In this document: piece by piece, positions 1-64,000 of the stretch
Position numbering within the stretch: position 1 is the first letter of the stretch
Layout: each line of letters starts with the position of its first letter
Assembly (NCBI RefSeq): GCF_003014735.1
Contig: NZ_PYAX01000021.1
Coordinates: 1-64,000 of the forward strand
DNA length: 64,000 bases
Direction: 5' to 3'
DNA from: Saccharothrix carnea
GTDB lineage: Bacteria; Actinomycetota; Actinomycetes; Mycobacteriales; Pseudonocardiaceae
The notes under the pieces: model-generated
Database searches by the model: none
Seen by the model: the letters and a program-made list of their open reading frames with translations, nothing else
Told to the model about the DNA's origin: nothing
Program-made: the position numbers and the translations under genes

Positions 1-990
1 CGGGGCGGTGCGCTGGCCGCTATCGACGAGGCGGTCACCCACTACCGCCAACTGGCCGAGGGTAATCCCGGTGCTTTCCTGCCCGACCTCGCCGGGTCGT
101 TGAACAACCAGGCCAACCGGCGTCGCGAGGTCGGGGATCGGGGCGGTGCGCTGGCCGCTATCGACGAGGCGGTCACCCACTACCGCCAACTGGCCGAGGG
201 TAATCCCGGTGCTTTCCTGCCCGGCCTCGCCGGGTCGTTGAACAGCCAGGCCGCTTCCCGTATCGAGGTCGGGGACCGGGTTGGTGCGCTGGCCGCCGTC
301 GACGAAGCCGTCCTGCTGCGCCGCCAACTGGCCGAGGGTAATCCCGGTGCTTTCCTGCCCGACCTCGCCGGGTCGTTGAACAACCAGGCCAACCTGCGTA
401 GCGAGGTCGGGGATCGGGGCGGTGCGCTGGCCGCTATCGACGAGGCGGTCACCCACTACCGCCAACTGGCCGAGGGTAACCCCGGAGCTTTCCAGCCCGA
501 CCTCGCCATGTCGTTGAACAACCAGGCCGCTTCCCGTAGCGAGGTCGGGGATCGGGGCGGTGCGCTGGCCGCTATCGACGAGGCGGTCACCCACTACCGC
601 CAACTGGCCGAGGGTAATCCCGGTGCTTTCCTGCCCGGCCTCGCCATGTCGTTGAACAGCCAGGCCGCTTCCCGTAGCGAGGTCGGGGACCGGGTTGGTG
701 CGCTGGCCGCTATCGACGAGGCGGTCACCCACTACCGCCAACTGGCCGAGGGTAATCCCGGTGCTTTCCTGCCCGACCTCGCCGGGTCGTTGAACAACCA
801 GGCCAACCGGCGTCGCGAGGTCGGGGATCGGGGCGGTGCGCTGGCCGCTATCGACGAGGCGGTCACCCACTACCGCCAACTGGCCGAGGGTAATCCCGGT
901 GCTTTCCTGCCCGGCCTCGCCGGGTCGTTGAACAACCAGGCCAACCTGCGTAGCGAGGTCGGGGACCGGGCCGGCGCACTGGCCGTATTC
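1..990 (+). repeat. Tandem 138-bp (46-codon) repeat array
   Basis: Near-identical units begin at 1, 139, 277, 415, 553, 691 and 829, with a diverged partial unit at 967. The period is exactly 138 bp, so each unit is one 46-residue TPR-like module in frame. Many stretches are identical at DNA level including synonymous positions, which points to recent expansion or gene conversion. The array continues beyond the left edge. Confidence 0.95.
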
Positions 991-2067
991 GACGACGGAG
1001 GGAAGAAAACACCGGATGGCCTGCGCGCGCGTCTCTTGGCGGCACGCGCTCAGTGGCGAATCGAACACCCCGACGACCGGTCGGCCGGAATTGAATCCGA
1101 AGTGATCGACGACCTTCGCTTGGCCGTCACTGCAGCTGATCGATCCGATGACCTGAGGCAAGCCGGTCTCGCCCGACGGGAAATCCGATCGATGGCGACT
1201 CAAATAGGCCGTACCGACCCCGCGGTAAAGCAGACGCTCCGAGAGCGCCTCCCCGGCTGGGTCCTGGAACCCCTGTCGGACGCCACCATTGACACGCTGG
1301 ACCAGTGGATCTCAGCATCCGATTGGGCTACGAGGGAAGCACTCGTGCGCCTGCACATGGACGGACTGCTCTCCGACCACGGCAGGGAACTTGACCTGGC
1401 GCTGATCCTCTACCCAGAAATCGAGCAGCTCGAGCAGCTCCATGAGCTCGTCGCACAGATTCGCGCACATGGCGATGCCGAATCCGTGTTGGCTGCGCAG
1501 CGTGACCTCCACGCCCACCAGGACGCGCTCGTCGCGTGGTTGACGACCCGCACTTGGCAGCAATCCCGGCAGATCGCCCGCGAGAATCCCGGCCTACTGA
1601 CCGACCCACGCACGCTGGGTTTCCTGCAAGCTGTGTCCGAAAGCCCGGCGGGCAGGCAACACCTGGCGATCATCCGACTGGCCACAACCCGCGCGCTCGG
1701 CGACATCGACGACATCTACGACTCGATCACCGATCACATCGTTGCCGCCGACCAGGCCATGGCCTGTCTCGACCGACTCGACCTCGGGACCCTCGACGAC
1801 CTCCTGCTCGCCGCGCCGGACCTTGCGAGCACCCCGTTCACAGGGGCCTACCTCCTGGCTGTCAGCGCAGCACTACGCCCCGATCATCCCCACCACAGCC
1901 ACGCGTCGAGCCTGATCGACCGGGCCGCCGCAGAGGGAACAAGCACCCAACGCAGTGCGGGCGCCCTTCGCCTGCGACGCATCGCCGCACGTGAGATTTC
2001 GGCCGCCGCACTGCTGACAGAGCTGGCGCGGCGGCTGGAACCGAACGGCCGAGACGGCACGAGGTGA
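1..2067 (+). CDS. TPR-repeat protein, 5' partial (CHAT-associated sensor candidate)
   Basis: The reading frame is open from base 1, so the true start lies outside the window; 688 codons are visible. The first ~320 residues are tandem 46-residue tetratricopeptide-type units (each with RQLAEGNPGAFLPDLA and SLNNQA), typical of long actinobacterial TPR arrays that act as protein-binding scaffolds. After about base 990 the repeats stop and a unique, mostly helical region of ~360 residues follows with no motif I recognise. The stop is 3 bases before the GTG of the HTH-CHAT gene, so the two are co-transcribed. TPR proteins next to CHAT proteases usually sense or present a ligand that controls the protease; that role here is inferred. 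Confidence 0.85.
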   Translation, partial: RGGALAAIDEAVTHYRQLAEGNPGAFLPDLAGSLNNQANRRREVGDRGGALAAIDEAVTHYRQLAEGNPGAFLPGLAGSLNSQAASRIEVGDRVGALAAVDEAVLLRRQLAEGNPGAFLPDLAGSLNNQANLRSEVGDRGGALAAIDEAVTHYRQLAEGNPGAFQPDLAMSLNNQAASRSEVGDRGGALAAIDEAVTHYRQLAEGNPGAFLPGLAMSLNSQAASRSEVGDRVGALAAIDEAVTHYRQLAEGNPGAFLPDLAGSLNNQANRRREVGDRGGALAAIDEAVTHYRQLAEGNPGAFLPGLAGSLNNQANLRSEVGDRAGALAVFDDGGKKTPDGLRARLLAARAQWRIEHPDDRSAGIESEVIDDLRLAVTAADRSDDLRQAGLARREIRSMATQIGRTDPAVKQTLRERLPGWVLEPLSDATIDTLDQWISASDWATREALVRLHMDGLLSDHGRELDLALILYPEIEQLEQLHELVAQIRAHGDAESVLAAQRDLHAHQDALVAWLTTRTWQQSRQIARENPGLLTDPRTLGFLQAVSESPAGRQHLAIIRLATTRALGDIDDIYDSITDHIVAADQAMACLDRLDLGTLDDLLLAAPDLASTPFTGAYLLAVSAALRPDHPHHSHASSLIDRAAAEGTSTQRSAGALRLRRIAAREISAAALLTELARRLEPNGRDGTR

Positions 2068-2070
2068 GGA

Positions 2071-3051
2071 GTGCGTTCCCCCACCACCGCGGAGGTCGCG
2101 TGGCTTGCCCACCTCGCCCGGACAGTCCGGCTCGCACCATCCTCCGCTGACCGGCGCGAGGCAGTCGCGGTCGTCGTACACCACGCTCAACGGCTCAACC
2201 GTGACGGCGTCTCATGGCGCAGGATTTGCGTCGCGCTGGCCGTTGCGCCGGGCACCCTGCGCCGTTGGCGACGCACAGCGCCTCCCCGGCGCCCTTCCAC
2301 CACGGAAGCGAGGAAACCCGCCTACCTTCCCCCGCAGCCCGCCCGGTCGAGGCTCATCGCCCCCGGCCACGGCGAGCCGACCACGGCAGTCCACACAACG
2401 ACCTGGGAAAGATCACGTGAGCGGTTCATTCCGACGATCCTCCCATCCACGCCTGCCGGCCACGGATTCACGATCATTCCCGTGCGCCGTCCACAACGGG
2501 AAAGCAGTCGGCGCGTGCTGATCGCCACCGGTGATGCACAGCCGGGGAACAATCGCCTCGACCACGAAATCTCCGCCATCCGGCAAGCCTTGGAACTCAG
2601 CACCATCCACGTAGTCGAACGCTCCTGCGCGGCGCCGAGCGAACTCGCCGGCTTCCTAACGACCGAAAGACCAACGATACTTCACCTAGCCGCCCACACA
2701 GCGCATGGAGCACTTGCGTTTAGACTCGACGGCTACACACACTGGGTCGACCAGGAGGACATCGGTCAAGCCCTTCGCCACGGCCCGCCACCGCGAATAG
2801 CGGTACTCAACTCATGCGCCACGTACAAGCTCGCAATCGAGATCGCCGAGTGGTGTCCCGCGGTCGTGTATTGGCCGAACACGTTCGATGACGACCAGGC
2901 TCGCATCTTCAGCGATGGGTTCTACCGCACCCTCGCACGCGGTCTGCCCGTGTCCGTCGCCACCGCGGCGGGCCACCACATCCCGCCCGACTCACGACCA
3001 CGCATGATCGGCGAACCAGACCTCGCCCCGTTCCCCACCGACCACGACTGA
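2071..3051 (+). CDS. HTH + CHAT-like (caspase-fold) protease candidate
   Basis: 326 aa from a GTG preceded by GAGGTGAGGA. Residues ~41-68 form a helix-turn-helix-like segment (VSWRRICVALAVAPGTLRRW). Residues ~145-305 look like a CHAT domain (caspase HetF-associated with TPRs): strand VLIATGDA, catalytic-His motif ILHLAAHT (His209), catalytic-Cys motif IAVLNSC (Cys249), and the late FSDGFYRTLARG segment common in CHAT proteins. The His/Cys order and spacing fit a caspase-like peptidase. The gene lies directly after a TPR protein and before a four-helix membrane protein, so a TPR-gated protease acting on or with the membrane protein is plausible. Protease activity is inferred from motifs only. 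Confidence 0.72.
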   Translation: MRSPTTAEVAWLAHLARTVRLAPSSADRREAVAVVVHHAQRLNRDGVSWRRICVALAVAPGTLRRWRRTAPPRRPSTTEARKPAYLPPQPARSRLIAPGHGEPTTAVHTTTWERSRERFIPTILPSTPAGHGFTIIPVRRPQRESSRRVLIATGDAQPGNNRLDHEISAIRQALELSTIHVVERSCAAPSELAGFLTTERPTILHLAAHTAHGALAFRLDGYTHWVDQEDIGQALRHGPPPRIAVLNSCATYKLAIEIAEWCPAVVYWPNTFDDDQARIFSDGFYRTLARGLPVSVATAAGHHIPPDSRPRMIGEPDLAPFPTDHD

Positions 3052-3100
3052 CCAGGCCACCCCGCCCATCCCGCCGCATACGTCCACGCCACGGAGCCTC

Positions 3101-3664
3101 ATGTCCGACCGCATACACGTGCTCACCGCCATCTACCAGTCCGACCGTGCCGACCGGGCCACCAACTTCACCATCAGCCTGGCCACCATGGGCGCCGCGG
3201 TCACCTATCTGATCGGCACCGTCGCCTTCTACGACAAACTCGACCTCCTCCACTGGGCCATCGCCCTCCTGCCCCTGCCGCTGCTCTGCATCGCGGCCTT
3301 CCACGCCCTATTGCTCAACCTCGCCGCCATCCGCGCCCACAGCATCCTCATCCTTGAAGAAGCACTCCTCACCACCACAAGAACCACCGACACCCATGAC
3401 GTCGACCACACCCACATAGGCACCTCCGCGACCGAACGCGCCACCAACATCCACACCGCACCACGGGTCGTTACCGTCGCCACCCTCATCGCCTACGGCG
3501 GCATCGGCCTCATCTACCCGCTCTACACGGGCCTCATGCTCGTCAAAGCTACCCGACACCTCCACACCTGGATCATCCTGCCCTCAACCGTCTACCTCGC
3601 CCTACTCGCCGCAATAACACTCATGTGGCGACGCAGCATCAACAATCTGAAGATCTCTACCTGA
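3101..3664 (+). CDS. Four-helix membrane protein of the TPR/CHAT cassette
   Basis: 187 aa, ATG start, 49 bp after the CHAT gene on the same strand. Four hydrophobic segments are visible: about residues 23-44 (SLATMGAAVTYLIGTVAF), 49-75, 123-147 and 155-175, with a polar His/Thr-rich loop (~85-120) between the second and third. No catalytic motif or signal peptide cleavage site is evident. I recognise no family. The topology (two hairpins around a soluble loop) could suit a membrane effector, a receptor or an anchor for the CHAT/TPR partners; the position is the only evidence for a joint function. Confidence 0.6.
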   Translation: MSDRIHVLTAIYQSDRADRATNFTISLATMGAAVTYLIGTVAFYDKLDLLHWAIALLPLPLLCIAAFHALLLNLAAIRAHSILILEEALLTTTRTTDTHDVDHTHIGTSATERATNIHTAPRVVTVATLIAYGGIGLIYPLYTGLMLVKATRHLHTWIILPSTVYLALLAAITLMWRRSINNLKIST

Positions 3665-4080
3665 GGACCGACGACACGGCACCCAACACGCAGGTCCGTC
3701 GAGACTTCAGGTTCAGCCATGACGAGTCCTTCGTGAGTGCACATAGTCGGACCGCCCCACCACGGTCGGGCGGTCCGACGCGCTCGTTCAATCCCGCCCA
3801 TTGCCCGACGGGCATCCATTGGCCTCGGTAGGCGAGAAGAGCCTCAACCGTCGGCAACGTGGTTGTCGCCGTGCATACGGTGTTCCTGCCCGGGTGGGAG
3901 TGGGCGGATGACGAGGTCGCCGTCGTGGAGTTCGGCGGGTGGCTGGTCGGCGAGCCAGATCCCGGCGAACAAGGCGACCTGAGCGGCGGTGTCGGGATCG
4001 ATCTGGTCCAGGATGTCCATGTCGAGCACGAGCATCGCCCAGGTGTGCCCGCGCAGATCGGAGTCGTGGTCCACGAGCAC
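3657..4080 (-). pseudogene. Frameshifted paralogue of the RAMA-protein N-terminus
   Basis: Reading from GTG at 4080 gives a frame ending in FAGIWLADQPPAELHDGD and then HVADG-stop. The next frame carries VEALLAYRGQWMPVGQW. Joined by removing one base from the CC pair at 3848-3849, the product matches the N-terminal part of the protein at 6758-7393 (LAEVWLPEPPPATLHAGD and VEVLAAMQGEWRTVGTW). The similarity ends near 3795, and the C-terminal RAMA domain of the paralogue is absent. The 3' limit is uncertain because the frame runs through the hairpin at 3746-3779 to 3657. It is either a decayed copy or a gene with a sequencing error. Confidence 0.5.
3746..3779. terminator. Perfect 12-bp stem-loop, likely terminator
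   Basis: GTCGGACCGCCC (3746-3757) pairs perfectly with GGGCGGTCCGAC (3768-3779) around a 10-nt loop. It sits between the + strand membrane-protein gene and the - strand remnant, so it could end transcription from either side. There is no T-tract. Confidence 0.6.
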
Positions 4081-4236
4081 CCATCCGATTCCGATGTACC
4101 GCTTGACTTCATGCGCCGAAGGAAGCGTCCATAGTCGTGCGGCCCGACACACCACCGGATGCGCACCGGGGGGCCGTACACGCTCCCGGCCGGGGCATGA
4201 CCACCCAATCCGAACCGTCACCACTGTGAGGTAGTC

Positions 4237-4785
4237 ATGTCCACCAACCGCACCCTTCGCGCTGTCCCCACTCCGGAGACCGACACGGCGAAACCGAGCA
4301 CGGAGACTGAGGAGAAGCTGTGGCAGGCACTCCGGAACAACCCCGGTAGCACCGCCACCGCCCTGTCCACCGCCGCCGGGATCGGCAAGTCGACCGCACC
4401 CAAGATCCTCACCCGCTGGGAGAAGGACGGCCTCGTTGCCCGCACCGCCGGGATCGCCGACGGCGGTTCCCGTCCCGCCGACCGCTGGTCCATCACCACG
4501 GACGACCAGCCCACGGACGACCAGTCGACCGACGACCAGCCGAGGATGCATTCGGAGAAGTCTCAGCGGTTGGCACCGGGGGCGTTGCGCGGCATGGTCG
4601 AGGACTACCTGCGGGACAACTCGGGCGAGTTCAGTCCGAACGCGATCGGCAAGGCGTTGGACCGATCCTCTGGTGCGGTACACAACGCCCTGGAGAAGCT
4701 AGTCGAGAGCGGCTACGTCGTGCGAACCAGTGACAAGCCGAAGAAGTACTCCCTCGCCGCGATGACTGCGGCGACAATGGAGTAG
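4237..4785 (+). CDS. Two-domain winged-helix DNA-binding protein
   Basis: 182 aa, ATG preceded by GTGAGG. Residues ~22-75 form a MarR-like winged helix (ATALSTAAGIGKSTAPKILTRW, G-rich wing DGGSRPADRW). An acidic linker with a repeated TDDQ tetrapeptide (~86-100) follows, then a second winged helix at ~112-172 (LRGMVEDYLRDNSGEFSPNA, RSSGAVHNALEKL). The second domain is clearly related to the N-terminus of the MoxR ATPase encoded at 10132-11340 (LRAMVAKVLADNAGTELTPR, NRSSGAVGNACKVL). It probably regulates or recruits the facing operon. No partner or operator is visible. Confidence 0.75.
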   Translation: MSTNRTLRAVPTPETDTAKPSTETEEKLWQALRNNPGSTATALSTAAGIGKSTAPKILTRWEKDGLVARTAGIADGGSRPADRWSITTDDQPTDDQSTDDQPRMHSEKSQRLAPGALRGMVEDYLRDNSGEFSPNAIGKALDRSSGAVHNALEKLVESGYVVRTSDKPKKYSLAAMTAATME

Positions 4786-4818
4786 CCGTCCCCGGTGTCG
4801 GGCGGTCCATCTCGTCGC

Positions 4819-4848
4819 GTGCCTCCAACGGATCATCGTTGGGGGCAC
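4819..4848 (+). terminator. Stem-loop terminator after the winged-helix gene
   Basis: GTGCCTCCAACG (4819-4830) pairs with CGTTGGGGGCAC (4837-4848) around a 6-nt loop, with one G-T pair. It lies 34 bp after the stop of the winged-helix gene. Confidence 0.6.
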
Positions 4849-5420
4849 GACGGCGTCCGGCGGTTCACCCTCCTGTGTAGGGGTTTCCGGGTTGTATGTC
4901 GCCAACGGCGGGCAGGGGCTGACAGCAGGGGGGACGACCCTATGCGTTCGATCGTGGCTGTCGCGATCCGTGCAAATCGTCGGCATGCTTGACATTCGAT
5001 GGTGCGGAAGTAGCCGCTGGCCGTTATCGCGGGGGCGAGCCGATAGCAGGCGAGCAGGCACGCCCTACTTCCCGCAAGAACTTCCGCACCGGTTCGTGCC
5101 GCAGCGAGTTAGGGAGCCCCCCCCCGTGGGGCACCATGCGGATGTTCACCCCGAGCTCGTCCTCTATAGCCCTCTCTCGGCGCACACTTTTACCTCGGCC
5201 GGCGAAACAAGGGTTGGGTGCCCTTCCCAGGGGCCGGGCCGTTCAACGGAGGGCGAGGCGGAGGCGTTGCAGCCCGCGATGTTGTGCGGGTCGATGCTGG
5301 CACGGTGGTGGCCGTATGGCTGGTCGTGAAGGCCGACCAGCGACCCGTTGGGGGCCGCTGGTGGGTGGGGCGTGGCGTGCGTGGCCGCCCCGCTGAGGTT
5401 GGGTGGGTGGTGCGGATCGG
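4849..5420. other. Intergenic region without a supported gene
   Basis: No frame here looks convincingly coding. An 11-bp inverted repeat, GGTGCGGAAGT (5001-5011) and ACTTCCGCACC (5080-5090), brackets ~68 bp and could be the ends of a small excised or inserted unit. The 3' part (5164-5420) is open on the - strand but has no start or homology I can support. Confidence 0.4.
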
Positions 5421-5720
5421 CTAGGAGACGGCGTCCCATTGTTCGGTGGCGGGGTTCCACGTCGCCTCGGTGAGAAGCCGGTTGAGGTCGGGTAGGCCGG
5501 GGCCGATCATCCAGCCGAAGCGTTCGCAGTCGACCTCGCCGGGCCAGCGGCCGGACCAGGTGTCCTTGCCGCAGTCGTGTTCGTGCTCGCAGCTCAGGCG
5601 TTGAAGTCCGGTGCGAAGGCACCTGGCCACGTCGCAACCCTCGACGTGTGGCTGGCCGGTGGCGACCTCGCAGTCCGGGCACTGCGGTCGGGGTGCGGAG
5701 AGGTCTAGGAGGTCGGACAT
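5421..5720 (-). CDS. Small Cys-rich hypothetical protein (Zn-binding type)
   Basis: 99 aa. Cysteines occur as CPDC (residues 14-17), then GCDVARC, a lone Cys before EHEH, then HDCGKDTWSGRWPGEVDCER. The pattern CxxC...C..C...HDCG suggests a small zinc-ribbon protein. Proteins with a HDCG.D.W.GRWPG.. segment recur, from memory, in actinobacterial conjugative and prophage-like elements, but no function is known to me. It is the last gene of the - strand accessory operon that begins near 11535, and is separated from the gene before it by 41 bp. Confidence 0.6.
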   Translation of the reverse strand: MSDLLDLSAPRPQCPDCEVATGQPHVEGCDVARCLRTGLQRLSCEHEHDCGKDTWSGRWPGEVDCERFGWMIGPGLPDLNRLLTEATWNPATEQWDAVS

Positions 5721-5761
5721 GTGCCGTCGTGCCTTTCGGTCTTGTCTTGGGCGGGTTCGGG

Positions 5762-6136
5762 TTAGGCGTGCCCGGTCGCTGCGGGTCGTTGTGGCGGGTG
5801 GTCAACTCGCGGCATCGCGTAGCTCCAAATGCGGCCGGTGATCACCCACGCGCGACCTCGGTCGAAGAGGTAGATCCAGTCGGTGCTGCGGCTGTCCGGC
5901 CATGACCACGGCCAGCCGTCGCGGGGAGGGTGACTTTGTCCGAGGCCCTGTTCGGTGAACGCGTCGAGCAGGTCGAGTACGGCGTCGGCGAACGTCGTCG
6001 GGTCCGTGGCTTCCAGCATGAGTCGGCCGGTGTCGAGGTCCCGCAGGGTTTCGGGGTCGGCGTTGCCGTGGAGGGCTCCCAGCCAGCGGGCACGGCGTCC
6101 GGTTTCGTCGTAGAAGTCGGCGGTCGTGGGGATCAT
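5762..6136 (-). CDS. Hypothetical accessory protein
   Basis: 124 aa from the ATG at 6136, which overlaps the stop of the preceding gene (ATGA), indicating translational coupling. The sequence is acidic and Trp-rich (DGWPWSWPDSRSTDWIYLFD, then WVITGRIWSYA), with no motif or membrane segment that I can assign. The open frame extends upstream to 6193, but that part is Arg-rich and overlaps the previous gene, so it was not used. Confidence 0.55.
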   Translation of the reverse strand: MIPTTADFYDETGRRARWLGALHGNADPETLRDLDTGRLMLEATDPTTFADAVLDLLDAFTEQGLGQSHPPRDGWPWSWPDSRSTDWIYLFDRGRAWVITGRIWSYAMPRVDHPPQRPAATGHA

Positions 6137-6731
6137 CGGCCGGGTTCGCGCTCGACGTCGGCGGGGTGTGGGAAGTAGCAGTCTTCGTCGCACTCCTGCG
6201 CGCCCCGGCTGGTGATGAAGGGGCAGTCCTCGCGGTGGTGCTTGGTGAAGGTGACGCTGCCGTCCGGGTGTTCGATGATGTGCAGCGCACCGCCGTGGGT
6301 GTAGGCCCAGGTGATCTCGTCGGGGTCGATGCGGTGCTCGACGTCGTAGCCGTAGCTGGTCGCCACGAGCGCGCTGATCGCGCCGTGCAGGTGTGGCGAG
6401 ATGGTGTGTGTGGTCGGCGGGGTGGCGAGGATCTTGGCGGCGCGCTGGAGGAGGCGTTCGGTGACGGGGCTGAGGAACCGGGCGGGGTCATCGATGTCAG
6501 GTCCTGGTGTCGGGGTGTTGTGCCACCAGTCGCTGGGCGCGGCGGCGGCGAGCATGGTCCAGGTCATCTGGTCGTTGAGGACGTCGGCGACGGCGCGGCT
6601 CTGGTTGATGTAGAAGTCGCGTTCGACATGGGCTCGGACGGTGCGTCCGGCGATCTCGACGGTGCGGGTGTGGTGGTAGCGCTGCGAGCTGATGCCGGGG
6701 TCTCGTCTCGTTCGGTCATCGTGCTGGTCAT
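6133..6731 (-). pseudogene. Hypothetical accessory protein with N-terminal frameshift
   Basis: The coding frame up to the stop at 6133 is clear (RYHHTRTVEIAGRTVRAHVE, FYINQSRAVADVL, later ECDEDCYFPHP), but it has no ATG/GTG near its 5' end. The only well-placed start, ATG 6731 with GGAAGGA 7 bases upstream, is in another frame and reads MTSTMTERDETP. Adding one C to the run at 6697-6700 joins them as MTERDETPGISSQRY. The length from 6731 to 6133 is 3n+2, as expected for one lost base. The protein would be ~199 aa, of unknown function, coupled to the next gene by ATGA. Confidence 0.6.
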
Positions 6732-6757
6732 CTCGGAGTCCTTCCGGGTGGTCGGGT

Positions 6758-7393
6758 TCAACGGCGGGGGAGTTCGGTGCGCAGGTCGGCCAGCAGGCGG
6801 TTGTCGCGGACGCGCCGCCACAGGTGCCAGCCGTTCGCGGTGAAGTCGCAGAGTTGGGTGGCGAGGGCATTGACGGTCGACACGGCAAACTCGTCCGGTC
6901 CGTGGTGCAGAACCCCGCCTGCCCCGACGGTGGCGGTGTGCCCGTCGAGTACGACCTGCTCGCCCTCGTCGAGCAGTCCCGCCTCAAGCAGCTCGGCGAG
7001 ACCGTCGGCTGCGCGGCGAGGCGCCGAGGCCGCGGGCTCGCCGGCGAGGCCGAGTCCGTGCGAGAGCCAGTCGGGCATGGCGGCGGCGATCGGCCCGGTC
7101 ATCGTCGCCCACTGCACGTCCTGGAGGGCGGCGTCGGCGAGGTAGCGCATGTGCACGAGCACCGTCGTGGCGACCTCGTGCGGCCAGCGCGCGTCCGCCC
7201 CCTCCCAGGTGCCCACGGTGCGCCACTCGCCCTGCATCGCGGCGAGGACCTCGACATCGGTCATCGCGGGGTCGGCGGTCGAGGTGTGCAGGCGCACCAC
7301 GACGTCCCCGGCGTGCAGGGTGGCGGGCGGCGGCTCGGGTAGCCACACCTCTGCGAGCAGGTCGGCGGTGTCGGTGGTCCGCACGGCGATCAC
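6758..7393 (-). CDS. RAMA-domain protein
   Basis: 211 aa, ATG start. The C-terminal ~80 residues (from ELLEAGLLDEGE, through TATVGAGGVLHHG, to NGWHLWRRVRDNRLLADLR) match the RAMA fold (restriction enzyme and adenine-methylase associated), a small domain proposed to bind modified DNA or sit beside nucleases and methylases. The N-terminal half (LAEVWLPEPPPATLHAGD, VEVLAAMQGEWRTVGTW) is shared with the broken copy at 3657-4080. It lies 9 bp after a tiny proline-rich ORF in the MoxR/VWA operon. A role in recognising marked DNA is inferred from the domain. Confidence 0.65.
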   Translation of the reverse strand: MIAVRTTDTADLLAEVWLPEPPPATLHAGDVVVRLHTSTADPAMTDVEVLAAMQGEWRTVGTWEGADARWPHEVATTVLVHMRYLADAALQDVQWATMTGPIAAAMPDWLSHGLGLAGEPAASAPRRAADGLAELLEAGLLDEGEQVVLDGHTATVGAGGVLHHGPDEFAVSTVNALATQLCDFTANGWHLWRRVRDNRLLADLRTELPRR

Positions 7394-7402
7394 GGCGAGA
7401 CC

Positions 7403-7522
7403 TCACGCCCCGGCGGGCGGGCGCATCGGCACGGCGGGCGGAACGGCAGGCGCGAGCAACACGGTCTCGGGTGGCAGTGTGCCGGGAAGTGGCGGCGGCG
7501 TCGCGCCGTGGTGCGCGGTCAT
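7403..7522 (-). CDS. Tiny proline-rich protein (39 aa)
   Basis: ATG at 7522 is preceded by a strong GGAGG (GGAGGACAGCC-ATG), which is the main reason to accept it. The product is Pro/Ala-rich (PPPLPGTLPPETVLLAPAVP). Its stop is 9 bp before the RAMA gene. No homologue known to me; it may be a leader peptide or a small structural protein. Confidence 0.45.
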   Translation of the reverse strand: MTAHHGATPPPLPGTLPPETVLLAPAVPPAVPMRPPAGA

Positions 7523-7554
7523 GGCTGTCCTCCAGATGGACGGGTGGTTCGAGG

Positions 7555-7900
7555 TCACCGGGGCGGGCGGGTCGCGTCCCGGAGGCGCTGGCTGATCTCG
7601 TGCTTGGGTGCGGCGAGGATGGTGGTCAGCACGATGACGGCGGAGCCTTCGTCCGGCGGCCGGACGGGAGTGCCGTCGACGGTGAGGTCGTGACCGTCGG
7701 CGGTGACGATCCGCCAGTCCCGTTGGCGGATGCGGTCGGCGCAGTAGTAGCTGCCGACGAGTACGCCGTCGCGGGTGAAGGTGCCGTACAAGATTCTGTT
7801 GGGCGTCGGCGGGGTCGTAGATGATCGAGGTCACGGTGCAGCCGTTCTCGGTGAAGCTGCGCGCGACGACTTCGACCTCAGGCGGGTTGGGTGCGGTCAT
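7555..7900 (-). pseudogene. Hypothetical protein with single-base frameshift
   Basis: The start ATG 7900 reads MTAPNPPEVEVVARSFTENG and continues to IIYDPADAQQN; the rest of the protein (YGTFTRDGVLVGSYYCADRI to the stop at 7555) is one frame away. Removing one base from the GGG at 7801-7803 restores PADANRILYGTFTRDG. The length 346 = 3x115+1 fits one inserted base. The intact protein would be 114 aa with no family I recognise. The ATG overlaps the stop of the 32-aa ORF upstream. Confidence 0.6.
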
Positions 7901-7995
7901 CGGCTTTCTCCTTCGGTGTGGCCCTTTGGCCCCGGCGCCGCGGCCTCGCCCCCGGCCGAGGGCAGCTCCGCGAGCACGGTGGAGGTGGTGGTCAT
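7897..7995 (-). CDS. Tiny coupled ORF (32 aa)
   Basis: Its ATG (7995) overlaps the stop of the gene at 7992-8249 (ATGA) and its TGA overlaps the ATG of the next gene at 7900. Overlap at both ends is strong evidence of a translated link in the operon. The product starts MTTTSTVLAELPSAGGEAAA. The 3' end carries GAAGGAG, the ribosome site of the next gene. Function unknown; it may exist only to couple translation. Confidence 0.45.
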   Translation of the reverse strand: MTTTSTVLAELPSAGGEAAAPGPKGHTEGESR

Positions 7996-8249
7996 GCCGA
8001 CCACCCGAGGGCGTCGGCGGCGATCGCGGGCAGGTAGCCGACCTGCTCACCGGTGCCGAGCCACACCACGGGCGGGTCGGTCGGCCGGACGCCCCACGAC
8101 TCGGCGTCGTCGGGGGTGCACACCACCCGCGCGAGAAGGTGCTCCATCGGGTAGCCGGGTTGGGCGGCGATCCGCAGCGGCGTGGCGGGGTCGTAGCCGG
8201 ACAGGGCGGCGATCAGGTCGCCCACGGTCTTGGGGTGTTTGTAGGTCAT
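7992..8249 (-). CDS. Small conserved hypothetical (DUF6225-like)
   Basis: 85 aa, ATG start. The segment TVGDLIAALSGYDPATPLRI with AAQPGYPMEHLLARVV is a compact alpha/beta pattern that I associate with DUF6225-type proteins common in actinobacterial accessory regions. No catalytic residues are evident. It lies 77 bp downstream of the VWA gene, is followed by two coupled small ORFs, and is part of the same - strand operon. Confidence 0.6.
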   Translation of the reverse strand: MTYKHPKTVGDLIAALSGYDPATPLRIAAQPGYPMEHLLARVVCTPDDAESWGVRPTDPPVVWLGTGEQVGYLPAIAADALGWSA

Positions 8250-8326
8250 GACGGGTCACCTCGTGGTCGTGAGTTGGTGCGCGGGGTGGGCGGTCCGGGT
8301 AGGGCGTCCCGCCCGGACCGGTGGGG

Positions 8327-10081
8327 TTAGCGGCCGGTCGCGCGCAGGGCGGCCGTGGCGGCGCGTCCGATGGCTTGGGCGGTGGCGGTGGGGCTGGTCA
8401 GCTTGTGCACGGTCACGCCGTCGAAGGGGTCGTCGCGGTCGTCGGTGGTCAGCCACAGCACGGCGCACCCGGACGCGCGCAACCGGTCGACCTGTGCGCG
8501 TCCGGCGGCGCGTTCGTCGGGTTCGTAGTGCCCGTCGGACACGATGACCAGCAGGCGTGCCGCGCCGGGGTGGGACAGTCCGAGCGCGCCGTCGAGGGCG
8601 GCGGTGGCGGCTGCGAGGTCGTGGGAGCCGTCGTCGGCCTCGAATTCGGTCACCAGGTCCGGGACGGTGCCGGGGTGGGTGATCGGGCGAACGTGCGCGC
8701 CGTAGATCACCGTGGCGGTGGTGACCGGGACGGTGGCGCGGTGCCCGGCGTGGGCGAGCATCCATGCGGTCGAGGCGACCGGGCGGCGCAGGTAGCCCAT
8801 CGAGCCGGACACGTCGCACGCGATGCCCAGCCGTAGCGGCGGGCCGGGGGTGACGAGTCGGGCGGTGCGGGTGAACGGTTCGGCGGTCACGGTCGCCCCG
8901 GCAGCGCGTTGGGCGTCGGCGGCGAGTGCGCCGCGCATCCGCAGCCGTCCCGGCGGGATCGGCGAGGTGGACTTGACCGCGACCCGTTCCCGGACTCCGG
9001 CGGTGGACAGCGCGCGGGCGAGGACACGAGAGGCGGTGCGTTCGGCGGCGGTGGGCGGGCGGGTGCCCGCCGTGGCGGTGGCACCGTAGCCCTTGGGGTT
9101 GTGGTACGCCCCGGCGAACACCGTCCGGGCGGTTGCCTCGTTGGCCTCGTGAGCGGCGTCCTCGGCGGCTTGCCGTGCCTCCGCCACAGCGGCGGGGTCC
9201 TGCGGCGGGATCTCATGCGCCACCGCGAGCGCGACGTTGGCCAACGCCTGCCCGATGGCTTGGGTCAGCGGTGAGGGCACGCCGGACGGGTCGGGGGTGC
9301 CGGACGCGTCGGGGTCCGCGCCGGGGTCGGGGTTGTCGGGGTCGGTGCCGATTGCCTGACACCACCGCCGCCCGAGGTCGATCATCGTGTCGGCGTCGTC
9401 GTCGGCGGTGTTGAGCGCTTCGCGCCACAGTCCGCGCAACTCGGTCAACAGGTCCGCGCCGAGGATGTTCTCGACCATGGCGGCGACCGGGGCGGTTTCG
9501 GTGGCGGTGAGGATGCCGCCGTCCACCCGTGCCAGCAGCAGCGCGGCGGTGTGCGCGGCGTCGGCTTTGGTCATTTGCGGTGCGCGGGCGGGGTTGGTCG
9601 CGTCGGTGTCGGCGAGGATCAGGTTGGTGGCGGACGCGCGCAACCAGCGCCGGTCGTCGGGGCGGCGGCGCACCTGCGCGGCTTCCATGCGCGGCTCTTC
9701 CAGCAGCATGGCGGCCTCTGCAACGGCGGGCGGGGTGCCCTCCGGCACGTCCCATGCGGTGTGTTTGGCGTGCCCGCACTCATGCGTGAGCAGTCCCCAC
9801 GTGGTGGCGTAGCGGGCGCGGTCGGCGAGGTTGGCGGGGTCCACGGTGGCGGGGTCCACGCCGAGGTGGGTGCCGTCGACCTCGATCAGCGCGCGGGCGG
9901 GGTAGAAACACGCCGGGGCACCGCCGCCCGCGCCGGGCGCGATGGTGACCAGCAGGTCCTCGCGGTCGGCGATGATCTCGACCTCGTCGGCGAGCGCGGT
10001 GGACAGCGTCAGCCATTCGGGGCGGGCGGGGAACACGGCGGCACCGGTCGCGTCGGGGTCGGCTACGAGGTGGGCGGTCAT
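8327..10081 (-). CDS. Zincin-like (HExxH) + VWA-domain protein
   Basis: 584 aa from ATG 10081. Near the N-terminus is HECGH (residues 100-104) inside a helix (TWGLLTHECGHAKHTAWDVP), the zinc-binding HExxH motif of metallopeptidases. The C-terminal ~170 residues form a VWA domain with an intact MIDAS start, CDVSGSMG (Asp423), and LLVIVSDGHYEPDE downstream. VWA proteins beside MoxR ATPases normally form chaperone or insertase pairs; the MoxR-type ATPase is encoded 50 bp upstream. A metalloprotease-like head on a VWA partner is less usual and suggests a substrate-processing complex. The frame extends far upstream, but this ATG gives the conserved length. Confidence 0.75.
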   Translation of the reverse strand: MTAHLVADPDATGAAVFPARPEWLTLSTALADEVEIIADREDLLVTIAPGAGGGAPACFYPARALIEVDGTHLGVDPATVDPANLADRARYATTWGLLTHECGHAKHTAWDVPEGTPPAVAEAAMLLEEPRMEAAQVRRRPDDRRWLRASATNLILADTDATNPARAPQMTKADAAHTAALLLARVDGGILTATETAPVAAMVENILGADLLTELRGLWREALNTADDDADTMIDLGRRWCQAIGTDPDNPDPGADPDASGTPDPSGVPSPLTQAIGQALANVALAVAHEIPPQDPAAVAEARQAAEDAAHEANEATARTVFAGAYHNPKGYGATATAGTRPPTAAERTASRVLARALSTAGVRERVAVKSTSPIPPGRLRMRGALAADAQRAAGATVTAEPFTRTARLVTPGPPLRLGIACDVSGSMGYLRRPVASTAWMLAHAGHRATVPVTTATVIYGAHVRPITHPGTVPDLVTEFEADDGSHDLAAATAALDGALGLSHPGAARLLVIVSDGHYEPDERAAGRAQVDRLRASGCAVLWLTTDDRDDPFDGVTVHKLTSPTATAQAIGRAATAALRATGR

Positions 10082-10131
10082 CGCGGTGTCCTTTCCGGAC
10101 GGGCGGCGTGGGTGGTCGGTGGCGGGTCGGG

Positions 10132-11340
10132 TCAGATGCGGGCACCGAGTGCCAGGGGTGCCACGGTGGTGCCGAATACGGCCTTGACGGTGGCGGCGAC
10201 GATCTCGCGGTCCTCTTCCGGCGCGATGCCCACGAGGTTCCCGGCGGCGGCTTCCGCCCCGACCACGCCCGCGATCTTCTGAAACGCGATCAGCTCCCGC
10301 AGCTGGGGTGCCCAGCCGATCTCGCCGTTGGCCTGTCGGGTGGCGAGGTTGCGCGCGACCTTGACCGCCCGCTTGTCGATCTTGAGTTGGGTCGCGAGGT
10401 CGTAGTCGGTGACCACGTGGATCTGCGCGGAGAACCGGGACGACAGGGCGTCGGTGAGGATCGCGCCGTGCACGCCGGGGTTGTGTCCGGCGACCACGTA
10501 GAACCCGGGCGCGGCATTCACGACCTCGCCGCCGTTGGCCTTGATCACGATCTGGCGGCGTCCGTCCATCGCGGGGTAGACCACGGCGAGCACGGTCGGC
10601 GGGATCAGGGTGGCGTCGTCGATGAACAGCGGCACGCCCTCGCGCATCGCGCGGACCAGCGGACCGTGGACGAACACGTAGCGGCCGTCGTCGGTCTGGG
10701 TGTACTCGCCCACGAAGTCGGCGACCGTGGTGTCCCCGTCGCCCTGAACCGTCAACAGGTCCGGGAAGGCGGCCTCGACCACCGAGGTCTTCCCCGTGCC
10801 GGGCGGTCCGTACAACAGGGCGGCGACCCCGGCGTCCCGGAACCGTTGCAGCGCGGTCACGTCCGGCATTCCGGCCAGCATCCGGGGGTGGTAGTCCATC
10901 CCGTTCGGGCGTTTCACCGGACCGGTCACCACGCGTGCCGGCCGGGTGGGGGTGCCACCCGTCCCGGACGGGGCGGGACCGGTGGGCGCGGCGGTGGGTG
11001 GCGTGGGCGTTTTCGGGCGGGGCGTGCGTGGTGGGGCGGGGGTGATCGTGGATGCGGCGGCGGACGCCGTGGTCGCGGTAGCCCGGTGGGCCAGCGGGGC
11101 GGTCGAGGCGACCTCGGCCTCCCCCCGGTCCGCCAACACTTTGCACGCGTTGCCGACCGCCCCGGACGACCGATTCAGGGTGTGCGCGATGTTGCGCGGG
11201 GTGAGTTCGGTGCCCGCGTTGTCGGCGAGAACTTTGGCGACCATCGCGCGAAGTTCGCCGTTGCCGAGTCGTTTCGGCGCGCCCGCCGGGGTGGTCGGCG
11301 TGGTGGTGGGTGCCGGGGCGGGCGGGGTGGGGGTGGTCAT
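10132..11340 (-). CDS. MoxR-type AAA+ ATPase with N-terminal winged helix
   Basis: 402 aa, ATG start. Residues ~24-80 are a winged-helix domain like the second domain of the protein at 4237-4785. A Pro/Thr-rich linker (~82-140) leads to an AAA+ domain: Walker A GPPGTGKTS (178-186), Walker B VPLFIDDATLIPP, sensor region VVAGHNPGVHGAILTDALSS followed by RFSAQIHV. The fold is of the MoxR/CbbQ type, which remodels metal- or cofactor-dependent partners together with VWA proteins. The VWA partner follows 50 bp downstream. Fusion to a DNA-binding domain suggests action on DNA or self-regulation rather than classic cofactor insertion. Confidence 0.8.
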   Translation of the reverse strand: MTTPTPPAPAPTTTPTTPAGAPKRLGNGELRAMVAKVLADNAGTELTPRNIAHTLNRSSGAVGNACKVLADRGEAEVASTAPLAHRATATTASAAASTITPAPPRTPRPKTPTPPTAAPTGPAPSGTGGTPTRPARVVTGPVKRPNGMDYHPRMLAGMPDVTALQRFRDAGVAALLYGPPGTGKTSVVEAAFPDLLTVQGDGDTTVADFVGEYTQTDDGRYVFVHGPLVRAMREGVPLFIDDATLIPPTVLAVVYPAMDGRRQIVIKANGGEVVNAAPGFYVVAGHNPGVHGAILTDALSSRFSAQIHVVTDYDLATQLKIDKRAVKVARNLATRQANGEIGWAPQLRELIAFQKIAGVVGAEAAAGNLVGIAPEEDREIVAATVKAVFGTTVAPLALGARI

Positions 11341-11376
11341 CGCGGGCGTTCCTTTCGGGTGTGCGGGGGCGGCGGG

Positions 11377-11535
11377 TCAGGCGGCGAGCGGGGACTCGGT
11401 GGCGTCGGCGGCGGTTTGGTGCCGTTCGGCGTCGGCGTCCGCCGCGTCCGGGGTGGCGTGGTCCGCCGACCATCCGCAGCAGCAAAACGCGGTGGCGGTT
11501 CCGTCGTCATTCGTCACGGTGTCGGCGTAACACAT
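11377..11535 (-). CDS. Small Cys-rich protein, first gene of the MoxR operon
   Basis: 52 aa from ATG 11535, chosen because GGGGAG lies 7 bases upstream; a longer TTG-started form reaching 11643 is possible. It begins MCYADTVTNDDGT and contains FCCCGWSADHAT, a Cys cluster that could bind metal. It is 36 bp before the MoxR gene. Function unknown. Confidence 0.5.
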   Translation of the reverse strand: MCYADTVTNDDGTATAFCCCGWSADHATPDAADADAERHQTAADATESPLAA

Positions 11536-12310
11536 AATCGGCTCCCCGTTTTCGACATGGCTCGCGCCGGGCGTGGTATTCGGTGTGGTTTCCGGTTCCC
11601 CCGGCGGCAATTCAATTATGACTCTGCCCCGCGCGTCATGCAACAGGTTTGGCAGCTCATTTTCAAGACTCTTTTCGGTCGGCCGCCGTTGTCGTCATTC
11701 CGCGAATTGGACCAGCGCGCGCCCGCACATTTTCGACCGGAACGCCAAGATGTTTCCGCAGGTCAAAGAGCGCAACGGGCAGCAGGAGGTGAATAGGCGG
11801 CGAGAGCCGGAGACGCGTAAGGAATCAAAAGAAAGGAGTTTGGGGACATAAGGAAGGGGTGAATTAAGCCAGAAAGAACGCGGTCAAGAGACAGGGGTGA
11901 CGACAGTCAGACAGGGCAGGTAGCCGGTCGCCAGTCCGCCCCGATGTGTTCACCGGCTTGTAGCCAAGCGAGTCTGGGATACCAGCGGATCCCCCTGCGA
12001 GTCCTCTGACCGGCGTCTTTGCTGGCTGGAGGGGGTGGCGCTCTAACAGGATCCCCAACCTGATCCCCAATGTGATCCCCCGTATGAACCTCCAACGGAA
12101 GTGACCGTACGCGCTGTCGATCTCCACCCCAGCTACACAGCGTGACATCTCATCGGAGTGGGGCTGACCTGTGCCAGGGCAGGCGGTGAGTGACGGAGCG
12201 GTCGCGCTGAGCAGGCACGATCGCCTCGACGGCAGGCTCGGGGAGGAGCCTGCCGCAAGACGTGACGAGCGGGCGCAGTGGAGGTCCGGTCAGCGCACAC
12301 GGGGAGGCCG
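11536..12310. other. Regulatory gap upstream of the MoxR operon
   Basis: 775 bp with lower GC than the flanks and no gene I can support. It should contain the promoter of the - strand operon and that of the + strand HxlR gene. A purine-rich tract (11760-11870) and the phased GATCCCC repeats at 12050-12080 are the only structure seen. Confidence 0.5.
12050..12080 (+). repeat. Three GATCCCC boxes phased at 12 bp
   Basis: GATCCCC occurs at 12050-12056, 12062-12068 and 12074-12080, exactly 12 bp apart; a further copy stands at 11988-11994. Phased short direct repeats are typical of iterons or stacked operator sites. Confidence 0.6.
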
Positions 12311-12724
12311 GTGACGGAGCGAGACGACAGGGTCCTTCGTGGACTGTATGACCTGAAGAACCTTTTCGGGGACAAGTAGGTGCCCGCCATCCTGGTGGCT
12401 CCGGGACGGCCGCTGTATCGGGTAGAGATTCTTTCCACGGTCAACTCGGATTCCATCGACGAGATTTGGGTGGACAAGCACGTTGTACTGCATGATAGCA
12501 TTCTGGCGCGCACATTGAAAAAGATGCGTGAACAGGGTCTCATCGTCCGCGAGAGTTGCGATAAGTCTTTTCCGTCGGAAGTCGCGTACTCGTTGACCCC
12601 GGCGGTCGCCGAGGTGTTGACGCTGGCAGAGCCTCTGATCGAGTGGACTCGTATCCATCCGGATTTGCTCTCTCGGGCGCAAGCGCACAGCCGTCACAGT
12701 GGTGCGGAGGGCCATTCTCGATGA
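12311..12724 (+). pseudogene. HxlR-family regulator interrupted by an amber codon
   Basis: From GTG 12311 (GGGGAGG just upstream) the frame reads VTERDDRVLRGLYDLKNLFG then GDK-TAG-VPAILV. In HxlR proteins this place is GDKW, so the TAG at 12377-12379 replaces the conserved Trp codon TGG by a single base change. After it, the winged helix continues intact (RPLYRVEILSTV, LARTLKKMREQGLIVRES, VAYSLTPAVAEVL). A GTG immediately after the TAG (12380) could restart translation, giving a 114-aa protein lacking the first helix. It is probably a recent pseudogene, a truncated but active form, or a read-through case. Confidence 0.7.
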
Positions 12725-12781
12725 TGTCGTGGATCTCGACTTTCCGGCCGGTGACGGCCGGTTCCACTCCGCCGGACGTCG

Positions 12782-12829
12782 CCCTCGTGCCGGCGGCGGC
12801 GTCGGGTGACCCGACGCCGCGCACGAGGG
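12782..12829. terminator. Long stem-loop between convergent genes
   Basis: CCCTCGTGC (12782-12790) pairs with GCACGAGGG (12821-12829), and inside it GCGTCGGG (12799-12806) pairs with CCCGACGC (12810-12817). It lies between the HxlR gene (+) and the end of the Tad locus (-), so it is likely a bidirectional terminator. Confidence 0.7.
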
Positions 12830-12841
12830 TGCCTGCGGGGT

Positions 12842-15800
12842 TCATCCGGCTCGGCTGCGCCCGCGGTCGGCTCGCCCCGGCTCGCCGGGTGCGTCGTGGC
12901 GGCGACGTAGCCGGTCGGCCAGGTCGACGGTCTGGTGCGTGGGTCGGTCGTCGATCTCGGCGAGCCGTGTGGTCAGCAGGGTCAGGGTGCGTGGGATGGC
13001 GTCGAGCTGTCCGAGGCGTTCCTGCAGTCGCATGATGTCGCGGTAGATCAGTTCGTTGTGCGGGTCGAACGCGCGTGCGATTTCGAGCAGGTCCAGCGTC
13101 TGTTGTGGGTCGTGTTCGACCAGGGCGCGGGCCAGGGCGGCGACGGCGTCGATGGCGTCGCGGCGGATGGCCTCGCGTGCGGTCTCGATCCAGTCGGTGG
13201 AAAGCCCGTCGGCCAGGGGGCCGGTGTAGCTGTCGACGATCCGCCGGTACGCCTCGACGCGATCGGCGTCGGTGACGGCGGCGCGGCGGGCGGCCACGGC
13301 GGCGGCGAAGTGGTGGTAGTCGACCTCCACCAGTTCGAGGTCCAGCCGGTAGCGGCCTTCACCGACCACCACGAGGTCGGACAACGCGTTGCCGGTTGCG
13401 GCGGCCAGGGCGCGGCGTAGACGCGAGAGCGCGGTGTTCATCGCGTTGGTGGTCCGCTCCGGTGGGCTCGTGGCCCACAGGGCGGCGACGAGCGCCTCTC
13501 GGCTGGCGCCGTCGGGGTGCAGCGCCAGGAAGACCAGCAGTTCGCGCAGGCGTGGCTGGAACGCGGAGGTGATCTCGCGTTCGGCGGCCTCGTCGTCGGG
13601 TGTTGCCGGCGCGGGACGCCAGCACACCCGCGGCGGCCCGAGCACGCTGACGCGCAACGGCGCGGACGACACCTCGCGCGACTCTGCGGAGCCCTGTGGC
13701 GGGCTCCCCGCCGGCCGACCGTGCCGGTGCCCTTCAGCCGTGTTCCGGGTTGCGTGGTCGGCGTCGTGGCGAACAGGCTGGACGGGACGCAGCCGAAGAC
13801 CGGGTGACGTCGCGGGCGCGGGCTCCGGGCGCAGGATCTCCAGCTGACCATCGCCTCGCCGGTCGTCATTGCTGAGAGCTGCCCACAGCTCCGGGTCCGT
13901 GTCGGCGACCGGTGCCTGGGTCGTGCCCACGGCGAGCATGTCCTCGCCGACCGTGTCTCCGCGATCGGCGGTGCTCGCGCCGCGGTCCACCACGGTGTCC
14001 ACGGGCTCGACGGTGACGAAATCGTCCACGACGATGTGAGGACGCGGCACGACAGCCGGATGCGGTTCGTCGCCGGCGGTATCAGTGAACTCGGGCTCGT
14101 CGCCCGGGTCGGCGTGACGCAGCAGGTCCAGCAGGTCGGCGAGGTGGTCGTCACCCAGCCCGAACACGCGCGCGCCGCGCAGCGGCTCGCCGAGGCCTGG
14201 GCTGGTGGTGGAGATCGTGCCGTCGCCGCGGACGTAGGCGGTCAACCCGGCGCTCCACTGGCCCAGCAGCAGCCCGGTCACGCCGACGGTCGAGCCGTTG
14301 TCCAACACCGCCTGCAGCCTGCGGGCCTGACGGCCGGGTGCGCGGGCAGCCAGCACAACAGGCCCCCACGGTCGACCGGTGAGCGGGAGCCGGCCGACGC
14401 GCACCAGGGTCTCGGATTCCAGCATGTCCAGCGCGGCGTCGAGATCGGCTGCCACCCGCACACCCGCCGGCAACGGTGCCTGCGCCACGCGCCTGCCGAA
14501 CAGCACCGCGAGGTCGTCGGCTGGCACGACGACCGTGGCCCGCCTGTGCGTGGCGGTGAAAGCCGTGCTGAGGATGGTCACGAGTAGCGCACGGACCGCG
14601 GCGGGAGCACCCGCGCCAAGCAGGCCGAGGCCGTGCGCGGCGGCCAGGTCCACGGCGATCTCGCGGCCGTCCCGCACACCGACCGGCAGGACCGGCGCTT
14701 GGTCGTCGGGGACGTCGTCGGCGTCGGTATGGGTGCCGAGTACGAGCGGCGATGCCGGTGCGTGTGGTGGGCGCCGGCCCGGCCAGTCCAGGTCCACGTC
14801 GTCGTCGGTGCCGGTGTCGTCGTGGTCGTGGTCGGCGCGCAGGTGCGCCAGGCGCAGCTGGTAGACGACCGGGGCGACGGGCAGGTCGCTGCGGTCGCCG
14901 CTGCCTGGCTGGTATCGGCGTCGGTTCCGCCGACGGGCCGCGACCAGGGCGGCGCTGACCGCTGCGGCCAGACCAAGACCGACGAACAGTTCCTCGCCCC
15001 AGCTGATCCCCGGCTCGCCCACCGCGTCTGTGCTCGGCGGCGCCTGGGCCGCCGGTGGAACCTGAGTGATCGGTGCGGTCTGAGTGGTCGGTGGGGCTTC
15101 AGCGGAGACGGGCGGCCGCGTTGTGGAGGAGGCCGGAGTCGTCGTGCTGCTGGGTGGCGGCTCGGGTGCAGGGGGTGGGGTCGCCGGTGGTGGCACCGGG
15201 GCGGTGGGTGGTCGGGAGGTGACGGTGGCGTCGTCGGGCAGGGTCATCTCCTCGCCGGGGAAGATCAGGCCCGGGCGGGTGAAGGTGCCACCATTCGGTT
15301 GGGGTTTGCCCTTGTTGAGCGTGTAGATCTCCGGCCAGCGGTTGCCGTCGCCGAGGGTGCGTTCGGACATCCACCACAGCGAGTCGTACACGCCGGTGTC
15401 GGGGTTGTACGCAAGCACCACGGCGGACTTCACGTGGCCAGGCGGGTCGACCATCCCGGTCGTCTCGTGGTGATACGGCATGCTGTGGACGGCCGGTCGC
15501 ACCACGGTGCACTCCCCTTGTTCGGCGGGCGTGCTCCAGGCGGGAGCCGTAGCCACCACCTCAGTCGCGGCACCGTCCGCAGCGGCTGGGTCCAAGGCTG
15601 GCAGGCCGGAGCGTTGACCGAGGATGGAGATCAGGACCGCGCCGACGAGCACGGCCGCGATCCGGTGCACCGGTCCGGCCGCCGACAGGTCGGGCATCTC
15701 CGCGTCGCGGGCGATCTCGACCGCGCAGCGGGCGATGTCGAGGGCGAAGACCGCCCACACGAGCCAGGTCAGGCAGGCGAGGAATTCCAGCAGGAACGTC

Positions 15801-16054
15801 GTGGTCATCGGGCCGAGCAGGACATCCTGGGCTTCCGTCCAGGAGGGCAGGTGGTCTGGCAGCGGCCAGCCGACGAAGTGCGTCAACGCCCACGGCAACC
15901 CGGCCAGCAGGGCGAGCAGGACTGCCGCCGCCAGCAGCCCGCGCACCAGCCTCCCGAGCACTCCGAGCACCCGCCCGGCGCCATGGCGGAACCGGCCTCG
16001 CGTTCGCGGCGGCCGATGCGGCTTGCGGCGGGAGGGATGCGGTGATGCGGCCAT
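12842..16054 (-). CDS. Membrane LysM-type + BTAD transcriptional-activation-domain protein
   Basis: 1070 aa. The N-terminus has membrane segments at about 37-60, 80-105 and 130-150. A LysM-like region (~235-285) reads RTLGDGNRWPEIYTLNKGKP and ends at FPGEEMTLP. A Pro/Thr-rich spacer and a further hydrophobic segment (~352-368) follow. The C-terminal ~250 residues are a BTAD domain with a winged helix (ELLVFLALHPDGASREALVA, NAMNTALSRLRRAL) as in SARP regulators, but with no nucleotide-binding module. This architecture recurs beside actinobacterial Tad loci. It could link cell-wall or pilus state to transcription; that is inference. It is the last gene of the locus. Confidence 0.78.
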   Translation of the reverse strand: MAASPHPSRRKPHRPPRTRGRFRHGAGRVLGVLGRLVRGLLAAAVLLALLAGLPWALTHFVGWPLPDHLPSWTEAQDVLLGPMTTTFLLEFLACLTWLVWAVFALDIARCAVEIARDAEMPDLSAAGPVHRIAAVLVGAVLISILGQRSGLPALDPAAADGAATEVVATAPAWSTPAEQGECTVVRPAVHSMPYHHETTGMVDPPGHVKSAVVLAYNPDTGVYDSLWWMSERTLGDGNRWPEIYTLNKGKPQPNGGTFTRPGLIFPGEEMTLPDDATVTSRPPTAPVPPPATPPPAPEPPPSSTTTPASSTTRPPVSAEAPPTTQTAPITQVPPAAQAPPSTDAVGEPGISWGEELFVGLGLAAAVSAALVAARRRNRRRYQPGSGDRSDLPVAPVVYQLRLAHLRADHDHDDTGTDDDVDLDWPGRRPPHAPASPLVLGTHTDADDVPDDQAPVLPVGVRDGREIAVDLAAAHGLGLLGAGAPAAVRALLVTILSTAFTATHRRATVVVPADDLAVLFGRRVAQAPLPAGVRVAADLDAALDMLESETLVRVGRLPLTGRPWGPVVLAARAPGRQARRLQAVLDNGSTVGVTGLLLGQWSAGLTAYVRGDGTISTTSPGLGEPLRGARVFGLGDDHLADLLDLLRHADPGDEPEFTDTAGDEPHPAVVPRPHIVVDDFVTVEPVDTVVDRGASTADRGDTVGEDMLAVGTTQAPVADTDPELWAALSNDDRRGDGQLEILRPEPAPATSPGLRLRPVQPVRHDADHATRNTAEGHRHGRPAGSPPQGSAESREVSSAPLRVSVLGPPRVCWRPAPATPDDEAAEREITSAFQPRLRELLVFLALHPDGASREALVAALWATSPPERTTNAMNTALSRLRRALAAATGNALSDLVVVGEGRYRLDLELVEVDYHHFAAAVAARRAAVTDADRVEAYRRIVDSYTGPLADGLSTDWIETAREAIRRDAIDAVAALARALVEHDPQQTLDLLEIARAFDPHNELIYRDIMRLQERLGQLDAIPRTLTLLTTRLAEIDDRPTHQTVDLADRLRRRHDAPGEPGRADRGRSRAG

Positions 16055-16163
16055 GACGTGCTCGTTTCCTCAGAACTGGACGTGTTCGCTCCTCCGCCCG
16101 GTCACACGGCTGTGATGAGCGGGGTTATAGGCGAACCCGCGGGCGGCGCGAGCGCGGGCACGG

Positions 16164-16583
16164 TCAGCTCGCGTGGGCGATGATCGGCTCGCGCTTGTCC
16201 AGCCCGGCAGCGGTCGAGCCCTCGCGCGAGTTGGTCCTCTGCTCGGGTGTCGCTGTCCTCGGTCCGGGGAGGGAGCGCGTATCACCCGGTGCGCCGGTCG
16301 CCGTCTTCTTGCGCTTGCCGCGGCCGGGCTTGCGCCCCTCGATCCACCCGGTGAGGTCGGATGGTTTGAGGTCGGTGAACGCAGCCAGCTCGTCGACGTC
16401 GATGACGTCCTGGGCGTCGGCGAGCACGTCGCCGAGCTCACGCTCCACTTCGGCGAGCTGCTCGACGATCGCGGCTCGGCGCCCCGCGAGTTCGCCGACC
16501 TGCTGCGCGGCGGCGGCTCGGCGTGCGCTGCGGGCGGTGTCGGCCTCTTCGACGCGCCGGCGGATCTCTTCGGGTGTTGCCAT
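16164..16583 (-). CDS. Coiled-coil protein of the Tad locus
   Basis: 139 aa, ATG start. Residues 1-55 form a charged coiled coil (RRRVEEADTARSARRAAAAQ, VEQLAEVERELGDVL). Then comes DVDELAAFTDLKPSDLTGWI, which resembles a short DNA-binding or adaptor helix pair, and a basic tail (GRKPGRGKRKK). It lies between the TadG-like gene and the LysM-BTAD gene on the same strand. Function unknown. Confidence 0.6.
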   Translation of the reverse strand: MATPEEIRRRVEEADTARSARRAAAAQQVGELAGRRAAIVEQLAEVERELGDVLADAQDVIDVDELAAFTDLKPSDLTGWIEGRKPGRGKRKKTATGAPGDTRSLPGPRTATPEQRTNSREGSTAAGLDKREPIIAHAS

Positions 16584-16634
16584 GCTGCTGTCCCTTCTCT
16601 GCGACGGGCGTGTTCACGACGGGCGCGGGTGTGG

Positions 16635-17114
16635 TCAGGGGTCGATCGCGGTCACCCCGCGCTGCGGGTGTGCGCTGCCCTGCCCGTGTACGTGGAGCGT
16701 TCCGATGCCGACCAGGCCGAGCAGTTGGGTGTTCTGGGTGGCGGTCACGGTGACCGTGACGGTGTCGCCGGAGACGGTCACCGTGCCGGTGGCGCCCTCG
16801 GCGGCCAGGTGCGCTTGGGCGTTGGCGACCGCTTGGGCGGGCACGAGCTGCAGGCTGCCGTTGGCGCGGTAGGCGGACAGGTCGATGGCCTGGGCGCCGG
16901 CGCGGGCGGCGGCCTCGGCCTGGCCGTTGGCCCGTACTTTGGCGGCCAGCGCGAGGCCACCGTCGAGGGTCAGGCCGGCCAAGGCCAGGATGCCGACGGT
17001 CAGCGCCAGGACGAACGCGGTCACTCGGCCCTCGTCGGCGCGCCACCACCGCAGGCGCGTGCGCCGCCAAGTCGACCACCGGCTGCGCCGGACCTGACGG
17101 CCTCGCCGGGTCAT
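16635..17114 (-). CDS. TadG-like / Flp-associated membrane protein
   Basis: 159 aa from ATG 17114, which overlaps the stop of the TadE-like gene (ATGA). A basic N-terminus (~35 residues) is followed by [20 protein letters not shown], a class-III-like processing region and transmembrane helix, then a periplasmic part rich in Thr/Val strands ([20 protein letters not shown]). This matches the short actinobacterial TadG-like proteins that are processed as minor pseudopilins. A longer frame upstream overlaps the previous gene and was rejected. Confidence 0.72.
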
Positions 17115-17635
17115 GTCCGGCTCCCGGTGTTCAGGGTCGAGCGCCAGAGGTCCACGGGTTCGACCGAGGTGGCCGACAGGGTCTTGCCGCCGGGCACGCC
17201 GAGGATGAGCGCGTCGCCGAAGTCGACGGCGCAGGACACGGTCACGCTGACCGTGCCGCCAGGGCGCAGGCCGCCGATCGACGTGCTCACCGACAGGGAG
17301 GTGCACACCACGCCCGCTGAGGACAGTGCGCTCGCGGCGGTCGACTGGGCCGCTGCGGTCGCGGTTGTCGGGGTGCGTTCGATGCTGGCGGCGCGGGCCG
17401 CCTGGTGGGCGGCGTCGTCGATGCGGATCCGCGCGTCCACCCCTCGGTGGACGACCACGCCGACGAACACCAGCAGCATGATCAGGAACGGTGCGGCGAT
17501 AGTGACTTCGGCGGCCACCGAGCCGTCATCGGCACGCCACCAGGCCGCCCACCCCCACCGACCGGGACGCACGCGGCCGTGACGCCGTCCTGGAGGCGTG
17601 ACGGGCACATGGGGCGGCGGCGTCCGCGATGGCAT
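17111..17635 (-). CDS. TadE-family pseudopilin (second copy)
   Basis: 174 aa. Basic N-terminus, then [20 protein letters not shown]: a pseudopilin motif with Glu at +5 after Gly and one transmembrane helix, followed by an exported domain ([20 protein letters not shown]). TadE-like proteins are minor components of the Flp pilus. Two Cys (VVCTSL, VSCAV) could form a disulphide outside the membrane. It lies between the other TadE-like gene and the TadG-like gene. Confidence 0.78.
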
Positions 17636-17641
17636 CGCGGG

Positions 17642-18091
17642 TCACCCGCCCGCCAGGTCGGGGACGAAGCGTTCAACGGGCCCGACGGCCTCGGCGTGCA
17701 CCGGCAGGCTCAGAAACGGCACGACCGAGGTCGCGGTCCCGCTGACCCGCACCGACGCCGAGGCCGCTGTCCGGTCGGAGGTGACGGCGGGGCCGGTGAG
17801 CGGGCCGCGCGCGAGCTGGTCGAGCAGTTGCCGCGCGCCGGCTATGCCGGCCGCGGCGGTCCCGTTCTGGGACCGTGCCACCGCGAGCCCCTGCGAGGCG
17901 GCGGCCTGGGCGATGTGGGTGGCGTGTGACCAGAGCGCGAATTGCACGATGGCCAGCAGCATCAGCAACAGCAGGGGCGTCGCAATGACCAGTTCCGCGC
18001 TGACCGAGCCACGGTCGCCGCGCAGCGCTCGGCGGACTCGAGACCATCCGGCGCAGGTCACCGGTGACTGCTTGCAGTGCTTGTCGCTCAT
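17642..18091 (-). CDS. TadE-family pseudopilin (first copy)
   Basis: 149 aa from ATG 18091 (MSDKHCKQ), 5 bp after the pilin-like gene. DRGSVSAELVIATPLLLLML carries the Gly/Glu(+5) processing motif and transmembrane helix; the exported part begins FALWSHATHIAQAAASQGLA. The longer frame upstream overlaps the small pilin gene and has no coding character. It is expected to be cleaved by the prepilin peptidase encoded at 24850-25545. Confidence 0.8.
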   Translation of the reverse strand: MSDKHCKQSPVTCAGWSRVRRALRGDRGSVSAELVIATPLLLLMLLAIVQFALWSHATHIAQAAASQGLAVARSQNGTAAAGIAGARQLLDQLARGPLTGPAVTSDRTAASASVRVSGTATSVVPFLSLPVHAEAVGPVERFVPDLAGG

Positions 18092-18096
18092 GGGGA

Positions 18097-18288
18097 TCAC
18101 ATGGTGATGCCGTTGGCTTTTTCGGTGACCTTCGCGATGACGATCGCGATCACCGCGAGCGCGGCCACGACGAGCAGCGCGGTCACCAGGACGGTTTCGG
18201 TCGAGTACCCGGCCTCCGGCTGGCGGCGCAACTCCTCCCAGCGTGCTTGCACCACTGTCCACAATGCCTCCACTTGTGTGCGCATCAT
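18097..18288 (-). CDS. Flp-type small pilin / DUF4244-like protein
   Basis: 63 aa with tandem ATG codons (18288 and 18285), AGAGAGG upstream. A hydrophilic 29-residue leader ends EAG, followed by YSTETVLVTALLVVAALAV and a short tail. Cleavage after Ala would put Glu at +5, as in type IV-like pilins. Size and position (between TadC and TadE) fit the major Flp pilin of actinobacterial Tad loci. Confidence 0.7.
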   Translation of the reverse strand: MMRTQVEALWTVVQARWEELRRQPEAGYSTETVLVTALLVVAALAVIAIVIAKVTEKANGITM

Positions 18289-18347
18289 GTTGTCCTCTCT
18301 TGTCGTTCACGTTCGGTCGTTGTCCGCGCGAGATGTCACAGTTCATG

Positions 18348-19250
18348 TCAGAGTCCATTGAGGACCTGTGTGAGCGCGGGGTAGGCGATGAAGGCCAGGA
18401 ACCCGAGGAACAGAGCCATCACCGGCAGGCTCATGCGTTCGGTGGCTGCTTGGGCGTCGCCTTCGGCTTCGGTGATCTGGTGGGTGCGCAGCGCTCCGGC
18501 TTTGGCGGCCAGCGAGGTGCGGACCTTGGCGCCCTCGGTGCCGGCCAGGCTGACCGAGGCGGCCAGCTCGGCGAGCTCGGTGACGTCCAGTTCCTCGCCG
18601 AGCCGGCGCAGCGTCGCCCACGGGGTCGTGCGGGTGAGGCGGGCGGTGTCCAGGGCGCGGCGGATCTGCTCGAACGCCCACCCTCGTCCGATGGTGACAG
18701 AGTCGCCCAGCGCGCTGTCGACCCCCGCTCCCCCTGCCAGGGTGATCCACACCAGGTCCAGGTAGGCCGAGAGCGCGTGGCGGAACCCGGTGCGCAGCTT
18801 CGCGGCCTCTGAGCGGGCGTGCAGGTCCGGCAGGACGAACCCGACGGCCGCCAGGACGAGTCCGGCGATGATCGGAAACTCGAAGCCGGGTCCGAGCCCG
18901 GCCACGGTGAGGACCACGGTCAGCAGGATGGGCAACAGCAGCCCGGCGACGGTGAGGGTGGCTTTCTCCGCCAGGTGGGTCGAGGTCGAGCGACCGATGA
19001 CCGCCAGGTCCTTGGCCAGGTGCGGACAGGGAAGCCCGAGCGCGCGCAGAGGCGCGACGGCGGGTCGGCCGAGCCGGGCAGCCCAGCCGGTGTCGTCAGT
19101 GGCGAGGATGGGCGCCGGAGCGGGTGGGGCGGTGGCATAAGCCAGGATCGCACCAAGGGCCGGCCGTGGCGGGAACAGGTAGACCGCCAACGCCCACAGG
19201 CCGGTCCCGGATCCGACGCCCAGGGCGATGTAGGTGATCACGGTGTTCAC
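18348..19250 (-). CDS. tadC: TadC-like type II secretion F-domain protein
   Basis: 300 aa from GTG 19250, overlapping the stop of tadB (GTGA). Membrane helices lie near the N-terminus, in the middle (LLLPILLTVVLTVAGLG, IIAGLVLAAVGFVLPDL) and at the C-terminus (VMALFLGFLAFIAYPAL). The cytoplasmic T2SF domain includes LSAYLDLVWITLAGGAGVDS. Together with TadB it forms the inner-membrane platform of the pilus machine. An upstream extension overlaps tadB and was not used. Confidence 0.85.
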   Translation of the reverse strand: MNTVITYIALGVGSGTGLWALAVYLFPPRPALGAILAYATAPPAPAPILATDDTGWAARLGRPAVAPLRALGLPCPHLAKDLAVIGRSTSTHLAEKATLTVAGLLLPILLTVVLTVAGLGPGFEFPIIAGLVLAAVGFVLPDLHARSEAAKLRTGFRHALSAYLDLVWITLAGGAGVDSALGDSVTIGRGWAFEQIRRALDTARLTRTTPWATLRRLGEELDVTELAELAASVSLAGTEGAKVRTSLAAKAGALRTHQITEAEGDAQAATERMSLPVMALFLGFLAFIAYPALTQVLNGL

Positions 19251-20164
19251 TCCTGCCTCGCGGTGACGAGGACCGGTGCCGGGCTGGTTGCCGGATCCTG
19301 GTCGGCAGCGGTGGAGAGAAAGCGGCCGGGCTGGGCGACGCGGGCGATGCGGTTCAGCCACACGAACCCGGCGGCGAACAGCGCTCCGATGCCCAGGAGC
19401 ACGATCTGCCCGGCGGCGCTGTCGTAGGCGCCCATGTAGTTGCGGTTGAGCAGCACCACGGCGACGGCGAAGGCCAGGGTGGTGCCGACGATGACGCGCA
19501 CCGAGGTGCGGGTGCGGGCGCGGCCGGCCTCGACGCGCATCCGCATCGAGGCTTGGCCGCGGGCGGCGTCGGCCAGCGACCCGAGCAGTTCGGCGAGTTG
19601 GCGGGTCTGTTGTTCGGCGGCCAGCAGCAGGGCGGCGATGACCAGGTCGCCGACCGGATCGTCCAGGCGCTCGCCAAGACGGCGCAGCGCGGGCGCGAGC
19701 CGGTCGCCGTTCTCGATCCCGGCGGCGAGCTCGCCGACTTCGCCGCGGATGGCCGTCGGTGCCAGTGGCGCTGTGGCGAGGATGGCCTGCTCGAGCCCGG
19801 CGGCGGCCGACAGGGTGTCGCGGAGCATCTCGGTCCAGGTGGCGATGGCCTCGATCCGCGCGACTCGGCGGGTGTGCTCGGGGTCGCGGCCCAGCACCCG
19901 CGGGAGCGCCCAGGCGGCGAGGCCGGCCAGGACGGCGCCGACGACCCAGCCGGTGAGCAGACCGGTCACCACCCCGGCGGTCACGGCGAGCGCGATCCGC
20001 AGGCCGCGGTGCTGGTCAACGGTCCCGGCCGCGCGGGTTCGGGTGCGGCGTTGACGCCGTGGGTCGGGTCCGCGCCAGCCGAGGACCACCAGCAGCAGGC
20101 CGAGCCCGGTGCCGACGCCGAGCAGCGCCGCGGCGGCCGTGGTGGGGCTGAGGGTGATGTTCAC
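19247..20164 (-). CDS. tadB: TadB-like type II secretion F-domain protein
   Basis: 305 aa from GTG 20164, overlapping the stop of tadA (GTGA); an ATG three codons upstream is the alternative. N-terminal helices (AAAALLGVGTGLGLLLVVLG and VTAGVVTGLLTGWVVGAVLA), the T2SF domain (WTEMLRDTLSAAAGLEQAIL, RLGERLDDPVGDLVIAALLL) and two C-terminal helices are visible. It is the second platform protein of the Tad apparatus. Confidence 0.85.
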   Translation of the reverse strand: MNITLSPTTAAAALLGVGTGLGLLLVVLGWRGPDPRRQRRTRTRAAGTVDQHRGLRIALAVTAGVVTGLLTGWVVGAVLAGLAAWALPRVLGRDPEHTRRVARIEAIATWTEMLRDTLSAAAGLEQAILATAPLAPTAIRGEVGELAAGIENGDRLAPALRRLGERLDDPVGDLVIAALLLAAEQQTRQLAELLGSLADAARGQASMRMRVEAGRARTRTSVRVIVGTTLAFAVAVVLLNRNYMGAYDSAAGQIVLLGIGALFAAGFVWLNRIARVAQPGRFLSTAADQDPATSPAPVLVTARQE

Positions 20165-21642
20165 GGTGCCCACCAGCCCTCGGGGTTCTCCAGGACGCCG
20201 GGGTCGAAGCCGACGTCGACCAGGTCGTCGAGGGTGTCGCTGCGCAGCGCTCCGGCCACGGGGCGGGCGCGGCGGTCGGGGCCGGGGCGGTAGACCTCGT
20301 TGGAGATGACCTGCGGGCCGTCGGCGCCGACGACCTCGCGGATCGAGGACACGACACGGGTGCGTCGGTCCTGGGCGCGGGCCAGGTGCACCACGAAGTG
20401 CACAGCCGAGGCGACCAGCAGGTTGGTGGCTTCCAGCGGTAGCCGCTCAACGCCCTGGGCTGCGTAGGAGGCCAGGCGGGTGAACGCGATCCGGGAACTG
20501 GATGCGTGCAGGGTGGCCATCGAGCCGTCGTTGCCCTGAGACATCGCGTTGCACATCGGGATGACCTCGGGCCCGCGGATCTCACCGACGATCACCCGAT
20601 CCGGCGACATGCGCAGACCCCACCGCACCAGTTCGGCCTGGCTGATCGCGCCCTCGCCCTCGACGTTGGCTTCACGGGCCTGGAAGGCGGTCACGTCGGC
20701 ATGGACGTCCGGGTCGTGATCCAGGCCCAGTTCGAAGGCGTCCTCGATGGTGACGATGCGCTCCAGCGGATCCATCTCGCCGGCCAACGCGCGCAGCAGG
20801 GTGGTCTTGCCCGCACCGGTACCGCCAGTGATCAAGACGTTCCTGCGGGCCTTGACCAGCGCGCGCAGGAACGCCTCCAAGCCGGGGTCCAGGGTGCCCC
20901 GGCGTCGGAGTTCGGGCAGGGTGACGGTGAGGTAGCCGTGACGGCGGATCGACAGCGCCGTCACCCCGCCCGCGGTCAGACCCATCACCGCGAACAACCG
21001 CTCCCCGCCGGGGAGCTGGAGATTGACCGCCGGAGAGCCCTGGTCAAACCGCCGCTCCTGGCTGCTCGCGCGGGCGGCGAGCAGCCGCACCAGGTCGGTC
21101 AGCTCTTCGTTCGATCCCGCGATGGGGGCGACCTGGGCGCGGCGGCCGTCGTTGTACTGGACGAAGACCCGGTCGAAACGGTTGGCGTTGATAGTCTCCA
21201 CGGTCGGGTCGTCCAGCAGCGGCTGCAGCCCTGCCATGCCGAACAGCTCGTTGACGACCTCCCCGACGACCCGCTGCTCGACCTCGCGCGGCAGCAGCTG
21301 CCGGCCCGCCGCCAGCTCGTTCTCGGTGTGCACCCGCAGCGCCTCGTCAAGGAGGCCCCGCGCCAGCTCGCGACGCGCCTCGCGAGTCGCGGTCGTCCCG
21401 GTGCGATCCTGCTGATCGGCAACCCGCTGCGGAAGCTCGGCGTTCAACCGCTCCCGCAGGTGCTGCCGCAGCCGCGTCGTGGCGGCCGACAGGTCAGCCG
21501 TGTCCTCGTCGGTGCCCCACCCCGGCGGCGGCACATTAGTGTCCGCGCCCAGTGCGCCGCTACCGAGCGGGGCCGGGCCGGGCGGTTGTGGATGGGGGCG
21601 CAGAGGCACCGGCGCCGGGTACTGGTTGGTCGGGTACGTCAC
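20161..21642 (-). CDS. tadA: TadA/CpaF-family secretion ATPase
   Basis: 493 aa. A Pro-rich N-terminus (~45 residues) precedes the conserved region (VNELFGMAGLQPLLDDPTVE, QRRFDQ-like ERRFDQGSPAVNLQLPGG). Walker A is TGGTGAGKTT (272-281), the Asp box is RIVTIEDAFELGL, Walker B/His box RVIVGEIRGPEV with MSQGNDGSMATLHA. These are the marks of the hexameric ATPase that powers Flp pilus assembly. The stop is shared with the tadB start, and its own ATG overlaps the TadZ-like gene. Confidence 0.92.
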   Translation of the reverse strand: MTYPTNQYPAPVPLRPHPQPPGPAPLGSGALGADTNVPPPGWGTDEDTADLSAATTRLRQHLRERLNAELPQRVADQQDRTGTTATREARRELARGLLDEALRVHTENELAAGRQLLPREVEQRVVGEVVNELFGMAGLQPLLDDPTVETINANRFDRVFVQYNDGRRAQVAPIAGSNEELTDLVRLLAARASSQERRFDQGSPAVNLQLPGGERLFAVMGLTAGGVTALSIRRHGYLTVTLPELRRRGTLDPGLEAFLRALVKARRNVLITGGTGAGKTTLLRALAGEMDPLERIVTIEDAFELGLDHDPDVHADVTAFQAREANVEGEGAISQAELVRWGLRMSPDRVIVGEIRGPEVIPMCNAMSQGNDGSMATLHASSSRIAFTRLASYAAQGVERLPLEATNLLVASAVHFVVHLARAQDRRTRVVSSIREVVGADGPQVISNEVYRPGPDRRARPVAGALRSDTLDDLVDVGFDPGVLENPEGWWAP

Positions 21643-22541
21643 GACGCCTGCCCTCCCTGCTGGTCGCGGTGGCCGGTTGCGGGGTTCGGTGCGACGCGCA
21701 CACCGTTGGAGGAGACCGCGCCGGGTGGCACGCCCGGAGCCGAGCGCAGGACCGGGACCTGCGTCACCGGCTCAGCCAGCCGGGGCTGAGTTCGGCCGGC
21801 CGGTGTGCGCTCGCGGGTGGCCAGTTCGGTGGCGACCCCGTGGGCGAAGCGGCCGAGCGCCGAATGCACGGGGCCACTGCGACCCCAGCGCAGCTTGCTC
21901 GGCCGCCCGCACAGCACGGCCGCGCCGTTCCGATCGTCGGGCACGCGCCCCAGCGGCGGGACGCCGAGTTCGCGGGCGACCTCGGCGGTGGAGTAGCCCT
22001 CGCCCACCAACAGCAGCACCGGGTTCGGGCTCCAACGGCCGACCGCAGGCAGCCGGCGCGGCAGGTGCGCGAGGTCGTCGGCGTGCGCCCGCGACAACAA
22101 CACGACCGCGTCGGAAGCACGCACGATCGGCAGAACGGGCGAGCCGGAGTCCACACGCCCGCAGTCGACGATGACCACCGTGCCCGGCTGGTTGGCCGCC
22201 GCCCGCAGAACACCGAGCCCACTGGTCGGATCGGGAGCCAAGGCCGTCAGCGCCGCGCGGGCCTGGTCGGCATCGGGCGGGGCGGAGATCACCGGCAGAC
22301 CGCCGGGAAGCTGCTGGGTGTGCAGCCACACCAAGTCGGCGTCGCCGCTACGGCGCGCCGCAGCGGCGAGGCTCACCAGGCCTGGTGTCGAGGACAGCGA
22401 GAACCGCAGGCCGAGATCGCCACCGGAAGGATCGGCCTCGACCACTAGTGCGCGTGCCGGAGCGGGCCAGCGGGCGGCCAAGGCCACGGCCAGCGTGGTG
22501 GCGCCCGGCGAGCCTTTCAGCGACAGGACCGAGATCAACAT
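21639..22541 (-). CDS. TadZ/CpaE-like ParA-family ATPase
   Basis: 300 aa from ATG 22541, overlapping the SAF gene stop (ATGA). It begins ISVLSLKGSPGATTLAVALA, a ParA-type nucleotide site in which the canonical GKT is degenerate (KGSPGATT), as in many TadZ proteins. VVEADPSGGDLGLRF and GTVVIVDCGRVDSG give the other ParA motifs. TadZ localises the pilus machine at the membrane. The Pro/Arg-rich tail (last ~60 residues) is unassigned. Confidence 0.8.
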   Translation of the reverse strand: MLISVLSLKGSPGATTLAVALAARWPAPARALVVEADPSGGDLGLRFSLSSTPGLVSLAAAARRSGDADLVWLHTQQLPGGLPVISAPPDADQARAALTALAPDPTSGLGVLRAAANQPGTVVIVDCGRVDSGSPVLPIVRASDAVVLLSRAHADDLAHLPRRLPAVGRWSPNPVLLLVGEGYSTAEVARELGVPPLGRVPDDRNGAAVLCGRPSKLRWGRSGPVHSALGRFAHGVATELATRERTPAGRTQPRLAEPVTQVPVLRSAPGVPPGAVSSNGVRVAPNPATGHRDQQGGQAS

Positions 22542-23251
22542 CAGCGACCTCCAGCTGGGAGCATCACGATCGACAACTGACCGGCTGGTACGGCGGCGAT
22601 CTGGCGGGCGGCGGCCTCGGACAGTTGCACCGAGACCACGGTGTTCTGGTCGTTCGCCGGAGTAGTCACGCTGGTCACCACCGCAGGCCAGACCGTGCCG
22701 CCATCGGAGGGCGGACTGGCCGCGGTTCCGGCCTGGCCTGGCACGAACACCACCGACACCCGCGCTCCCGGTCCGACTTCCGCGGGGAACTGGCCGGGTT
22801 TGAGCGCGAGGGCGGCGATGGCCTGCCCGTCCGAGGGAAGCGCGGCGCCGCCGACGGCGTCCGGGGTGAGCAGCGCCCCGGCCGACAAACTGGTGGCCAT
22901 CGGCCGGCCGACCACGGCGGCGGCCTGGTCCGCGCCGACGACCGCGACGCCGGGGTCGACCGCGACATTGACCTGCCGCAGGTCCTGCGTGGTCAGCACG
23001 TGCCCCACCTGCACGCCGCGGGCCAACGCGAGCACGGCCTGCCGATCTCCCGAGTTCAGCGAGATCAGCACGAAGCCGCCCACGCACGCCAGTACGAGCA
23101 GCACGCCGAGCAACAGGTACGGCACGCTGCGGTGGCGCCCTGTGGTGCGCAACCGCGAGGAGGGACGCTTCTTGGTGTCGTTGATCCAGGGGCCGTTGGC
23201 CGTGCTCGTGGCCCGGTCGGTGTCGGGCCGGATCGTGGTGTCGGTGTTCAC
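22541..23251 (-). CDS. SAF-domain protein (CpaB/RcpC-like)
   Basis: 236 aa. GTG 23251 is chosen because GGAGG lies 7 bases upstream (GGAGGTACCGGC-GTG); an ATG seven codons earlier lacks a ribosome site. One transmembrane helix (YLLLGVLLVLACVGGFVLIS, ~60-80) is followed by a SAF domain (QVGHVLTTQDLRQVNVAVDP, VGRPMATSLSAGALLT). CpaB-like SAF proteins stabilise the secretin or pilus base; diderm secretin is absent here, so it probably acts at the outer face of the cytoplasmic membrane. Confidence 0.8.
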   Translation of the reverse strand: MNTDTTIRPDTDRATSTANGPWINDTKKRPSSRLRTTGRHRSVPYLLLGVLLVLACVGGFVLISLNSGDRQAVLALARGVQVGHVLTTQDLRQVNVAVDPGVAVVGADQAAAVVGRPMATSLSAGALLTPDAVGGAALPSDGQAIAALALKPGQFPAEVGPGARVSVVFVPGQAGTAASPPSDGGTVWPAVVTSVTTPANDQNTVVSVQLSEAAARQIAAVPAGQLSIVMLPAGGR

Positions 23252-23376
23252 GCCGGTACCTCCAAAAGGCATGCGGGTAGTGCGCCGCGTCGCCAGAGGA
23301 TGGTCAGCGAGCGGAACAGGTGGTCATCGCTTTGTGGGCTGGGAAGTGGTGCCCCGCGGGGAGGCAGTGGCGCTGG

Positions 23377-24225
23377 TCAGCCGCCGCCGTTGTTGAGCGC
23401 CTGCGACTCCGCCACGCGGAAGGTCGCGTTGCCCGTCGTGGTCATGTCTGGGAACGTGCCACCCTGACCCGCACCGGACCAGGTCACCGTCCAGTTCACG
23501 ATCGCCGTCACCGCGTACGCCAGCCCCGGCTGGCTCGCCGAAGAGCGGCGGTAGACATGGCCGCAGTCGGGCGAGGGCGCCTTCGGATCGATGCCCGCCG
23601 CGTACGGCGTTCCCCCATCGGCGCAGGTCACCGTCGAGCCGTCACCCATCGACCAGGTCACCGAGGATGGAGTCGCGACCGCGGTCACCGACACACCCGG
23701 AACCGACGCGTTCGCCGACACCTCCTGCCACCCACCGCTCAACCACAACCACGTCGGCAGGTTCACCAACTGCACCTCAGCGGGGTTGGCCGCGATCACG
23801 ACCGAAGGCAGCCGCAAGCGGTTACGCGCGATGGCGGCCACCTGCTCCGGCGACAGCGCCGGTTGCGCACCGCCGCCAGTAGGCACCCACACAGGCCCGT
23901 GGGACAGCGGATCCTTGCCATCCGGCGAACACAACACCATGAACCAACCGCCCGGCTCCTCCGGCTGACCCTCCGGTGCGTGGTAGTCGACCGGCTTGTA
24001 GTTGCAGTCCGCATAGGGATCGTCGCCGTTGTCATGTCCAGAGGGTGGTTCTTTGCCTCCGGGGCGTCCGACCACCGGCCCGGGCCAGTTACCGATTCCA
24101 GCACCGAGGTCACAGATCGGCGATGGATCTTGGGTGCAGTTCACATCGCCCCATGGGTCCTGGGCCCTGGCAGGCGCAGCTGTCATCGAGAGGATGAGCA
24201 CTCCGATGATCGCAAAATTCAGCAT
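23377..24225 (-). CDS. Secreted PKD-like protein of the Tad locus
   Basis: 282 aa. Clear Sec signal peptide (MLNFAIIGVLILSMTAAPAR, AQ cleavage near residue 22). The mature part is Gly/Pro/Asp-rich with cysteines (NCTQDPSPICDLG, DCNYKPVDYH) and a C-terminal PKD-like beta region (SSVTWSMGDGSTVTCADGGT, CGHVYRRSS, ATFRVAES). Such proteins are common beside actinobacterial Tad genes and are probably surface components. Its start overlaps the lipoprotein gene by 7 bp. Confidence 0.75.
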   Translation of the reverse strand: MLNFAIIGVLILSMTAAPARAQDPWGDVNCTQDPSPICDLGAGIGNWPGPVVGRPGGKEPPSGHDNGDDPYADCNYKPVDYHAPEGQPEEPGGWFMVLCSPDGKDPLSHGPVWVPTGGGAQPALSPEQVAAIARNRLRLPSVVIAANPAEVQLVNLPTWLWLSGGWQEVSANASVPGVSVTAVATPSSVTWSMGDGSTVTCADGGTPYAAGIDPKAPSPDCGHVYRRSSASQPGLAYAVTAIVNWTVTWSGAGQGGTFPDMTTTGNATFRVAESQALNNGGG

Positions 24226-24788
24226 GTTCCCACCTCGTGTACGCCGAAGTCGCTGACCTTCCAGGATCCGTCGACCTGCTTCTCCACCACCGCGTTGATG
24301 TGCCGCTTGCCCCCAGGCTCACCGTCAGCAAGGGCACCGTTGTCGGCGTAGTGCTTGGTCCATGTCGTCGAGTCGCCGCAGTCGGAGACGATCACCTTGA
24401 TGGGCAAACCAAGAGGCTCCACTGAGGACACCGTCGGATTCAGAACGGGTTGCCCGCGCGTCACGATCCCCAACTCGCGGTAGCCGAACAGTCCTCGGGT
24501 CAAGGTCGACAAGGCGCCGCCGGTGGCGTAGCGGGCCAGTTCCGGCGACTGCCAGTCGGCGGTGGTACCGGCTGTGGCATAAGCAGTCCACATCTGCCGA
24601 TAGGTCTGCACTCCTTGTGCCCGTGCCTCATCGACCGGACTGGTTACCGCTGTGGAAGTTCCAGGGAGAGGGCCGTCCACGTCGGCTGGCGTGCCCGACT
24701 GGTCTGGCGACATGGAGGTTGATGCACTGCACGCGGCCAGAGAGAGGAAGACGGCCAGAGCGGTAACTGTGCTATGGAAGATCTTCAT
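24219..24788 (-). CDS. Lipoprotein of the Tad locus
   Basis: 189 aa from ATG 24788 (MKIFHSTVTALAVFLSLAAC); lipobox LAAC with the lipid-anchored Cys at residue 20. A Ser/Thr/Pro linker follows, then a compact domain (VQTYRQMWTAYATAG, GLPIKVIVSDCGDSTTWTKH, DGSWKVSDFGVHEVGTC) that looks like an NTF2/SnoaL-type fold with two paired cysteines. Likely a membrane-tethered extracellular component. Confidence 0.75.
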   Translation of the reverse strand: MKIFHSTVTALAVFLSLAACSASTSMSPDQSGTPADVDGPLPGTSTAVTSPVDEARAQGVQTYRQMWTAYATAGTTADWQSPELARYATGGALSTLTRGLFGYRELGIVTRGQPVLNPTVSSVEPLGLPIKVIVSDCGDSTTWTKHYADNGALADGEPGGKRHINAVVEKQVDGSWKVSDFGVHEVGTC

Positions 24789-24849
24789 GTCATCCTTCAG
24801 GTCTCGATCGTGGTGACGGGAGAAGGCGCGTCGACGACCTTCCAAATGA

Positions 24850-25545
24850 TCACGGTGCGACGAGAGCGAGCAGGGCTCCGCCGACGATGGCCGGGCCGAA
24901 GGCGAGGCGGTCCGTCCGCGAGATTCGTCGGGTGATCAGCAGTGTCGTGCCTGCAGTGGCGCCCAGGAGCAGCGCGAGCACAACGCCGCGCAACAGGTCG
25001 AGCCAACCGACCCACCCAAGGTAAAGGGCGACCGCTCCCAGGAGCTTGACGTCGCCCGCCCCGAGAGCAGCAGGAATGATCATCGCCACTGTCAACGACG
25101 CAGCGGACGTGATCCCGGCGGCTAGGAGCGCTCGCGTCAGGGCGTTCAGGTCATCGTGGGAAGCCGCGACATATCCCAAGATCGCCACTCCGCCCGCGAA
25201 CAGGGCTCGGACGAGTGGGGCGGGCAGGCGGTGGCATACCCAGTCGATCATCATCAGCGGAACGCCGATCGCTGCCAGCCACAGGACGGCGAACTGGTGG
25301 GGCACACCGTCGAACCGCTGGTGAAGCATTCCCAGTCCAACTCCGACGACCGAGCCCACCATGTACCCGTCGCGCGCCCCGAGCGCGTTCAACGAAAGCC
25401 AGGACCACAGTCCAGTACCTGGACGCGGAGCCTGTATCCGTCCGCCGATCACCTGATGCCCGTCGGTGTCAGCTGAAGCTCGGGCCACGACGCCGAGCGT
25501 CACCGAGCCGCATGCTGTGCCGATCAATGCGACTTCAACCCACAT
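24850..25545 (-). CDS. A24-family prepilin peptidase
   Basis: 231 aa from ATG 25545, first gene of the Tad locus. It is polytopic, with the two aspartate motifs of aspartic prepilin peptidases: MMIDWVCHRLPAPL (first Asp) and ALGAGDVKLLGAV (GxGDxKL second Asp). There is no N-terminal methylase domain, as is usual for the short TadV type. It should process the pilin and the TadE/TadG-like proteins. The frame extends upstream to 25887 but overlaps the divergent regulator, so the later ATG is preferred. Confidence 0.85.
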   Translation of the reverse strand: MWVEVALIGTACGSVTLGVVARASADTDGHQVIGGRIQAPRPGTGLWSWLSLNALGARDGYMVGSVVGVGLGMLHQRFDGVPHQFAVLWLAAIGVPLMMIDWVCHRLPAPLVRALFAGGVAILGYVAASHDDLNALTRALLAAGITSAASLTVAMIIPAALGAGDVKLLGAVALYLGWVGWLDLLRGVVLALLLGATAGTTLLITRRISRTDRLAFGPAIVGGALLALVAP

Positions 25546-25752
25546 GTCACAACCCCCACGAGGTGAAGCGAAGATGACTTCACGTATCCGACAACCGCAC
25601 CGTTCACTCGATCGGGGTTTCATCGGATCGGTAGGACCAACGGTCTGCATCTGATCCCCATATCCTCGACTCCTGCCGGTCTCCATCGGGGCCGGCCGGG
25701 ACCAACGGTGGCAAGGTCGCCCGGGAGGTGACAAGGGGAGCGGTGTATTCAC

Positions 25753-28068
25753 TTGGACGGAATAAAGAATAGGCAGGCCGACATAGGACCCGAACTGCGT
25801 CGGAGACGTGCCGCCGCAGGGCTGTCGCTGCAGCAGTTGGCGGACCGATGCCACTACAGCCCTGGGCACATCAGCAACGTCGAGCACGGGACCAAGCCTG
25901 CGAGCGAGGACTTCCTCCGCGCCTGTGACCAGGCACTCGACACTGGCGGCGCCCTGATGGCACTGCTGTCCGCGCGAGGCGACCGCGCCAAATCACGCAC
26001 ATGGAGCAATCCCTCGCAGTTGCCTCCGGTGCCACGACTGGTGGGCCGTTCCGCACTCGTCGACGAACTCGACGGAACACTCGACGCGGTGACGAGCACC
26101 CGATCGTCGGGCATCATCGCACTGGATGGGGCAGCGGGCAGCGGTAAAACCACACTTGCTGTCACATGGAGCTACCGGATACGTCAAAAGTTCCCCGATG
26201 GAGTGTTGTTTTACGATCTCCGCGGCTACTCAGCGAATTCTGCCCCAGCAGAGCCGACCGAAGTGCTGGAGACCTTTTTGCTCGACCTCGGGGTGCCGCC
26301 GGCAGACATCCCGCCGACCGCCCACCGCCGAGCCACCCTCCTGCGCACGAAGCTCGATCGGATGCGCGCCTTGCTGCTCCTGGACAACGCATCCGACGCA
26401 CAGCAGGTACGCCCTCTGCTTCCAGGAGGGTCAGGCTGCCTGGTGATCATCACGAGCCGTCGACGACTGTCCAGCCTGGCAGTCCGGGAGGGTGCCCGAT
26501 GCGTCACGGTTCCCTCGTTCACCTCCGACGAAGCAGTGACCCTGTTGCGCGAAGCGATCGGCACCGAGCGGGTGAACAGCGAGCCGACCGCCGCGCACGA
26601 GATAGCCCGCTTGTGCGCGCACTTGCCGTTGGCGGTCAGGGTGGCCGCGGAGCGGATCAGCGCCCACCCGCACGTGACGTTGGACGAGCTGGCGAGGGAG
26701 CTGTCTGCGATCGACAAGCGGTTGGATGTCCTCTCGCAGGAGGACGAAGCGGTGCGCGCGGTGTTCTCCTGGTCCTACCGCGCCCTGGGCGACGATGCGG
26801 CCGGGCTGTTCCGCCTGCTCGGCCTGCACCCCGGTGACCGGTTCGGCTCCGACATCGCTGCGGCGTTGTGCGGCATCGAGTCCCGCAGTGCGATGCCGCT
26901 GCTCAGGCAACTGTCGGCCGTGCGGCTGGTTGACGAAGTCGGTCAAGACCGCTTTCGTCAGCACGACCTGCTCAAGGCGTACAGCGTCGAATTGGTCCGC
27001 ACCGAAGAATCCGAGGATCAACGCACCGCGGCCGTGGCCAGGCTCGTCGACTGGTATCTGCACACCGCTTATAGGGCCAACCACGCCCTGGCCCCGCAAC
27101 GGCGCGATCCCGAGCTGGACCCTCCTGCCGACGGGGTGCCGTCGTCACCGGCCGGCTTCACCTATGAGCAGGCGCTCATGTGGTGTGAAGCGGAGCTTCC
27201 GAACCTCGTCGCGACCACCCGATTGGCACATCACAGCGGCCTGCATAAGCAGGCGTGGCAGCTACCGGTCGGGCTTTGGAACTACCTGTTCCTACGTAAG
27301 CCGTGGACGGCCTGGATCACCTCCCACACCATCGCCTTGGCCGCCGTAGAGGCCAGCGGAGACGTTTTTGGTCGGGCATGGGTGCTCAACAACCTCGCTC
27401 ACGCCCACCGCGAGCGTCAGGAATACGACCTGGCCAATCGCGAACTGGCAGAGGCGTTGACCCTACGTCGCCAGATCGGGGACGAGACGGGGCAGGCGTG
27501 GACACTGACCGGCAGCGGCTACCTGGCCGCCGAACTGGGCAGGCGGGACAAGGCGGTGAAGCTGTTCAGCGAGGCGGTGGAGTTGTTCCGCGGCGTCGGC
27601 GATCGTCACGGTGAAGCCATCGCATCGGCCAGCCTCGGTGAGGCGATGCGACGTTCCGGCCGCGACGCGGAAGCCTTGCACCACCTGAGCAGAGCTCTGG
27701 AGATCATGCGTAGCACCGCCGATCGCTACGGCGAAGGCTTCACCCTGACCAAGCTCGGCACCACACTGCACGACCTCGGGCGTTACCAGGAAGCCCTCAG
27801 CCAGTTCGACCTCGCGCTGAAGACTCGTCGACAAGTCGGTGACCGGTGGGGCGAGGCCGAGACGTTGGTCAGCCATGGCCACACCCTGAATGCTCTCGGC
27901 GACCGGCAAGAAGCGCAGGTCTCATGGCGCAAGGCGCTCGCCATCCTCGACGAACTCGACGACCCGCGCGCGAACGAGGTCCGGAATTACCTCCATGACA
28001 TGCCTGCGCCTCGCAGTCATGAACCCGACGGCCCGGCGGTGTCCACCGGGTCGTCCGACCAGGTGTAG
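25753..28068 (+). CDS. XRE-NB-ARC-TPR regulator
   Basis: 771 aa, TTG start at 25753 (AAGGGGAG ~12 bases upstream). Domains in order: HTH_31/XRE-type DNA binding (~12-66, LSLQQLADRCHYSPGHISNV), NB-ARC ATPase with P-loop DGAAGSGKTT (125-134) and Walker B ALLLLDNASD, winged-helix region with the QHDLLKAYSVELVR signature, then TPRs (~520-755, GDRWGEAETLVSHGHTLNAL). This is an AfsR/STAND-type regulator without the BTAD domain. It is divergent from the Tad operon (207-bp gap), so it probably controls that operon. The last 52 bp overlap the convergent LOG-family gene. Confidence 0.85.
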   Translation: MDGIKNRQADIGPELRRRRAAAGLSLQQLADRCHYSPGHISNVEHGTKPASEDFLRACDQALDTGGALMALLSARGDRAKSRTWSNPSQLPPVPRLVGRSALVDELDGTLDAVTSTRSSGIIALDGAAGSGKTTLAVTWSYRIRQKFPDGVLFYDLRGYSANSAPAEPTEVLETFLLDLGVPPADIPPTAHRRATLLRTKLDRMRALLLLDNASDAQQVRPLLPGGSGCLVIITSRRRLSSLAVREGARCVTVPSFTSDEAVTLLREAIGTERVNSEPTAAHEIARLCAHLPLAVRVAAERISAHPHVTLDELARELSAIDKRLDVLSQEDEAVRAVFSWSYRALGDDAAGLFRLLGLHPGDRFGSDIAAALCGIESRSAMPLLRQLSAVRLVDEVGQDRFRQHDLLKAYSVELVRTEESEDQRTAAVARLVDWYLHTAYRANHALAPQRRDPELDPPADGVPSSPAGFTYEQALMWCEAELPNLVATTRLAHHSGLHKQAWQLPVGLWNYLFLRKPWTAWITSHTIALAAVEASGDVFGRAWVLNNLAHAHRERQEYDLANRELAEALTLRRQIGDETGQAWTLTGSGYLAAELGRRDKAVKLFSEAVELFRGVGDRHGEAIASASLGEAMRRSGRDAEALHHLSRALEIMRSTADRYGEGFTLTKLGTTLHDLGRYQEALSQFDLALKTRRQVGDRWGEAETLVSHGHTLNALGDRQEAQVSWRKALAILDELDDPRANEVRNYLHDMPAPRSHEPDGPAVSTGSSDQV

Positions 28069-28610
28069 TCGGGCGGTCGGTAAGCGATGAAGCGGTCCAG
28101 CAAGCGGTCCACGTCGTCGTCGACCAGCAGCATCTCCCGGTACGGCCGCTTGAGGAACCCCTCGGCCACCATGTGGTCCACCATCGCCAGCAACGGGTCG
28201 AAGAACCCGGCCACGTTGAGCACACCGACCGGCTTGGCGTGCACCTTCAGCTGCGCCCACGTCCACGCCTCGAACAACTCGTCCAGCGTGCCCGCTCCGC
28301 CCGGCAACGCCAGCACCGCGTCCGACAATCCGGTCATCATCGCCTTGCGCTCGTGCAAGCCCGCCACCACAAGCAGCTCGGTCAGCCCCTGGTGGGCGAT
28401 CTCCCACCCCACCAGCGACTCCGGGATCACCCCGATCACCCGACCACCGGCCTCCAGCGCCCCGTCGGCAACGGCTCCCATCGTGCCCACGCGGGCGCCG
28501 CCGTACACCACCTCGATCCCCCTTCGGGCCAATGTCGCGCCGACCTGCCTGGCCGCCGAGAGGTAGGTCACCCCGGCACTGGAGGAACCGCAGTAAACGC
28601 ACACCCGCAT
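28017..28610 (-). CDS. LOG-family phosphoribohydrolase (TIGR00730 type)
   Basis: 197 aa from ATG 28610. It begins MRVCVYCGSSSAGVTYLSAA, has VVYGGARVGTMGAVAD and the family motif LPGGAGTLDELFEAWTW (PGGxGTxxE). These enzymes release the base from cytokinin-type nucleoside 5'-monophosphates or other NMPs. Its 3' end overlaps the NB-ARC regulator by 52 bp (convergent). It is divergent from a nucleoside hydrolase, so both may serve nucleotide salvage. Confidence 0.88.
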   Translation of the reverse strand: MRVCVYCGSSSAGVTYLSAARQVGATLARRGIEVVYGGARVGTMGAVADGALEAGGRVIGVIPESLVGWEIAHQGLTELLVVAGLHERKAMMTGLSDAVLALPGGAGTLDELFEAWTWAQLKVHAKPVGVLNVAGFFDPLLAMVDHMVAEGFLKRPYREMLLVDDDVDRLLDRFIAYRPPDYTWSDDPVDTAGPSGS

Positions 28611-28683
28611 GACGCCGAACCTAAAGGCACACCGCTCGAACGAGTGATAGCGACGCCCCTGACGAACCTGATTGGGTGACCAC

Positions 28684-29634
28684 GTGCGCATCGTTCTGGA
28701 CACCGACCCCGGCATCGACGACGCACTGGCCATCCTCTACCTCGCCGCTCAAGAGCAAGCCGAGATCGTGGCCGTGGGCAGCGTGCACGGCAACGTCCCG
28801 GCTCCCCAAGCCGCCGACAACGCCCTTCGGGTGCTCGAACTCGCGGGCCTGCACACCGTGCCGGTGGCAATCGGCGCACGTCGCCCGCTGGCCCAGCCAC
28901 TGCACACCGCCGAATTCGTCCACGGCCACGACGGCCTCGGCGGTCACGCAGGCCCTCCCCCCGAAGGTCGTCCGATCAAGCAGTCCGCGGCCGAGCAACT
29001 CGTCCGCCTGGCCCGCCAACACCCCGGCGAACTCACCCTCCTCGCCCTCGGCCCGCTGACCAACATCGCCCTGGCACTGCTACTGGAACCCGAACTGCCC
29101 GGGCTGTTGCGCTCGGTCATCGTCATGGGCGGCGCCCTGACCGCCCCCGGCAACATCACCCCTTCGGCCGACGCCAACTCCTGGCACGACCCCGAAGCGA
29201 CCGACCTCGTCCTGGGGGCCGCATTCCCCCTGACCCTCATCGGCCTGGAGGTCACCGAAGCAGCCCGCGTCGACCAGACGTGGCTGGACACACTTGCCAC
29301 GATCGACAACCCCCGCGCCCGCTTCGCCACGAGCATCATCGGCCACTACGCCAACTTCTACGCCGCCATGTTCGGCCGCCGCGAATGCACCCTGCACGAC
29401 CCGCTCGCCGCCGCCATCGCACTGGATCCCGACCTGGCCACCTACCGTCGACTGGCTGTGGCCGTCGAACTCACCGGCACCCACACCCGCGGACGGCTCA
29501 TCGCCGACCTGCGCCCCATCGTCAACACCACCCACATCGAAAGCTCCATCACCACCGACCGCCACCCTGTTGACGTCGCCCTCACCGCCGACGCCGCCAC
29601 CTTCTTGTCCAGACTGCTCGAAGCACTCAGCTGA
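28684..29634 (+). CDS. Inosine/uridine-preferring nucleoside hydrolase family
   Basis: 316 aa from GTG 28684; a TTG four codons upstream is an alternative. The N-terminal Ca-binding motif VLDTDPGIDDALAI is perfect (DTDPGxDD), with VHGN, LGPLTNIAL, VIVMGGAL and the late HDPLAAAIALDP. The enzyme hydrolyses the N-glycosidic bond of ribonucleosides. Divergent from the LOG-type gene, so a shared promoter region (73 bp) lies between. Confidence 0.9.
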   Translation: MRIVLDTDPGIDDALAILYLAAQEQAEIVAVGSVHGNVPAPQAADNALRVLELAGLHTVPVAIGARRPLAQPLHTAEFVHGHDGLGGHAGPPPEGRPIKQSAAEQLVRLARQHPGELTLLALGPLTNIALALLLEPELPGLLRSVIVMGGALTAPGNITPSADANSWHDPEATDLVLGAAFPLTLIGLEVTEAARVDQTWLDTLATIDNPRARFATSIIGHYANFYAAMFGRRECTLHDPLAAAIALDPDLATYRRLAVAVELTGTHTRGRLIADLRPIVNTTHIESSITTDRHPVDVALTADAATFLSRLLEALS

Positions 29635-29776
29635 AGGCGACATCGAAGCGGCAGCCGAGGGCACGTGGACGCGGATGAGGCGGAAGAGCTCCCGGATATC
29701 GCATGAAGCGGTACCGGGGCACTGGCCGAACCCGGATCTACCAGATCATCGCAGAGCCTTGAGCGTGGCGATGTTG

Positions 29777-30235
29777 TCAGCCGAAGTGGAGCTGTGGGAC
29801 GTCGTAGAGGTTTGCGTTGCGGCGGCGGATGAGGGCGGGCTGCGCGATTTCGATGATCAGCATTTCGGTGAGGAATTGGACTCGCGCGTTGAGCAGGTGG
29901 CTGGTGTACCCAGCGGCGCTGTGCTCTTTGCGGCCGACCGAGACGTGAATGTGAGGGTGGACCTTGCCACCGGCTTCGTCGTAGGCGAGGGTGCCGCCGC
30001 CGAAAGCCTCGACATTGGCGAGGTGGACCTTGGACCAGACCGGAGCCTGGGGATCTTGAAGTTTGTCGCACGTGCCAACGATGTCGACTTCGCTGAAGCC
30101 GGCGATGAAGCTGGGGATGTAGGCGTGCCGGACCTGGCGCTGGTCGCAGAAGGCGGCCAGCTCGGTGAAAAAGTCGTCGCCGTGGTCGAAGGCGACACCG
30201 AAGCTGCGGCCGAGGGTGAGTTCATGGCTGCGCAC
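29777..30235 (-). CDS. PPC/DUF296-domain protein
   Basis: 152 aa. The whole protein is one PPC domain: ELTLGRSFGVAFDHGDDFFT, IPSFIAGFSEVDIVG, LANVEAFGGGTLAY, and the metal-site segment KVHPHIHVSVGRKEHSAAGY. Bacterial PPC proteins are trimeric and of uncertain role; the plant relatives are fused to AT-hooks. It follows the asparaginase gene by 9 bp on the same strand, so they are probably co-transcribed. Confidence 0.82.
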   Translation of the reverse strand: MRSHELTLGRSFGVAFDHGDDFFTELAAFCDQRQVRHAYIPSFIAGFSEVDIVGTCDKLQDPQAPVWSKVHLANVEAFGGGTLAYDEAGGKVHPHIHVSVGRKEHSAAGYTSHLLNARVQFLTEMLIIEIAQPALIRRRNANLYDVPQLHFG

Positions 30236-30244
30236 GGTAGGTCC

Positions 30245-31303
30245 TTATCCGATCGTGGTCGTATACGGCCAGTCGCTGGCTGCGCCGTGGCCGCCAGCTG
30301 CGGCGAACGCCGCCGTGATGGTCTTCCGATCGCAGCCAGCGTCCACGGAGAGAAGTCCGTGGAGCAGCAGGCGAGACTTGAGGGGGTCGAGGAAGCCCGC
30401 CCGGATGAGTCCACGCGACAACAGGTCGCGTTCGGAGCCCGGGAACGCATAGGTGGTCGAGAGCACGGACCCGGCTCCGGTGCGGGAGCAGAGCACCACG
30501 GGGATGCGTACGGCGATTTGTTCCAAAGACGTGACCCAGGTCACGGGGACGTGGCCCACACCGAACGCCGCCACGACCAAGCCGTCGAGCCGGCTGGCCA
30601 GCGTGTGCAGCAGTGATCCGTCGTCTCCCAGAGAGGCGGTGACGACTCCCACTCGCACGTCCGGGCCGTTACCGGTGTCGGGAAGCAGCCTGCGACCGAC
30701 GGGCCTGTTGACGATCTGAGGCTGGCCTTCCACGAGGTAACCGAGTGGTCCCCCGTCGGGTGACTTAAAGGTGGAACTGCTGGTGGCATGGGTCTTGCGG
30801 ACCCTGCGCGCAGCGTGGATCTCGTCGGCGAAAATGACCAGACAGCCCAGGCCATGCGCGGCCGGGTTTGCGGCGGTCTGGATGGCGGCGAGCAGGTTGG
30901 CCGGCCCGTCAGCACCGGCAAGAGTCGGGTTGCGCATGGCGCCGGTCACGACAACCGGTTGTACGGCGGCGTGCCGCAGATCAAGGTAGTAGGACGTCTC
31001 CTCGATGGTGTCGGTGCCCTGCGTGACCACCACACCGTCGACTCCGGCAGCACACCGGTCACGGATCTCGTCCGTCAGCGCGGAGAGGTCTCCGAAGGTC
31101 AATGACGCGCCCGGCACACGGCGGAAGTCCACCACCTCGACTTCGATACCGGTGTCCGCCAGACCCGGTACGGCGGCGACCAACTGCTCCGCGGACAACG
31201 CGGGCACGACGCCGCCGCCTGTCGTCGCTGCCATCGCGATCGTCCCACCCAAGCCGATGACCACGACGCGACGAGCAGGCGTGCTCGATGCTTCAGGCGA
31301 CAC
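30245..31303 (-). CDS. L-asparaginase family protein
   Basis: 352 aa, GTG start at 31303. First catalytic motif VIGLGGTIAMAATTGGGVVP (GGTIA), second VVVTQGTDTIEETSYYLDL (TQGTDTxEE) and VVTGAMRN downstream, as in asparaginase/glutaminase enzymes that convert Asn to Asp and ammonia. No signal peptide, so cytoplasmic. The C-terminal domain (GVGHVPVTW, LCSRTGAGSVLSTTYAFPGS) is complete. Followed by the PPC-domain gene. Confidence 0.9.
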   Translation of the reverse strand: MSPEASSTPARRVVVIGLGGTIAMAATTGGGVVPALSAEQLVAAVPGLADTGIEVEVVDFRRVPGASLTFGDLSALTDEIRDRCAAGVDGVVVTQGTDTIEETSYYLDLRHAAVQPVVVTGAMRNPTLAGADGPANLLAAIQTAANPAAHGLGCLVIFADEIHAARRVRKTHATSSSTFKSPDGGPLGYLVEGQPQIVNRPVGRRLLPDTGNGPDVRVGVVTASLGDDGSLLHTLASRLDGLVVAAFGVGHVPVTWVTSLEQIAVRIPVVLCSRTGAGSVLSTTYAFPGSERDLLSRGLIRAGFLDPLKSRLLLHGLLSVDAGCDRKTITAAFAAAGGHGAASDWPYTTTIG

Positions 31304-31342
31304 GAGCGGTCCTCTCCGATCCGGGGCCGGTTGATCACCACC

Positions 31343-32800
31343 CTAGTCATTCCGCCCGGCGATACTTCCAACGAACCTGCAGGCCCGTTCAAGACCTTCG
31401 AGGGAGAGCAGGCGGCTCCGTGGTTCGGCGAGCCCGGCGCCGCCGTACTCTCCAAGCTCCGCACAGCGTCGGGTCAACCACGTCCAATCCAGTTGTAGGT
31501 ACTCGGTCAGTTCGCGCAAGCGCTCATGAGCTGTCGCGCCTCGGGCCATCGAATGCGCGCGGGCATGGTTCGACGCGTCGTGGAACTCGCGCAGCTTGGG
31601 CCGGTGGTCGGTGATGTCGACCTGCCAGATGCCGTCGGCGCCCATCCAGTTGGCAACCACCGCGCGACGTCGGTCAGCCACGAACCCGTCCAACGAGCCG
31701 TACTCCGGGTCGACGACGACGTCCACCCGGATGTCGAACGACTCCATCAACGCCACGGCAAGCAGCAGGAGCACCCGTTCAGGGCGGCTCGACCCTGTGA
31801 CGGCCGTGTTGGGGACGCAGAACGTCCTCCTCAAGCCGGCCTGGTTCGTGGCCGTTCTCCGCAAGTAGTCGAACTTGTGGGCGAAGAACAGCCAGGTGCT
31901 CGCCTCCTCGCCGCGTTGCTCACGGGTCCAAAAAACGGGCGCTTCGGAGAGGGAGTGGGCGTGACGAAGGATGTGCTGGGCGCAGAAGTTCGAACCGAGC
32001 CACATCCGCGATACCGGGGCGAGGTCGGACGCCAGGTCACGGCCCCCCACAGATTTCGGTAGTTGTTCGAAAATTGCGAGATGGGCGCTGGCCTCGGCGA
32101 GTGCTGCGTCATCATCCAGGAGCGCTTCGTCAAGGTTCGCTACTGACCACAGGATCGCCATCGAGAGGTCGTCGATGAGGTATGCGCGCGACATGAGCAG
32201 TTTGGTGCCAGGTGATGTGCCCGCCAGACGACGCCGCGCCTGGCGGGAGTCCAGACCGTAAAGTGCCGGTCCTTCGTTCGATTCCACCACGCCGACGACG
32301 AGGCCTCGTCGAGGACGCCGAACGAACGGATCGTCCGCGAAACCCGGTGGGACCCGGCTGATCACTCGCTCGTCGATGTCGGCGGGAAAGGCCTTCACAT
32401 CGATCGAGGCACCCAGGAAAAATCGTCCTGCGCCGCAGGTAAGCACTGTGTCGGCGAACCCGGACGAGGAAACACCGGCGAAGTCCAGGACAGACTGCGA
32501 TGAGCCCGGGACTTTGACCGCCTCGATCGATCCACTGCGACGGCGGCGCCTCTGCTGCTCAACTCGGGCTCGCTCGCGAAGTGCAACGAGTTCGCCACGC
32601 GCGTCGAGGGCTTCGTCCATGGCCTTCACCACCTCGAGCGAGGGCAGGTTGTGGCCCGGCCGCTCGGCGAGTGACACGTACTGGCGTGTGTAGCCGATCC
32701 GCTGGGCAAGTTGCGGCTGGCTCAGTTTGGCGTCGTTCCGGCGCCGCTTGATCTCTTCAGCGAGCAGCGTCGCGGAGGGAGGTACCTCGTCATCGCTCAC
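31343..32800 (-). CDS. XRE-family regulator with large C-terminal domain
   Basis: 485 aa from GTG 32800, chosen for GGAG 7 bases upstream; a longer TTG-started form to 32827 is possible. HTH at ~10-65 (LSQPQLAQRIGYTRQYVSLA). The remaining ~400 residues have no motif I can name; TWLFFAHKFDYLRR and WMGADGIWQVDITDHRPKLR look like a folded ligand-binding region. Such XRE proteins are common in actinomycetes as members of regulator/effector pairs. It is divergent from the radical SAM operon (137-bp gap), which it may control. Confidence 0.7.
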   Translation of the reverse strand: MSDDEVPPSATLLAEEIKRRRNDAKLSQPQLAQRIGYTRQYVSLAERPGHNLPSLEVVKAMDEALDARGELVALRERARVEQQRRRRRSGSIEAVKVPGSSQSVLDFAGVSSSGFADTVLTCGAGRFFLGASIDVKAFPADIDERVISRVPPGFADDPFVRRPRRGLVVGVVESNEGPALYGLDSRQARRRLAGTSPGTKLLMSRAYLIDDLSMAILWSVANLDEALLDDDAALAEASAHLAIFEQLPKSVGGRDLASDLAPVSRMWLGSNFCAQHILRHAHSLSEAPVFWTREQRGEEASTWLFFAHKFDYLRRTATNQAGLRRTFCVPNTAVTGSSRPERVLLLLAVALMESFDIRVDVVVDPEYGSLDGFVADRRRAVVANWMGADGIWQVDITDHRPKLREFHDASNHARAHSMARGATAHERLRELTEYLQLDWTWLTRRCAELGEYGGAGLAEPRSRLLSLEGLERACRFVGSIAGRND

Positions 32801-32937
32801 GGTTGACTCCACTGCACCAGGGGGCAAATAGAGGGCAAATGCTCCGCGTAATCAATTTGCCCCGTTCCGTAATCATAGCTGGTCCGGGTCGAATGGTTCC
32901 AGGGTGAATCGGGTGATCAGGAGAGGCAGGCGGTGTC

Positions 32938-34116
32938 ATGCGACCGTTGGATCGGGGCGAGGGCAGTGGCAGTTCGGGTGTGCGGCTGCTCAGCGGGACG
33001 GAGCGGGCGCGGTTGCGGTCGGAGTTGTCGGAGGTGGTCGAGTACCGGAAGTCGGGGTTGAGCCTGAACTGGATCGTGGGGTGTCCGCTGGACTGCGGGT
33101 ACTGCGTGCGGCACCTGTTCGGGAACTTCGGGATGAAGGTGCCGCGAGCGCTGATGGGCGAGGACGAGGCGGTCGGGTTGTTGACCGGTCACCGGTTCTT
33201 CCGGCCGCACGTGACGCCGATCCAGCTGCTCAACCGGGCGACGGACCCGATGCTGCCCGCGGTCAAGCCGCACCTGTTCCGGTTGTTGCGGCTGCTGGAC
33301 GGGCAGGGGTTGACCAATCATGTGCTGGTGATCACCCGGTGGCGGGTGGAGCCGGAGGACTGCGCCGCGCTCAACGCGCTGCGGAACCTGAAGGTCACGC
33401 TGTTGATCACCCATTCGGGTATCGACGATCCTCGGATCGAACCGGTCGACTCCGCCATCGCGGCGCGGTCGCTGCGCACGGCGTTCGAGCACGCCGACCG
33501 GTACCGGGTGGTGTTGTACTGGCGTCCGATCGTGCCGGGTCTAAACGACACCGACGCCCACCTGTCCCGGGCGCTGGGACTGGGCGAACACGCGCACGCG
33601 ACGGTGTTCACCGGCCTGTTCTACCGTGACGAGATCCGCGACTACTACCGGGCGCAGGGCCTGCCCGAGCCGTATGAGGCCGGGGCGCGTCGCAAGGTGT
33701 TCCCGGAACGGTTGGAGCAGCGCATCCTGACCGCCGCCGCCCACCGTCCCGGGGGTGCGGTGTTGTTCCGCAAGACATCCTGCGCGGTCGCGTACGCGCA
33801 CGGCATGGCGGATTACAACGGCCACTACGGCATTCGCGAACTGTGCGACATCTGCCCTGTCGCACAGCTCGGTAGGTGCGCGACCGAGTGGACGCCGCCG
33901 GACCTGAACGCGGCCGTCGCGCTGGCGGCCGAGCTGGGCGGCAGGCTGGTCGCGATCACCGACCGGGCCGTGGTCGTGGACAGCCTGGACGAGCAGGCCC
34001 GCTATCTGATGCAGCACCGCTTCGGTTTCCAGGTGCACGACGCGACCAAGCCACACCACCGGCATCGTCACGGCCGTGCCGACATCGGCTGGCCCACCAC
34101 CGTGGAGGCATCGTGA
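32938..34116 (+). CDS. Radical SAM enzyme (Rv2578c/SplB-like) with second Fe-S site
   Basis: 392 aa. The SAM-cluster motif is CPLDCGYC (Cys49, 53, 56; CX3CX2C). LLNRATDPMLPAVKPHLFRL and VLVITRWRVEPEDCAALNAL match the TDP...E and ITK-like positions of the spore-photoproduct-lyase/Rv2578c group, and PIVPGLNDTDAHLSRAL is also typical. Cys282, 303, 306 and 314 (SCAVAYAHG, ELCDICPVAQLGRC) could hold another cluster. The last ~70 residues form an extra domain. The stop overlaps the exonuclease start (GTGA). Substrate unknown; DNA or nucleotide is suggested by the neighbours. Confidence 0.8.
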   Translation: MRPLDRGEGSGSSGVRLLSGTERARLRSELSEVVEYRKSGLSLNWIVGCPLDCGYCVRHLFGNFGMKVPRALMGEDEAVGLLTGHRFFRPHVTPIQLLNRATDPMLPAVKPHLFRLLRLLDGQGLTNHVLVITRWRVEPEDCAALNALRNLKVTLLITHSGIDDPRIEPVDSAIAARSLRTAFEHADRYRVVLYWRPIVPGLNDTDAHLSRALGLGEHAHATVFTGLFYRDEIRDYYRAQGLPEPYEAGARRKVFPERLEQRILTAAAHRPGGAVLFRKTSCAVAYAHGMADYNGHYGIRELCDICPVAQLGRCATEWTPPDLNAAVALAAELGGRLVAITDRAVVVDSLDEQARYLMQHRFGFQVHDATKPHHRHRHGRADIGWPTTVEAS

Positions 34117-34742
34117 CCACCCCGCCGCCCGCCGCACCGTTGCCCGCCGCGCTGCAAGGCCACCCGCTGGCGGTGGTCGACGTGGAAGGCAACGGTGGCC
34201 GGCCCCCGGAGATCGTGGAGATCGCCGTCCTGCCCGTCGACGGTCCGGTCATGGGAGGCGACCTGCGCACCTGGCTGGTCCGGCCCGCCACCCCGATCAC
34301 CGCGTTCGCCCGCCGCATCCACGGCATCGGCAACGACGACGTCGAACGCAAACCGCCCTGGCACGGTGTGGCGCGCGAGGTCGAGCGGCTGCTCACCGGC
34401 CGCACCCTGGTCGCGCACAACGCGAGCACCGACTACGCGGTGCTGTCTGCGCACCTGCCGGGGTGGCGGCCACCGATGGTGCTGGACACTCTCAAACTCG
34501 CCCGGCACGTATGGCCCGAGCTGCCCGGTCACAGCCTGGACAAGCTCGTCGCCCACATCGGGCTGGACACCGGCGGCATCGGCGAGCAGCGACCGCACCG
34601 CGCCGGCTACGACACCTGGTGCGCCTGGCACCTGTTCCGCACCCTGGTCGACCGGTCCGGGTTGGGCTGGGACGACCTGGTGGCCACCGCCGCCCTCACC
34701 GCCTTCCGTCCCGATCCGGAACCGGAGGGCGGGCTGTGGTGA
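34113..34742 (+). CDS. DnaQ-type 3'-5' exonuclease
   Basis: 209 aa from GTG 34113, overlapping the radical SAM stop. DEDDh motifs are complete: Exo I AVVDVEGNGGRPPEIVEIAV (DxE), Exo II LVAHNASTDYAVLSAHLPGW (Asp), Exo III HRAGYDTW (HxAxxD). A Pro-rich tip precedes the fold. Such enzymes trim DNA or RNA 3' ends or hydrolyse small nucleic acids. Position between a radical SAM enzyme and a P-loop kinase suggests they act on the same nucleic-acid or nucleotide substrate. Confidence 0.85.
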   Translation: MTTPPPAAPLPAALQGHPLAVVDVEGNGGRPPEIVEIAVLPVDGPVMGGDLRTWLVRPATPITAFARRIHGIGNDDVERKPPWHGVAREVERLLTGRTLVAHNASTDYAVLSAHLPGWRPPMVLDTLKLARHVWPELPGHSLDKLVAHIGLDTGGIGEQRPHRAGYDTWCAWHLFRTLVDRSGLGWDDLVATAALTAFRPDPEPEGGLW

Positions 34743-35356
34743 CCGCCGGGGTCGAGAAACCGGTGGTGGTCGCGGTGCTGGGCACCCACTCCACCGGCAA
34801 GAGCACCTTCCTCGCCCGGCTGGCCCACGACCTGCGCCGCGAGCAGGTCCAGGTGACCACCGTCGCCGACCTGGGCGAGCAGGCCCAGCGCATCGGGCTG
34901 CCGATCCTGCGCAACCACACGTGGGCCTCCACTCTGTGGATCATCACCAGGGGCATCAGCAACGAGCTGGAGTCCTGGCTGCACGGCGACGTCGTGCTGG
35001 TCGACCGTGCCGTGCCCGACGCGCTGGGCTACTACCGCGCCGCCCTGGCCTACCGGGGCGAACAACCCGACCCCGAGGTGCGGGCTCGGTTGGAAGCCCT
35101 CGTCCGCGGTTACAGCACCAGCTACGACCTGCTCTACCGCACCACCCTGGATCCCGCCATCCCCCTGGACGACAGCAAACCCCGCGACCCCGATCAGCGC
35201 TTCAGGGAGCTCGCCGACCACCACGTCGGCGCCGTCCTGCGCGATCTCGGCCTGCCGCACCGACTGCTGCCCGCCGACGGCCACGACCAGGCACTGCGCG
35301 ACGCGCTCGACTTCATCCTCGCCAGGCTCTCCGCCACGGAAGCACCTCAACCATGA
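34739..35356 (+). CDS. P-loop NTPase / nucleotide-kinase-like protein
   Basis: 205 aa from GTG 34739, overlapping the exonuclease stop (GTGA). P-loop VAVLGTHSTGKSTFLARLA near the N-terminus, LVDRAVPDALGYYRAAL as the DR/Walker B-like segment and a C-terminal lid region with KPRDPDQRFRELADHH. The fold resembles the AAA_28/NadR kinase group that phosphorylates small ligands. It completes a three-gene translationally coupled operon. Confidence 0.75.
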   Translation: MTAGVEKPVVVAVLGTHSTGKSTFLARLAHDLRREQVQVTTVADLGEQAQRIGLPILRNHTWASTLWIITRGISNELESWLHGDVVLVDRAVPDALGYYRAALAYRGEQPDPEVRARLEALVRGYSTSYDLLYRTTLDPAIPLDDSKPRDPDQRFRELADHHVGAVLRDLGLPHRLLPADGHDQALRDALDFILARLSATEAPQP

Positions 35357-35595
35357 CTCCCACCGACGCCACCACGAACGGCTCTTCCTCCCCGGAGTCG
35401 CCGGGGACTGCTGCCAAACACCTCGGACACACCGGCTGCTGGGTCGCGCGGGCCCCGCACCGCCGCGCGGCCGGACCGATCACTCGACAAGGCGATCCGC
35501 GAGACGCCGCCGACCACGACGGCAATCACGCGAAGCCGACCGGGCCGGCGGCCGCGGGATCCGGCTTACCCACGTGGCCACCACCTCCACTGTGA
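35353..35595 (+). CDS. Small ORF coupled to the kinase gene
   Basis: 80 aa. ATG 35353 overlaps the stop of the NTPase gene (ATGA), the same coupling used by the three genes before it. The product is Pro/Gly/His-rich (SSPESPGTAAKHLGHTGCWV, later GPAAAGSGLPTWPPPPL) with no fold I can assign. It might be a small substrate or peptide of the operon or a chance frame. Confidence 0.35.
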   Translation: MTPTDATTNGSSSPESPGTAAKHLGHTGCWVARAPHRRAAGPITRQGDPRDAADHDGNHAKPTGPAAAGSGLPTWPPPPL

Positions 35596-35726
35596 CCGAC
35601 CGCAGTGCCCCCTTCGACCACCGGCCGGTCCGCACGCCGGCCGGACATGGTGCGGCGGGTGACGCGCAGCGCCGACCCCCGCGCGCCCGCACCCGCCGCA
35701 CCCCCTACAGCACACGAGGAACAGCC

Positions 35727-36581
35727 ATGCAAACCGACGAAAAGGACCCGACCCCGGTCAGGTTGAGCAGCGCACGCAGCCGCGAGCTGGGTGAGGAACT
35801 GCGCCGGATCCGCCACCACGTCAACATGTCCGCCTCCGCCACCGCCACGGCCCTGGGATGGTCACTGGGCAAGCTGTCCAAGCTGGAGACCGGCAGCCGC
35901 AGCACCAGTCCGTGGGAGATCGGCAGCCTGATCGGCCGCCTGGGCGCCGACAAACCCACCCGGGACCGGGTCCTGGCCATCGCCACCGAACCGGACACCG
36001 GAAGCTTCCTCCGCACGCACGACGGGTTTCCCGATGGCCTGGTCGCCCTGTGCCTGCACGAGCGGGCGGCACGTACCATCACCGCCTACGAACCGCTGAC
36101 CGTGCCGAGCCTGGCCCAGACCGAGGACTACGCCCACGCCCTGACCGGCGACCGCGCTCTCGTCCAGGCACGCATCACCCGTCAAGGGCTGCTGCGCCGC
36201 CCCGACGGCCCGGACACGGTCCTGTTCGTCCACGAGTCCGCGTTGCGTGCGGTGGTCGCAGGCCCCGCGACCATGCGGGACCAGATGCTGCACCTGACCC
36301 TGATGTGCGGATGGCCACGGGTCCGCGCCCGTCTGATCCCGGCGGCCGCGGGATTCCACGCCGCCCTCGGGCGGCCCGCCACGCTGCTCACCTTCGACGC
36401 GCCGACCCGGCCGCTGGCCCACGTGGAGATCGACACCGTGACCGTGTTCCAGGACGACCCCGACGCCGTGACCCGGTACGAGGCGAAGATGCGGCGCCTC
36501 GACGCGCTGGCCCTGTCCCCCGGACGCTCCCGCGACGTGTTCGCCCGCTGGGCCGACGTCTACGACCGGGAGGCCCGGTGA
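35727..36581 (+). CDS. XRE-family DUF5753 regulator
   Basis: 284 aa, ATG 35727 with CGAGGA upstream. HTH at ~17-70 (LGEELRRIRHHVNMSASATA, SLGKLSKLETGS). The remainder is a DUF5753 ligand-binding domain (YEPLTVPSLAQTEDYAHALT, VLFVHESALRAVVAGPATMR, LLTFDAPTRPLAHVEIDTVT). Such proteins usually pair with DUF397 partners; here the next gene is a Cys/His-rich protein instead. Confidence 0.85.
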   Translation: MQTDEKDPTPVRLSSARSRELGEELRRIRHHVNMSASATATALGWSLGKLSKLETGSRSTSPWEIGSLIGRLGADKPTRDRVLAIATEPDTGSFLRTHDGFPDGLVALCLHERAARTITAYEPLTVPSLAQTEDYAHALTGDRALVQARITRQGLLRRPDGPDTVLFVHESALRAVVAGPATMRDQMLHLTLMCGWPRVRARLIPAAAGFHAALGRPATLLTFDAPTRPLAHVEIDTVTVFQDDPDAVTRYEAKMRRLDALALSPGRSRDVFARWADVYDREAR

Positions 36582-36859
36582 TGCCGATACGACCGTTCCG
36601 CTGGCTGCCCCACAACCACAAGCGCCACGCCGTCGACGCCGACCTGGTCCCCCGCGACGAGACCCGCACCCTCTGCGGCGAAGAACTCGTCATCCCCACC
36701 ACACCGTGCACCAAAGACCAGTGGTGCTGGCCGACCTGCACCGAATGCGACGCACGATGGCGCACCGCGGAGGGCATCCTGCCGTTCCCACGCCGATCCA
36801 CCCCCACACCACACCCCCGACGCCCGGTCCCGACCACCGCCAAGGCCCACGCGCGGTGA
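36581..36859 (+). CDS. Small Cys/His-rich (zinc-finger-like) protein
   Basis: 92 aa; ATG 36581 overlaps the stop of the DUF5753 gene (TGATG). Conserved pattern: HAVDADLVPRDETRTLCGEE followed by PCTKDQWCWPTCTECDARWR, where Cys/His could bind zinc. The tail is Pro/Arg-rich. Similar small proteins accompany DUF5753 regulators in actinomycetes, where their function is unknown. Confidence 0.7.
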   Translation: MPIRPFRWLPHNHKRHAVDADLVPRDETRTLCGEELVIPTTPCTKDQWCWPTCTECDARWRTAEGILPFPRRSTPTPHPRRPVPTTAKAHAR

Positions 36860-36980
36860 CCGCCGGCCCACTGCCCTCCGGTCCACCGCGCGAGACGGTC
36901 CGAAGAGGCTGCGCGTGGAATCCGCGCAATCGCTCGCGTGGTGACGTCGGGGACGCACGGCAGCGGAAGGTGTGGCGGCG

Positions 36981-37232
36981 ATGTCCTACACCGTGCGCGT
37001 GAGATCCGCCGCGTTCACCGAAGCGATGCGCGCCCGGTTCGGCACCGAGTACAGGCTCGCTGCAGCGATGAGCGTCAACCGCTCCACCCTGAACCGCGTC
37101 CTCACCGGCTCACTACGCCCCGGGCCGGCATTCATCGCCGGCGCCCTCACCGCGTTCGCCCCGATCACGTTCGACGCCCTCTTCGACATCGTCGCCACAC
37201 CCGACACGACTCCCGACAGGTCCGCCCGGTGA
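36981..37232 (+). CDS. Small helix-turn-helix protein
   Basis: 83 aa from ATG 36981 with GGAAGG upstream; a GTG nine bases earlier is possible. RLAAAMSVNRSTLNRVLTGS is a Cro/C1-type HTH, and the rest predicts short helices. Its stop overlaps the start of the TPR gene (GTGA), so the pair is translated together. Confidence 0.65.
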   Translation: MSYTVRVRSAAFTEAMRARFGTEYRLAAAMSVNRSTLNRVLTGSLRPGPAFIAGALTAFAPITFDALFDIVATPDTTPDRSAR

Positions 37233-38032
37233 ACGACCCCAGACGCGCAGCCTCGCAGTTGCGCCGCGAACTGTCACAGGCCCGACACGACCCCGACCAT
37301 GGCGTCCGGTTCGAACCCGACCGCGTCCTGACCACCCTGCGCGCGGTGACGGGCCAGCCGGAGACCGCGGTCGCGCTGCTGGCCGAGGTCTGGCCCGCCA
37401 TCCCGACCGACACGGACCCCGCCTGGCTACAAGCGCTGTGCGAGGCCGGGACCGAACCAGCCGCAGCCCTACCGACGTCCCTGCTGTCGGCGGTGGCATT
37501 CCGCCGCGCCGCCCACACCCTGCGTACCCGAGGACTACTCCGCCTCGCCGCCCACCAGGGCATGCGTGAACTGGCCGTCCATCGAGTCCGCGATGACGAC
37601 CCCGGTGCCACCGCCGCGGCCCTGCACGACCTGGCTCGGACCTACCGCGCCCAAGGGCGCCTGCACAAAGTCATCGACTGCGCCGACGAAACACTGGAAA
37701 CCCACCAACGACACCACAACCAGCCCAGCACCGCCCACACCCTGGCACACCTCGGCACCCTGATGATCGAGGTCGGACGGCACGACTCGGCGGTCAAGTA
37801 CCTCACCCGCGCCGACAAGGCGCTCGAACAACTACCCGACCCCATCCGACGAGCCGAATGCCTGGTCGACCTCGGCCGCGCACTGTGGCTGTCGGGCAAC
37901 CACACCACCGCCCACCGCGCGTTCAACCGCGCCCTGGCCGTGGCGATCGGCCTCGACGACGCTGTCGCGCACCGGATCCGCGACGCCGTGACGGAGGCCA
38001 GACAAACACCGTCCATCGCGGACGCGGATTGA
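37229..38032 (+). CDS. TPR protein paired with the small HTH protein
   Basis: 267 aa from GTG 37229, in GTGA overlap with the HTH gene. Helical repeats fill most of it (GATAAALHDLARTYRAQGRL, AHTLAHLGTLMIEVGRHDSA, RAECLVDLGRALWLSGNHTT). The HTH and the TPR part, normally one polypeptide in actinobacterial regulators, are split into two coupled genes. A sensor-regulator pair is likely. Confidence 0.65.
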   Translation: MNDPRRAASQLRRELSQARHDPDHGVRFEPDRVLTTLRAVTGQPETAVALLAEVWPAIPTDTDPAWLQALCEAGTEPAAALPTSLLSAVAFRRAAHTLRTRGLLRLAAHQGMRELAVHRVRDDDPGATAAALHDLARTYRAQGRLHKVIDCADETLETHQRHHNQPSTAHTLAHLGTLMIEVGRHDSAVKYLTRADKALEQLPDPIRRAECLVDLGRALWLSGNHTTAHRAFNRALAVAIGLDDAVAHRIRDAVTEARQTPSIADAD

Positions 38033-38067
38033 TCGACACCGTCACACAACGCCGTCGTTTCGAGGGT

Positions 38068-38271
38068 TCACGCACCCCAGGGGTAGTAAGCGCTATGGGC
38101 ATCGAAAGCCCGGTTGAGCTCCGCGTCGGTCGCCAACTCGTCCACCACCACCGACGCCACGGCCGCCAGCCCGGCGACGTCGAGCACACTGTAGACGGCG
38201 TGGGTGATAGCCGCGTAGCGCTCCGCCGGAACATCCAGCGGCAACGTGACCTTTATCCTACGGTGATCCAT
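38068..38271 (-). CDS. Small hypothetical protein (67 aa)
   Basis: ATG 38271. The product MDHRRIKVTLPLDVPAERYA... with VVVDELATDAELNRAFDAHS looks like a compact soluble protein. It is convergent with the TPR gene. No homologue is known to me and the call rests on composition. Confidence 0.4.
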   Translation of the reverse strand: MDHRRIKVTLPLDVPAERYAAITHAVYSVLDVAGLAAVASVVVDELATDAELNRAFDAHSAYYPWGA

Positions 38272-38458
38272 AGGCGAAGCGTGCCGGTGGACCACAGGGG
38301 CGAACAAGCATGTACGACTGGCTCTTTCGGGTCTACTTCACCGCTCAATCCGCCTCCACCAACGCTCCAACCCACCGACAACGAGAACACACTCTCGCCC
38401 AACCGCCGACGTCGCCGCCCTCGACGGCTCACCCACCGCAGCACGGGGTAGACCAACG

Positions 38459-38494
38459 CCGGTTAGGCGTTCAGTAAACTGAACGCCTAACCGG
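38459..38494. repeat. Perfect 16-bp inverted repeat with 4-nt loop
   Basis: CCGGTTAGGCGTTCAG (38459-38474) is exactly repeated in reverse complement at 38479-38494 around TAAA; weaker pairing continues outward. It lies 133 bp beyond the stop of the defence operon and may be its terminator, a protein-binding palindrome or the edge of a mobile unit. The 356-bp gap 38272-38627 holds nothing else I can support. Confidence 0.75.
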
Positions 38495-38627
38495 TGTTCC
38501 TCGCACCGTTGTTGCCAGCATCTCTGCAGATTGCAAGGTCTGGCTCGCATCGGACGTCAAGAAGTGGGCCAACCGCACCCGAAGCAAGGGCAACTGACTC
38601 GCTGGTCCCGCGCATGGAAGGCGGCCG

Positions 38628-41600
38628 CTACTCCACACTCCAGTCCACGAAGCCGAGCGTCTTCAGGTTCTCCTTGAGCGCCGTCACCTGGTCCGGCGTG
38701 AGTTTGTCGAGCCCGACACTCTCGATGTCGACGGTGATGCTGATCTGCACGTCGTTCGCAGCAAACAACGGCGTGATGATCTCGTCGCTGATCAAGCTTA
38801 TGTCGCGGACTGGACGGGACGGATCGAGCGCTTTGGTGGCATGGAACTTCGTCGCCTTGATCGGGCGCGTCGACGATGAGCCCGGCGTGACGACCTGGGT
38901 GCCGGGCTTGCCCGGTGTCTGGACGGCCGGCCCTGCGGAGCCAGCCGGGGAGGTTGTGGCCGGGCCTGTCTTTGCCTGCGCTGCCGCGAGCTCGTCGGCA
39001 ATCTGCTTCTGCGCGACGGCTGGATCGACGATGAGCCCCGACGTGCTCACTGCGGGCGGTGGCTCCGTGATGGTCAGGCCGCGGTAGCGGCCGTCTTCGA
39101 CCCCGTCGGCGTAGGCAAAGCCGTCCTGCTCCAGGAGGAGCACGTCGGTCATCCGCTTGACTGCCGTGTGGATGACGCCGTGATCACGCACCCGTGGCAT
39201 GAAGAGGTACTGGGTGAAGTAGCCGCAGAGGGTACTCACCTGGACGTGCGGCTGCTCGTCCCAAAGCTTCAGCTTGTCGATCTGCTGGCGCAGGAGCGAC
39301 GCTGCGTAAGACTTGAGAACGAACTCGGTCGTTTCGGCCTTCTTGGTGACGCGCTCCGCGAGCGTGCCGTTGCCATTCATGATGATCGTCTCCAGCTCAA
39401 CCGCGGCAGAGCCGGCTTCCTGGTATGGAACAATGATCCACTTATAGGTCTGGCGGATCGTGTCGGAGACTGCCCTCGTCGCCTGGGAGAGACGGCCCTC
39501 GACGACGGTGATGTTGTGCTGGTCGAGGTTCAGCTCGCGGACCCGCTGCTTCACCGACTGCCACGCCATCATGCGACGCAACACCGAGTCGAGCGTGTCG
39601 ACCCGGTCGATGTCAGCGGCGAGAAAAACGAGCGCGTTCTTGTGAATGCGCGGCTGACCGCCACGGCGTGCAAGAAACTCCTGTGCGGCGTCGGCGGCCG
39701 TGGACTTTGCTTTCTTCGAGTGACACCGGTCGAGGCCGAAGATGACGAGCGCAGCGGTCGGCTCGTCCTCCACGTCGGCCGTGCCGCTGGGAACCCTGTG
39801 CACCCTGGCGAAGATGCCTCGGTCATTCTCCTCCCGCAGGATGCGGGTGAGCTCGGCATGAACCTCGGTAACGTCATAACCGTCTGCGATCTCCTGGACT
39901 AACCGGGAGACGGTCTGCTGGAGCGAGAGCCAGTAGCGGTCCTGATCGCGGTTCATGTACTTGCCGCGGTCGGCGAGCTGCCGGAGTGCGTCGGTGACGT
40001 GCGCAGGGTTGTCCGTCGGATACGTCGCCCCGAGGACCACGCGCTTTTGCTCGATGCCGCCGATCGCGGTGCTGCCACCCGTGCGGGCGTTCTTGCTCAC
40101 GCTCGGGGCGGTGCCCAGGAACACGACCCGGGCGACGCGCTTGCCGGCCATCGACTTCCCCAGGAGCGGGATGTCGGTATCGATGCTGTGCGCGGTCGAG
40201 CCGGAACCGGCGATATCGGCGTCGACGATGGGCTTCCACGGGTCGTCGAGGTGGCTGGTGATCTCCTCAAAGACCTTTGTGTCGTCCAGCGGGATGCTCG
40301 CGGGCATGATCAGGGCAGATTGGTCGCCGCGCACCCACAGAGCGTGGACAACGGTCGCCATGAGTCGTAGGACGCCTCGGGTACGCTGGAACCGTTCCAG
40401 CGTCGACCAGTCCTGGTAGAGCCGGTTGAACAACTCCGGGTGGATCGGGTAGGCGGCGCGCATCACATAACGGTATTGCGGCTGCTGAACCTCGCTCGGG
40501 ACCGCGTTCGCGTGCCGGCGGTAGTGGTCCTCGAACTTCGCTACGACCAAATCGCGGGCGTGGCTGCCCTCGTTGGCCAGCGGCTTGAAGAGCCGCCGGC
40601 GGACGATCTCGTAGGACTCCTCCACCGTCGCGGGCTGCCACGGCGTCTCGACGCGATGGATGACCGACCGCAGGCTCCGCAGGGCTTCCAATCCAGGGGT
40701 CCCACCGATCTCGTGCGCGTTGTCGACGATGCCGTCGCCCATGTCGCGTACCGAGTCCGACGCTGGCAGGGACACGACTAGCAGCGCGTTGTCGACCGCC
40801 TTGACAGCCTCCGTCAGCGACTGGGCGAAGGTCTGGTGCGCGTCGAAGGTCCCCCCAGCGTAGGGCTTCTCCGTGCCATGCGAATAGAGCTGCCTCACGT
40901 AGGCGACCCACTCATCGACGAGCACGACACACGGCGAGTAGGCCGCGAGCAGCGCGGCGAGCTCCGTGGTCGGCGGCGGGACTCCGTTGTCGTCGTACCG
41001 CGCGACGCGGGCGTAGCCCTCCTTGCCGCCGAGTTGCCAGGCCAACTCGCCCCACATCGTGCTGACGAAGGTGCCGTCCAACTTCTCAGTGCCGAGCACG
41101 GAAAGGTCATTGCCGACGATCACCGCCCGGTGGACACGGCCAGGGACGTCGGCCACGCCTACTTCGTCACAGATCTCGCGTACGCCGAGCAGGGAATCGG
41201 CCGAGGTACCTCCGGCGAGGTGGTAGACGGCGATCTCCGAGTGGGTCTTGCCGCCGCCGAACGTCGTCATCAGGTCGATCACCGGCTCGCCACCCGCGCC
41301 GTTGAGACGCTGCAGCGTCTGCGCCAGCAAGTACCTAAGACCGCGCGTGATGTAGGTCCGCTCGAAGAACTGCACCGGGTCGCCATACTCCGGGCGCGCG
41401 ACCCCAAGTGCGACCTGGCGGAGGTCGGCGGCGAACTGCGCGAGCTGAAACGTCCCCTTCATGACATCGTCGTGCGGCTCGGCGACATCGCGCCACGCAG
41501 GTAGACCGCCCGTGTCCAGCCGAACCGTGAGCTGTCGCTCCGCTGTGGCCTGATACTGCTTCTGGTCCTTCTCGAAACGGAGCCGGCGCAGTTCCCGTCG

Positions 41601-41999
41601 CAGTTCGTCGACCTCGTCTGCTGGATTCACAGCGCCGATCTGCCGCAGCATGTGCTCACCATCGGACAGCACTCGCTCCGCCTGCTCGTCACTGAACTTG
41701 CCGCCGTGGGCCCATTGCTTCCGCGCGTCCCAGAGCGCCGACACGCAGCGCTTCGCCTCGTACGACACATGTTGGCAGAAGAGCGACTGCCACTGCTTGT
41801 CGAACACCCAGAACAGGTATGACGGATCATCGGTCTGATCGGCGAACTCCCGAGGTCCGGTTCCCGCAACCGCGCGGATCTGCGCCTGCCAAGTCTCACC
41901 GTACTTTCGCATCAAGAGGTCGGTCATCCACGGTCCGAGCCCCGCTGAGACAAGGTCAAGGACCCTTCCCACGCGCTCCTTGTTCGACAATGCAGCCAC
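38628..41999 (-). CDS. DUF499-family ATPase with N-terminal HEPN (Swt1-like) domain
   Basis: 1123 aa, GTG start overlapping the methylase stop by one base. Residues ~1-125 resemble the Swt1-type HEPN domain: VGRVLDLVSAGLGPWMTDLL, then DARKQWAHGGKF, in which RKQWAH (Arg93-His98) is an intact RX4H ribonuclease motif. The large ATPase part has P-loop TTFGGGKTHSE (246-255) and Walker B CVVLVDEWVAYVR, as in DUF499/COG1483 proteins. It is the third gene of a helicase-methylase-ATPase operon. The HEPN motif suggests an RNA-cleaving arm controlled by the ATPase. The C-terminal ~60 residues form a small extra domain. Confidence 0.8.
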   Translation of the reverse strand: MAALSNKERVGRVLDLVSAGLGPWMTDLLMRKYGETWQAQIRAVAGTGPREFADQTDDPSYLFWVFDKQWQSLFCQHVSYEAKRCVSALWDARKQWAHGGKFSDEQAERVLSDGEHMLRQIGAVNPADEVDELRRELRRLRFEKDQKQYQATAERQLTVRLDTGGLPAWRDVAEPHDDVMKGTFQLAQFAADLRQVALGVARPEYGDPVQFFERTYITRGLRYLLAQTLQRLNGAGGEPVIDLMTTFGGGKTHSEIAVYHLAGGTSADSLLGVREICDEVGVADVPGRVHRAVIVGNDLSVLGTEKLDGTFVSTMWGELAWQLGGKEGYARVARYDDNGVPPPTTELAALLAAYSPCVVLVDEWVAYVRQLYSHGTEKPYAGGTFDAHQTFAQSLTEAVKAVDNALLVVSLPASDSVRDMGDGIVDNAHEIGGTPGLEALRSLRSVIHRVETPWQPATVEESYEIVRRRLFKPLANEGSHARDLVVAKFEDHYRRHANAVPSEVQQPQYRYVMRAAYPIHPELFNRLYQDWSTLERFQRTRGVLRLMATVVHALWVRGDQSALIMPASIPLDDTKVFEEITSHLDDPWKPIVDADIAGSGSTAHSIDTDIPLLGKSMAGKRVARVVFLGTAPSVSKNARTGGSTAIGGIEQKRVVLGATYPTDNPAHVTDALRQLADRGKYMNRDQDRYWLSLQQTVSRLVQEIADGYDVTEVHAELTRILREENDRGIFARVHRVPSGTADVEDEPTAALVIFGLDRCHSKKAKSTAADAAQEFLARRGGQPRIHKNALVFLAADIDRVDTLDSVLRRMMAWQSVKQRVRELNLDQHNITVVEGRLSQATRAVSDTIRQTYKWIIVPYQEAGSAAVELETIIMNGNGTLAERVTKKAETTEFVLKSYAASLLRQQIDKLKLWDEQPHVQVSTLCGYFTQYLFMPRVRDHGVIHTAVKRMTDVLLLEQDGFAYADGVEDGRYRGLTITEPPPAVSTSGLIVDPAVAQKQIADELAAAQAKTGPATTSPAGSAGPAVQTPGKPGTQVVTPGSSSTRPIKATKFHATKALDPSRPVRDISLISDEIITPLFAANDVQISITVDIESVGLDKLTPDQVTALKENLKTLGFVDWSVE

Positions 42000-44737
42000 T
42001 AGAACAATCCGTCCTTCTCTGTCGCTGAGATTGCGAGTAGGTCTGACCAGCTGCCGATAAGCGCGTTGTAGCGTTCTTGGTCCCTGGTCCAGCCCTTCCG
42101 CGCGGCGATCGCGTGCAGCCGGTACACAAGCGATTGGGCGGAGTCTCGGAACGTACCCAACTCGCCCATCAGCCGTCCGGCGTCCCGTGTACCGCCACCG
42201 TCGATCAGGCGATCCGCAAGGTGGTGCACCGCCTCCCAGGCGGTAGGCCGGGTATCCTCATTGGGTGTCCAGGTGCGGTCCATCGGCTCAGCGCCCAGTA
42301 CCGCTACGAATCCCGGCTTCGGGTAACCAACCACTCCCGCACGCTTCAACTCATCGACGGAGATTCCCTGCGGCCGTGCCAAGTGGTCGGCTTCACCGAA
42401 GGCGGCAGCCGTCCAGCCGTGGCGCTCCCACCATGAAACGGCAAACCGGGAGTAGGGATCCAGTTCACCTTCCTGCTCATCTAGGACCTCCCCCAACGCA
42501 GCGCTGATAAGCCGTAGCGCCTGCTCGACGGGCACTGCCTTGCCTGCCTGGTCTAGGACCTGGCGATAACGGGAGTACACCTGCATTCCTGGACCCATTG
42601 CGGCTTGCGCTAGATCAACTGGGAGGATGCCCGCCGCTTGAAAGTCTTGAACTGCTGGCTTGAGTTCACGCCGAAGGGATCGGTTGAACTCGCCCAGCGA
42701 ACACGAGCCAGCGGTGAGCGGACGTGGGCGGCAGACCATGACTACGTACGTCGCTACTGCGTTCGTACCTTGTCCAATCATGCGTGTGCTGCCTGTGCCG
42801 TGAATGGGCCATGTGCCGGTAACCTCCAAGTCTGCCTGCACCATCGCCGTGAGAATCGACGACCAGCGCGTCTCTTCTTCTCGGCCCCCCTTCTGTTCTT
42901 TGCTGGCGTAAACGACGAGCATCGGAAGATCCGGAGCCATCGATCGCTGAAGGTTCCTGAAAGTCTCGGTGAACCCTTCGATGAAGTAAGTACGAGCTGC
43001 AGCGGGGTTGTTCGAGTGATGCGCGGCCACTGCAGTCAGTTCGCCATGACGGGGAGCTGCAATCGTTTGATAAAGATCGGGATGGACATCGCGTAGTGCG
43101 AGGCGGTGCCAGATATAGAAGTAGTCCGATAGGTCCGCGTAGCCGATGGCATCGAAGTAGGGCGGGTCTGTCGCGACTAGGGCCGGCTCAGGTGGACTGC
43201 TGGAACGAGCGTCTGCCCGCCGTACTTGCCCATTCCCACTAGGCGCGTAAACAAGAGAATCAAGAACTGTCGGAAGTGAGCTCGCCCAGGTGCCTCCCTC
43301 GCCAACTGCGTCCAACTCGGGAAAGTCCCATGTCATCGGGACGTCGTTTCGACCAAAGGCAGCATTAAATCGCGTTGTTGTGCCATCGCTCTTGACTGTC
43401 ACACGAGCTTGGGTGGAGTTACTCATCGCCAGTCGCCCAAGAGCCAGACCCAGCAGGGTTGCCACTGCGTCCGCCCAGTCGCGACTGCCGCCGTCCTTCA
43501 TTACTCGCTCATGTACTTGCGCGACGAGTTCGGCAAATGTGGTCAGTGTCAGAAGTTGACGACGTGTGTACAGGTCCGCCTGATGCTTCAGCCCGAAGCG
43601 GGGTCCGGAGAACCAGCGCGGGATATTGGGGAGCGGAATATTCGGGAAGTCTTCTATGGCCGGAACGCTCGCGGCCGCGTCGATCTCGTCCTGTGACGGA
43701 GCGCGGTGGTGCCGTCGACCCTCCTTCTCCACAATGACCGCCGTCATCCGAAGGCCCATGCGGCCAGCGGAACCCTCGGCAGCGACGTACGCCTCATCGA
43801 GCACGCCTGGGCAGGCGACGCATACGAAGGCAGCCCCTCTGCCGACCTTCGGCGGTTCGGGAGCCTCGCCCGCCCTTTGTCCGCTTATCACTCTCAATAC
43901 GAGCTGGCCGTCCTGGACTGAGGGCTCGATCCAGGCGCGCTCCCCAGCCTTCTTCGACAGCCACCAAGACGTAGTCAACACCGTCTCGATACCGCAGGTC
44001 GGATTCGGGCACTTGATTGTGCGAGCCCAGAGCCAAGCGATAGGCTTCTCATCAGAATGGAGCGGATAGTAGACTTGAAGCTTCTCCCACGCCTGGGCGC
44101 GGATCAAGGCGGCATAGAAGGAGACATCCGCCTTGATCCCCTCGTACTCGGGGTAAATATGCTTACCGGAGGAGGCGTCGAATAGGCTGTTTTCCCTCGC
44201 GGAGGAGACGCCTCTAGGACGCTTGCGGCCCGGTCGAGGAGCATCCCGTGCGTGCAGCGGCTGCATGCCGTGGACCCTGGGCAGAAGTTCCGTCAGCGTG
44301 CGGGTGATCAGCGCAGGAACCGGATTGAGGTCAGTGCCGTAGGTCGGCAACCCGAGCCTCTGCCCTTCTACAAGAGTCGATCCGCCGCCACAAAAGGGAT
44401 CGAATACCGTTGGGAGACCATTCGGGAACTGCGACAGCAGGATACGCTGTGCCTCGGACATGGAGTCGGCGTCAGGCAGATCCGCCATATTCGCCACGAG
44501 CCGCTTGATGAGGTCCAGCAGGTATGCACGCTTCTCTTCATCACCAGGGTCATCCACAAGAGCAGCAAAGAGAAGCGCGCGCCAAGCCGGTAGGGGCGCA
44601 GGCGCGAACCACTTGTGCAAATTCCGAATTGTGCCGCTCTTGCGCTCCTTATCAGCCTTGCACGCGGCGTTGATCTCGGCGAGCGGCATGGCGACCTCGA
44701 TGAGCTTCTTCTTCCTCGGCGACTGAGCGGTGCTCAC
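41999..44737 (-). CDS. DUF1156-family N6-adenine DNA methyltransferase
   Basis: 912 aa from GTG 44737, in GTGA overlap with the helicase stop; a frame extension to 44800 exists. DUF1156 region: MPLAEINAACKADKERKSGT and NLHKWFAPAPLPAWRALLFA. SAM motif I is DPFCGGGST (113-121); catalytic DPPY at 524-527 (VATDPPYFDAIGYADLSDYF). Cys pairs CPNPTC (~243) and CVAC (~306) form a zinc ribbon, as in COG1743. The enzyme should mark host DNA for the nuclease-helicase partner. The composition has lower GC than flanking genes, suggesting transfer. Confidence 0.88.
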   Translation of the reverse strand: MSTAQSPRKKKLIEVAMPLAEINAACKADKERKSGTIRNLHKWFAPAPLPAWRALLFAALVDDPGDEEKRAYLLDLIKRLVANMADLPDADSMSEAQRILLSQFPNGLPTVFDPFCGGGSTLVEGQRLGLPTYGTDLNPVPALITRTLTELLPRVHGMQPLHARDAPRPGRKRPRGVSSARENSLFDASSGKHIYPEYEGIKADVSFYAALIRAQAWEKLQVYYPLHSDEKPIAWLWARTIKCPNPTCGIETVLTTSWWLSKKAGERAWIEPSVQDGQLVLRVISGQRAGEAPEPPKVGRGAAFVCVACPGVLDEAYVAAEGSAGRMGLRMTAVIVEKEGRRHHRAPSQDEIDAAASVPAIEDFPNIPLPNIPRWFSGPRFGLKHQADLYTRRQLLTLTTFAELVAQVHERVMKDGGSRDWADAVATLLGLALGRLAMSNSTQARVTVKSDGTTTRFNAAFGRNDVPMTWDFPELDAVGEGGTWASSLPTVLDSLVYAPSGNGQVRRADARSSSPPEPALVATDPPYFDAIGYADLSDYFYIWHRLALRDVHPDLYQTIAAPRHGELTAVAAHHSNNPAAARTYFIEGFTETFRNLQRSMAPDLPMLVVYASKEQKGGREEETRWSSILTAMVQADLEVTGTWPIHGTGSTRMIGQGTNAVATYVVMVCRPRPLTAGSCSLGEFNRSLRRELKPAVQDFQAAGILPVDLAQAAMGPGMQVYSRYRQVLDQAGKAVPVEQALRLISAALGEVLDEQEGELDPYSRFAVSWWERHGWTAAAFGEADHLARPQGISVDELKRAGVVGYPKPGFVAVLGAEPMDRTWTPNEDTRPTAWEAVHHLADRLIDGGGTRDAGRLMGELGTFRDSAQSLVYRLHAIAARKGWTRDQERYNALIGSWSDLLAISATEKDGLF

Positions 44738-47700
44738 GGGGCCATCTCCGTTCCTTGGTTCCAGAAGTGGTTCCAGTCGGCGTCCACGGCTGTCTGCCAT
44801 GGCTGTATCGGCTCGTCGAGCGGCTGACGAATGTACCGGACAGTCGTGCTCTCGTCGTGGTGAACGCGGACGAGCGCGAGGACGCTGCGCTGCCCCTTGT
44901 TGAGGGCGGTGACGGCTTCCTGTCTGGTAAGTACGAAGGTATTGCCGCCTTCGACTCGGCCCTTCACCTCGATGAAGTCGAGGCCATCCGAGGTCTGCGA
45001 CTCGATGTCGTAGCCTGGGTTATTGTGCGGCATCTCCGTCCAGCGGTGGCCAAGGGACGTCTCGATGGCAATAACGGCATCCACAGCGATCCGCTCGACT
45101 CGGGCCGTCTCCTTCGCGTGAGCGGCGGCACCCTCAGGGTCGGTGAGGCTTTCGAGCCAGCCCTGCGGGATGACCAGGCATGCCCCGGTGATCTGGGGCG
45201 GACTCGCAGCGACAGCGCGTTCAAGATCGAGTTCGCGCGTCCGGCGGTCGAGGCGGCGGGCTAGCTCCTCGGCGCGAGCCTGCGCCTTGTCGGCCGGGAG
45301 CCGGCTGGACTTGCCTGCGCGTTCGTTCTCCCGGATCTCAGACGCGCGCCGGTCCCAGAAGTTGATCTCATGGGTGAGCCGCTCGCGGACGAGGCGCTTC
45401 GTGCGGTCGACGCGTTCGTGGGTGCGGGCAATCATCTCTTCAACGTGCTTCCGGGCCACGGTGGCGGAGGCGTACTCGACTATAGTCCTGTCAAGGTCGG
45501 CGGCTTGGGCCCAGGGTTGCTTGAGGACGCCCTCGGCGGCCTGGAGTTCGGCGCCGGTCGGCGGTTCGAGGTTGGGAATAGGCGTGGTGGCGATAGGCGC
45601 GATGGTGCCGTCGGGATCGGTGCGGACGTACTGGACGCGACGACTGACAACTTGCGCCTTGCCAGTAGCGTCGGTCCGGCCATCCGTGACGTCATGCTCC
45701 AGTAGGCAAACGACGTAGGGTTCGATGGACGGGTCGTGCCGGTCGATGAGAATGGCCCCGCGACGGAGGGCCTCACCGTGCCGGTCCCCGACGAGGGAAA
45801 GCATCGCGGCCATGAGAGGGTGAGCAGGGTGCATGAGTGTGGCGTCGGCCGCGTGACCCTCGACACGGATATTCGATCGATTGAAAGTGATGCGGGAGTA
45901 CGTGTTCACGACTGGCGCGCCGCGGCCTATGATCCGATCCTGGTCTTTGATGGCGGCGGGGACGGACCGGATCTCGTAACGGTGCTGTTCGCGTTGACGT
46001 AGGTGGCCGCCGAGGTCGGCGAATGCCGAAGCGAAGAACGCTTCCACATGGTGAGGTTGAAGCCGGACGGCCTCAGCTCGGTCCATCTCCTGTCGGACCC
46101 GTTCGATGTCACTGGTGCTCATAGTCGTTGGAACGAGCTGCTCCGCGGCGAGGATCTCATGCAGGCCGTCGCCGACGTTGGCGTCGACCACCTCGAACAG
46201 GTGCGCGCGACTCTCGTCACTGTCACCGTATCGGATCGCGTCAATCATTAGGTCGCGGAGGCTATTGCCGTCGAAGACCTGACCGAGAACGTCGTAGACG
46301 CGGCCGCCTAGCGCAGCGCGCTGGTGCTCCAATTTCTCCAACAGCCGGGCATAAACGTCGCCCTCGCGAGTGTCCCGAGCGACCAACGACCACATATGAC
46401 AGACCTCGTGTTGGCCGATCCTGTGAACGCGCCCGAACCGCTGCTCGATCCGGTTAGGGTTCCACGGCAAGTCGTAGTTCATGAGCAGGTGGGCATTTTG
46501 GAGGTTCACGCCTTCACCTGCGGCGTCGGTCGCGACAAGGAAGACGCAGTTGCTGTCATTGCGGAACGTCTCCTGGGCCTTCTTACGGTCCTCACGCCTA
46601 GTGCTGCCGCTGATAGTGACAACGGCGTCATCTCGCCCCAGGTGGTTGCGGAGCCGGACCGCGAGATCGTCCAGAGTGTCCTTATGCTCGGTAAAGATGA
46701 TCACCTTGCGGCGGACACCGGAGGCGTCGCGAGTCTCGGCGTCGTCGTCCAGCGTCTCCCGGAGACGGTCCCACTTCGAATACGACGGGGAATCCCTGAT
46801 TGCCTTAGCCTGCCGCTCCAGCAGCGCCAGAATTTTGATCTCCGTCTCGAGCTCGGGGATCGACGCAGCGGTGGTCGCTGCGGACACTGCTTTATCTTCG
46901 AGCTCTCGCCTCTCTTCATCGGTCAACTCGTCGAGGTCGTTCAGGTCAACATTGCCGAAGTGGGCGGAGCGGGGAGCAGTGCTGTTTAGTCTGGCTTCTC
47001 GAAGCTCGCCATTGAGCCGGGACATCCGGCGCTCTAGCGACCGATGAATCGCGGCAGGGCTCGATGCCAGGCGGCGCTGAAGTGTGGTAAGCGCGAACCC
47101 AACAGCTATCCGCTTGCGATTATCTTTGTCCTTGAGCCTGTCAGCCATGTTCATCTGGTCGCGGACATAATCCGTTACCGCGAGGTAAAGAGCCTTCTCA
47201 GCATCCGAGAGCGGGTACTGGACAGTATAGGCCCGACGTTCGGGAAATAGCCGGGTGCCGTCGAAACGGAGCAGTTCCTCTTTGACAAGCCGGCGCATCA
47301 GATCTGATACATCGACGCGACGAGTGCCTTCACGGACGGCTCCTTCAAACCGGTCTGAGTCCAGCAGCGCGAGGAACAGCTGGAATTGCTCCTCTTTACC
47401 GGTATGCGGCGTCGCTGTCATCAACAGCATGTTACGAGCCGTACCGAGGCGCTCACCCATCTGGTAGCGCCTAGTCTTCTTCACCTCGGAGCCGAAGACC
47501 GACGCGCTCATCTTGTGCGCCTCGTCGATGATAACCAGGTCCCAGTCGGTCTCGCACGCCTTGTCCAGAATCGACTCGTTATTACGAGCGAGGACGTCGA
47601 GGCGAGCCAGCCATAGCCCACCCCTGACGAACGGATTCCCACCTTGGTCGATCAGGTCCTTCGTAAGAAGCTGGAACGTCAGGCCGAACTTGTCCCGCAT

Positions 47701-48240
47701 CTCGTCAGCCCACTGGTCCACTAGGGCGCCGGGAGCAACGACGAGGATGTTTTGCGCGGCCCCACGCATCAGGAGCTCCTTGACGAGCAGCCCTGCCATG
47801 ATCGTCTTGCCTGCTCCGGGATCGTCCGCGAGGACGTACCGCAGCGGGTGGCGCGGCAGCATCTCCTCGTATACCGCGCGAAGCTGGTGCGGCAGCGGGT
47901 CGACGTCTGAGGTCCCGAGCGCGGCCTGCGGATCGAACAGGTGCGCCAGTCGCATCCGTCGAGCCTCCGCTGCGAGCTTGAACGACGCGGGGTCGCCACC
48001 GAAGGAGAAGGCCGCACCCGCTTCAACCGGGGACAACCCAGGCAAGTCGGCGCCGAACACCATCCGCTCACCCAGTCCCCCGGCCTCCGTTCGGTAGACG
48101 ACATTGGCCGAGTCATCGGTCAGACGCGTAACAGCGACGATCTTCACGGGCTCGGGGCCAGCCAGGCCGCGCAGCAACGCGCCCTCGCGCACGACGCTCA
48201 GCAGCGGCGCGTTCTCGTCCTCAATGGGCGTATTCGACAC
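44734..48240 (-). CDS. SNF2/DEAD-type helicase with C-terminal DUF3883 nuclease-like domain
   Basis: 1168 aa, ATG start, first gene of the operon. Walker A LADDPGAGKTIMAG (137-150), DEAH box LVIIDEAHKMSAS, motif III TATPHTGKEEQF, then the second RecA domain (VFLVATDAAGEGVNLQNAH, motif VI RIEQRFGRVHRIGQ). A coiled region (~980-1040) leads to a DUF3883 domain: GYDIES (Asp1078) and DFIEVKG (Glu1091, Lys1093) form the D...ExK arrangement of PD-(D/E)XK nucleases. It probably translocates on unmodified DNA and may cleave it. Its relatives occur in DISARM class 1 and helicase-methylase-ATPase (Hma-type) loci. Confidence 0.85.
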   Translation of the reverse strand: MSNTPIEDENAPLLSVVREGALLRGLAGPEPVKIVAVTRLTDDSANVVYRTEAGGLGERMVFGADLPGLSPVEAGAAFSFGGDPASFKLAAEARRMRLAHLFDPQAALGTSDVDPLPHQLRAVYEEMLPRHPLRYVLADDPGAGKTIMAGLLVKELLMRGAAQNILVVAPGALVDQWADEMRDKFGLTFQLLTKDLIDQGGNPFVRGGLWLARLDVLARNNESILDKACETDWDLVIIDEAHKMSASVFGSEVKKTRRYQMGERLGTARNMLLMTATPHTGKEEQFQLFLALLDSDRFEGAVREGTRRVDVSDLMRRLVKEELLRFDGTRLFPERRAYTVQYPLSDAEKALYLAVTDYVRDQMNMADRLKDKDNRKRIAVGFALTTLQRRLASSPAAIHRSLERRMSRLNGELREARLNSTAPRSAHFGNVDLNDLDELTDEERRELEDKAVSAATTAASIPELETEIKILALLERQAKAIRDSPSYSKWDRLRETLDDDAETRDASGVRRKVIIFTEHKDTLDDLAVRLRNHLGRDDAVVTISGSTRREDRKKAQETFRNDSNCVFLVATDAAGEGVNLQNAHLLMNYDLPWNPNRIEQRFGRVHRIGQHEVCHMWSLVARDTREGDVYARLLEKLEHQRAALGGRVYDVLGQVFDGNSLRDLMIDAIRYGDSDESRAHLFEVVDANVGDGLHEILAAEQLVPTTMSTSDIERVRQEMDRAEAVRLQPHHVEAFFASAFADLGGHLRQREQHRYEIRSVPAAIKDQDRIIGRGAPVVNTYSRITFNRSNIRVEGHAADATLMHPAHPLMAAMLSLVGDRHGEALRRGAILIDRHDPSIEPYVVCLLEHDVTDGRTDATGKAQVVSRRVQYVRTDPDGTIAPIATTPIPNLEPPTGAELQAAEGVLKQPWAQAADLDRTIVEYASATVARKHVEEMIARTHERVDRTKRLVRERLTHEINFWDRRASEIRENERAGKSSRLPADKAQARAEELARRLDRRTRELDLERAVAASPPQITGACLVIPQGWLESLTDPEGAAAHAKETARVERIAVDAVIAIETSLGHRWTEMPHNNPGYDIESQTSDGLDFIEVKGRVEGGNTFVLTRQEAVTALNKGQRSVLALVRVHHDESTTVRYIRQPLDEPIQPWQTAVDADWNHFWNQGTEMAP

Positions 48241-49259
48241 GCCTAAGAACGTAGTCGAACGGGCGACAGCACGGAGGGGACTTCACCAGTCCCTGGACCG
48301 CAGCGTACACAACGGAGCTCGACTGGCTTCCTCAAGATCCTTCCAACTGAGGTCTTCCGCAGCGCGTGTACTTCTCGATTGTCTGAACCGTCCCAAGGGA
48401 TCATCTGCTTGGGCCTGGGATGCCACTGCTGAGGCGGAACCGCGCGATCCCACCTCAGGCGAGCATTACTCACACGTAGACAGCCCGAAGGATGACTCAA
48501 TCACCAGCCTGCCGGCACAAGACCCCTGATCAGCACAGGTTTCATCCTTTGGTAATCCCGCGGGGGTTCGAACCTGCGCAGCTACCGCCGAGTCCTTCGC
48601 ATCCACCGGCCGACACGACGACGACCTCGGACCGCTACGCCTCCCTACAGCTCACCAGCGGGGCCTGCCCGCTCAATCCACACAATCCGATCCCCCTGAC
48701 TGGACATGCTCCCGGAACGCCTCCCGCAGACAACCGGTGCGCGAGACCGCCTGCGTCACCACCAGCACAGCCCACCAGGCGCCAACGTGCACGATCCGTG
48801 AGATCACCAGCTAGGACCGCCTGGGTAACACCGCTGCACTCGCCACGGCCAGGAAGAACACCCGAACGGGGGACATGATTAGCTTTAGCTAACGCGACCC
48901 CATTCGCCCCACCCAACCCGATCCTCCCGAACATCGGGTTACCGGTCAGCACAGACCACTGTGGACAGTCGCTTCAAGATCGAAAATGATGCACGCAAAG
49001 CCCGCCGAACTGCGCTTTCATCTAGACGAGCGGGATTCTTCAGACCGTCGGGACGATAGAATTTGAACCCGCGATCCCTCGCCCGCCAGTTATGGGCGCA
49101 GAACCACGTTGACAAGAGGCTCGTACCTGCCCAGGCAGCCTTCCTGTGTCACCCGTCCGGACGAACCCGTGAAGGACCTCAGGCGGCACGTGTCCCCTGG
49201 CGACCCCTATTTCGGAGTTCTGGAGTGTCCACCGCACTCGTCCGCCTCCGGAGGGCTCC
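48241..49259. other. 1-kb gap with decayed tRNA-like pieces
   Basis: No gene supported. It must hold the promoter of the leftward defence operon and the start of the excisionase gene. Two T-loop-like fragments are seen, near 48568 (GGGGGTTCGAACCTGCGC) and at 49056-49080, plus a short palindrome TTAGCTTTAGCTAA at 48879-48892. It probably contains the scar of earlier integrations. Confidence 0.45.
49040..49110 (-). other. tRNA-like remnant (possible attachment site)
   Basis: On the - strand this reads a CAT-containing loop (GCCCATAACTGGC), a short variable part and a T-arm-like GCGGGTTCAAAT. The anticodon and T stems are imperfect, so it is not a functional tRNA. Similar sequence belongs to tRNA-Met 3' halves, common targets of tyrosine integrases such as the one encoded next to it. 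Confidence 0.25.
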
Positions 49260-49502
49260 GTGTCCCGTCCAGGTCCCGACACCTCCCGCTTGCTGCACAC
49301 TCCCGCTGAAGCGGCGGCCCTGCTGGCCGTCCGCGAGTCGTGGCTTCGCCGCAAAGCCGGACGCCGGGAGATCCCGTGCACCTTCATCGGCAAGCACCTG
49401 CGCTTCTCCCCCGACGACCTGACCTCGATCGCCCACGCCGGTGCCCGCCCGGCACGCTCCACACGACCGCCAGTCAGGCGCAGCAAGTCCTTTCGAGACT
49501 GA
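49260..49502 (+). CDS. Excisionase / HTH_17 DNA-binding protein
   Basis: 80 aa, GTG 49260 with GGAGGG 5 bases upstream. LLHTPAEAAALLAVRESWLR and PCTFIGKHLRFSPDDL give the MerR-like HTH_17 fold of excisionases; the tail is basic. It is 105 bp upstream of the integrase on the same strand, the usual xis-int order. Confidence 0.85.
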   Translation: MSRPGPDTSRLLHTPAEAAALLAVRESWLRRKAGRREIPCTFIGKHLRFSPDDLTSIAHAGARPARSTRPPVRRSKSFRD

Positions 49503-49607
49503 CGAAAGTTCTTGTGTCGCAATGCTTGCATTGCTCGGCCTACTGGAGCGTTCATCCTCCTGTCACGCCGTGACCATCACACCGCCGCCAGCGAAGGAGC
49601 AGCACAC

Positions 49608-50792
49608 ATGGCCTGGGTGGAGCAGTCGGGAAACAACCACTGGCGCGTCCGGTTTCGCCGCGACGACGGCACCATCGGCTCCATTCCCGGTTTCAGGAGC
49701 GAGAAAGCCGCCCAGGACCACGCCAACGACCTCGAATCCGACCAACGCCGCGGCACCTGGCTCGACCCCACCGGCGGACGCACGACCCTGGAGGAGTGGC
49801 TCACCGACTGGTGGGACGCCCTCGACGTCGATACCCGCACCGAGGACAACTACCGCAGCATTGTGCGCAACCACATCGTGCCCCGCTGGGGCGACACCGC
49901 CCTGGCCGACATCACCAACCTCAAGGTTCAGGCATGGGCCAAGCAGCTGCGCGCCGGACGTCTGTCACCGGTGACCGTCGCCGGGTTCGTCAAGCTGCTC
50001 TCCCAGATCCTCACCGACGCCGCCGAGGACAAGCTCATCGTCGCCAACCCCATCCGGCCCCGACGACGCGGACGGCGCAACCACGCCGCCCGTATCCCCG
50101 AGAAGGTCTGGGCCGAGCCCACCGAGGTGCTGCGCATCGCCGACCAAGTCGCCGCCTTCTACGGACCCGTCGGAGCCGTGCTCATTATCACCGCAGGCTG
50201 GACCGGCGCACGCTGGGGCGAGCTGACCGGCCTGCAACGCCACAACCTGCACCTCTTCGACGACGACACCGGCTTCCTCGTCATCGACCCCCAGAACGGT
50301 GCCCTGCACGAATCCGCCGGCGGCAAGCTCTGGCTCGGCCCACCCAAGACCGACGCCTCCACCCGCACCATCACCCTCAACCCCTCACTCGTCCGACTCC
50401 TGCGGGCGCACCTCGACCACCACGTCCACCCACACGTCTTCACCACCCCGGAAGGCGCACTCCAGCGCCGCAGCAACTTCAGCAAACGCGCCCTGCGCCC
50501 CGCCGCCGACGGCAACCTCAACCAGCCCCGCGCCGTCCTCCGCCTCCAGCCGGTCAAGCCCGGCCTGACCTTCCACGGACTGCGCCACAGCCATAAAACC
50601 TGGATGATCGCCGACACCATCCCCGAGATAGCCCAGTCACTCCGACTCGGCCACATCCTCAAAGACCCCGTCCAGCGGACCTACTCCCACGTCGCCCCCG
50701 AAGTCACCAGCCGCCTGCTCCAGTGCCTGCAGGACCGCTGGGACAAGGCCGTCGTCGACGTCGGCGACAGCTCCTGGCGCAGAATGGCGTAG
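49608..50792 (+). CDS. Tyrosine recombinase/integrase
   Basis: 394 aa from ATG 49608 (AAGGAG 8 bases upstream). N-terminal arm-binding region, core-binding domain (~55-150) and catalytic domain with Arg202 (GWTGARWGELTGL), His323/Arg326 (FHGLRHSHKTW) and Tyr359 (RTYSHVAPEV). All residues of the catalytic set are present, so it should be active. It inserts elements at tRNA-type sites in actinomycetes. No replication or transfer genes lie beside it, so it may be a leftover of an element or a mobiliser of the neighbouring defence operon. Confidence 0.92.
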   Translation: MAWVEQSGNNHWRVRFRRDDGTIGSIPGFRSEKAAQDHANDLESDQRRGTWLDPTGGRTTLEEWLTDWWDALDVDTRTEDNYRSIVRNHIVPRWGDTALADITNLKVQAWAKQLRAGRLSPVTVAGFVKLLSQILTDAAEDKLIVANPIRPRRRGRRNHAARIPEKVWAEPTEVLRIADQVAAFYGPVGAVLIITAGWTGARWGELTGLQRHNLHLFDDDTGFLVIDPQNGALHESAGGKLWLGPPKTDASTRTITLNPSLVRLLRAHLDHHVHPHVFTTPEGALQRRSNFSKRALRPAADGNLNQPRAVLRLQPVKPGLTFHGLRHSHKTWMIADTIPEIAQSLRLGHILKDPVQRTYSHVAPEVTSRLLQCLQDRWDKAVVDVGDSSWRRMA

Positions 50793-50795
50793 CCC

Positions 50796-51284
50796 ATGCA
50801 CGGTCTTCTCATCTACTACTTCAGCGGCGACAACCGCGCCGACGAGCCGATCACCGTCGACTCCGAAGCCGCCCTCGACGACGTCCTGTTCGACATCCTG
50901 GCCAATTCGCAGCCGCACCCGACCGTGGTGTACGTCCAGAATCGGCCAACGGTCGACCCGACCGAGTTACCCGACCACCAACTCAAATTCGACCTCGACA
51001 TCCAGCACGACGTCGCCGCCGTGCACCTTTTCGGGCCGACAGGCTTCCTGCCGGACGAGGCGACGAGTGACGCGGAAGACACCGCGGCATGGATCGCTCT
51101 GCCTCGGCAGACCGACACCCGGGTTTCTAGCGGCGTGACACTCTACATCGACAGGGACACGCGCACCGCGTTCCCCGAAGAAGCCACTCTGCCGCTGAAC
51201 CTGCTCCGCGAACTCCTACACGAATTCATGCGGACCGGCAAACGCCCCACATGCGTCGACTGGCAGCAGACCGACATCTTCTAG
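50796..51284 (+). CDS. Imm1-family immunity protein
   Basis: 162 aa, start 3 bp after the integrase stop. LLIYYFSGDNRADEPITVDS, with LDDVLFDIL and the C-terminal LRELLHEFMRTGKRPTCVDW (EF..TG.RP..v.Wq), is the Imm1 pattern. Imm1 proteins neutralise nuclease or deaminase tips of polymorphic toxins. No toxin gene is visible nearby, so this is an orphan immunity gene, perhaps protecting against foreign toxins. Confidence 0.75.
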   Translation: MHGLLIYYFSGDNRADEPITVDSEAALDDVLFDILANSQPHPTVVYVQNRPTVDPTELPDHQLKFDLDIQHDVAAVHLFGPTGFLPDEATSDAEDTAAWIALPRQTDTRVSSGVTLYIDRDTRTAFPEEATLPLNLLRELLHEFMRTGKRPTCVDWQQTDIF

Positions 51285-51484
51285 GGCAATGACCGGTGTA
51301 GTTCCTCGCCGAACTCGCACTTGTGAAGCGACGGACGAACATCCTGACATGACTGAACCGGCCGGTGCCTGACTCGCCCACACGATCCGCCGCCGACGCG
51401 CCCAAATCGGCCTCGGACGAACCGGCGGTCGTGGGTTTTCCGGAAAGGTGGCACGTCGGTTCTTGGTGCCGTTGCGCATGCTGG

Positions 51485-51826
51485 TCAGAGCGCTCCGGCT
51501 TTGGACGTTCGGCTCCCCATCCAGGTGGCGGGGGCGGAGGTGAACCGGACGTCGGTGCCCTCCCCGGTCACCGTGACCGTGACCCGCTCCCCCACCGGTA
51601 CCTGCTCCACCCTGGTGGGCAGCTGGTAGCTCCAGCCGCGCACCTCCACGTCGTCGACCGCGGCAAACCTGAGGTGGAACCGGATCCAGTCGTGCTCGGG
51701 CGGCGCCTCCCACGTCCGACGGGCGGCTTCGTCCAGCGGTCCTTCGAAGGACGCGGTGATCGCCTGGTCGCGCTCGTCCCAGTGCAGGGCGTAGAGCTCG
51801 AACGCCGACAGGTCAGATGTGCTCAT
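51485..51826 (-). CDS. Small Imm50-like beta-rich protein
   Basis: 113 aa, ATG 51826, overlapping the end of the next gene by 14 bp. AFELYALHWDERDQAITASF, HLRFAAVDDVEVRGWSY and a final TVTVTGEGTDVRFTSA show alternating beta strands. It is a diverged relative of its neighbour (both carry SDLSA.EL and a F.AVDDV.. strand). An Imm50-type immunity role is tentative. The 200-bp gap 51285-51484 holds nothing I can name. Confidence 0.5.
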   Translation of the reverse strand: MSTSDLSAFELYALHWDERDQAITASFEGPLDEAARRTWEAPPEHDWIRFHLRFAAVDDVEVRGWSYQLPTRVEQVPVGERVTVTVTGEGTDVRFTSAPATWMGSRTSKAGAL

Positions 51827-52346
51827 GATAGGTGTCGATCTCCGGTCCGGGGACGGCCGTGTACAGCCGCTGGTCCAGTTTGCTCGTGAACTCGTGCGGC
51901 CCGTCGTCCACCGCGTCCGGCGGCGAGTCGTGGGCGCTGATCCTGCCGAAGCGGAACTGCTCCGCGCACGTCAACGTCAGGCGCAGCGACTCGCCGGTCA
52001 CCGACACGGCCAGCCTCGCCCTCGGCCGTTGCGCGAACTCGACCGACACGGTGGCCGGGAGCACCGCGCCACCGGACAGCCGGACGTCGTCGACCGCCAG
52101 GAATCCCAGGTGCGCCTGCACCCGGCTGTAGCCGGGCACGTCCGAGGCGACCGGCAGGTCGACGCGCAGCGTGCAGCCGGGACCGCGGCGCTCGAACCGG
52201 ATCGACCGCAGCACCGAGCCGGTGAAGTCCGGTCCCTGCGGGTAGAACCGGGCCAGCAGCTTGGCGTCATTGGGCAGAAGTCGGTCTGCGCCGGTGATGA
52301 GTGCTGCCGACAGGTCAGATGGCGACGGTTCCTGAGGTATTGGCAT
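51813..52346 (-). CDS. Imm50-like beta-rich protein
   Basis: 177 aa from ATG 52346, which overlaps the glycosylase gene by 32 bp. FTGSVLRSIRFERRGPGCTL, LGFLAVDDVRLSGGAVLPAT and VSVTGESLRLTLTCAEQFRF give a strand-rich fold as in Imm50-like immunity proteins. Its C-terminus (TSKLDQRLYTAVPGPEIDTY) is unassigned. Tandem with its 113-aa relative, so a duplication is likely. Confidence 0.5.
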   Translation of the reverse strand: MPIPQEPSPSDLSAALITGADRLLPNDAKLLARFYPQGPDFTGSVLRSIRFERRGPGCTLRVDLPVASDVPGYSRVQAHLGFLAVDDVRLSGGAVLPATVSVEFAQRPRARLAVSVTGESLRLTLTCAEQFRFGRISAHDSPPDAVDDGPHEFTSKLDQRLYTAVPGPEIDTYHEHI

Positions 52347-53136
52347 GACGAACTCCCGATGCGAGTGTGAGCAGCGTCCAGGCGGACAGGTCCTTGCCCG
52401 CCAACCGCGCCCAGAGGCGGGCGAACTCCGGTTCGGTCTCGGGCCACGTCCGCCCGGTCGGTAGGCGGTCCGCCCAGGTGCGCACCGCCAGATCGGCGTA
52501 CGGGTACAGCGAGTAGTCGTTGGTGAGATCGGCGACGGTCGCGCCCGCAGTCCACGGGCCGATGTGGGGCACGCTCTGCACCTCGTCCCGCAGGACGGCC
52601 GGGTCGAGTTCGGCCCACTTCGCACCGAAGTCCAGCACCGCCTCGGCTGCGGCTTTCAGCGGACGGCGCTTGAAGGCCATCCCGAGGGCGGTGAACTCAT
52701 CGTCCGAAAGTCCGAGGACGGCTTCCGGTGTCGGGAACAGCCACGCCGGCCCGTGGGGCGTGAGGACTTCCTCGCCGTGCGCCTCGCAGAACGCCCGGTA
52801 GAGCTTGCGTGCCTGACCCGCTCGGATCACCTGCCGGACGATCGAGGTCGCCAGGGCATCCCACAGGTCCGGGTTGCGCCAACGTCCCACCGTGCCGGCA
52901 GCGCGCAGCACGTCCACCACATCATCGGTGCCGGTCAGCCCGTCCGGGTCGACGACATCGAGCACGGGAGCGTCCTTTTCACCCCGCGCCGGGTGTGCCT
53001 CCGTCCGGTTGCCACCGGTCTCCGTGGGTGTACAGGTCAACACCCAGGTGGAGCTTCCGGAACGGACGGCGCGATAGGCGGTTTCGCCTGCCGACAGCCA
53101 GGAGGGATGGTCGGTCATCACCGAGGACACGATCAC
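52315..53136 (-). CDS. HhH-GPD-type DNA glycosylase
   Basis: 273 aa from GTG 53136, GGGAG upstream. The N-terminal part is a beta-rich AlkA-like domain; the HhH-GPD core has SIVRQVIRAGQARKLYRAFC, LRDEVQSVPHIGPWTAGATV and DLAVRTWADRLP with the catalytic-type Asp. The family removes damaged bases such as 3-methyladenine. It lies upstream of two Imm50-like genes on the same strand; whether it protects DNA or acts as a toxin or defence protein is unclear. Confidence 0.8.
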   Translation of the reverse strand: MIVSSVMTDHPSWLSAGETAYRAVRSGSSTWVLTCTPTETGGNRTEAHPARGEKDAPVLDVVDPDGLTGTDDVVDVLRAAGTVGRWRNPDLWDALATSIVRQVIRAGQARKLYRAFCEAHGEEVLTPHGPAWLFPTPEAVLGLSDDEFTALGMAFKRRPLKAAAEAVLDFGAKWAELDPAVLRDEVQSVPHIGPWTAGATVADLTNDYSLYPYADLAVRTWADRLPTGRTWPETEPEFARLWARLAGKDLSAWTLLTLASGVRHANTSGTVAI

Positions 53137-53260
53137 AGCGAGCTCCCTGGGGCGGGTTGACAGCCGCTCATGATGCCGAGACCGCTCCGTCGTCCCGGGA
53201 GATGGGTCGGCGTGGCGGATTCACGAACGAGTTGTCGGAGAGATCCGCCACGACCGTGCC

Positions 53261-53380
53261 TTGAAGAAGGTGCTCGACAGCTCCACCGCGAGCGCCGCAC
53301 AGAAAACCGCCGCCCAGGCGGACCTGACCAGGGCCAGTAAGATGCTGGACCTGTCCGAGCAGTTCGTGCCGAGGGGATGA
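53261..53380 (+). CDS. Short ORF or C-terminal fragment before the HEAT gene
   Basis: From TTG 53261 the frame gives 39 residues (LKKVLDSSTASAAQKTAAQA, then SKMLDLSEQFVPRG) with a helical, toxin-tail-like character. It is open upstream to 53174 without a normal start. Its TGA is one base before the GTG of the HEAT gene. It may be the remnant of a larger toxin or of a partner gene. Confidence 0.3.
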   Translation: MKKVLDSSTASAAQKTAAQADLTRASKMLDLSEQFVPRG

Positions 53381-53381
53381 C

Positions 53382-53945
53382 GTGCGCACAGACCTCGATG
53401 AACTCGTCAACCGGGCGAAAGAAGGCAGGGTCGACAAGCGGGAGGTCGCCGAACTCGCGCGTGAGCTGGCGTCCACCGAGGACGAGTCCCGGGCGTACCG
53501 CCTCCTGTACGTCATCGGCCGTTCGTCGGCGACGGAGCACGAGGAGCTCGTGTCGGGCTTCCTGCGGGGCGACGACGCGGAGCTCGCCAAGCTCGCCCTG
53601 CAGATCCTCTGCACGCACTGGGGCCTGACCGAGTCCTACCTGGACTCCGTGCGGACGTTCCTCGACGGCGTCCCCTGGGACCCTTCGGGCGACACCCGCC
53701 TGATCGCGACCTCCGCCGCGGGCGAGCACCTGCGCGACCACACCGACACCGGACTCCTCGCGCGGCTGATCGAGCTCGCGCAACCGGATGACGACGACCC
53801 GGTGCAGCGGCGGGTCGCCCTGGAAGCACTCGCCCGTGCCCTGGGCGACCCCGAGGCGGAGACCCTGCGCGCGGGCGACGACAACCGGGAGGACTGGGCA
53901 ACCCGAGTACTCACCCGCGCCGAGGACCGACTCGCCACCGAATAG
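53382..53945 (+). CDS. HEAT-repeat-like protein
   Basis: 187 aa, GTG 53382. Helical pairs are visible (TDLDELVNRAKEGRVDKREV, ELAKLALQILCTHWGLTESY, DPVQRRVALEALARALGDPE), the last being a clear HEAT unit. Such small HEAT proteins often act as immunity proteins or binding adaptors in polymorphic-toxin islands. The stop of a preceding short ORF lies one base before its start. Confidence 0.65.
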   Translation: MRTDLDELVNRAKEGRVDKREVAELARELASTEDESRAYRLLYVIGRSSATEHEELVSGFLRGDDAELAKLALQILCTHWGLTESYLDSVRTFLDGVPWDPSGDTRLIATSAAGEHLRDHTDTGLLARLIELAQPDDDDPVQRRVALEALARALGDPEAETLRAGDDNREDWATRVLTRAEDRLATE

Positions 53946-54134
53946 CACCACGCGGTCTTTCGGCCCACCTCACCGAGGCCGAGCCGAAGGACCGACTCCC
54001 CACCAAGCCCGCCCTCGATGCCGCTTCGGCCCTGGCACCTCGCGTTCGCCATCGTCGGCATCGACGGGTGGGACCGAGCCTGTCTTCCGAGTACCCCGAC
54101 CCTCGCGGAACGGGCTGATCGGACAGCCGCCGCT

Positions 54135-54399
54135 TCACCGCGCCGCAGGTGGAGGCATGTCGAGCCTGGCTCGTAGCACCACCGCACGGTGGTATTCGTC
54201 AGCGGTGTGAGGTTCGCGCGCACGGGTGGCTGCGCGGACGATGCCGATGTGCGCTTCGGCCTGGTCGTCGAGATCCATGAGGTCCTCGGCGAGGCGGGTC
54301 CCCGCTCACGACCAGGCCGAAGTGTTCGGCAGCGCGGTCGAGGTTGCCGCGCATCCACTGCCGGAACCGCGCGTCGGCTTCGCTGGTGTCGACCGGCAC
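54135..54399 (-). pseudogene. Small helical protein with single-base frameshift
   Basis: GTG 54399 has AAGGAGG 7 bases upstream and reads VDTSEADARFRQWMRGNLDR and AAEHFGLVVSG; after the C-run at 54300-54303 the meaningful frame is LAEDLMDLDDQAEAHIGIVR followed by AREPHTADEYHRAVVLRARL to the stop at 54135. Removing one base from the run joins them (length 265 = 3x88+1). The product would be ~87 aa, downstream of the AAA ATPase. Its function is unknown. Confidence 0.6.
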
Positions 54400-54410
54400 C
54401 TCGCCCTCCT

Positions 54411-55160
54411 TCACTGTTCGGTGACGTACCGCAGGTAGGCGGCCGGGTTGTTCATGTACCGGCGCCAGTGGTCGACCAGTGCGAGGTCTTCCCACTTCGT
54501 CCGCCGGAACCCGTGGTCGCCCACTTCGATGATGTCGGCGCCCGGCGTGGCGGCCAGGACCGGCGAGTGCGTCGCGCAGATCACCTGCGCCCCCGATTCA
54601 CCGAGGTCGTACAGGAGGTTGACCAGCCGCAGGCAGGACGTGAACGACAGCGCCGCCTCGGGCTCGTCCATGAGGTAGAAGCCGGGTTCACGGAACATGT
54701 TCGCCAGCACGGTGAGGAAGCCCTCGCCGTGGCTCATCTCGCTGGTGTCCTCCTCCCAGTAGCCGCGCATCCCGCTGATGGCTTCCATGAACCCGAACGC
54801 CGTCTCGGCCCGCAGGAAGTACCCCCGGCGCTTGGTCCGCGGCCCGCTCTTCTGCCGGGCGCCCGCGGCCGTGGTCTCCCAGCGGAGCAGGTCACCCAGC
54901 ACCGTTTTCGGCCGGTCGTTGACGTACTTGCGACCCGCTCGCCCGCCGCGCGCGTCCAGTCCCCACGCCTCGGCGAACGCCTCGACCAGGGTCGACTTCC
55001 CCGAACCGTTCTCCCCGACCAGGAAGGTGATCGGCCGCTCGAAGAGCATGCCTTCCTCGGCCATCTGCGCCACGCACGGCACGGTGAGCGGCCACGGTCG
55101 TGAATCCGGAAGACCGGAGGGCAGTAGGTCGTCGGGGATGTACGCGCGGCGGGCAAGCAT
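54411..55160 (-). CDS. AAA family ATPase (ABC-like, RecF/OLD-type head)
   Basis: 249 aa from ATG 55160. Walker A ITFLVGENGSGKSTLVEAFA, ABC-like signature region EMSHGEGFLTVLANMF, Walker B FYLMDEPEAALS and H-loop VICATHSPVLAATPGADI. This is a compact ABC-type ATPase as found in AAA/TOPRIM and toxin-linked systems. It is 13 bp after a Cys-rich peptide gene and directly followed by the helical small gene, so it sits in a three-gene set. Confidence 0.85.
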   Translation of the reverse strand: MLARRAYIPDDLLPSGLPDSRPWPLTVPCVAQMAEEGMLFERPITFLVGENGSGKSTLVEAFAEAWGLDARGGRAGRKYVNDRPKTVLGDLLRWETTAAGARQKSGPRTKRRGYFLRAETAFGFMEAISGMRGYWEEDTSEMSHGEGFLTVLANMFREPGFYLMDEPEAALSFTSCLRLVNLLYDLGESGAQVICATHSPVLAATPGADIIEVGDHGFRRTKWEDLALVDHWRRYMNNPAAYLRYVTEQ

Positions 55161-55173
55161 GGGCTGTCCTTGA

Positions 55174-55450
55174 TCAGTACTCGGTCGGGACGCATGCCCC
55201 CTTGGGCGTGCAGTTGCCCGCAGGGTTGCACGCCGGGCCACAACTCGGCCCCGCACTGCGGGTTGCACATGTTCGGCACACACGGCGACACCGGTCGTTG
55301 CACGAACCGCTCGGCCAACGCCGCGCCCGTTGACGGCCGTTCGGGACCATCGCAGGGTCGGTACACCGGAGCCGGGCATCGGCTGCCGCTACGGCCGTCG
55401 AAAAGTCGCTGGGCAGAACCACCCGGTCGGGTCACCAAGACCTGGAGCAC
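55174..55450 (-). pseudogene. Cys-rich peptide gene with single-base frameshift
   Basis: Two frames each hold part of a Cys-rich peptide: RPVSPCVPNMCNPQCG upstream and CGPACNPAGNCTPKGACVPT to the stop at 55174. Removing one base from the C-run at 55249-55252 joins them into CNPQCGPSCGPACNPAGNC, with regular CxPxxC spacing. The 5' end is uncertain (GTG 55450 or 55435); no ribosome site is seen. The stop is 13 bp before the AAA ATPase start. It could encode a secreted Cys-rich toxin-like or structural peptide. Confidence 0.45.
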
Positions 55451-55539
55451 AACGCTGACAACATTTCGTGCGGAGCGACCGCCTGCTCCAGATTTGCTCC
55501 AGATCGGCAGGCTCAGTCCACAGTGGACCCAAAAGCAAG

Positions 55540-55578
55540 ATCGCCCGCCACCTGCATTACCGCAGGTCAGCGGGCGAT
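55540..55578 (-). terminator. Stem-loop terminator downstream of tRNA-Ala
   Basis: ATCGCCCGC (55540-55549 region) pairs with GCGGGCGAT (55570-55578), with an inner ACCTGC/GCAGGT pair, followed on the - strand by TTGCTTTTG. It lies 20 bp past the tRNA 3' end. Confidence 0.8.
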
Positions 55579-55598
55579 TCTCATACGATATTCGATTG

Positions 55599-55671
55599 TG
55601 GAGCTGAGGGGACTCGAACCCCTGACCCTCACACTGCCAGTGTGATGCGCTACCAGCTGCGCCACAGCCCC
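55599..55671 (-). tRNA. tRNA-Ala (GGC)
   Basis: On the - strand the acceptor GGGGCTG (55671-55665) pairs with CAGCTCC, anticodon arm TCACA-CTGGCAG-TGTGA gives anticodon GGC (Ala), and the T-arm AGGGG-TTCGAGT-CCCCT is perfect. CCA is not encoded (CAA follows). 73 nt. Confidence 0.95.
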
Positions 55672-55801
55672 TTGCCTGCACGTTTCCCGGCGGTTGGGGC
55701 CGCCGTTCTCGTGTGGCAATACCGTACAACACGGCACCGCCCGGGACGAAATCGGGGGGTGCCGTAGGGCATCCGGGCTGTTCGGCGGGGGTGCGACGGG
55801 C

Positions 55802-56560
55802 CTACTTGAGCAGGTTGGTCAGCCAGTCCTGGTCGTCCCACTCGACGACCTCGCCGTCCTTCATCACCGTAGGCGTGCCCTTGAACTTGCCGGTCGCCCG
55901 CACGGCGTCCAGCTCAGCCTGGGCGTCCTTCTCGTGCGCACCGCTGTCGACGCACTGCTTGAACGCGTCACCGGTGATCCCGAGGTCCGTGCCGAGCTTC
56001 ACCAGCTCCTCCTTGGTGTACCCCGGCCCACCTTCCTCGGGCTGCCGGAGGAACAGCGTCTCGTGGTACTCCCAGAACTTGCCCTCGTCGGCGGCGCACA
56101 GGGCGGCGTTGGCCGAATCACGGGAGTAGCCCTCGGGATCGGAGAGCCGGTTCAGGAACGGCAGGGCGTGGTAGCGGACTTTCAGGTCACCGGCTTCGAT
56201 CTCCTGCTTGATCTGGTCGCCGTAGGCCTTCTTGAACGCACCGCAGGCAGGACAGAGGAAGTCCTCGTACAGGTCGATGGTGACCTTCGCGCCGTCCTTG
56301 CCGACCACGACCGCACCGCCCTCGCGGACGATCGGCGCGGACACGCCGGCGACCTCGGGCACGTTGGCCAGCGAATCGTCGGTATCCGACTTGGACGACA
56401 GGACGACCCCGCCGATCACGGCGGCGGCCAGCACGACGACGACCACGATGCCGATGATGATCTTGGTCCGGTCACCGGACGCACCGCGCGCCGCGACCAC
56501 CGCCTTGGTCGCACGCTGCTGCTGCTTCTTCTTCCGAGCGTTCCGCTCCGCGCCACCCAC
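55802..56560 (-). CDS. Membrane-anchored DsbA-like thioredoxin-fold protein
   Basis: 252 aa from GTG 56560 (GGGAGG 8 bases upstream). A basic stretch (ERNARKKKQQQRA) precedes one transmembrane helix (IIIGIVVVVVLAAAVIGGVV), then the thioredoxin fold with active site DFLCPACGAFKKAYG (CPAC). GTPTVMKDGEVVEWDD holds the cis-Pro. It should oxidise or isomerise disulphides outside the membrane, which may serve Cys-rich exported proteins. The frame extends upstream but lacks coding character there. Confidence 0.9.
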   Translation of the reverse strand: MGGAERNARKKKQQQRATKAVVAARGASGDRTKIIIGIVVVVVLAAAVIGGVVLSSKSDTDDSLANVPEVAGVSAPIVREGGAVVVGKDGAKVTIDLYEDFLCPACGAFKKAYGDQIKQEIEAGDLKVRYHALPFLNRLSDPEGYSRDSANAALCAADEGKFWEYHETLFLRQPEEGGPGYTKEELVKLGTDLGITGDAFKQCVDSGAHEKDAQAELDAVRATGKFKGTPTVMKDGEVVEWDDQDWLTNLLK

Positions 56561-56627
56561 CGCACTGCCCTCCCGGTCCAAACCCGGCCCGCAGGCTACC
56601 GAGAGATGCTGAGCAGAAGCTGAGCGC

Positions 56628-57944
56628 TCACGCGTCCGGCTGACGCGGACGTCCCGCCACGCGCTCGCCCACCGGCACCTCAGGCCCCTCGTCCAGGCAC
56701 CCGGACTCCCCGGCGACGTCGGACGCGACGTGCGTCTCCTCCGCTCGCGGCAGCGTCTCGGGCGAGAACAGCCAGAACACCAGCGCCACCGCGGCCATCG
56801 CACCCGTCAGGGTGAACGCCGCCTGGTACGAGAACTGGTCCACCAGCACGCCCGCGAGCAGCGGCCCGACGATGGCGCCGCAGTCGGCGACCATCTGGAA
56901 CGCCGCCAGCACCGGCCCGCCCTTGGCCTTCGTCCCGATCACGTCGGCCACGACGGCGTTCTGCGGCGGGTTGAGCAGCCCGGCACCGATACCCGCGACC
57001 AGGGAGGCCACCATGAACATCGGCACGCCGACGCTGAACCCGAGCCACACCGTGCCGACCGCGGACACGGCGAGCCCGGCGATGGCGACGGGCTTGCGGC
57101 CGATGCTGTCGGACAGCTTGCCGGAGATCATCAGCACGGCCGCGTTGCCCGCCGCGAACACCGACAGCGAGATGCCGGCGATGGCGGGCGTGCTGTGCAG
57201 CGCCTCCACCACGAACAGCGGCACCAGCGAGATCCGGATGCCGAACACCGCCCAGCCGTTGGCGAACGCGGAGGCCAGCGTCGCCCGGTACGCCGACAGC
57301 CGCACGGCCGCGCGCACCGACATCGCCTCCTGCTCGACCGACTTGTCCAGCGCGGCGGCGAGCGTGGACCGGCGCAGGAACCACCAGACGACGAGCGCGG
57401 CCACCACGAGCGCCACCGCGTACGTGACGAACGGCACCTGGATGGAGATCTCCACGAGCGCCGCGCCGACGATCGGGCCGCCGATGTTGCCGAGCAGGAA
57501 CCCCGTCGCCCACAGCCCCGACGCCCGGCCGCGCATCGGGGCGGGCGTGATGCGGATCAGCAGGCCGACCGCGGCGACGGTGAACATGGTCGACCCGATG
57601 CCCGCGAACGACCGGAACACGATGAGCTGCCAGTACGCGGTCGCGAAGCCGCACGCGCCGGTGCCGACCGCGACGATGAGGATGCCGACGATGTAGACCC
57701 ACGTCTCGCCGAACCGGTTGACCAGCCGGCCGCTCATCGGCGCGAACAGCAGCCTGACCAGCGCGAACGAGCTGACCACGGCGGACACGGCGAACGTGCC
57801 GACGTCGAAGCTCTTGGCGTAGGCGGGCAGGACGGGCGCCACGATGCCGAAGCCGAGGGCGATGATGAAGCTCGCCACGACGAGCACCCACACCTCGCCG
57901 GGTAGCCGGGGCTTCGCCTTCAGGTCGGACCCGGTCCCCAGCAC
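56628..57944 (-). CDS. Major facilitator superfamily transporter
   Basis: 438 aa with 12 predicted transmembrane segments (first GEVWVLVVASFIIALGFGIV). The motif-A-type loop PMSGRLVNRFGETWVYIVG and the second half repeat SGKLSDSIGRKPVAIAGLAV are typical drug:H+ antiporter features. The cytoplasmic C-tail (last ~35 residues) is polar. Substrate unknown; a DHA1-type exporter is the best guess. Confidence 0.88.
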   Translation of the reverse strand: MLGTGSDLKAKPRLPGEVWVLVVASFIIALGFGIVAPVLPAYAKSFDVGTFAVSAVVSSFALVRLLFAPMSGRLVNRFGETWVYIVGILIVAVGTGACGFATAYWQLIVFRSFAGIGSTMFTVAAVGLLIRITPAPMRGRASGLWATGFLLGNIGGPIVGAALVEISIQVPFVTYAVALVVAALVVWWFLRRSTLAAALDKSVEQEAMSVRAAVRLSAYRATLASAFANGWAVFGIRISLVPLFVVEALHSTPAIAGISLSVFAAGNAAVLMISGKLSDSIGRKPVAIAGLAVSAVGTVWLGFSVGVPMFMVASLVAGIGAGLLNPPQNAVVADVIGTKAKGGPVLAAFQMVADCGAIVGPLLAGVLVDQFSYQAAFTLTGAMAAVALVFWLFSPETLPRAEETHVASDVAGESGCLDEGPEVPVGERVAGRPRQPDA

Positions 57945-58005
57945 TGTGCGCCCCTTCCGATCTCCGTTAGCTGTGCTAAGGATATGCGGTGCGGCAACTA
58001 ATTAC

Positions 58006-58818
58006 TCAATCCAGCAGCTCGTCAACTCTGCGTGCATAGGCCGTTACGGGATAACCGACGTCGAAGCCGCACGCTTCCACGAACCGCTCCCCCGCACCGC
58101 CCTCGGCCACGTGCGCGGCCACCAGCAACGCCCCCGCCTCTCGCAGCTCGGCCACCGCGCCCGACACCAGCGCCCGCCCGAGCCCTCGACGCCGACGCGC
58201 GGGCCGCACCACCGCGTGCTCGACCAACCCGACCCGCCGCTCGCCGAACCCGGACGCGAACCCGCCGATCCGGTCACCGTCGTCCACCACGACGAACACG
58301 CACCGCGGGTCGTCCAGCCGCTGCCCGAGGTGGCGCAGCAGCCGCGGCCCGTCCACGCCCAGGTCGTCGGCCAGCAGCTCGGTGATGCCTGCCAGGTCAC
58401 CGTCCGCCGCGGGCCGCACGAGCGGCGACCGCCGCACCTCACCCCGGTGTACGACGGCCAACGACTCCTCCACCGCGTGCCACCCGGTGTCGTCGGCGAT
58501 GCCCTCGATCTCGGCCACCGTGGTCGGTGACGCGTACAGCACCGCCTCGGCACGCCCCACGTCGGCGAACGTCTGCTCCAGCCGCATCAGCGTGCCCGCG
58601 ACCTCGGCCGACGACCCGTACACGCCGCACGCGTGGTTGCCTCCGGGCAGCGGGTTGTCCCGGTTCACCACGACCTGCGCCACGCCGACGCGGCCGACCT
58701 TGCCGTACCGGACGGCACCGGCGGCCAACCGGGCGGCTTCCACCAGTCCGGCCAGGTCACGGGCCCGGTACGGGTCGAGCAGTTCCGGGTCGTCGGGGTC
58801 GCGCAGCGGGTCAACCAC
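58006..58818 (-). CDS. GNAT-family N-acetyltransferase (two-domain)
   Basis: 270 aa. The C-terminal GNAT core is clear: LVRPAADGDLAGITELLADD, VGLVEHAVVRPARRRRGLGR (Q/RxxGxG/A acetyl-CoA loop) and GERFVEACGFDVGYPVTAYA. The N-terminal half (~110 residues) is a degenerate GNAT-like domain (LRRLEQ-like LMRLEQTFADVGRAEAVLYA). Substrate unknown. Four bp upstream of the glycosyltransferase end, same strand. Confidence 0.85.
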   Translation of the reverse strand: MVDPLRDPDDPELLDPYRARDLAGLVEAARLAAGAVRYGKVGRVGVAQVVVNRDNPLPGGNHACGVYGSSAEVAGTLMRLEQTFADVGRAEAVLYASPTTVAEIEGIADDTGWHAVEESLAVVHRGEVRRSPLVRPAADGDLAGITELLADDLGVDGPRLLRHLGQRLDDPRCVFVVVDDGDRIGGFASGFGERRVGLVEHAVVRPARRRRGLGRALVSGAVAELREAGALLVAAHVAEGGAGERFVEACGFDVGYPVTAYARRVDELLD

Positions 58819-58822
58819 GACG

Positions 58823-59923
58823 TCAGCCTCGCACGTCGCGGTCCTTCCACTTCGTGGTGCCGTGCAGCGCCTGCCACGCCGCCTCCAGCGACATCGCGCC
58901 GAACGTGACGTAGGCCAACGGCCCCAGCACGGCCGCAGACTGCGGCTGCCGCGTCCGCTTCAGGTAGATCCACTCGGCGGCCGACTGCGCCAGCCACGCC
59001 AGCATCCCGAGCTTGGACCCGCGCAACGCCGTCACCACCGGCACGACCCCGTACGCGATGTGCGCGAGCCCGGTCGACCCGAGCGACAGGAACGCGCTGG
59101 CCGGGCCCTTCGCGTACATCGACGTGCCGGCCACCATGCTCTTGCGCATCGACGCCCACGTGTCGCCGAACGTGTCCAGGCCCGTCGTGGTCAGCGAGTC
59201 GGAGCCGTCCACGTACCGCGTCCGGCCGCCGGTGTCGCGGACCAGGGTGGCGAAGCCGACGTCGTCCGCCCGCGACCCGGCGATCGCGGCCCAGCCGCCC
59301 GCCCGCTCGTACATCGCCCGGCGGACCAGGATGCAGTGCCCGACGGCCAGCGCCATGCCGCGCCGCCCGTCCACGGTCGTGGTCTCGAACAGCAGTTGGT
59401 TCACCGGCGGCAGCAGCAGCCACCACCCGGCGCTCGGCCTGGTCGCGCGCCCGGCCGTGGACACCAGGTCGAGGTCGTCCCGCCGGGCGCCCGCGAGCAG
59501 CCTGCCGACCAGGTCGGGCGCGGCCTCGGTGTCGGCGTCCACGAACAGCAGCCAGTCGGTGTCGGCGTCGGCGGTGCCCACGTGCAGCGCGTGCACCTTG
59601 CCCGCCCAGCCGGACGGCGGCCCCGAACTGCTCACCAGCCGCACCCGCGGGTCCTCCGCCGCGTGCCGCCGCACGATCTCGGCGGTGCGGTCGGTCGACG
59701 CGTCGTCCACGACCACGATCCGCAGGTCCGCGTAGTCCTGTTCACGCAGGCCGGTGAGGCAGCGGTCGATGTTGCGCTCCTCGTCGCGCGCGGGCACGAC
59801 CACCGTCACCGGACCGGCGTCGACCGGTGCCGCGGGCAGCCGCTTGACCTCCTGCCACACCTTGATCGTCACGGCCGCGCGGGCCAGGGCCACCGCCGCG
59901 CCGAGGACACCCCATTTCCCCAT
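58823..59923 (-). CDS. Family 2 glycosyltransferase
   Basis: 366 aa from ATG 59923. GT-A motifs: TVVVPARDEERNIDRCLTGL, VVVDDASTDRTAEIVRRH, WLLFVDADTEAAPDLVGRLL and the late SRADDVGFATLVRDTGGRT. One N-terminal and about three C-terminal membrane helices (LAHIAYGVVPVVTALRGSKL, AVLGPLAYVTFGAMSLEAAW) are present, as in CrtQ/IcaA-like glycosyltransferases. Acceptor unknown; a lipid or carotenoid is possible. Confidence 0.85.
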   Translation of the reverse strand: MGKWGVLGAAVALARAAVTIKVWQEVKRLPAAPVDAGPVTVVVPARDEERNIDRCLTGLREQDYADLRIVVVDDASTDRTAEIVRRHAAEDPRVRLVSSSGPPSGWAGKVHALHVGTADADTDWLLFVDADTEAAPDLVGRLLAGARRDDLDLVSTAGRATRPSAGWWLLLPPVNQLLFETTTVDGRRGMALAVGHCILVRRAMYERAGGWAAIAGSRADDVGFATLVRDTGGRTRYVDGSDSLTTTGLDTFGDTWASMRKSMVAGTSMYAKGPASAFLSLGSTGLAHIAYGVVPVVTALRGSKLGMLAWLAQSAAEWIYLKRTRQPQSAAVLGPLAYVTFGAMSLEAAWQALHGTTKWKDRDVRG

Positions 59924-59951
59924 GGGTCCACAGTGGCACAACACTGACCCC

Positions 59952-62273
59952 GTGGAGCTGCCGAACCTGCCGATCCGCCCGCTGCTCGGCGAGATCGCGG
60001 CCACGCTGACCGCGCACGGGTCGGCGGTGCTGGTCGCGCCGCCCGGCACGGGCAAGACGACGTTGGTGCCGTTGGCGCTGGACGGCCGCGTGGTGGTCGC
60101 CGAACCACGCCGGCTGGCCGCCCGTGCCGCCGCCGCGCGGATGGCGAGCCTGCTCGGCGAACCGGTGGGGCAGACCGTGGGCTACTCGGTGCGCGGCGAC
60201 CGCAAGACGTCGAGGAACACCCGGATCGAGGTCGTCACCTCGGGTCTGCTGGTGCGGCGGCTGCAGCACGACCCGGAGCTCGCGGGCGTCGGCACGGTGC
60301 TGCTGGACGAGTGCCACGAACGGCACCTGGACGCGGACCTGCTGCTGGCGCTGCTGCTCGACGCACGGGCCGGGCTGCGGCCGGACCTGAAGCTGCTGGC
60401 CACGTCCGCAACCGTGGCCGCCGACCGGTTGGCGCAGCTCCTGGGTGACGCGCCGGTGATCCGGGTGGAGGCGCGGACGTTCCCGGTCGAGACCACCCAC
60501 ACCCCGCCGGCGCGCAACGAACGGGTCGAGGCCACCGTCGCCCGCGCCGTCCGGCAGGCGTTGTCCGAAGTGGACGGTGACGTGCTCGCGTTCCTGCCCG
60601 GCGTGGCCGAGATCCGCCGGTGCGCGGCGCTGATCGGTGACGACGTCGACGTGCTGCCGCTGCACGGCCGCCTCGCCACCACCGCGCAGGACGACGCCCT
60701 GCGCCCCGGTCGCCGGCGACGGGTCGTGCTGGCCACCGCCATCGCCGAGTCGAGCCTGACCGTGCCGGGCGTGCGGGCGGTGGTGGACTCCGGGTTGTCC
60801 CGCGTGCCCAGGGTCGACCACCGGCGCGGGCTGTCGGGCCTGGCCACGGTCCGGGTCAGCGCGGCGGTGGCCGACCAGCGCGCGGGCCGGGCGGGACGTG
60901 AGGCGCCGGGCCGGGTCTACCGGTGCTGGCCCGCGCACGAGCACAGCACGTTGCCGCGCTACCCGGAGCCGGAGATCCGCACCGCCGACCTGACCCGGTT
61001 GGCCCTGGAGCTGGCCTGCTGGGGCGTGCCGGACGGCGAAGGGCTCGGCTGGTGGGACGCACCGCCGCGGGGTGCGCTGGACGCGGGCCGGTCGGTGCTG
61101 CGGGCACTCGGTGCGTTGGACTCAAACGGCGCCACGGAGCGGGGCCGCCGGATGGCCGACCTGGGCCTGCACCCCCGGCTGGCGCGGGCCTTGCTGGACG
61201 GTGCGGCGGCTGTGGGCGCGCGCAAGGCCGCCGAGGTGGTGGCGCTGCTGGACGACGACCGGGCGAGCTCCGGGGTCGAGCTGACGACGCGTGACGCCGA
61301 CCCGCGCGAGGTCCGCCGCCTGGCCGCGATGGTCGAGGGCACCGGCCACGGCGACCAGGCGCTGGTGGTCGCGCTCGCCTACCCGGAACGGTTGGCGCGC
61401 AGGCGTTCACCCGGTTCGCCGGTGTACCTGATGGCGGGCGGCACGGCGGTGGAGCTGCCGCCGGGCAGCGGGTTGGCCGACTCCGAGTGGCTCGCCGTGG
61501 CCGTCGCCGACCGTGAGGCGGGCCGTGCCCACGGCCGCATCCGGTTGGCCGCGCGGGCGGACGAAGAACTCGCCGTGTCCGCCGCGTCGCCCCTGCTGTC
61601 GTTCGAGGACGACGTGCGGTGGGACGGTGACGTGGTGGCCAACCGGCTGCGCAAGCTGGGCGCGATCACGTTGTCCAGCAAGCCGTTGCACGACCGGGAA
61701 GCGATCCGGCGTGCGCTGCTCGAAGGCCTGCGCACCGAAGGCGTCGGCCTGCTGCGGTGGGACGCGGACGGCTTGCGCACGCGGGAGCGGATGGCGTTCC
61801 TGCACCGCGTGATCGGCGACCCGTGGCCCTCGGTGGACGACGACGCGCTGCTCGCCGTGGTCGACGTGGGCGAGGCGCGGCGCAAGGCGGACCTGGCCCG
61901 CATCAGCGGCGAGCACGTCGTGCGGCAACTCCTGCCGTGGCCGGCCGCCGCACGGTTCGACGAACTCGCACCGGACCGCTTGGAGGTGCCCTCGGGTTCA
62001 CGCGTCCGGGTGGACTACTCGGGACCCGAACCGGTCCTGCCGGTGAAGGTCCAGGAGGTCTTCGGCTGGACCGACACGCCCCGCCTGGCAGACGGCCGGG
62101 TGCCCGTCGTCCTGCACCTGCTCTCGCCCGCCGGCCGCCCGACCGCCGTCACCGGCGACCTGGCGTCGTTCTGGCGCACGGGCTATCCCCGGGTCCGCTC
62201 CGAACTCCGCGGCCGCTACCCCAAGCACCGCTGGCCGGAGGACCCCATGACCGCTCGCCCCACCCGTCGCTGA
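59952..62273 (+). CDS. hrpB: ATP-dependent RNA helicase HrpB
   Basis: 773 aa from GTG 59952, divergent from the glycosyltransferase. Motif I VLVAPPGTGKTTLVPLALDG, DECH box LLDECHERHLDADLLLALLL, motif III LLATSATVAADRLAQLLG, motif VI VADQRAGRAGREAPGRVYRC. The HA2/OB and C-terminal HrpB domain (ARFDELAPDRLEVPSGSRVR, VPVVLHLLSPAGRPTAVTGD) is complete. HrpB helicases are core genes of uncertain RNA target. Confidence 0.93.
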   Translation: MELPNLPIRPLLGEIAATLTAHGSAVLVAPPGTGKTTLVPLALDGRVVVAEPRRLAARAAAARMASLLGEPVGQTVGYSVRGDRKTSRNTRIEVVTSGLLVRRLQHDPELAGVGTVLLDECHERHLDADLLLALLLDARAGLRPDLKLLATSATVAADRLAQLLGDAPVIRVEARTFPVETTHTPPARNERVEATVARAVRQALSEVDGDVLAFLPGVAEIRRCAALIGDDVDVLPLHGRLATTAQDDALRPGRRRRVVLATAIAESSLTVPGVRAVVDSGLSRVPRVDHRRGLSGLATVRVSAAVADQRAGRAGREAPGRVYRCWPAHEHSTLPRYPEPEIRTADLTRLALELACWGVPDGEGLGWWDAPPRGALDAGRSVLRALGALDSNGATERGRRMADLGLHPRLARALLDGAAAVGARKAAEVVALLDDDRASSGVELTTRDADPREVRRLAAMVEGTGHGDQALVVALAYPERLARRRSPGSPVYLMAGGTAVELPPGSGLADSEWLAVAVADREAGRAHGRIRLAARADEELAVSAASPLLSFEDDVRWDGDVVANRLRKLGAITLSSKPLHDREAIRRALLEGLRTEGVGLLRWDADGLRTRERMAFLHRVIGDPWPSVDDDALLAVVDVGEARRKADLARISGEHVVRQLLPWPAAARFDELAPDRLEVPSGSRVRVDYSGPEPVLPVKVQEVFGWTDTPRLADGRVPVVLHLLSPAGRPTAVTGDLASFWRTGYPRVRSELRGRYPKHRWPEDPMTARPTRR

Positions 62274-62274
62274 C

Positions 62275-62316
62275 TACTTGACGCCGAGCGTCAAGTACTT
62301 GACGATAGCCGTCAAG
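62275..62316. promoter_or_regulatory. Tandem palindromic operator
   Basis: Site 1: TACTTGACG (62275-62283), 5-nt spacer, CGTCAAGTA (62289-62297). Site 2 follows immediately: CTTGACG (62298-62304), 5-nt spacer, CGTCAAG (62310-62316). Both share the CTTGACG-N5-CGTCAAG form. Site 2 abuts the ribosome site AAGGAGG of the gene at 62329, which encodes a DNA-binding protein; autoregulation is likely. Confidence 0.75.
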
Positions 62317-62328
62317 GAGGTGACGCGA

Positions 62329-62754
62329 GTGCTCGCCCAACAGATCGCCACGATCATCCGCACCCGGTTGCTCGACCCGTTGGAGATCCTCTTCGACGAC
62401 GTCGGCGACCTGCCGTCCCGCGCAGACGAGGTGGCGCAACGACTGGCCGCCGCCATGCAGGGCGACGACGACGCCGCGGCCGTGCACGCCATCGCACGGG
62501 TCATCGGCGCGCTCTACCCCGGTGACACGCCGTTCGACCCGCCCGCCGACTGGTGGCGGACGCCGCTCGGCCAGGTCGTCGCACGTCGGATGGGCCACCC
62601 GGCCGCGCGGTCGGTCTCGTACTCGGTGGCGGGCGCGATGCTCGGCGTCACCAAGCAGGGCGTCCACGACCTGGTGCGACGCGGGAAGTTGGCGCGGGAC
62701 TCGGACGGCGGCGGCGTGACCGTCGCCTCGGTGAGAGCGAGGTTGGGCGCATGA
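62329..62754 (+). CDS. Small DNA-binding protein under its own operator
   Basis: 141 aa from GTG 62329 (AAGGAGG 8 bases upstream). The N-terminal half is helical (IATIIRTRLLDPLEILFDDV, RADEVAQRLAAAMQGDDD). The C-terminal half has an HTH-like segment ARSVSYSVAGAMLGVTKQGV followed by HDLVRRGKLARDSDGGGVTV, similar to MerR/HTH_17 readers. The stop overlaps the hydrolase start (ATGA). Probably a transcription factor with the hydrolase as co-transcribed partner. Confidence 0.7.
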   Translation: MLAQQIATIIRTRLLDPLEILFDDVGDLPSRADEVAQRLAAAMQGDDDAAAVHAIARVIGALYPGDTPFDPPADWWRTPLGQVVARRMGHPAARSVSYSVAGAMLGVTKQGVHDLVRRGKLARDSDGGGVTVASVRARLGA

Positions 62755-63362
62755 AGGTGCTGGCACTGCACGGCGCGGGCGGTTCACCGGCCGACTGGGA
62801 CCCGGTCATCACGGCGTTGAACGGCAACCACGACCTCGTCCCACTGCCCCTGGAAGGCCCGTGGGACTGGGACTCCATCCTGGACCGGATCGAACCACAC
62901 GCCACCGACAACCCGGCCGTGCTCGGCATGTCGTTGGGCGGCATGGTCGCCGCCCTGTGGGGTCGCCGACACCCCGAGTGCCCAGCCGTGATCAACATCG
63001 ACGGCCACGGCGTACCAACCCAACCGCAGCGCTACCTGAACCCGACCGCCGTCACAGGAAAAATCGCAACGCTGCGCGAACAGTTCCGCGCCTACGGCCA
63101 ACCCGACCTCCAACAGGCCCTGGAAGACCTGGACTGCTTCCCCGTCTTCCGCGCCCTCAGCTGCCCCATGCTGCTGGCCGTGGCCACCAAACCACTACCG
63201 GGCCACCCCCTGTTCGAGGAGTACCAACAGGGCCTGGCCCGCGACCTGGCAACGCTGCCACCGAACATCGACGTGGTCCACATGGACACCACCCACGCCG
63301 CAACCCGCGAAGACCCACAACTGGTCGCCGACCTGATCACCAACTACCTGGCCACCCGCTGA
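62751..63362 (+). CDS. Alpha/beta hydrolase
   Basis: 203 aa, ATG overlapping the preceding stop (ATGA). Oxyanion-loop motif LALHGAGGSPADWDPVITAL, nucleophile elbow VLGMSLGGMVAALWGRRHPE (GxSxG with Ser), and MDTTHAATREDPQLVADLI supplying the catalytic His. The lid region is short. Substrate unknown. Confidence 0.85.
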   Translation: MKVLALHGAGGSPADWDPVITALNGNHDLVPLPLEGPWDWDSILDRIEPHATDNPAVLGMSLGGMVAALWGRRHPECPAVINIDGHGVPTQPQRYLNPTAVTGKIATLREQFRAYGQPDLQQALEDLDCFPVFRALSCPMLLAVATKPLPGHPLFEEYQQGLARDLATLPPNIDVVHMDTTHAATREDPQLVADLITNYLATR

Positions 63363-63380
63363 CCCACGCCTACCGCACGA

Positions 63381-63454
63381 CGCAACCACCTACGCCTGGG
63401 GGTCCGGGGGCAAACCACCCACCGCAACCACCTACGGCTGGGGGTCCGGGGGCG
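63381..63454 (+). repeat. Two ~32-bp direct repeats, 42-bp period
   Basis: The units at 63381-63412 and 63423-63454 share CGCAACCACCTACG, one differing base, then CTGGGGGTCCGGGGGC. The same G/C-rich motif continues partly at ~63470. Such repeats recur, from memory, at gene ends in actinomycete genomes and may be duplicated terminator elements. Confidence 0.7.
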
Positions 63455-63472
63455 AAGCCCGCCGGGCGGGGT

Positions 63473-63491
63473 CTGGGGGTCGCACCCCCGG
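63473..63491. terminator. Short G/C stem-loop between convergent hydrolase and tmRNA genes
   Basis: GGGGGT (63475-63480) pairs with ACCCCC (63484-63489) around CGC, with two more weak pairs outside and A-rich sequence after it. It separates the + strand hydrolase gene from the - strand tmRNA gene. Confidence 0.55.
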
Positions 63492-63544
63492 AAAACACGA
63501 GGAGCGAGGTGGTCGACGCTCTCCGTCGACACACCTCGCCCGAG

Positions 63545-63914
63545 TGGAGGTGCCGGGAATCGAACCCGGGTCCTCTGCCGCATCATCAAGGCTTCTCCGT
63601 GCGCAGTCCGCTACATCTCTACTCGGCCCCGGTGATCACGCGGACAAGTCACCGTGATGAGCCCAGCCACTGTGGGTGTCCCGACCGTCCCCCGTGGCCG
63701 GGGACGGCGGTGAGCCTCCTAGCTGATGCCGGCGACCGGAGCGGAGGCACCTCCGGGCCGACAGCGTCGCTCCTAGCCTCAGGCGGCGAGGGCGAACGCG
63801 CGCTGGTCGTTAGACTCGGCGCTTATTGGTTTGCGATGACGCTTGCGGTGGTCTCTCGCCTGCACCGGCACGCTTCCCTTGAATCAACGCACAAAGTCGA
63901 AACCGTTCACCCCC
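63545..63914 (-). ncRNA. ssrA: Transfer-messenger RNA (tmRNA)
   Basis: The 5' end GGGGGTG-AACGGTTTCGACTTT (63914 downwards) pairs with the 3' acceptor CACCTCC (63552-63546) through one G-U pair. The T-arm is CCGGG-TTCGATT-CCCGG. An internal frame ends ...NDQRAFALAA-TGA, the proteolysis tag. CCA is not encoded. Length ~370 nt. With SmpB it rescues stalled ribosomes and tags the nascent chain. Confidence 0.95.
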
Positions 63915-64000
63915 GTGTCTTGGGTCTTGCTCCGCACAGCATAACCTGCCGTCCACCCCGGTTCATTCCCATTACGTTGGTAGGGCTGTCCCCACCCCTC

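Follow-up and report, generated by a model that had tools for sequence, protein, structure and literature searches.

Hma has been described as a predicted operon of three genes encoding a helicase, a methylase and an ATPase, and was found in 26 phyla (PMC8565338). In its main text, the same source predicts HmaB to be an m5C methylase and uses the terms HEPN, DUF499, DUF1156 and DUF3883 not once. Fusions of HEPN domains to DUF499, encoded beside an SNF2-DUF3883 helicase in one operon, were reported in 2013 (PMC3710099), where the HEPN-DUF499 restriction-modification (R-M) class of Ava_2192 is, as far as the source describes it, given no system name; a McrB-like looping role was proposed for its ATPase, together with a PrrC-like release of HEPNs that are held inactive by the R-M subunits until these are neutralised. 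More recently, HEPN-bearing Hma was treated as Type-1 of the DUF499-centred BREX-Related (BR) systems (PMC12839542, 2026). That work proposed N6 self-marking, a BrxC-like scanning complex and a helicase-nuclease that destroys foreign DNA, considered the HmaA nuclease the primary effector with reference to experimental antiphage work, and assigned the RNase the part of a last-resort suicide effector.

The locus analysed here lies in a 64,000-nucleotide stretch of Saccharothrix carnea DNA (the window; NZ_PYAX01000021.1, positions 1 to 64,000). An earlier note on this DNA had considered its combination of DNA restriction with RNA-based shutdown uncharacterised. That view can be right only for experiments, as the domain combination and the proposed shutdown are both in print (PMC3710099; PMC12839542), while the papers listed on HEPN with DUF499, and on the Hma system or antiphage action from 2022 on, with bioRxiv and a Halomonas paper outside this coverage, yielded no experimental test of HEPN activity.

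Operon architecture and relation to described systems

Three complete genes in the order hmaA-hmaB-hmaC occupy 38628-48240 on the minus strand, in a genome of 8.9 Mb (Table 1). The best PADLOC model for each product is its Hma namesake, covering residues 17-1157 of 1168 in HmaA, 126-926 of 933 in HmaB (the best stretch; a second one passes too) and 166-1118 of 1123 in HmaC. The operon is therefore Hma and not merely Hma-like, so that the earlier note had the type right and was too cautious in speaking of a resemblance. The NCBIfam models DrmD, DUF499_antiphage and DUF1156_antiphage matched far below their cut-offs. Chance is excluded because of the E-values and because about 40% identity is kept in contigs whose titles name many different phyla.

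Table 1. Features of the Hma locus and its right flank (window positions)
Feature	Position	Strand	Description and basis
hmaA	44734..48240	-	SNF2/SF2 helicase with C-terminal NOV_C/DUF3883 predicted nuclease domain; PADLOC HmaA 1392.7 bits; Pfam
GAGKT	47803-47817	-	Motif of the HmaA helicase
DEAH	47515-47526	-	HmaA helicase motif
NOV_C domain of HmaA, residues 1048-1136	44833..45099	-	53.3 bits; PD-(D/E)XK-like D1078, E1091, K1093
hmaB	41999..44737	-	Predicted DUF1156 amino-methyltransferase; likely GTG start 44737 (listed ATG 44800); PADLOC HmaB 667.5 bits
DPPY motif of HmaB, residues 545-548 from ATG 44800	43157..43168	-	Motif reading and alignment
hmaC	38628..41999	-	HEPN_Swt1 and DUF499 (BrxC-like AAA+) ATPase; PADLOC HmaC 905.1 bits
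HEPN_Swt1 domain of HmaC, residues 12-122	41634..41966	-	PF18731 72.1 bits, cut-off 27.5, full length
RX4H motif RKQWAH (R93-H98)	41706..41723	-	Motif reading and alignment
Walker A GGGKT of HmaC	41244-41258	-	Motif reading
Degenerate tRNA-Pro 3'-end fragment	49047..49073	-	27 bases, 3 mismatches to 4 other genomic places
HTH_17 excisionase-like ORF	49260..49502	+	30.8 bits, cut-off 27; outside the system
Tyrosine-integrase-like gene	49512..50792	+	Phage_int_SAM_3 above cut-off, Phage_integrase below; beside the operon, outside the system

The overlaps claimed for the gene junctions were found, with the extent of one corrected. Read from ATG 44800, hmaB overlaps hmaA by 67 nt; read from GTG 44737, which is preceded by the RBS-like AGGAACGGAG and lies shortly ahead of the point where conservation in HmaB begins (about residue 31), the overlap is 4 nt (GTGA). 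The GTG is the likely start, and the 67-nt overlap was rejected as the likelier arrangement. The overlap of hmaB and hmaC is 1 nt (TAGTG).

All four profiles named in the earlier note (HEPN_Swt1, DUF499, DUF1156 and DUF3883) match the operon, the last of them as NOV_C, which we take to be the same domain under another name. Pfam places SNF2-rel_dom, Helicase_C and NOV_C in HmaA, and its predicted structure has RapA as the best match. The PD-(D/E)XK-like residues of the helicase tail, D1078 (position counted by hand) and, from the E1091-V-K1093 motif, E1091 and K1093, are all kept in 51/51 alignment rows, with an invariant D1078 column, and the HmaA C-terminus reads as the predicted PD-(D/E)XK nuclease with intact catalytic residues that had been proposed. 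The HmaA model itself, surveyed in 21 genomes, matches helicases generally, including 14/14 controls.

The methylase recognised earlier by its DPPY motif is borne out by a DUF1156 match (47.1 bits, residues 37-88), in addition to the HmaB model; N6_N4_Mtase matches only below its cut-off. DPPY is kept in all 70 HmaB rows with letters there, 18 of the 88 rows being gapped, and because of this motif we rejected for the window copy the m5C assignment that the Hma paper predicts (PMC8565338). A target-recognition insert, which Type-1 BR methyltransferases have after core strand 2, is only suggested between motif I (residues 134-140) and DPPY: conservation is low at residues 181-210, 451-480 and 511-540 (44 rows), and at 181-240 within 6 close rows. 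Neither HmaB nor HmaC has a match in the PDB by sequence up to E 0.1.

The DUF499 ATPase assigned to HmaC is confirmed by Pfam (98.8 bits), and its predicted structure matches the BrxC fold. At its N-terminus, the RX4H motif noted before lies in a HEPN_Swt1 domain, the only one found genome-wide. In an AlphaFold2 model (50-row alignment, mean pLDDT 85.4, pTM 0.57), residues 6-155 are helical; helix 80-97 has R93 close to its end and is followed immediately by H98; pLDDT is 92-96 at 11-30 and 61-140, and lower at 41-60 and past 140. The predicted domain thus combines the RX4-6H pattern and the all-helical fold of the Swt1-like HEPN superfamily. The HEPN fold expected by the earlier note is predicted in so far as this model is helical; structure listings for the whole HmaC chain, in which residues before 171 are barely covered, contain no HEPN chains. 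Against PDB sequences, the HEPN profile had 10 hits below E 1. None of these carries the name of a HEPN protein, and the strongest (E 0.0067) is the 57-residue chain dAIT03.

No substantial difference was found between the window copy and Type-1 BR as PMC12839542 describes it. Both have a DUF499 ATPase with an N-terminal HEPN and a BrxC-like core, an N6-methyltransferase with DUF1156 (predicted here from DUF1156 and DPPY) and an SNF2 helicase with a C-terminal PD-(D/E)XK domain, with no extra core gene. A C-terminal RRM is called hypervariable in that source, whereas the last ~60 residues here, if they are an RRM, are not, with a mean conservation of 0.66 at HmaC residues 1061-1123 against 0.37 in the linker 1000-1060 (103 rows). 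Type-1 BR is also characterised by a TUDOR domain at the N-terminus of its helicase. With the Ava_2192 class (PMC3710099), the operon shares an active-type Swt1-like HEPN and an AAA+ ATPase beside an SNF2-DUF3883 helicase.

The class 1 DISARM likeness suggested earlier comes down to a distant relation through the SNF2 helicase, for which DrmD scores 369 bits against 1393 for HmaA. An adenine methylase is also a component of class 1 DISARM. The DrmA model gives HmaA 203 bits, far below its HmaA score, and no Drm model matched in 20 flanking ORFs, a chosen part of the window's ORFs; the absence of DrmA, DrmB and DrmC from these 20, as the earlier note had it, led us to reject DISARM membership. 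Membership in BREX was likewise rejected, since no PglZ passes the 25-bit cut-off genome-wide (the best, on another contig, reaches 23.6 bits).

The HEPN domain and catalytic residues among relatives

We searched 396 genomes of the phylum with PF18731 and the PADLOC HmaC model, whose match begins after the HEPN segment. The model matches in 38 genomes. Above 700 bits there are 23 places in 21 genomes, the window's included, and at 22 of the 23 HEPN_Swt1 lies immediately upstream, on the contig and strand of the HmaC match (in G042:C303, HEPN and ATPase are in different open frames). The exception, G270 (row L013), is truncated: its HmaC starts at residue 199 and other ORFs replace the N-terminus. 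A further 14 places score lower (132-559 bits); they are the best of each genome, second places and three genomes below 35 bits being omitted, and none has HEPN_Swt1 on its own contig. In this set, G165 has HEPN_Swt1 on a different contig, and G309, as a fragment, is uninformative. Nine short-type loci were examined, and all nine have a DUF1156 methylase match within ~6 kb on the same contig; they may represent other BR types.

A tree was built from 52 ATPase regions (52 rows from 113, 30 drawn at random; two HEPN-less rows are very long-branched and L013 is truncated). One of its branches (95/87) has all 42 HEPN-bearing rows on the same side. HEPN presence among the 80 fetched relatives is biased, as these are the best 80 of 587, whereas the counts from the 396 genomes are free of that bias. 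Of 72,556 plasmid records, 140 match; for 30 of the 40 matches listed the annotation reads Swt1 family HEPN domain-containing protein, so the domain is already in public annotation. No HmaC relatives were found among 50,697 phage records. The published count of HEPN in 1370/2446 Type-1 taxa (PMC12839542) is much below 22/23, so that the all-or-none pattern may be limited to sequences close to the PADLOC HmaC model.

Removal of the 9 short-type rows left 104 full-type HmaC rows, and removal of L013 left 103. R93 is present in 102 and H98 in 103 of the 103 with that N-terminal part (99/100 and 100/100 without three near-identical rows), and the sole row without R93, L022, has a shifted R-X6-H. 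Among the 11 R-X4-6-H patterns in the window's HmaC, R93-H98 and R170-H176 are each kept in 102/103 rows, R545-H552 in 92, R727-H734 in 43 and the rest in at most 15; R170-H176 belongs to the DUF499 region, because its histidine also occurs in several HEPN-less proteins. Few residues of the HEPN domain are as conserved as R93 and H98. The conservation of this pair, of D1078, E1091 and K1093 and of DPPY indicates that all three catalytic modules are under selection, HEPN included.

Related loci and the probable integrative context

For 48 of the fetched relatives (the best 80 of 587) the sequence extends 9.9 kb or more upstream, and 39 of these carry hmaA-hmaB-hmaC in order on one strand. The remainder comprise 2 loci in other order, 6 without a found hmaA and 2 without a found hmaB (one lacking both). 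Seven of the ordered loci are compact, as is the window's copy, and 32 have more than 350 nt between genes. We scanned 62 of 119 candidate inter-gene ORFs, from the ordered loci and a few others, and found matches to the OLD/AAA ATPase, Schlafen, GmrSD, PIN, NYN, PD-(D/E)XK and HepT families, including matches to the mutually overlapping PADLOC models HEC, GajA and PtuA. HEC stands for Hma-embedded candidates (PMC12111858), and Septu has been mentioned inside Hma (PMC12255303).

The nearest relatives are ~60% identical among the matches listed. They include plasmids of Rhodococcus and of Microbacterium that carry the same genes (on the Microbacterium plasmids, hmaB is split in two ORFs) and, from the best 80 of 587, contigs of Microbacterium, Pseudarthrobacter, Nocardioides and Thermocatellispora. 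We also searched 24 further genomes of the genus and found no Hma there.

On the right side, four congeners were compared. Two of them include the integrase in their match to the window, which ends at 49089 for G415 and, with a rearranged piece, at 49184 for G402; past these points both carry other genes, of which one in G402 is of the GmrSD type. For the other two the match is confined to the part from 50766 (G400) or 52288 (G407) onward, and the integrase is thus not common to all congeners. The tRNA-Pro fragment, ~16 bases past the end of G415 collinearity and near the edge of the inserted segment, is likely an integration scar, not a proven attachment site; of its four other genomic places, one lies inside an intact tRNA-Pro(GGG) gene and three read as truncated copies. 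A tRNA-Ala at 55598 was dropped as attachment site, having no repeat longer than 17 bases in the window and being present in 4/4 congeners. No Rfam family besides tRNA was found at 34000-58000.

Proposed working and alternatives

We consider it likely that the locus is a complete HEPN-bearing Hma (Type-1 BR), probably acquired with an integrative element, in which DNA restriction and an RNase work in layers. The sequence shows its genes and domains, the conserved catalytic residues, the predicted BrxC-like fold and the operon linkage; we infer the methyl base and motif, complex formation, the order of events, and the RNase activity and its trigger. HmaB would methylate adenine (or cytosine N4) in a target motif of the host, and HmaC would assemble on DNA as a BrxC-like AAA+ ATPase that reads target and modification state. 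Unmodified invading DNA would be cut by HmaA acting as a translocase-nuclease. Should DNA restriction be blocked or overwhelmed, the HEPN RNase may be released in a step coupled to the ATPase and cleave RNA, by which the cell would stop. We adopt this layered model, parts of which have been proposed in PMC12839542 and PMC3710099; the RNase could also be regulatory, or act on phage RNA instead of killing the cell.

The HEPN is near-universal in its own clade, which leaves room for a role as main effector. In a front-line scheme, the sensing of invading DNA by HmaC would lead straight to RNA cleavage by its HEPN, and HmaA would serve as translocase or second effector. Its presence in nearly all high-scoring places fits such a role, and R93 and H98 are about as conserved as the HmaA nuclease, while loss might be more frequent for a backup that is merely optional; but HEPN-less relatives retain ATPase and methylase, and PMC12839542 both names the HmaA nuclease as primary effector and counts HEPN in only part of the Type-1 taxa, so that we regard the scheme as rather unlikely. 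It is improbable that the HEPN is structural, serving dimerisation or RNA binding without catalysis: eukaryotic Swt1 HEPNs were inferred inactive (PMC3710099) and whole-domain conservation is moderate (mean 0.61 vs 0.75 for ATPase residues 166-400; 103 rows), yet the catalytic pair stands out within the domain and even L022 keeps its shifted motif.

Exclusion of the BREX kind, in which phage replication is blocked without cutting and the nuclease is accessory, draws on the BrxC-like ATPase and on the BrxHI and BrxHII models, which match HmaA at 309 and 269 bits. The absence of any PglZ above the cut-off and the PD-(D/E)XK-like triad kept in every HmaA row make it quite unlikely. Still less credible, in our judgement, is a locus decayed or silent in its host; the adjoining integration scar is degenerate and both promoter-like sites found are on the opposite strand, but the ORFs are full-length, all checked catalytic residues are present, and in high-GC genomes scans for the sigma-70 consensus say little.

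Beyond its value as a test object and a gap that it exposes in the PADLOC HmaC model, which omits a conserved putative effector domain, the locus is ordinary. Hma is a very widespread, little-tested restriction-like system, and a compact actinomycete copy without embedded genes offers a clean object for testing HEPN catalysis and its timing. We put forward tentatively, and with more doubt than confidence, that one monophyletic Hma lineage is defined by HEPN as its obligate effector and not as an optional add-on, that HEPN-bearing and HEPN-less DUF499-methylase systems are distinct, and that RNA cleavage is a main arm; if this is true, Hma would be a dual DNA/RNA nuclease.

Variant Hma loci and HEPN_Swt1 outside HmaC

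Among the HmaC matches from the genomes searched in the same phylum, the only high-scoring HmaC without HEPN (L013, G270:C11) is truncated at residue 199. The ORFs upstream of this HmaC were judged by eye to resemble an MNT nucleotidyltransferase and two further proteins, one HEPN-like and one PIN-like. On the Microbacterium paraoxydans plasmid NZ_CP064874.1, the hmaB annotation (L034:7325-9999) consists of two overlapping ORFs, and the adjoining hmaA and hmaC are full-length. In two genomes that have no HmaC match, HEPN_Swt1 was also found within a large open frame, one of 2106 aa at L131 (G038) and the other of 2167 aa at L136 (G008); these frames are perhaps the giant helicase proteins described in 2013 (PMC3710099).

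tRNA-like stretches and the integrase-side position

The tRNA-Pro 3'-end-like stretch near hmaA has counterparts at three other places in the genome (L170, L172 and L173), apart from the intact tRNA-Pro gene (L171), and the downstream sequence is also similar at these three places. The four stretches are likely to be repeated integration scars of a single element family. Another tRNA-3'-end-like stretch (GGTTCGAACCCCCGC...ACCA) lies 0.3 kb upstream of hmaA, and a genome-wide search allowing up to 3 mismatches found no further copies of it.

Other features of the window
Feature	Position	Strand	Remark
HTH + NB-ARC + TPR protein	25753-28068	+	candidate STAND-type regulator or defence protein
tRNA-3'-end-like stretch	48550-48577	-	
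tRNA-Pro 3'-end-like stretch	49047-49073	-	
Imm1-family immunity protein	50796-51284	+	immediately downstream of integrase
Weak Imm50 match	51485-51826	-	
ORF	54411-55379	-	weak OLD/AriA/mad3-type ATPase model matches over ORF end, best 65 bits

In the congener G402, a GmrSD-type gene (L168:13838-15643) with an adjoining CBS-domain ORF occupies the same integrase-side position, which suggests that this position is a defence hotspot.
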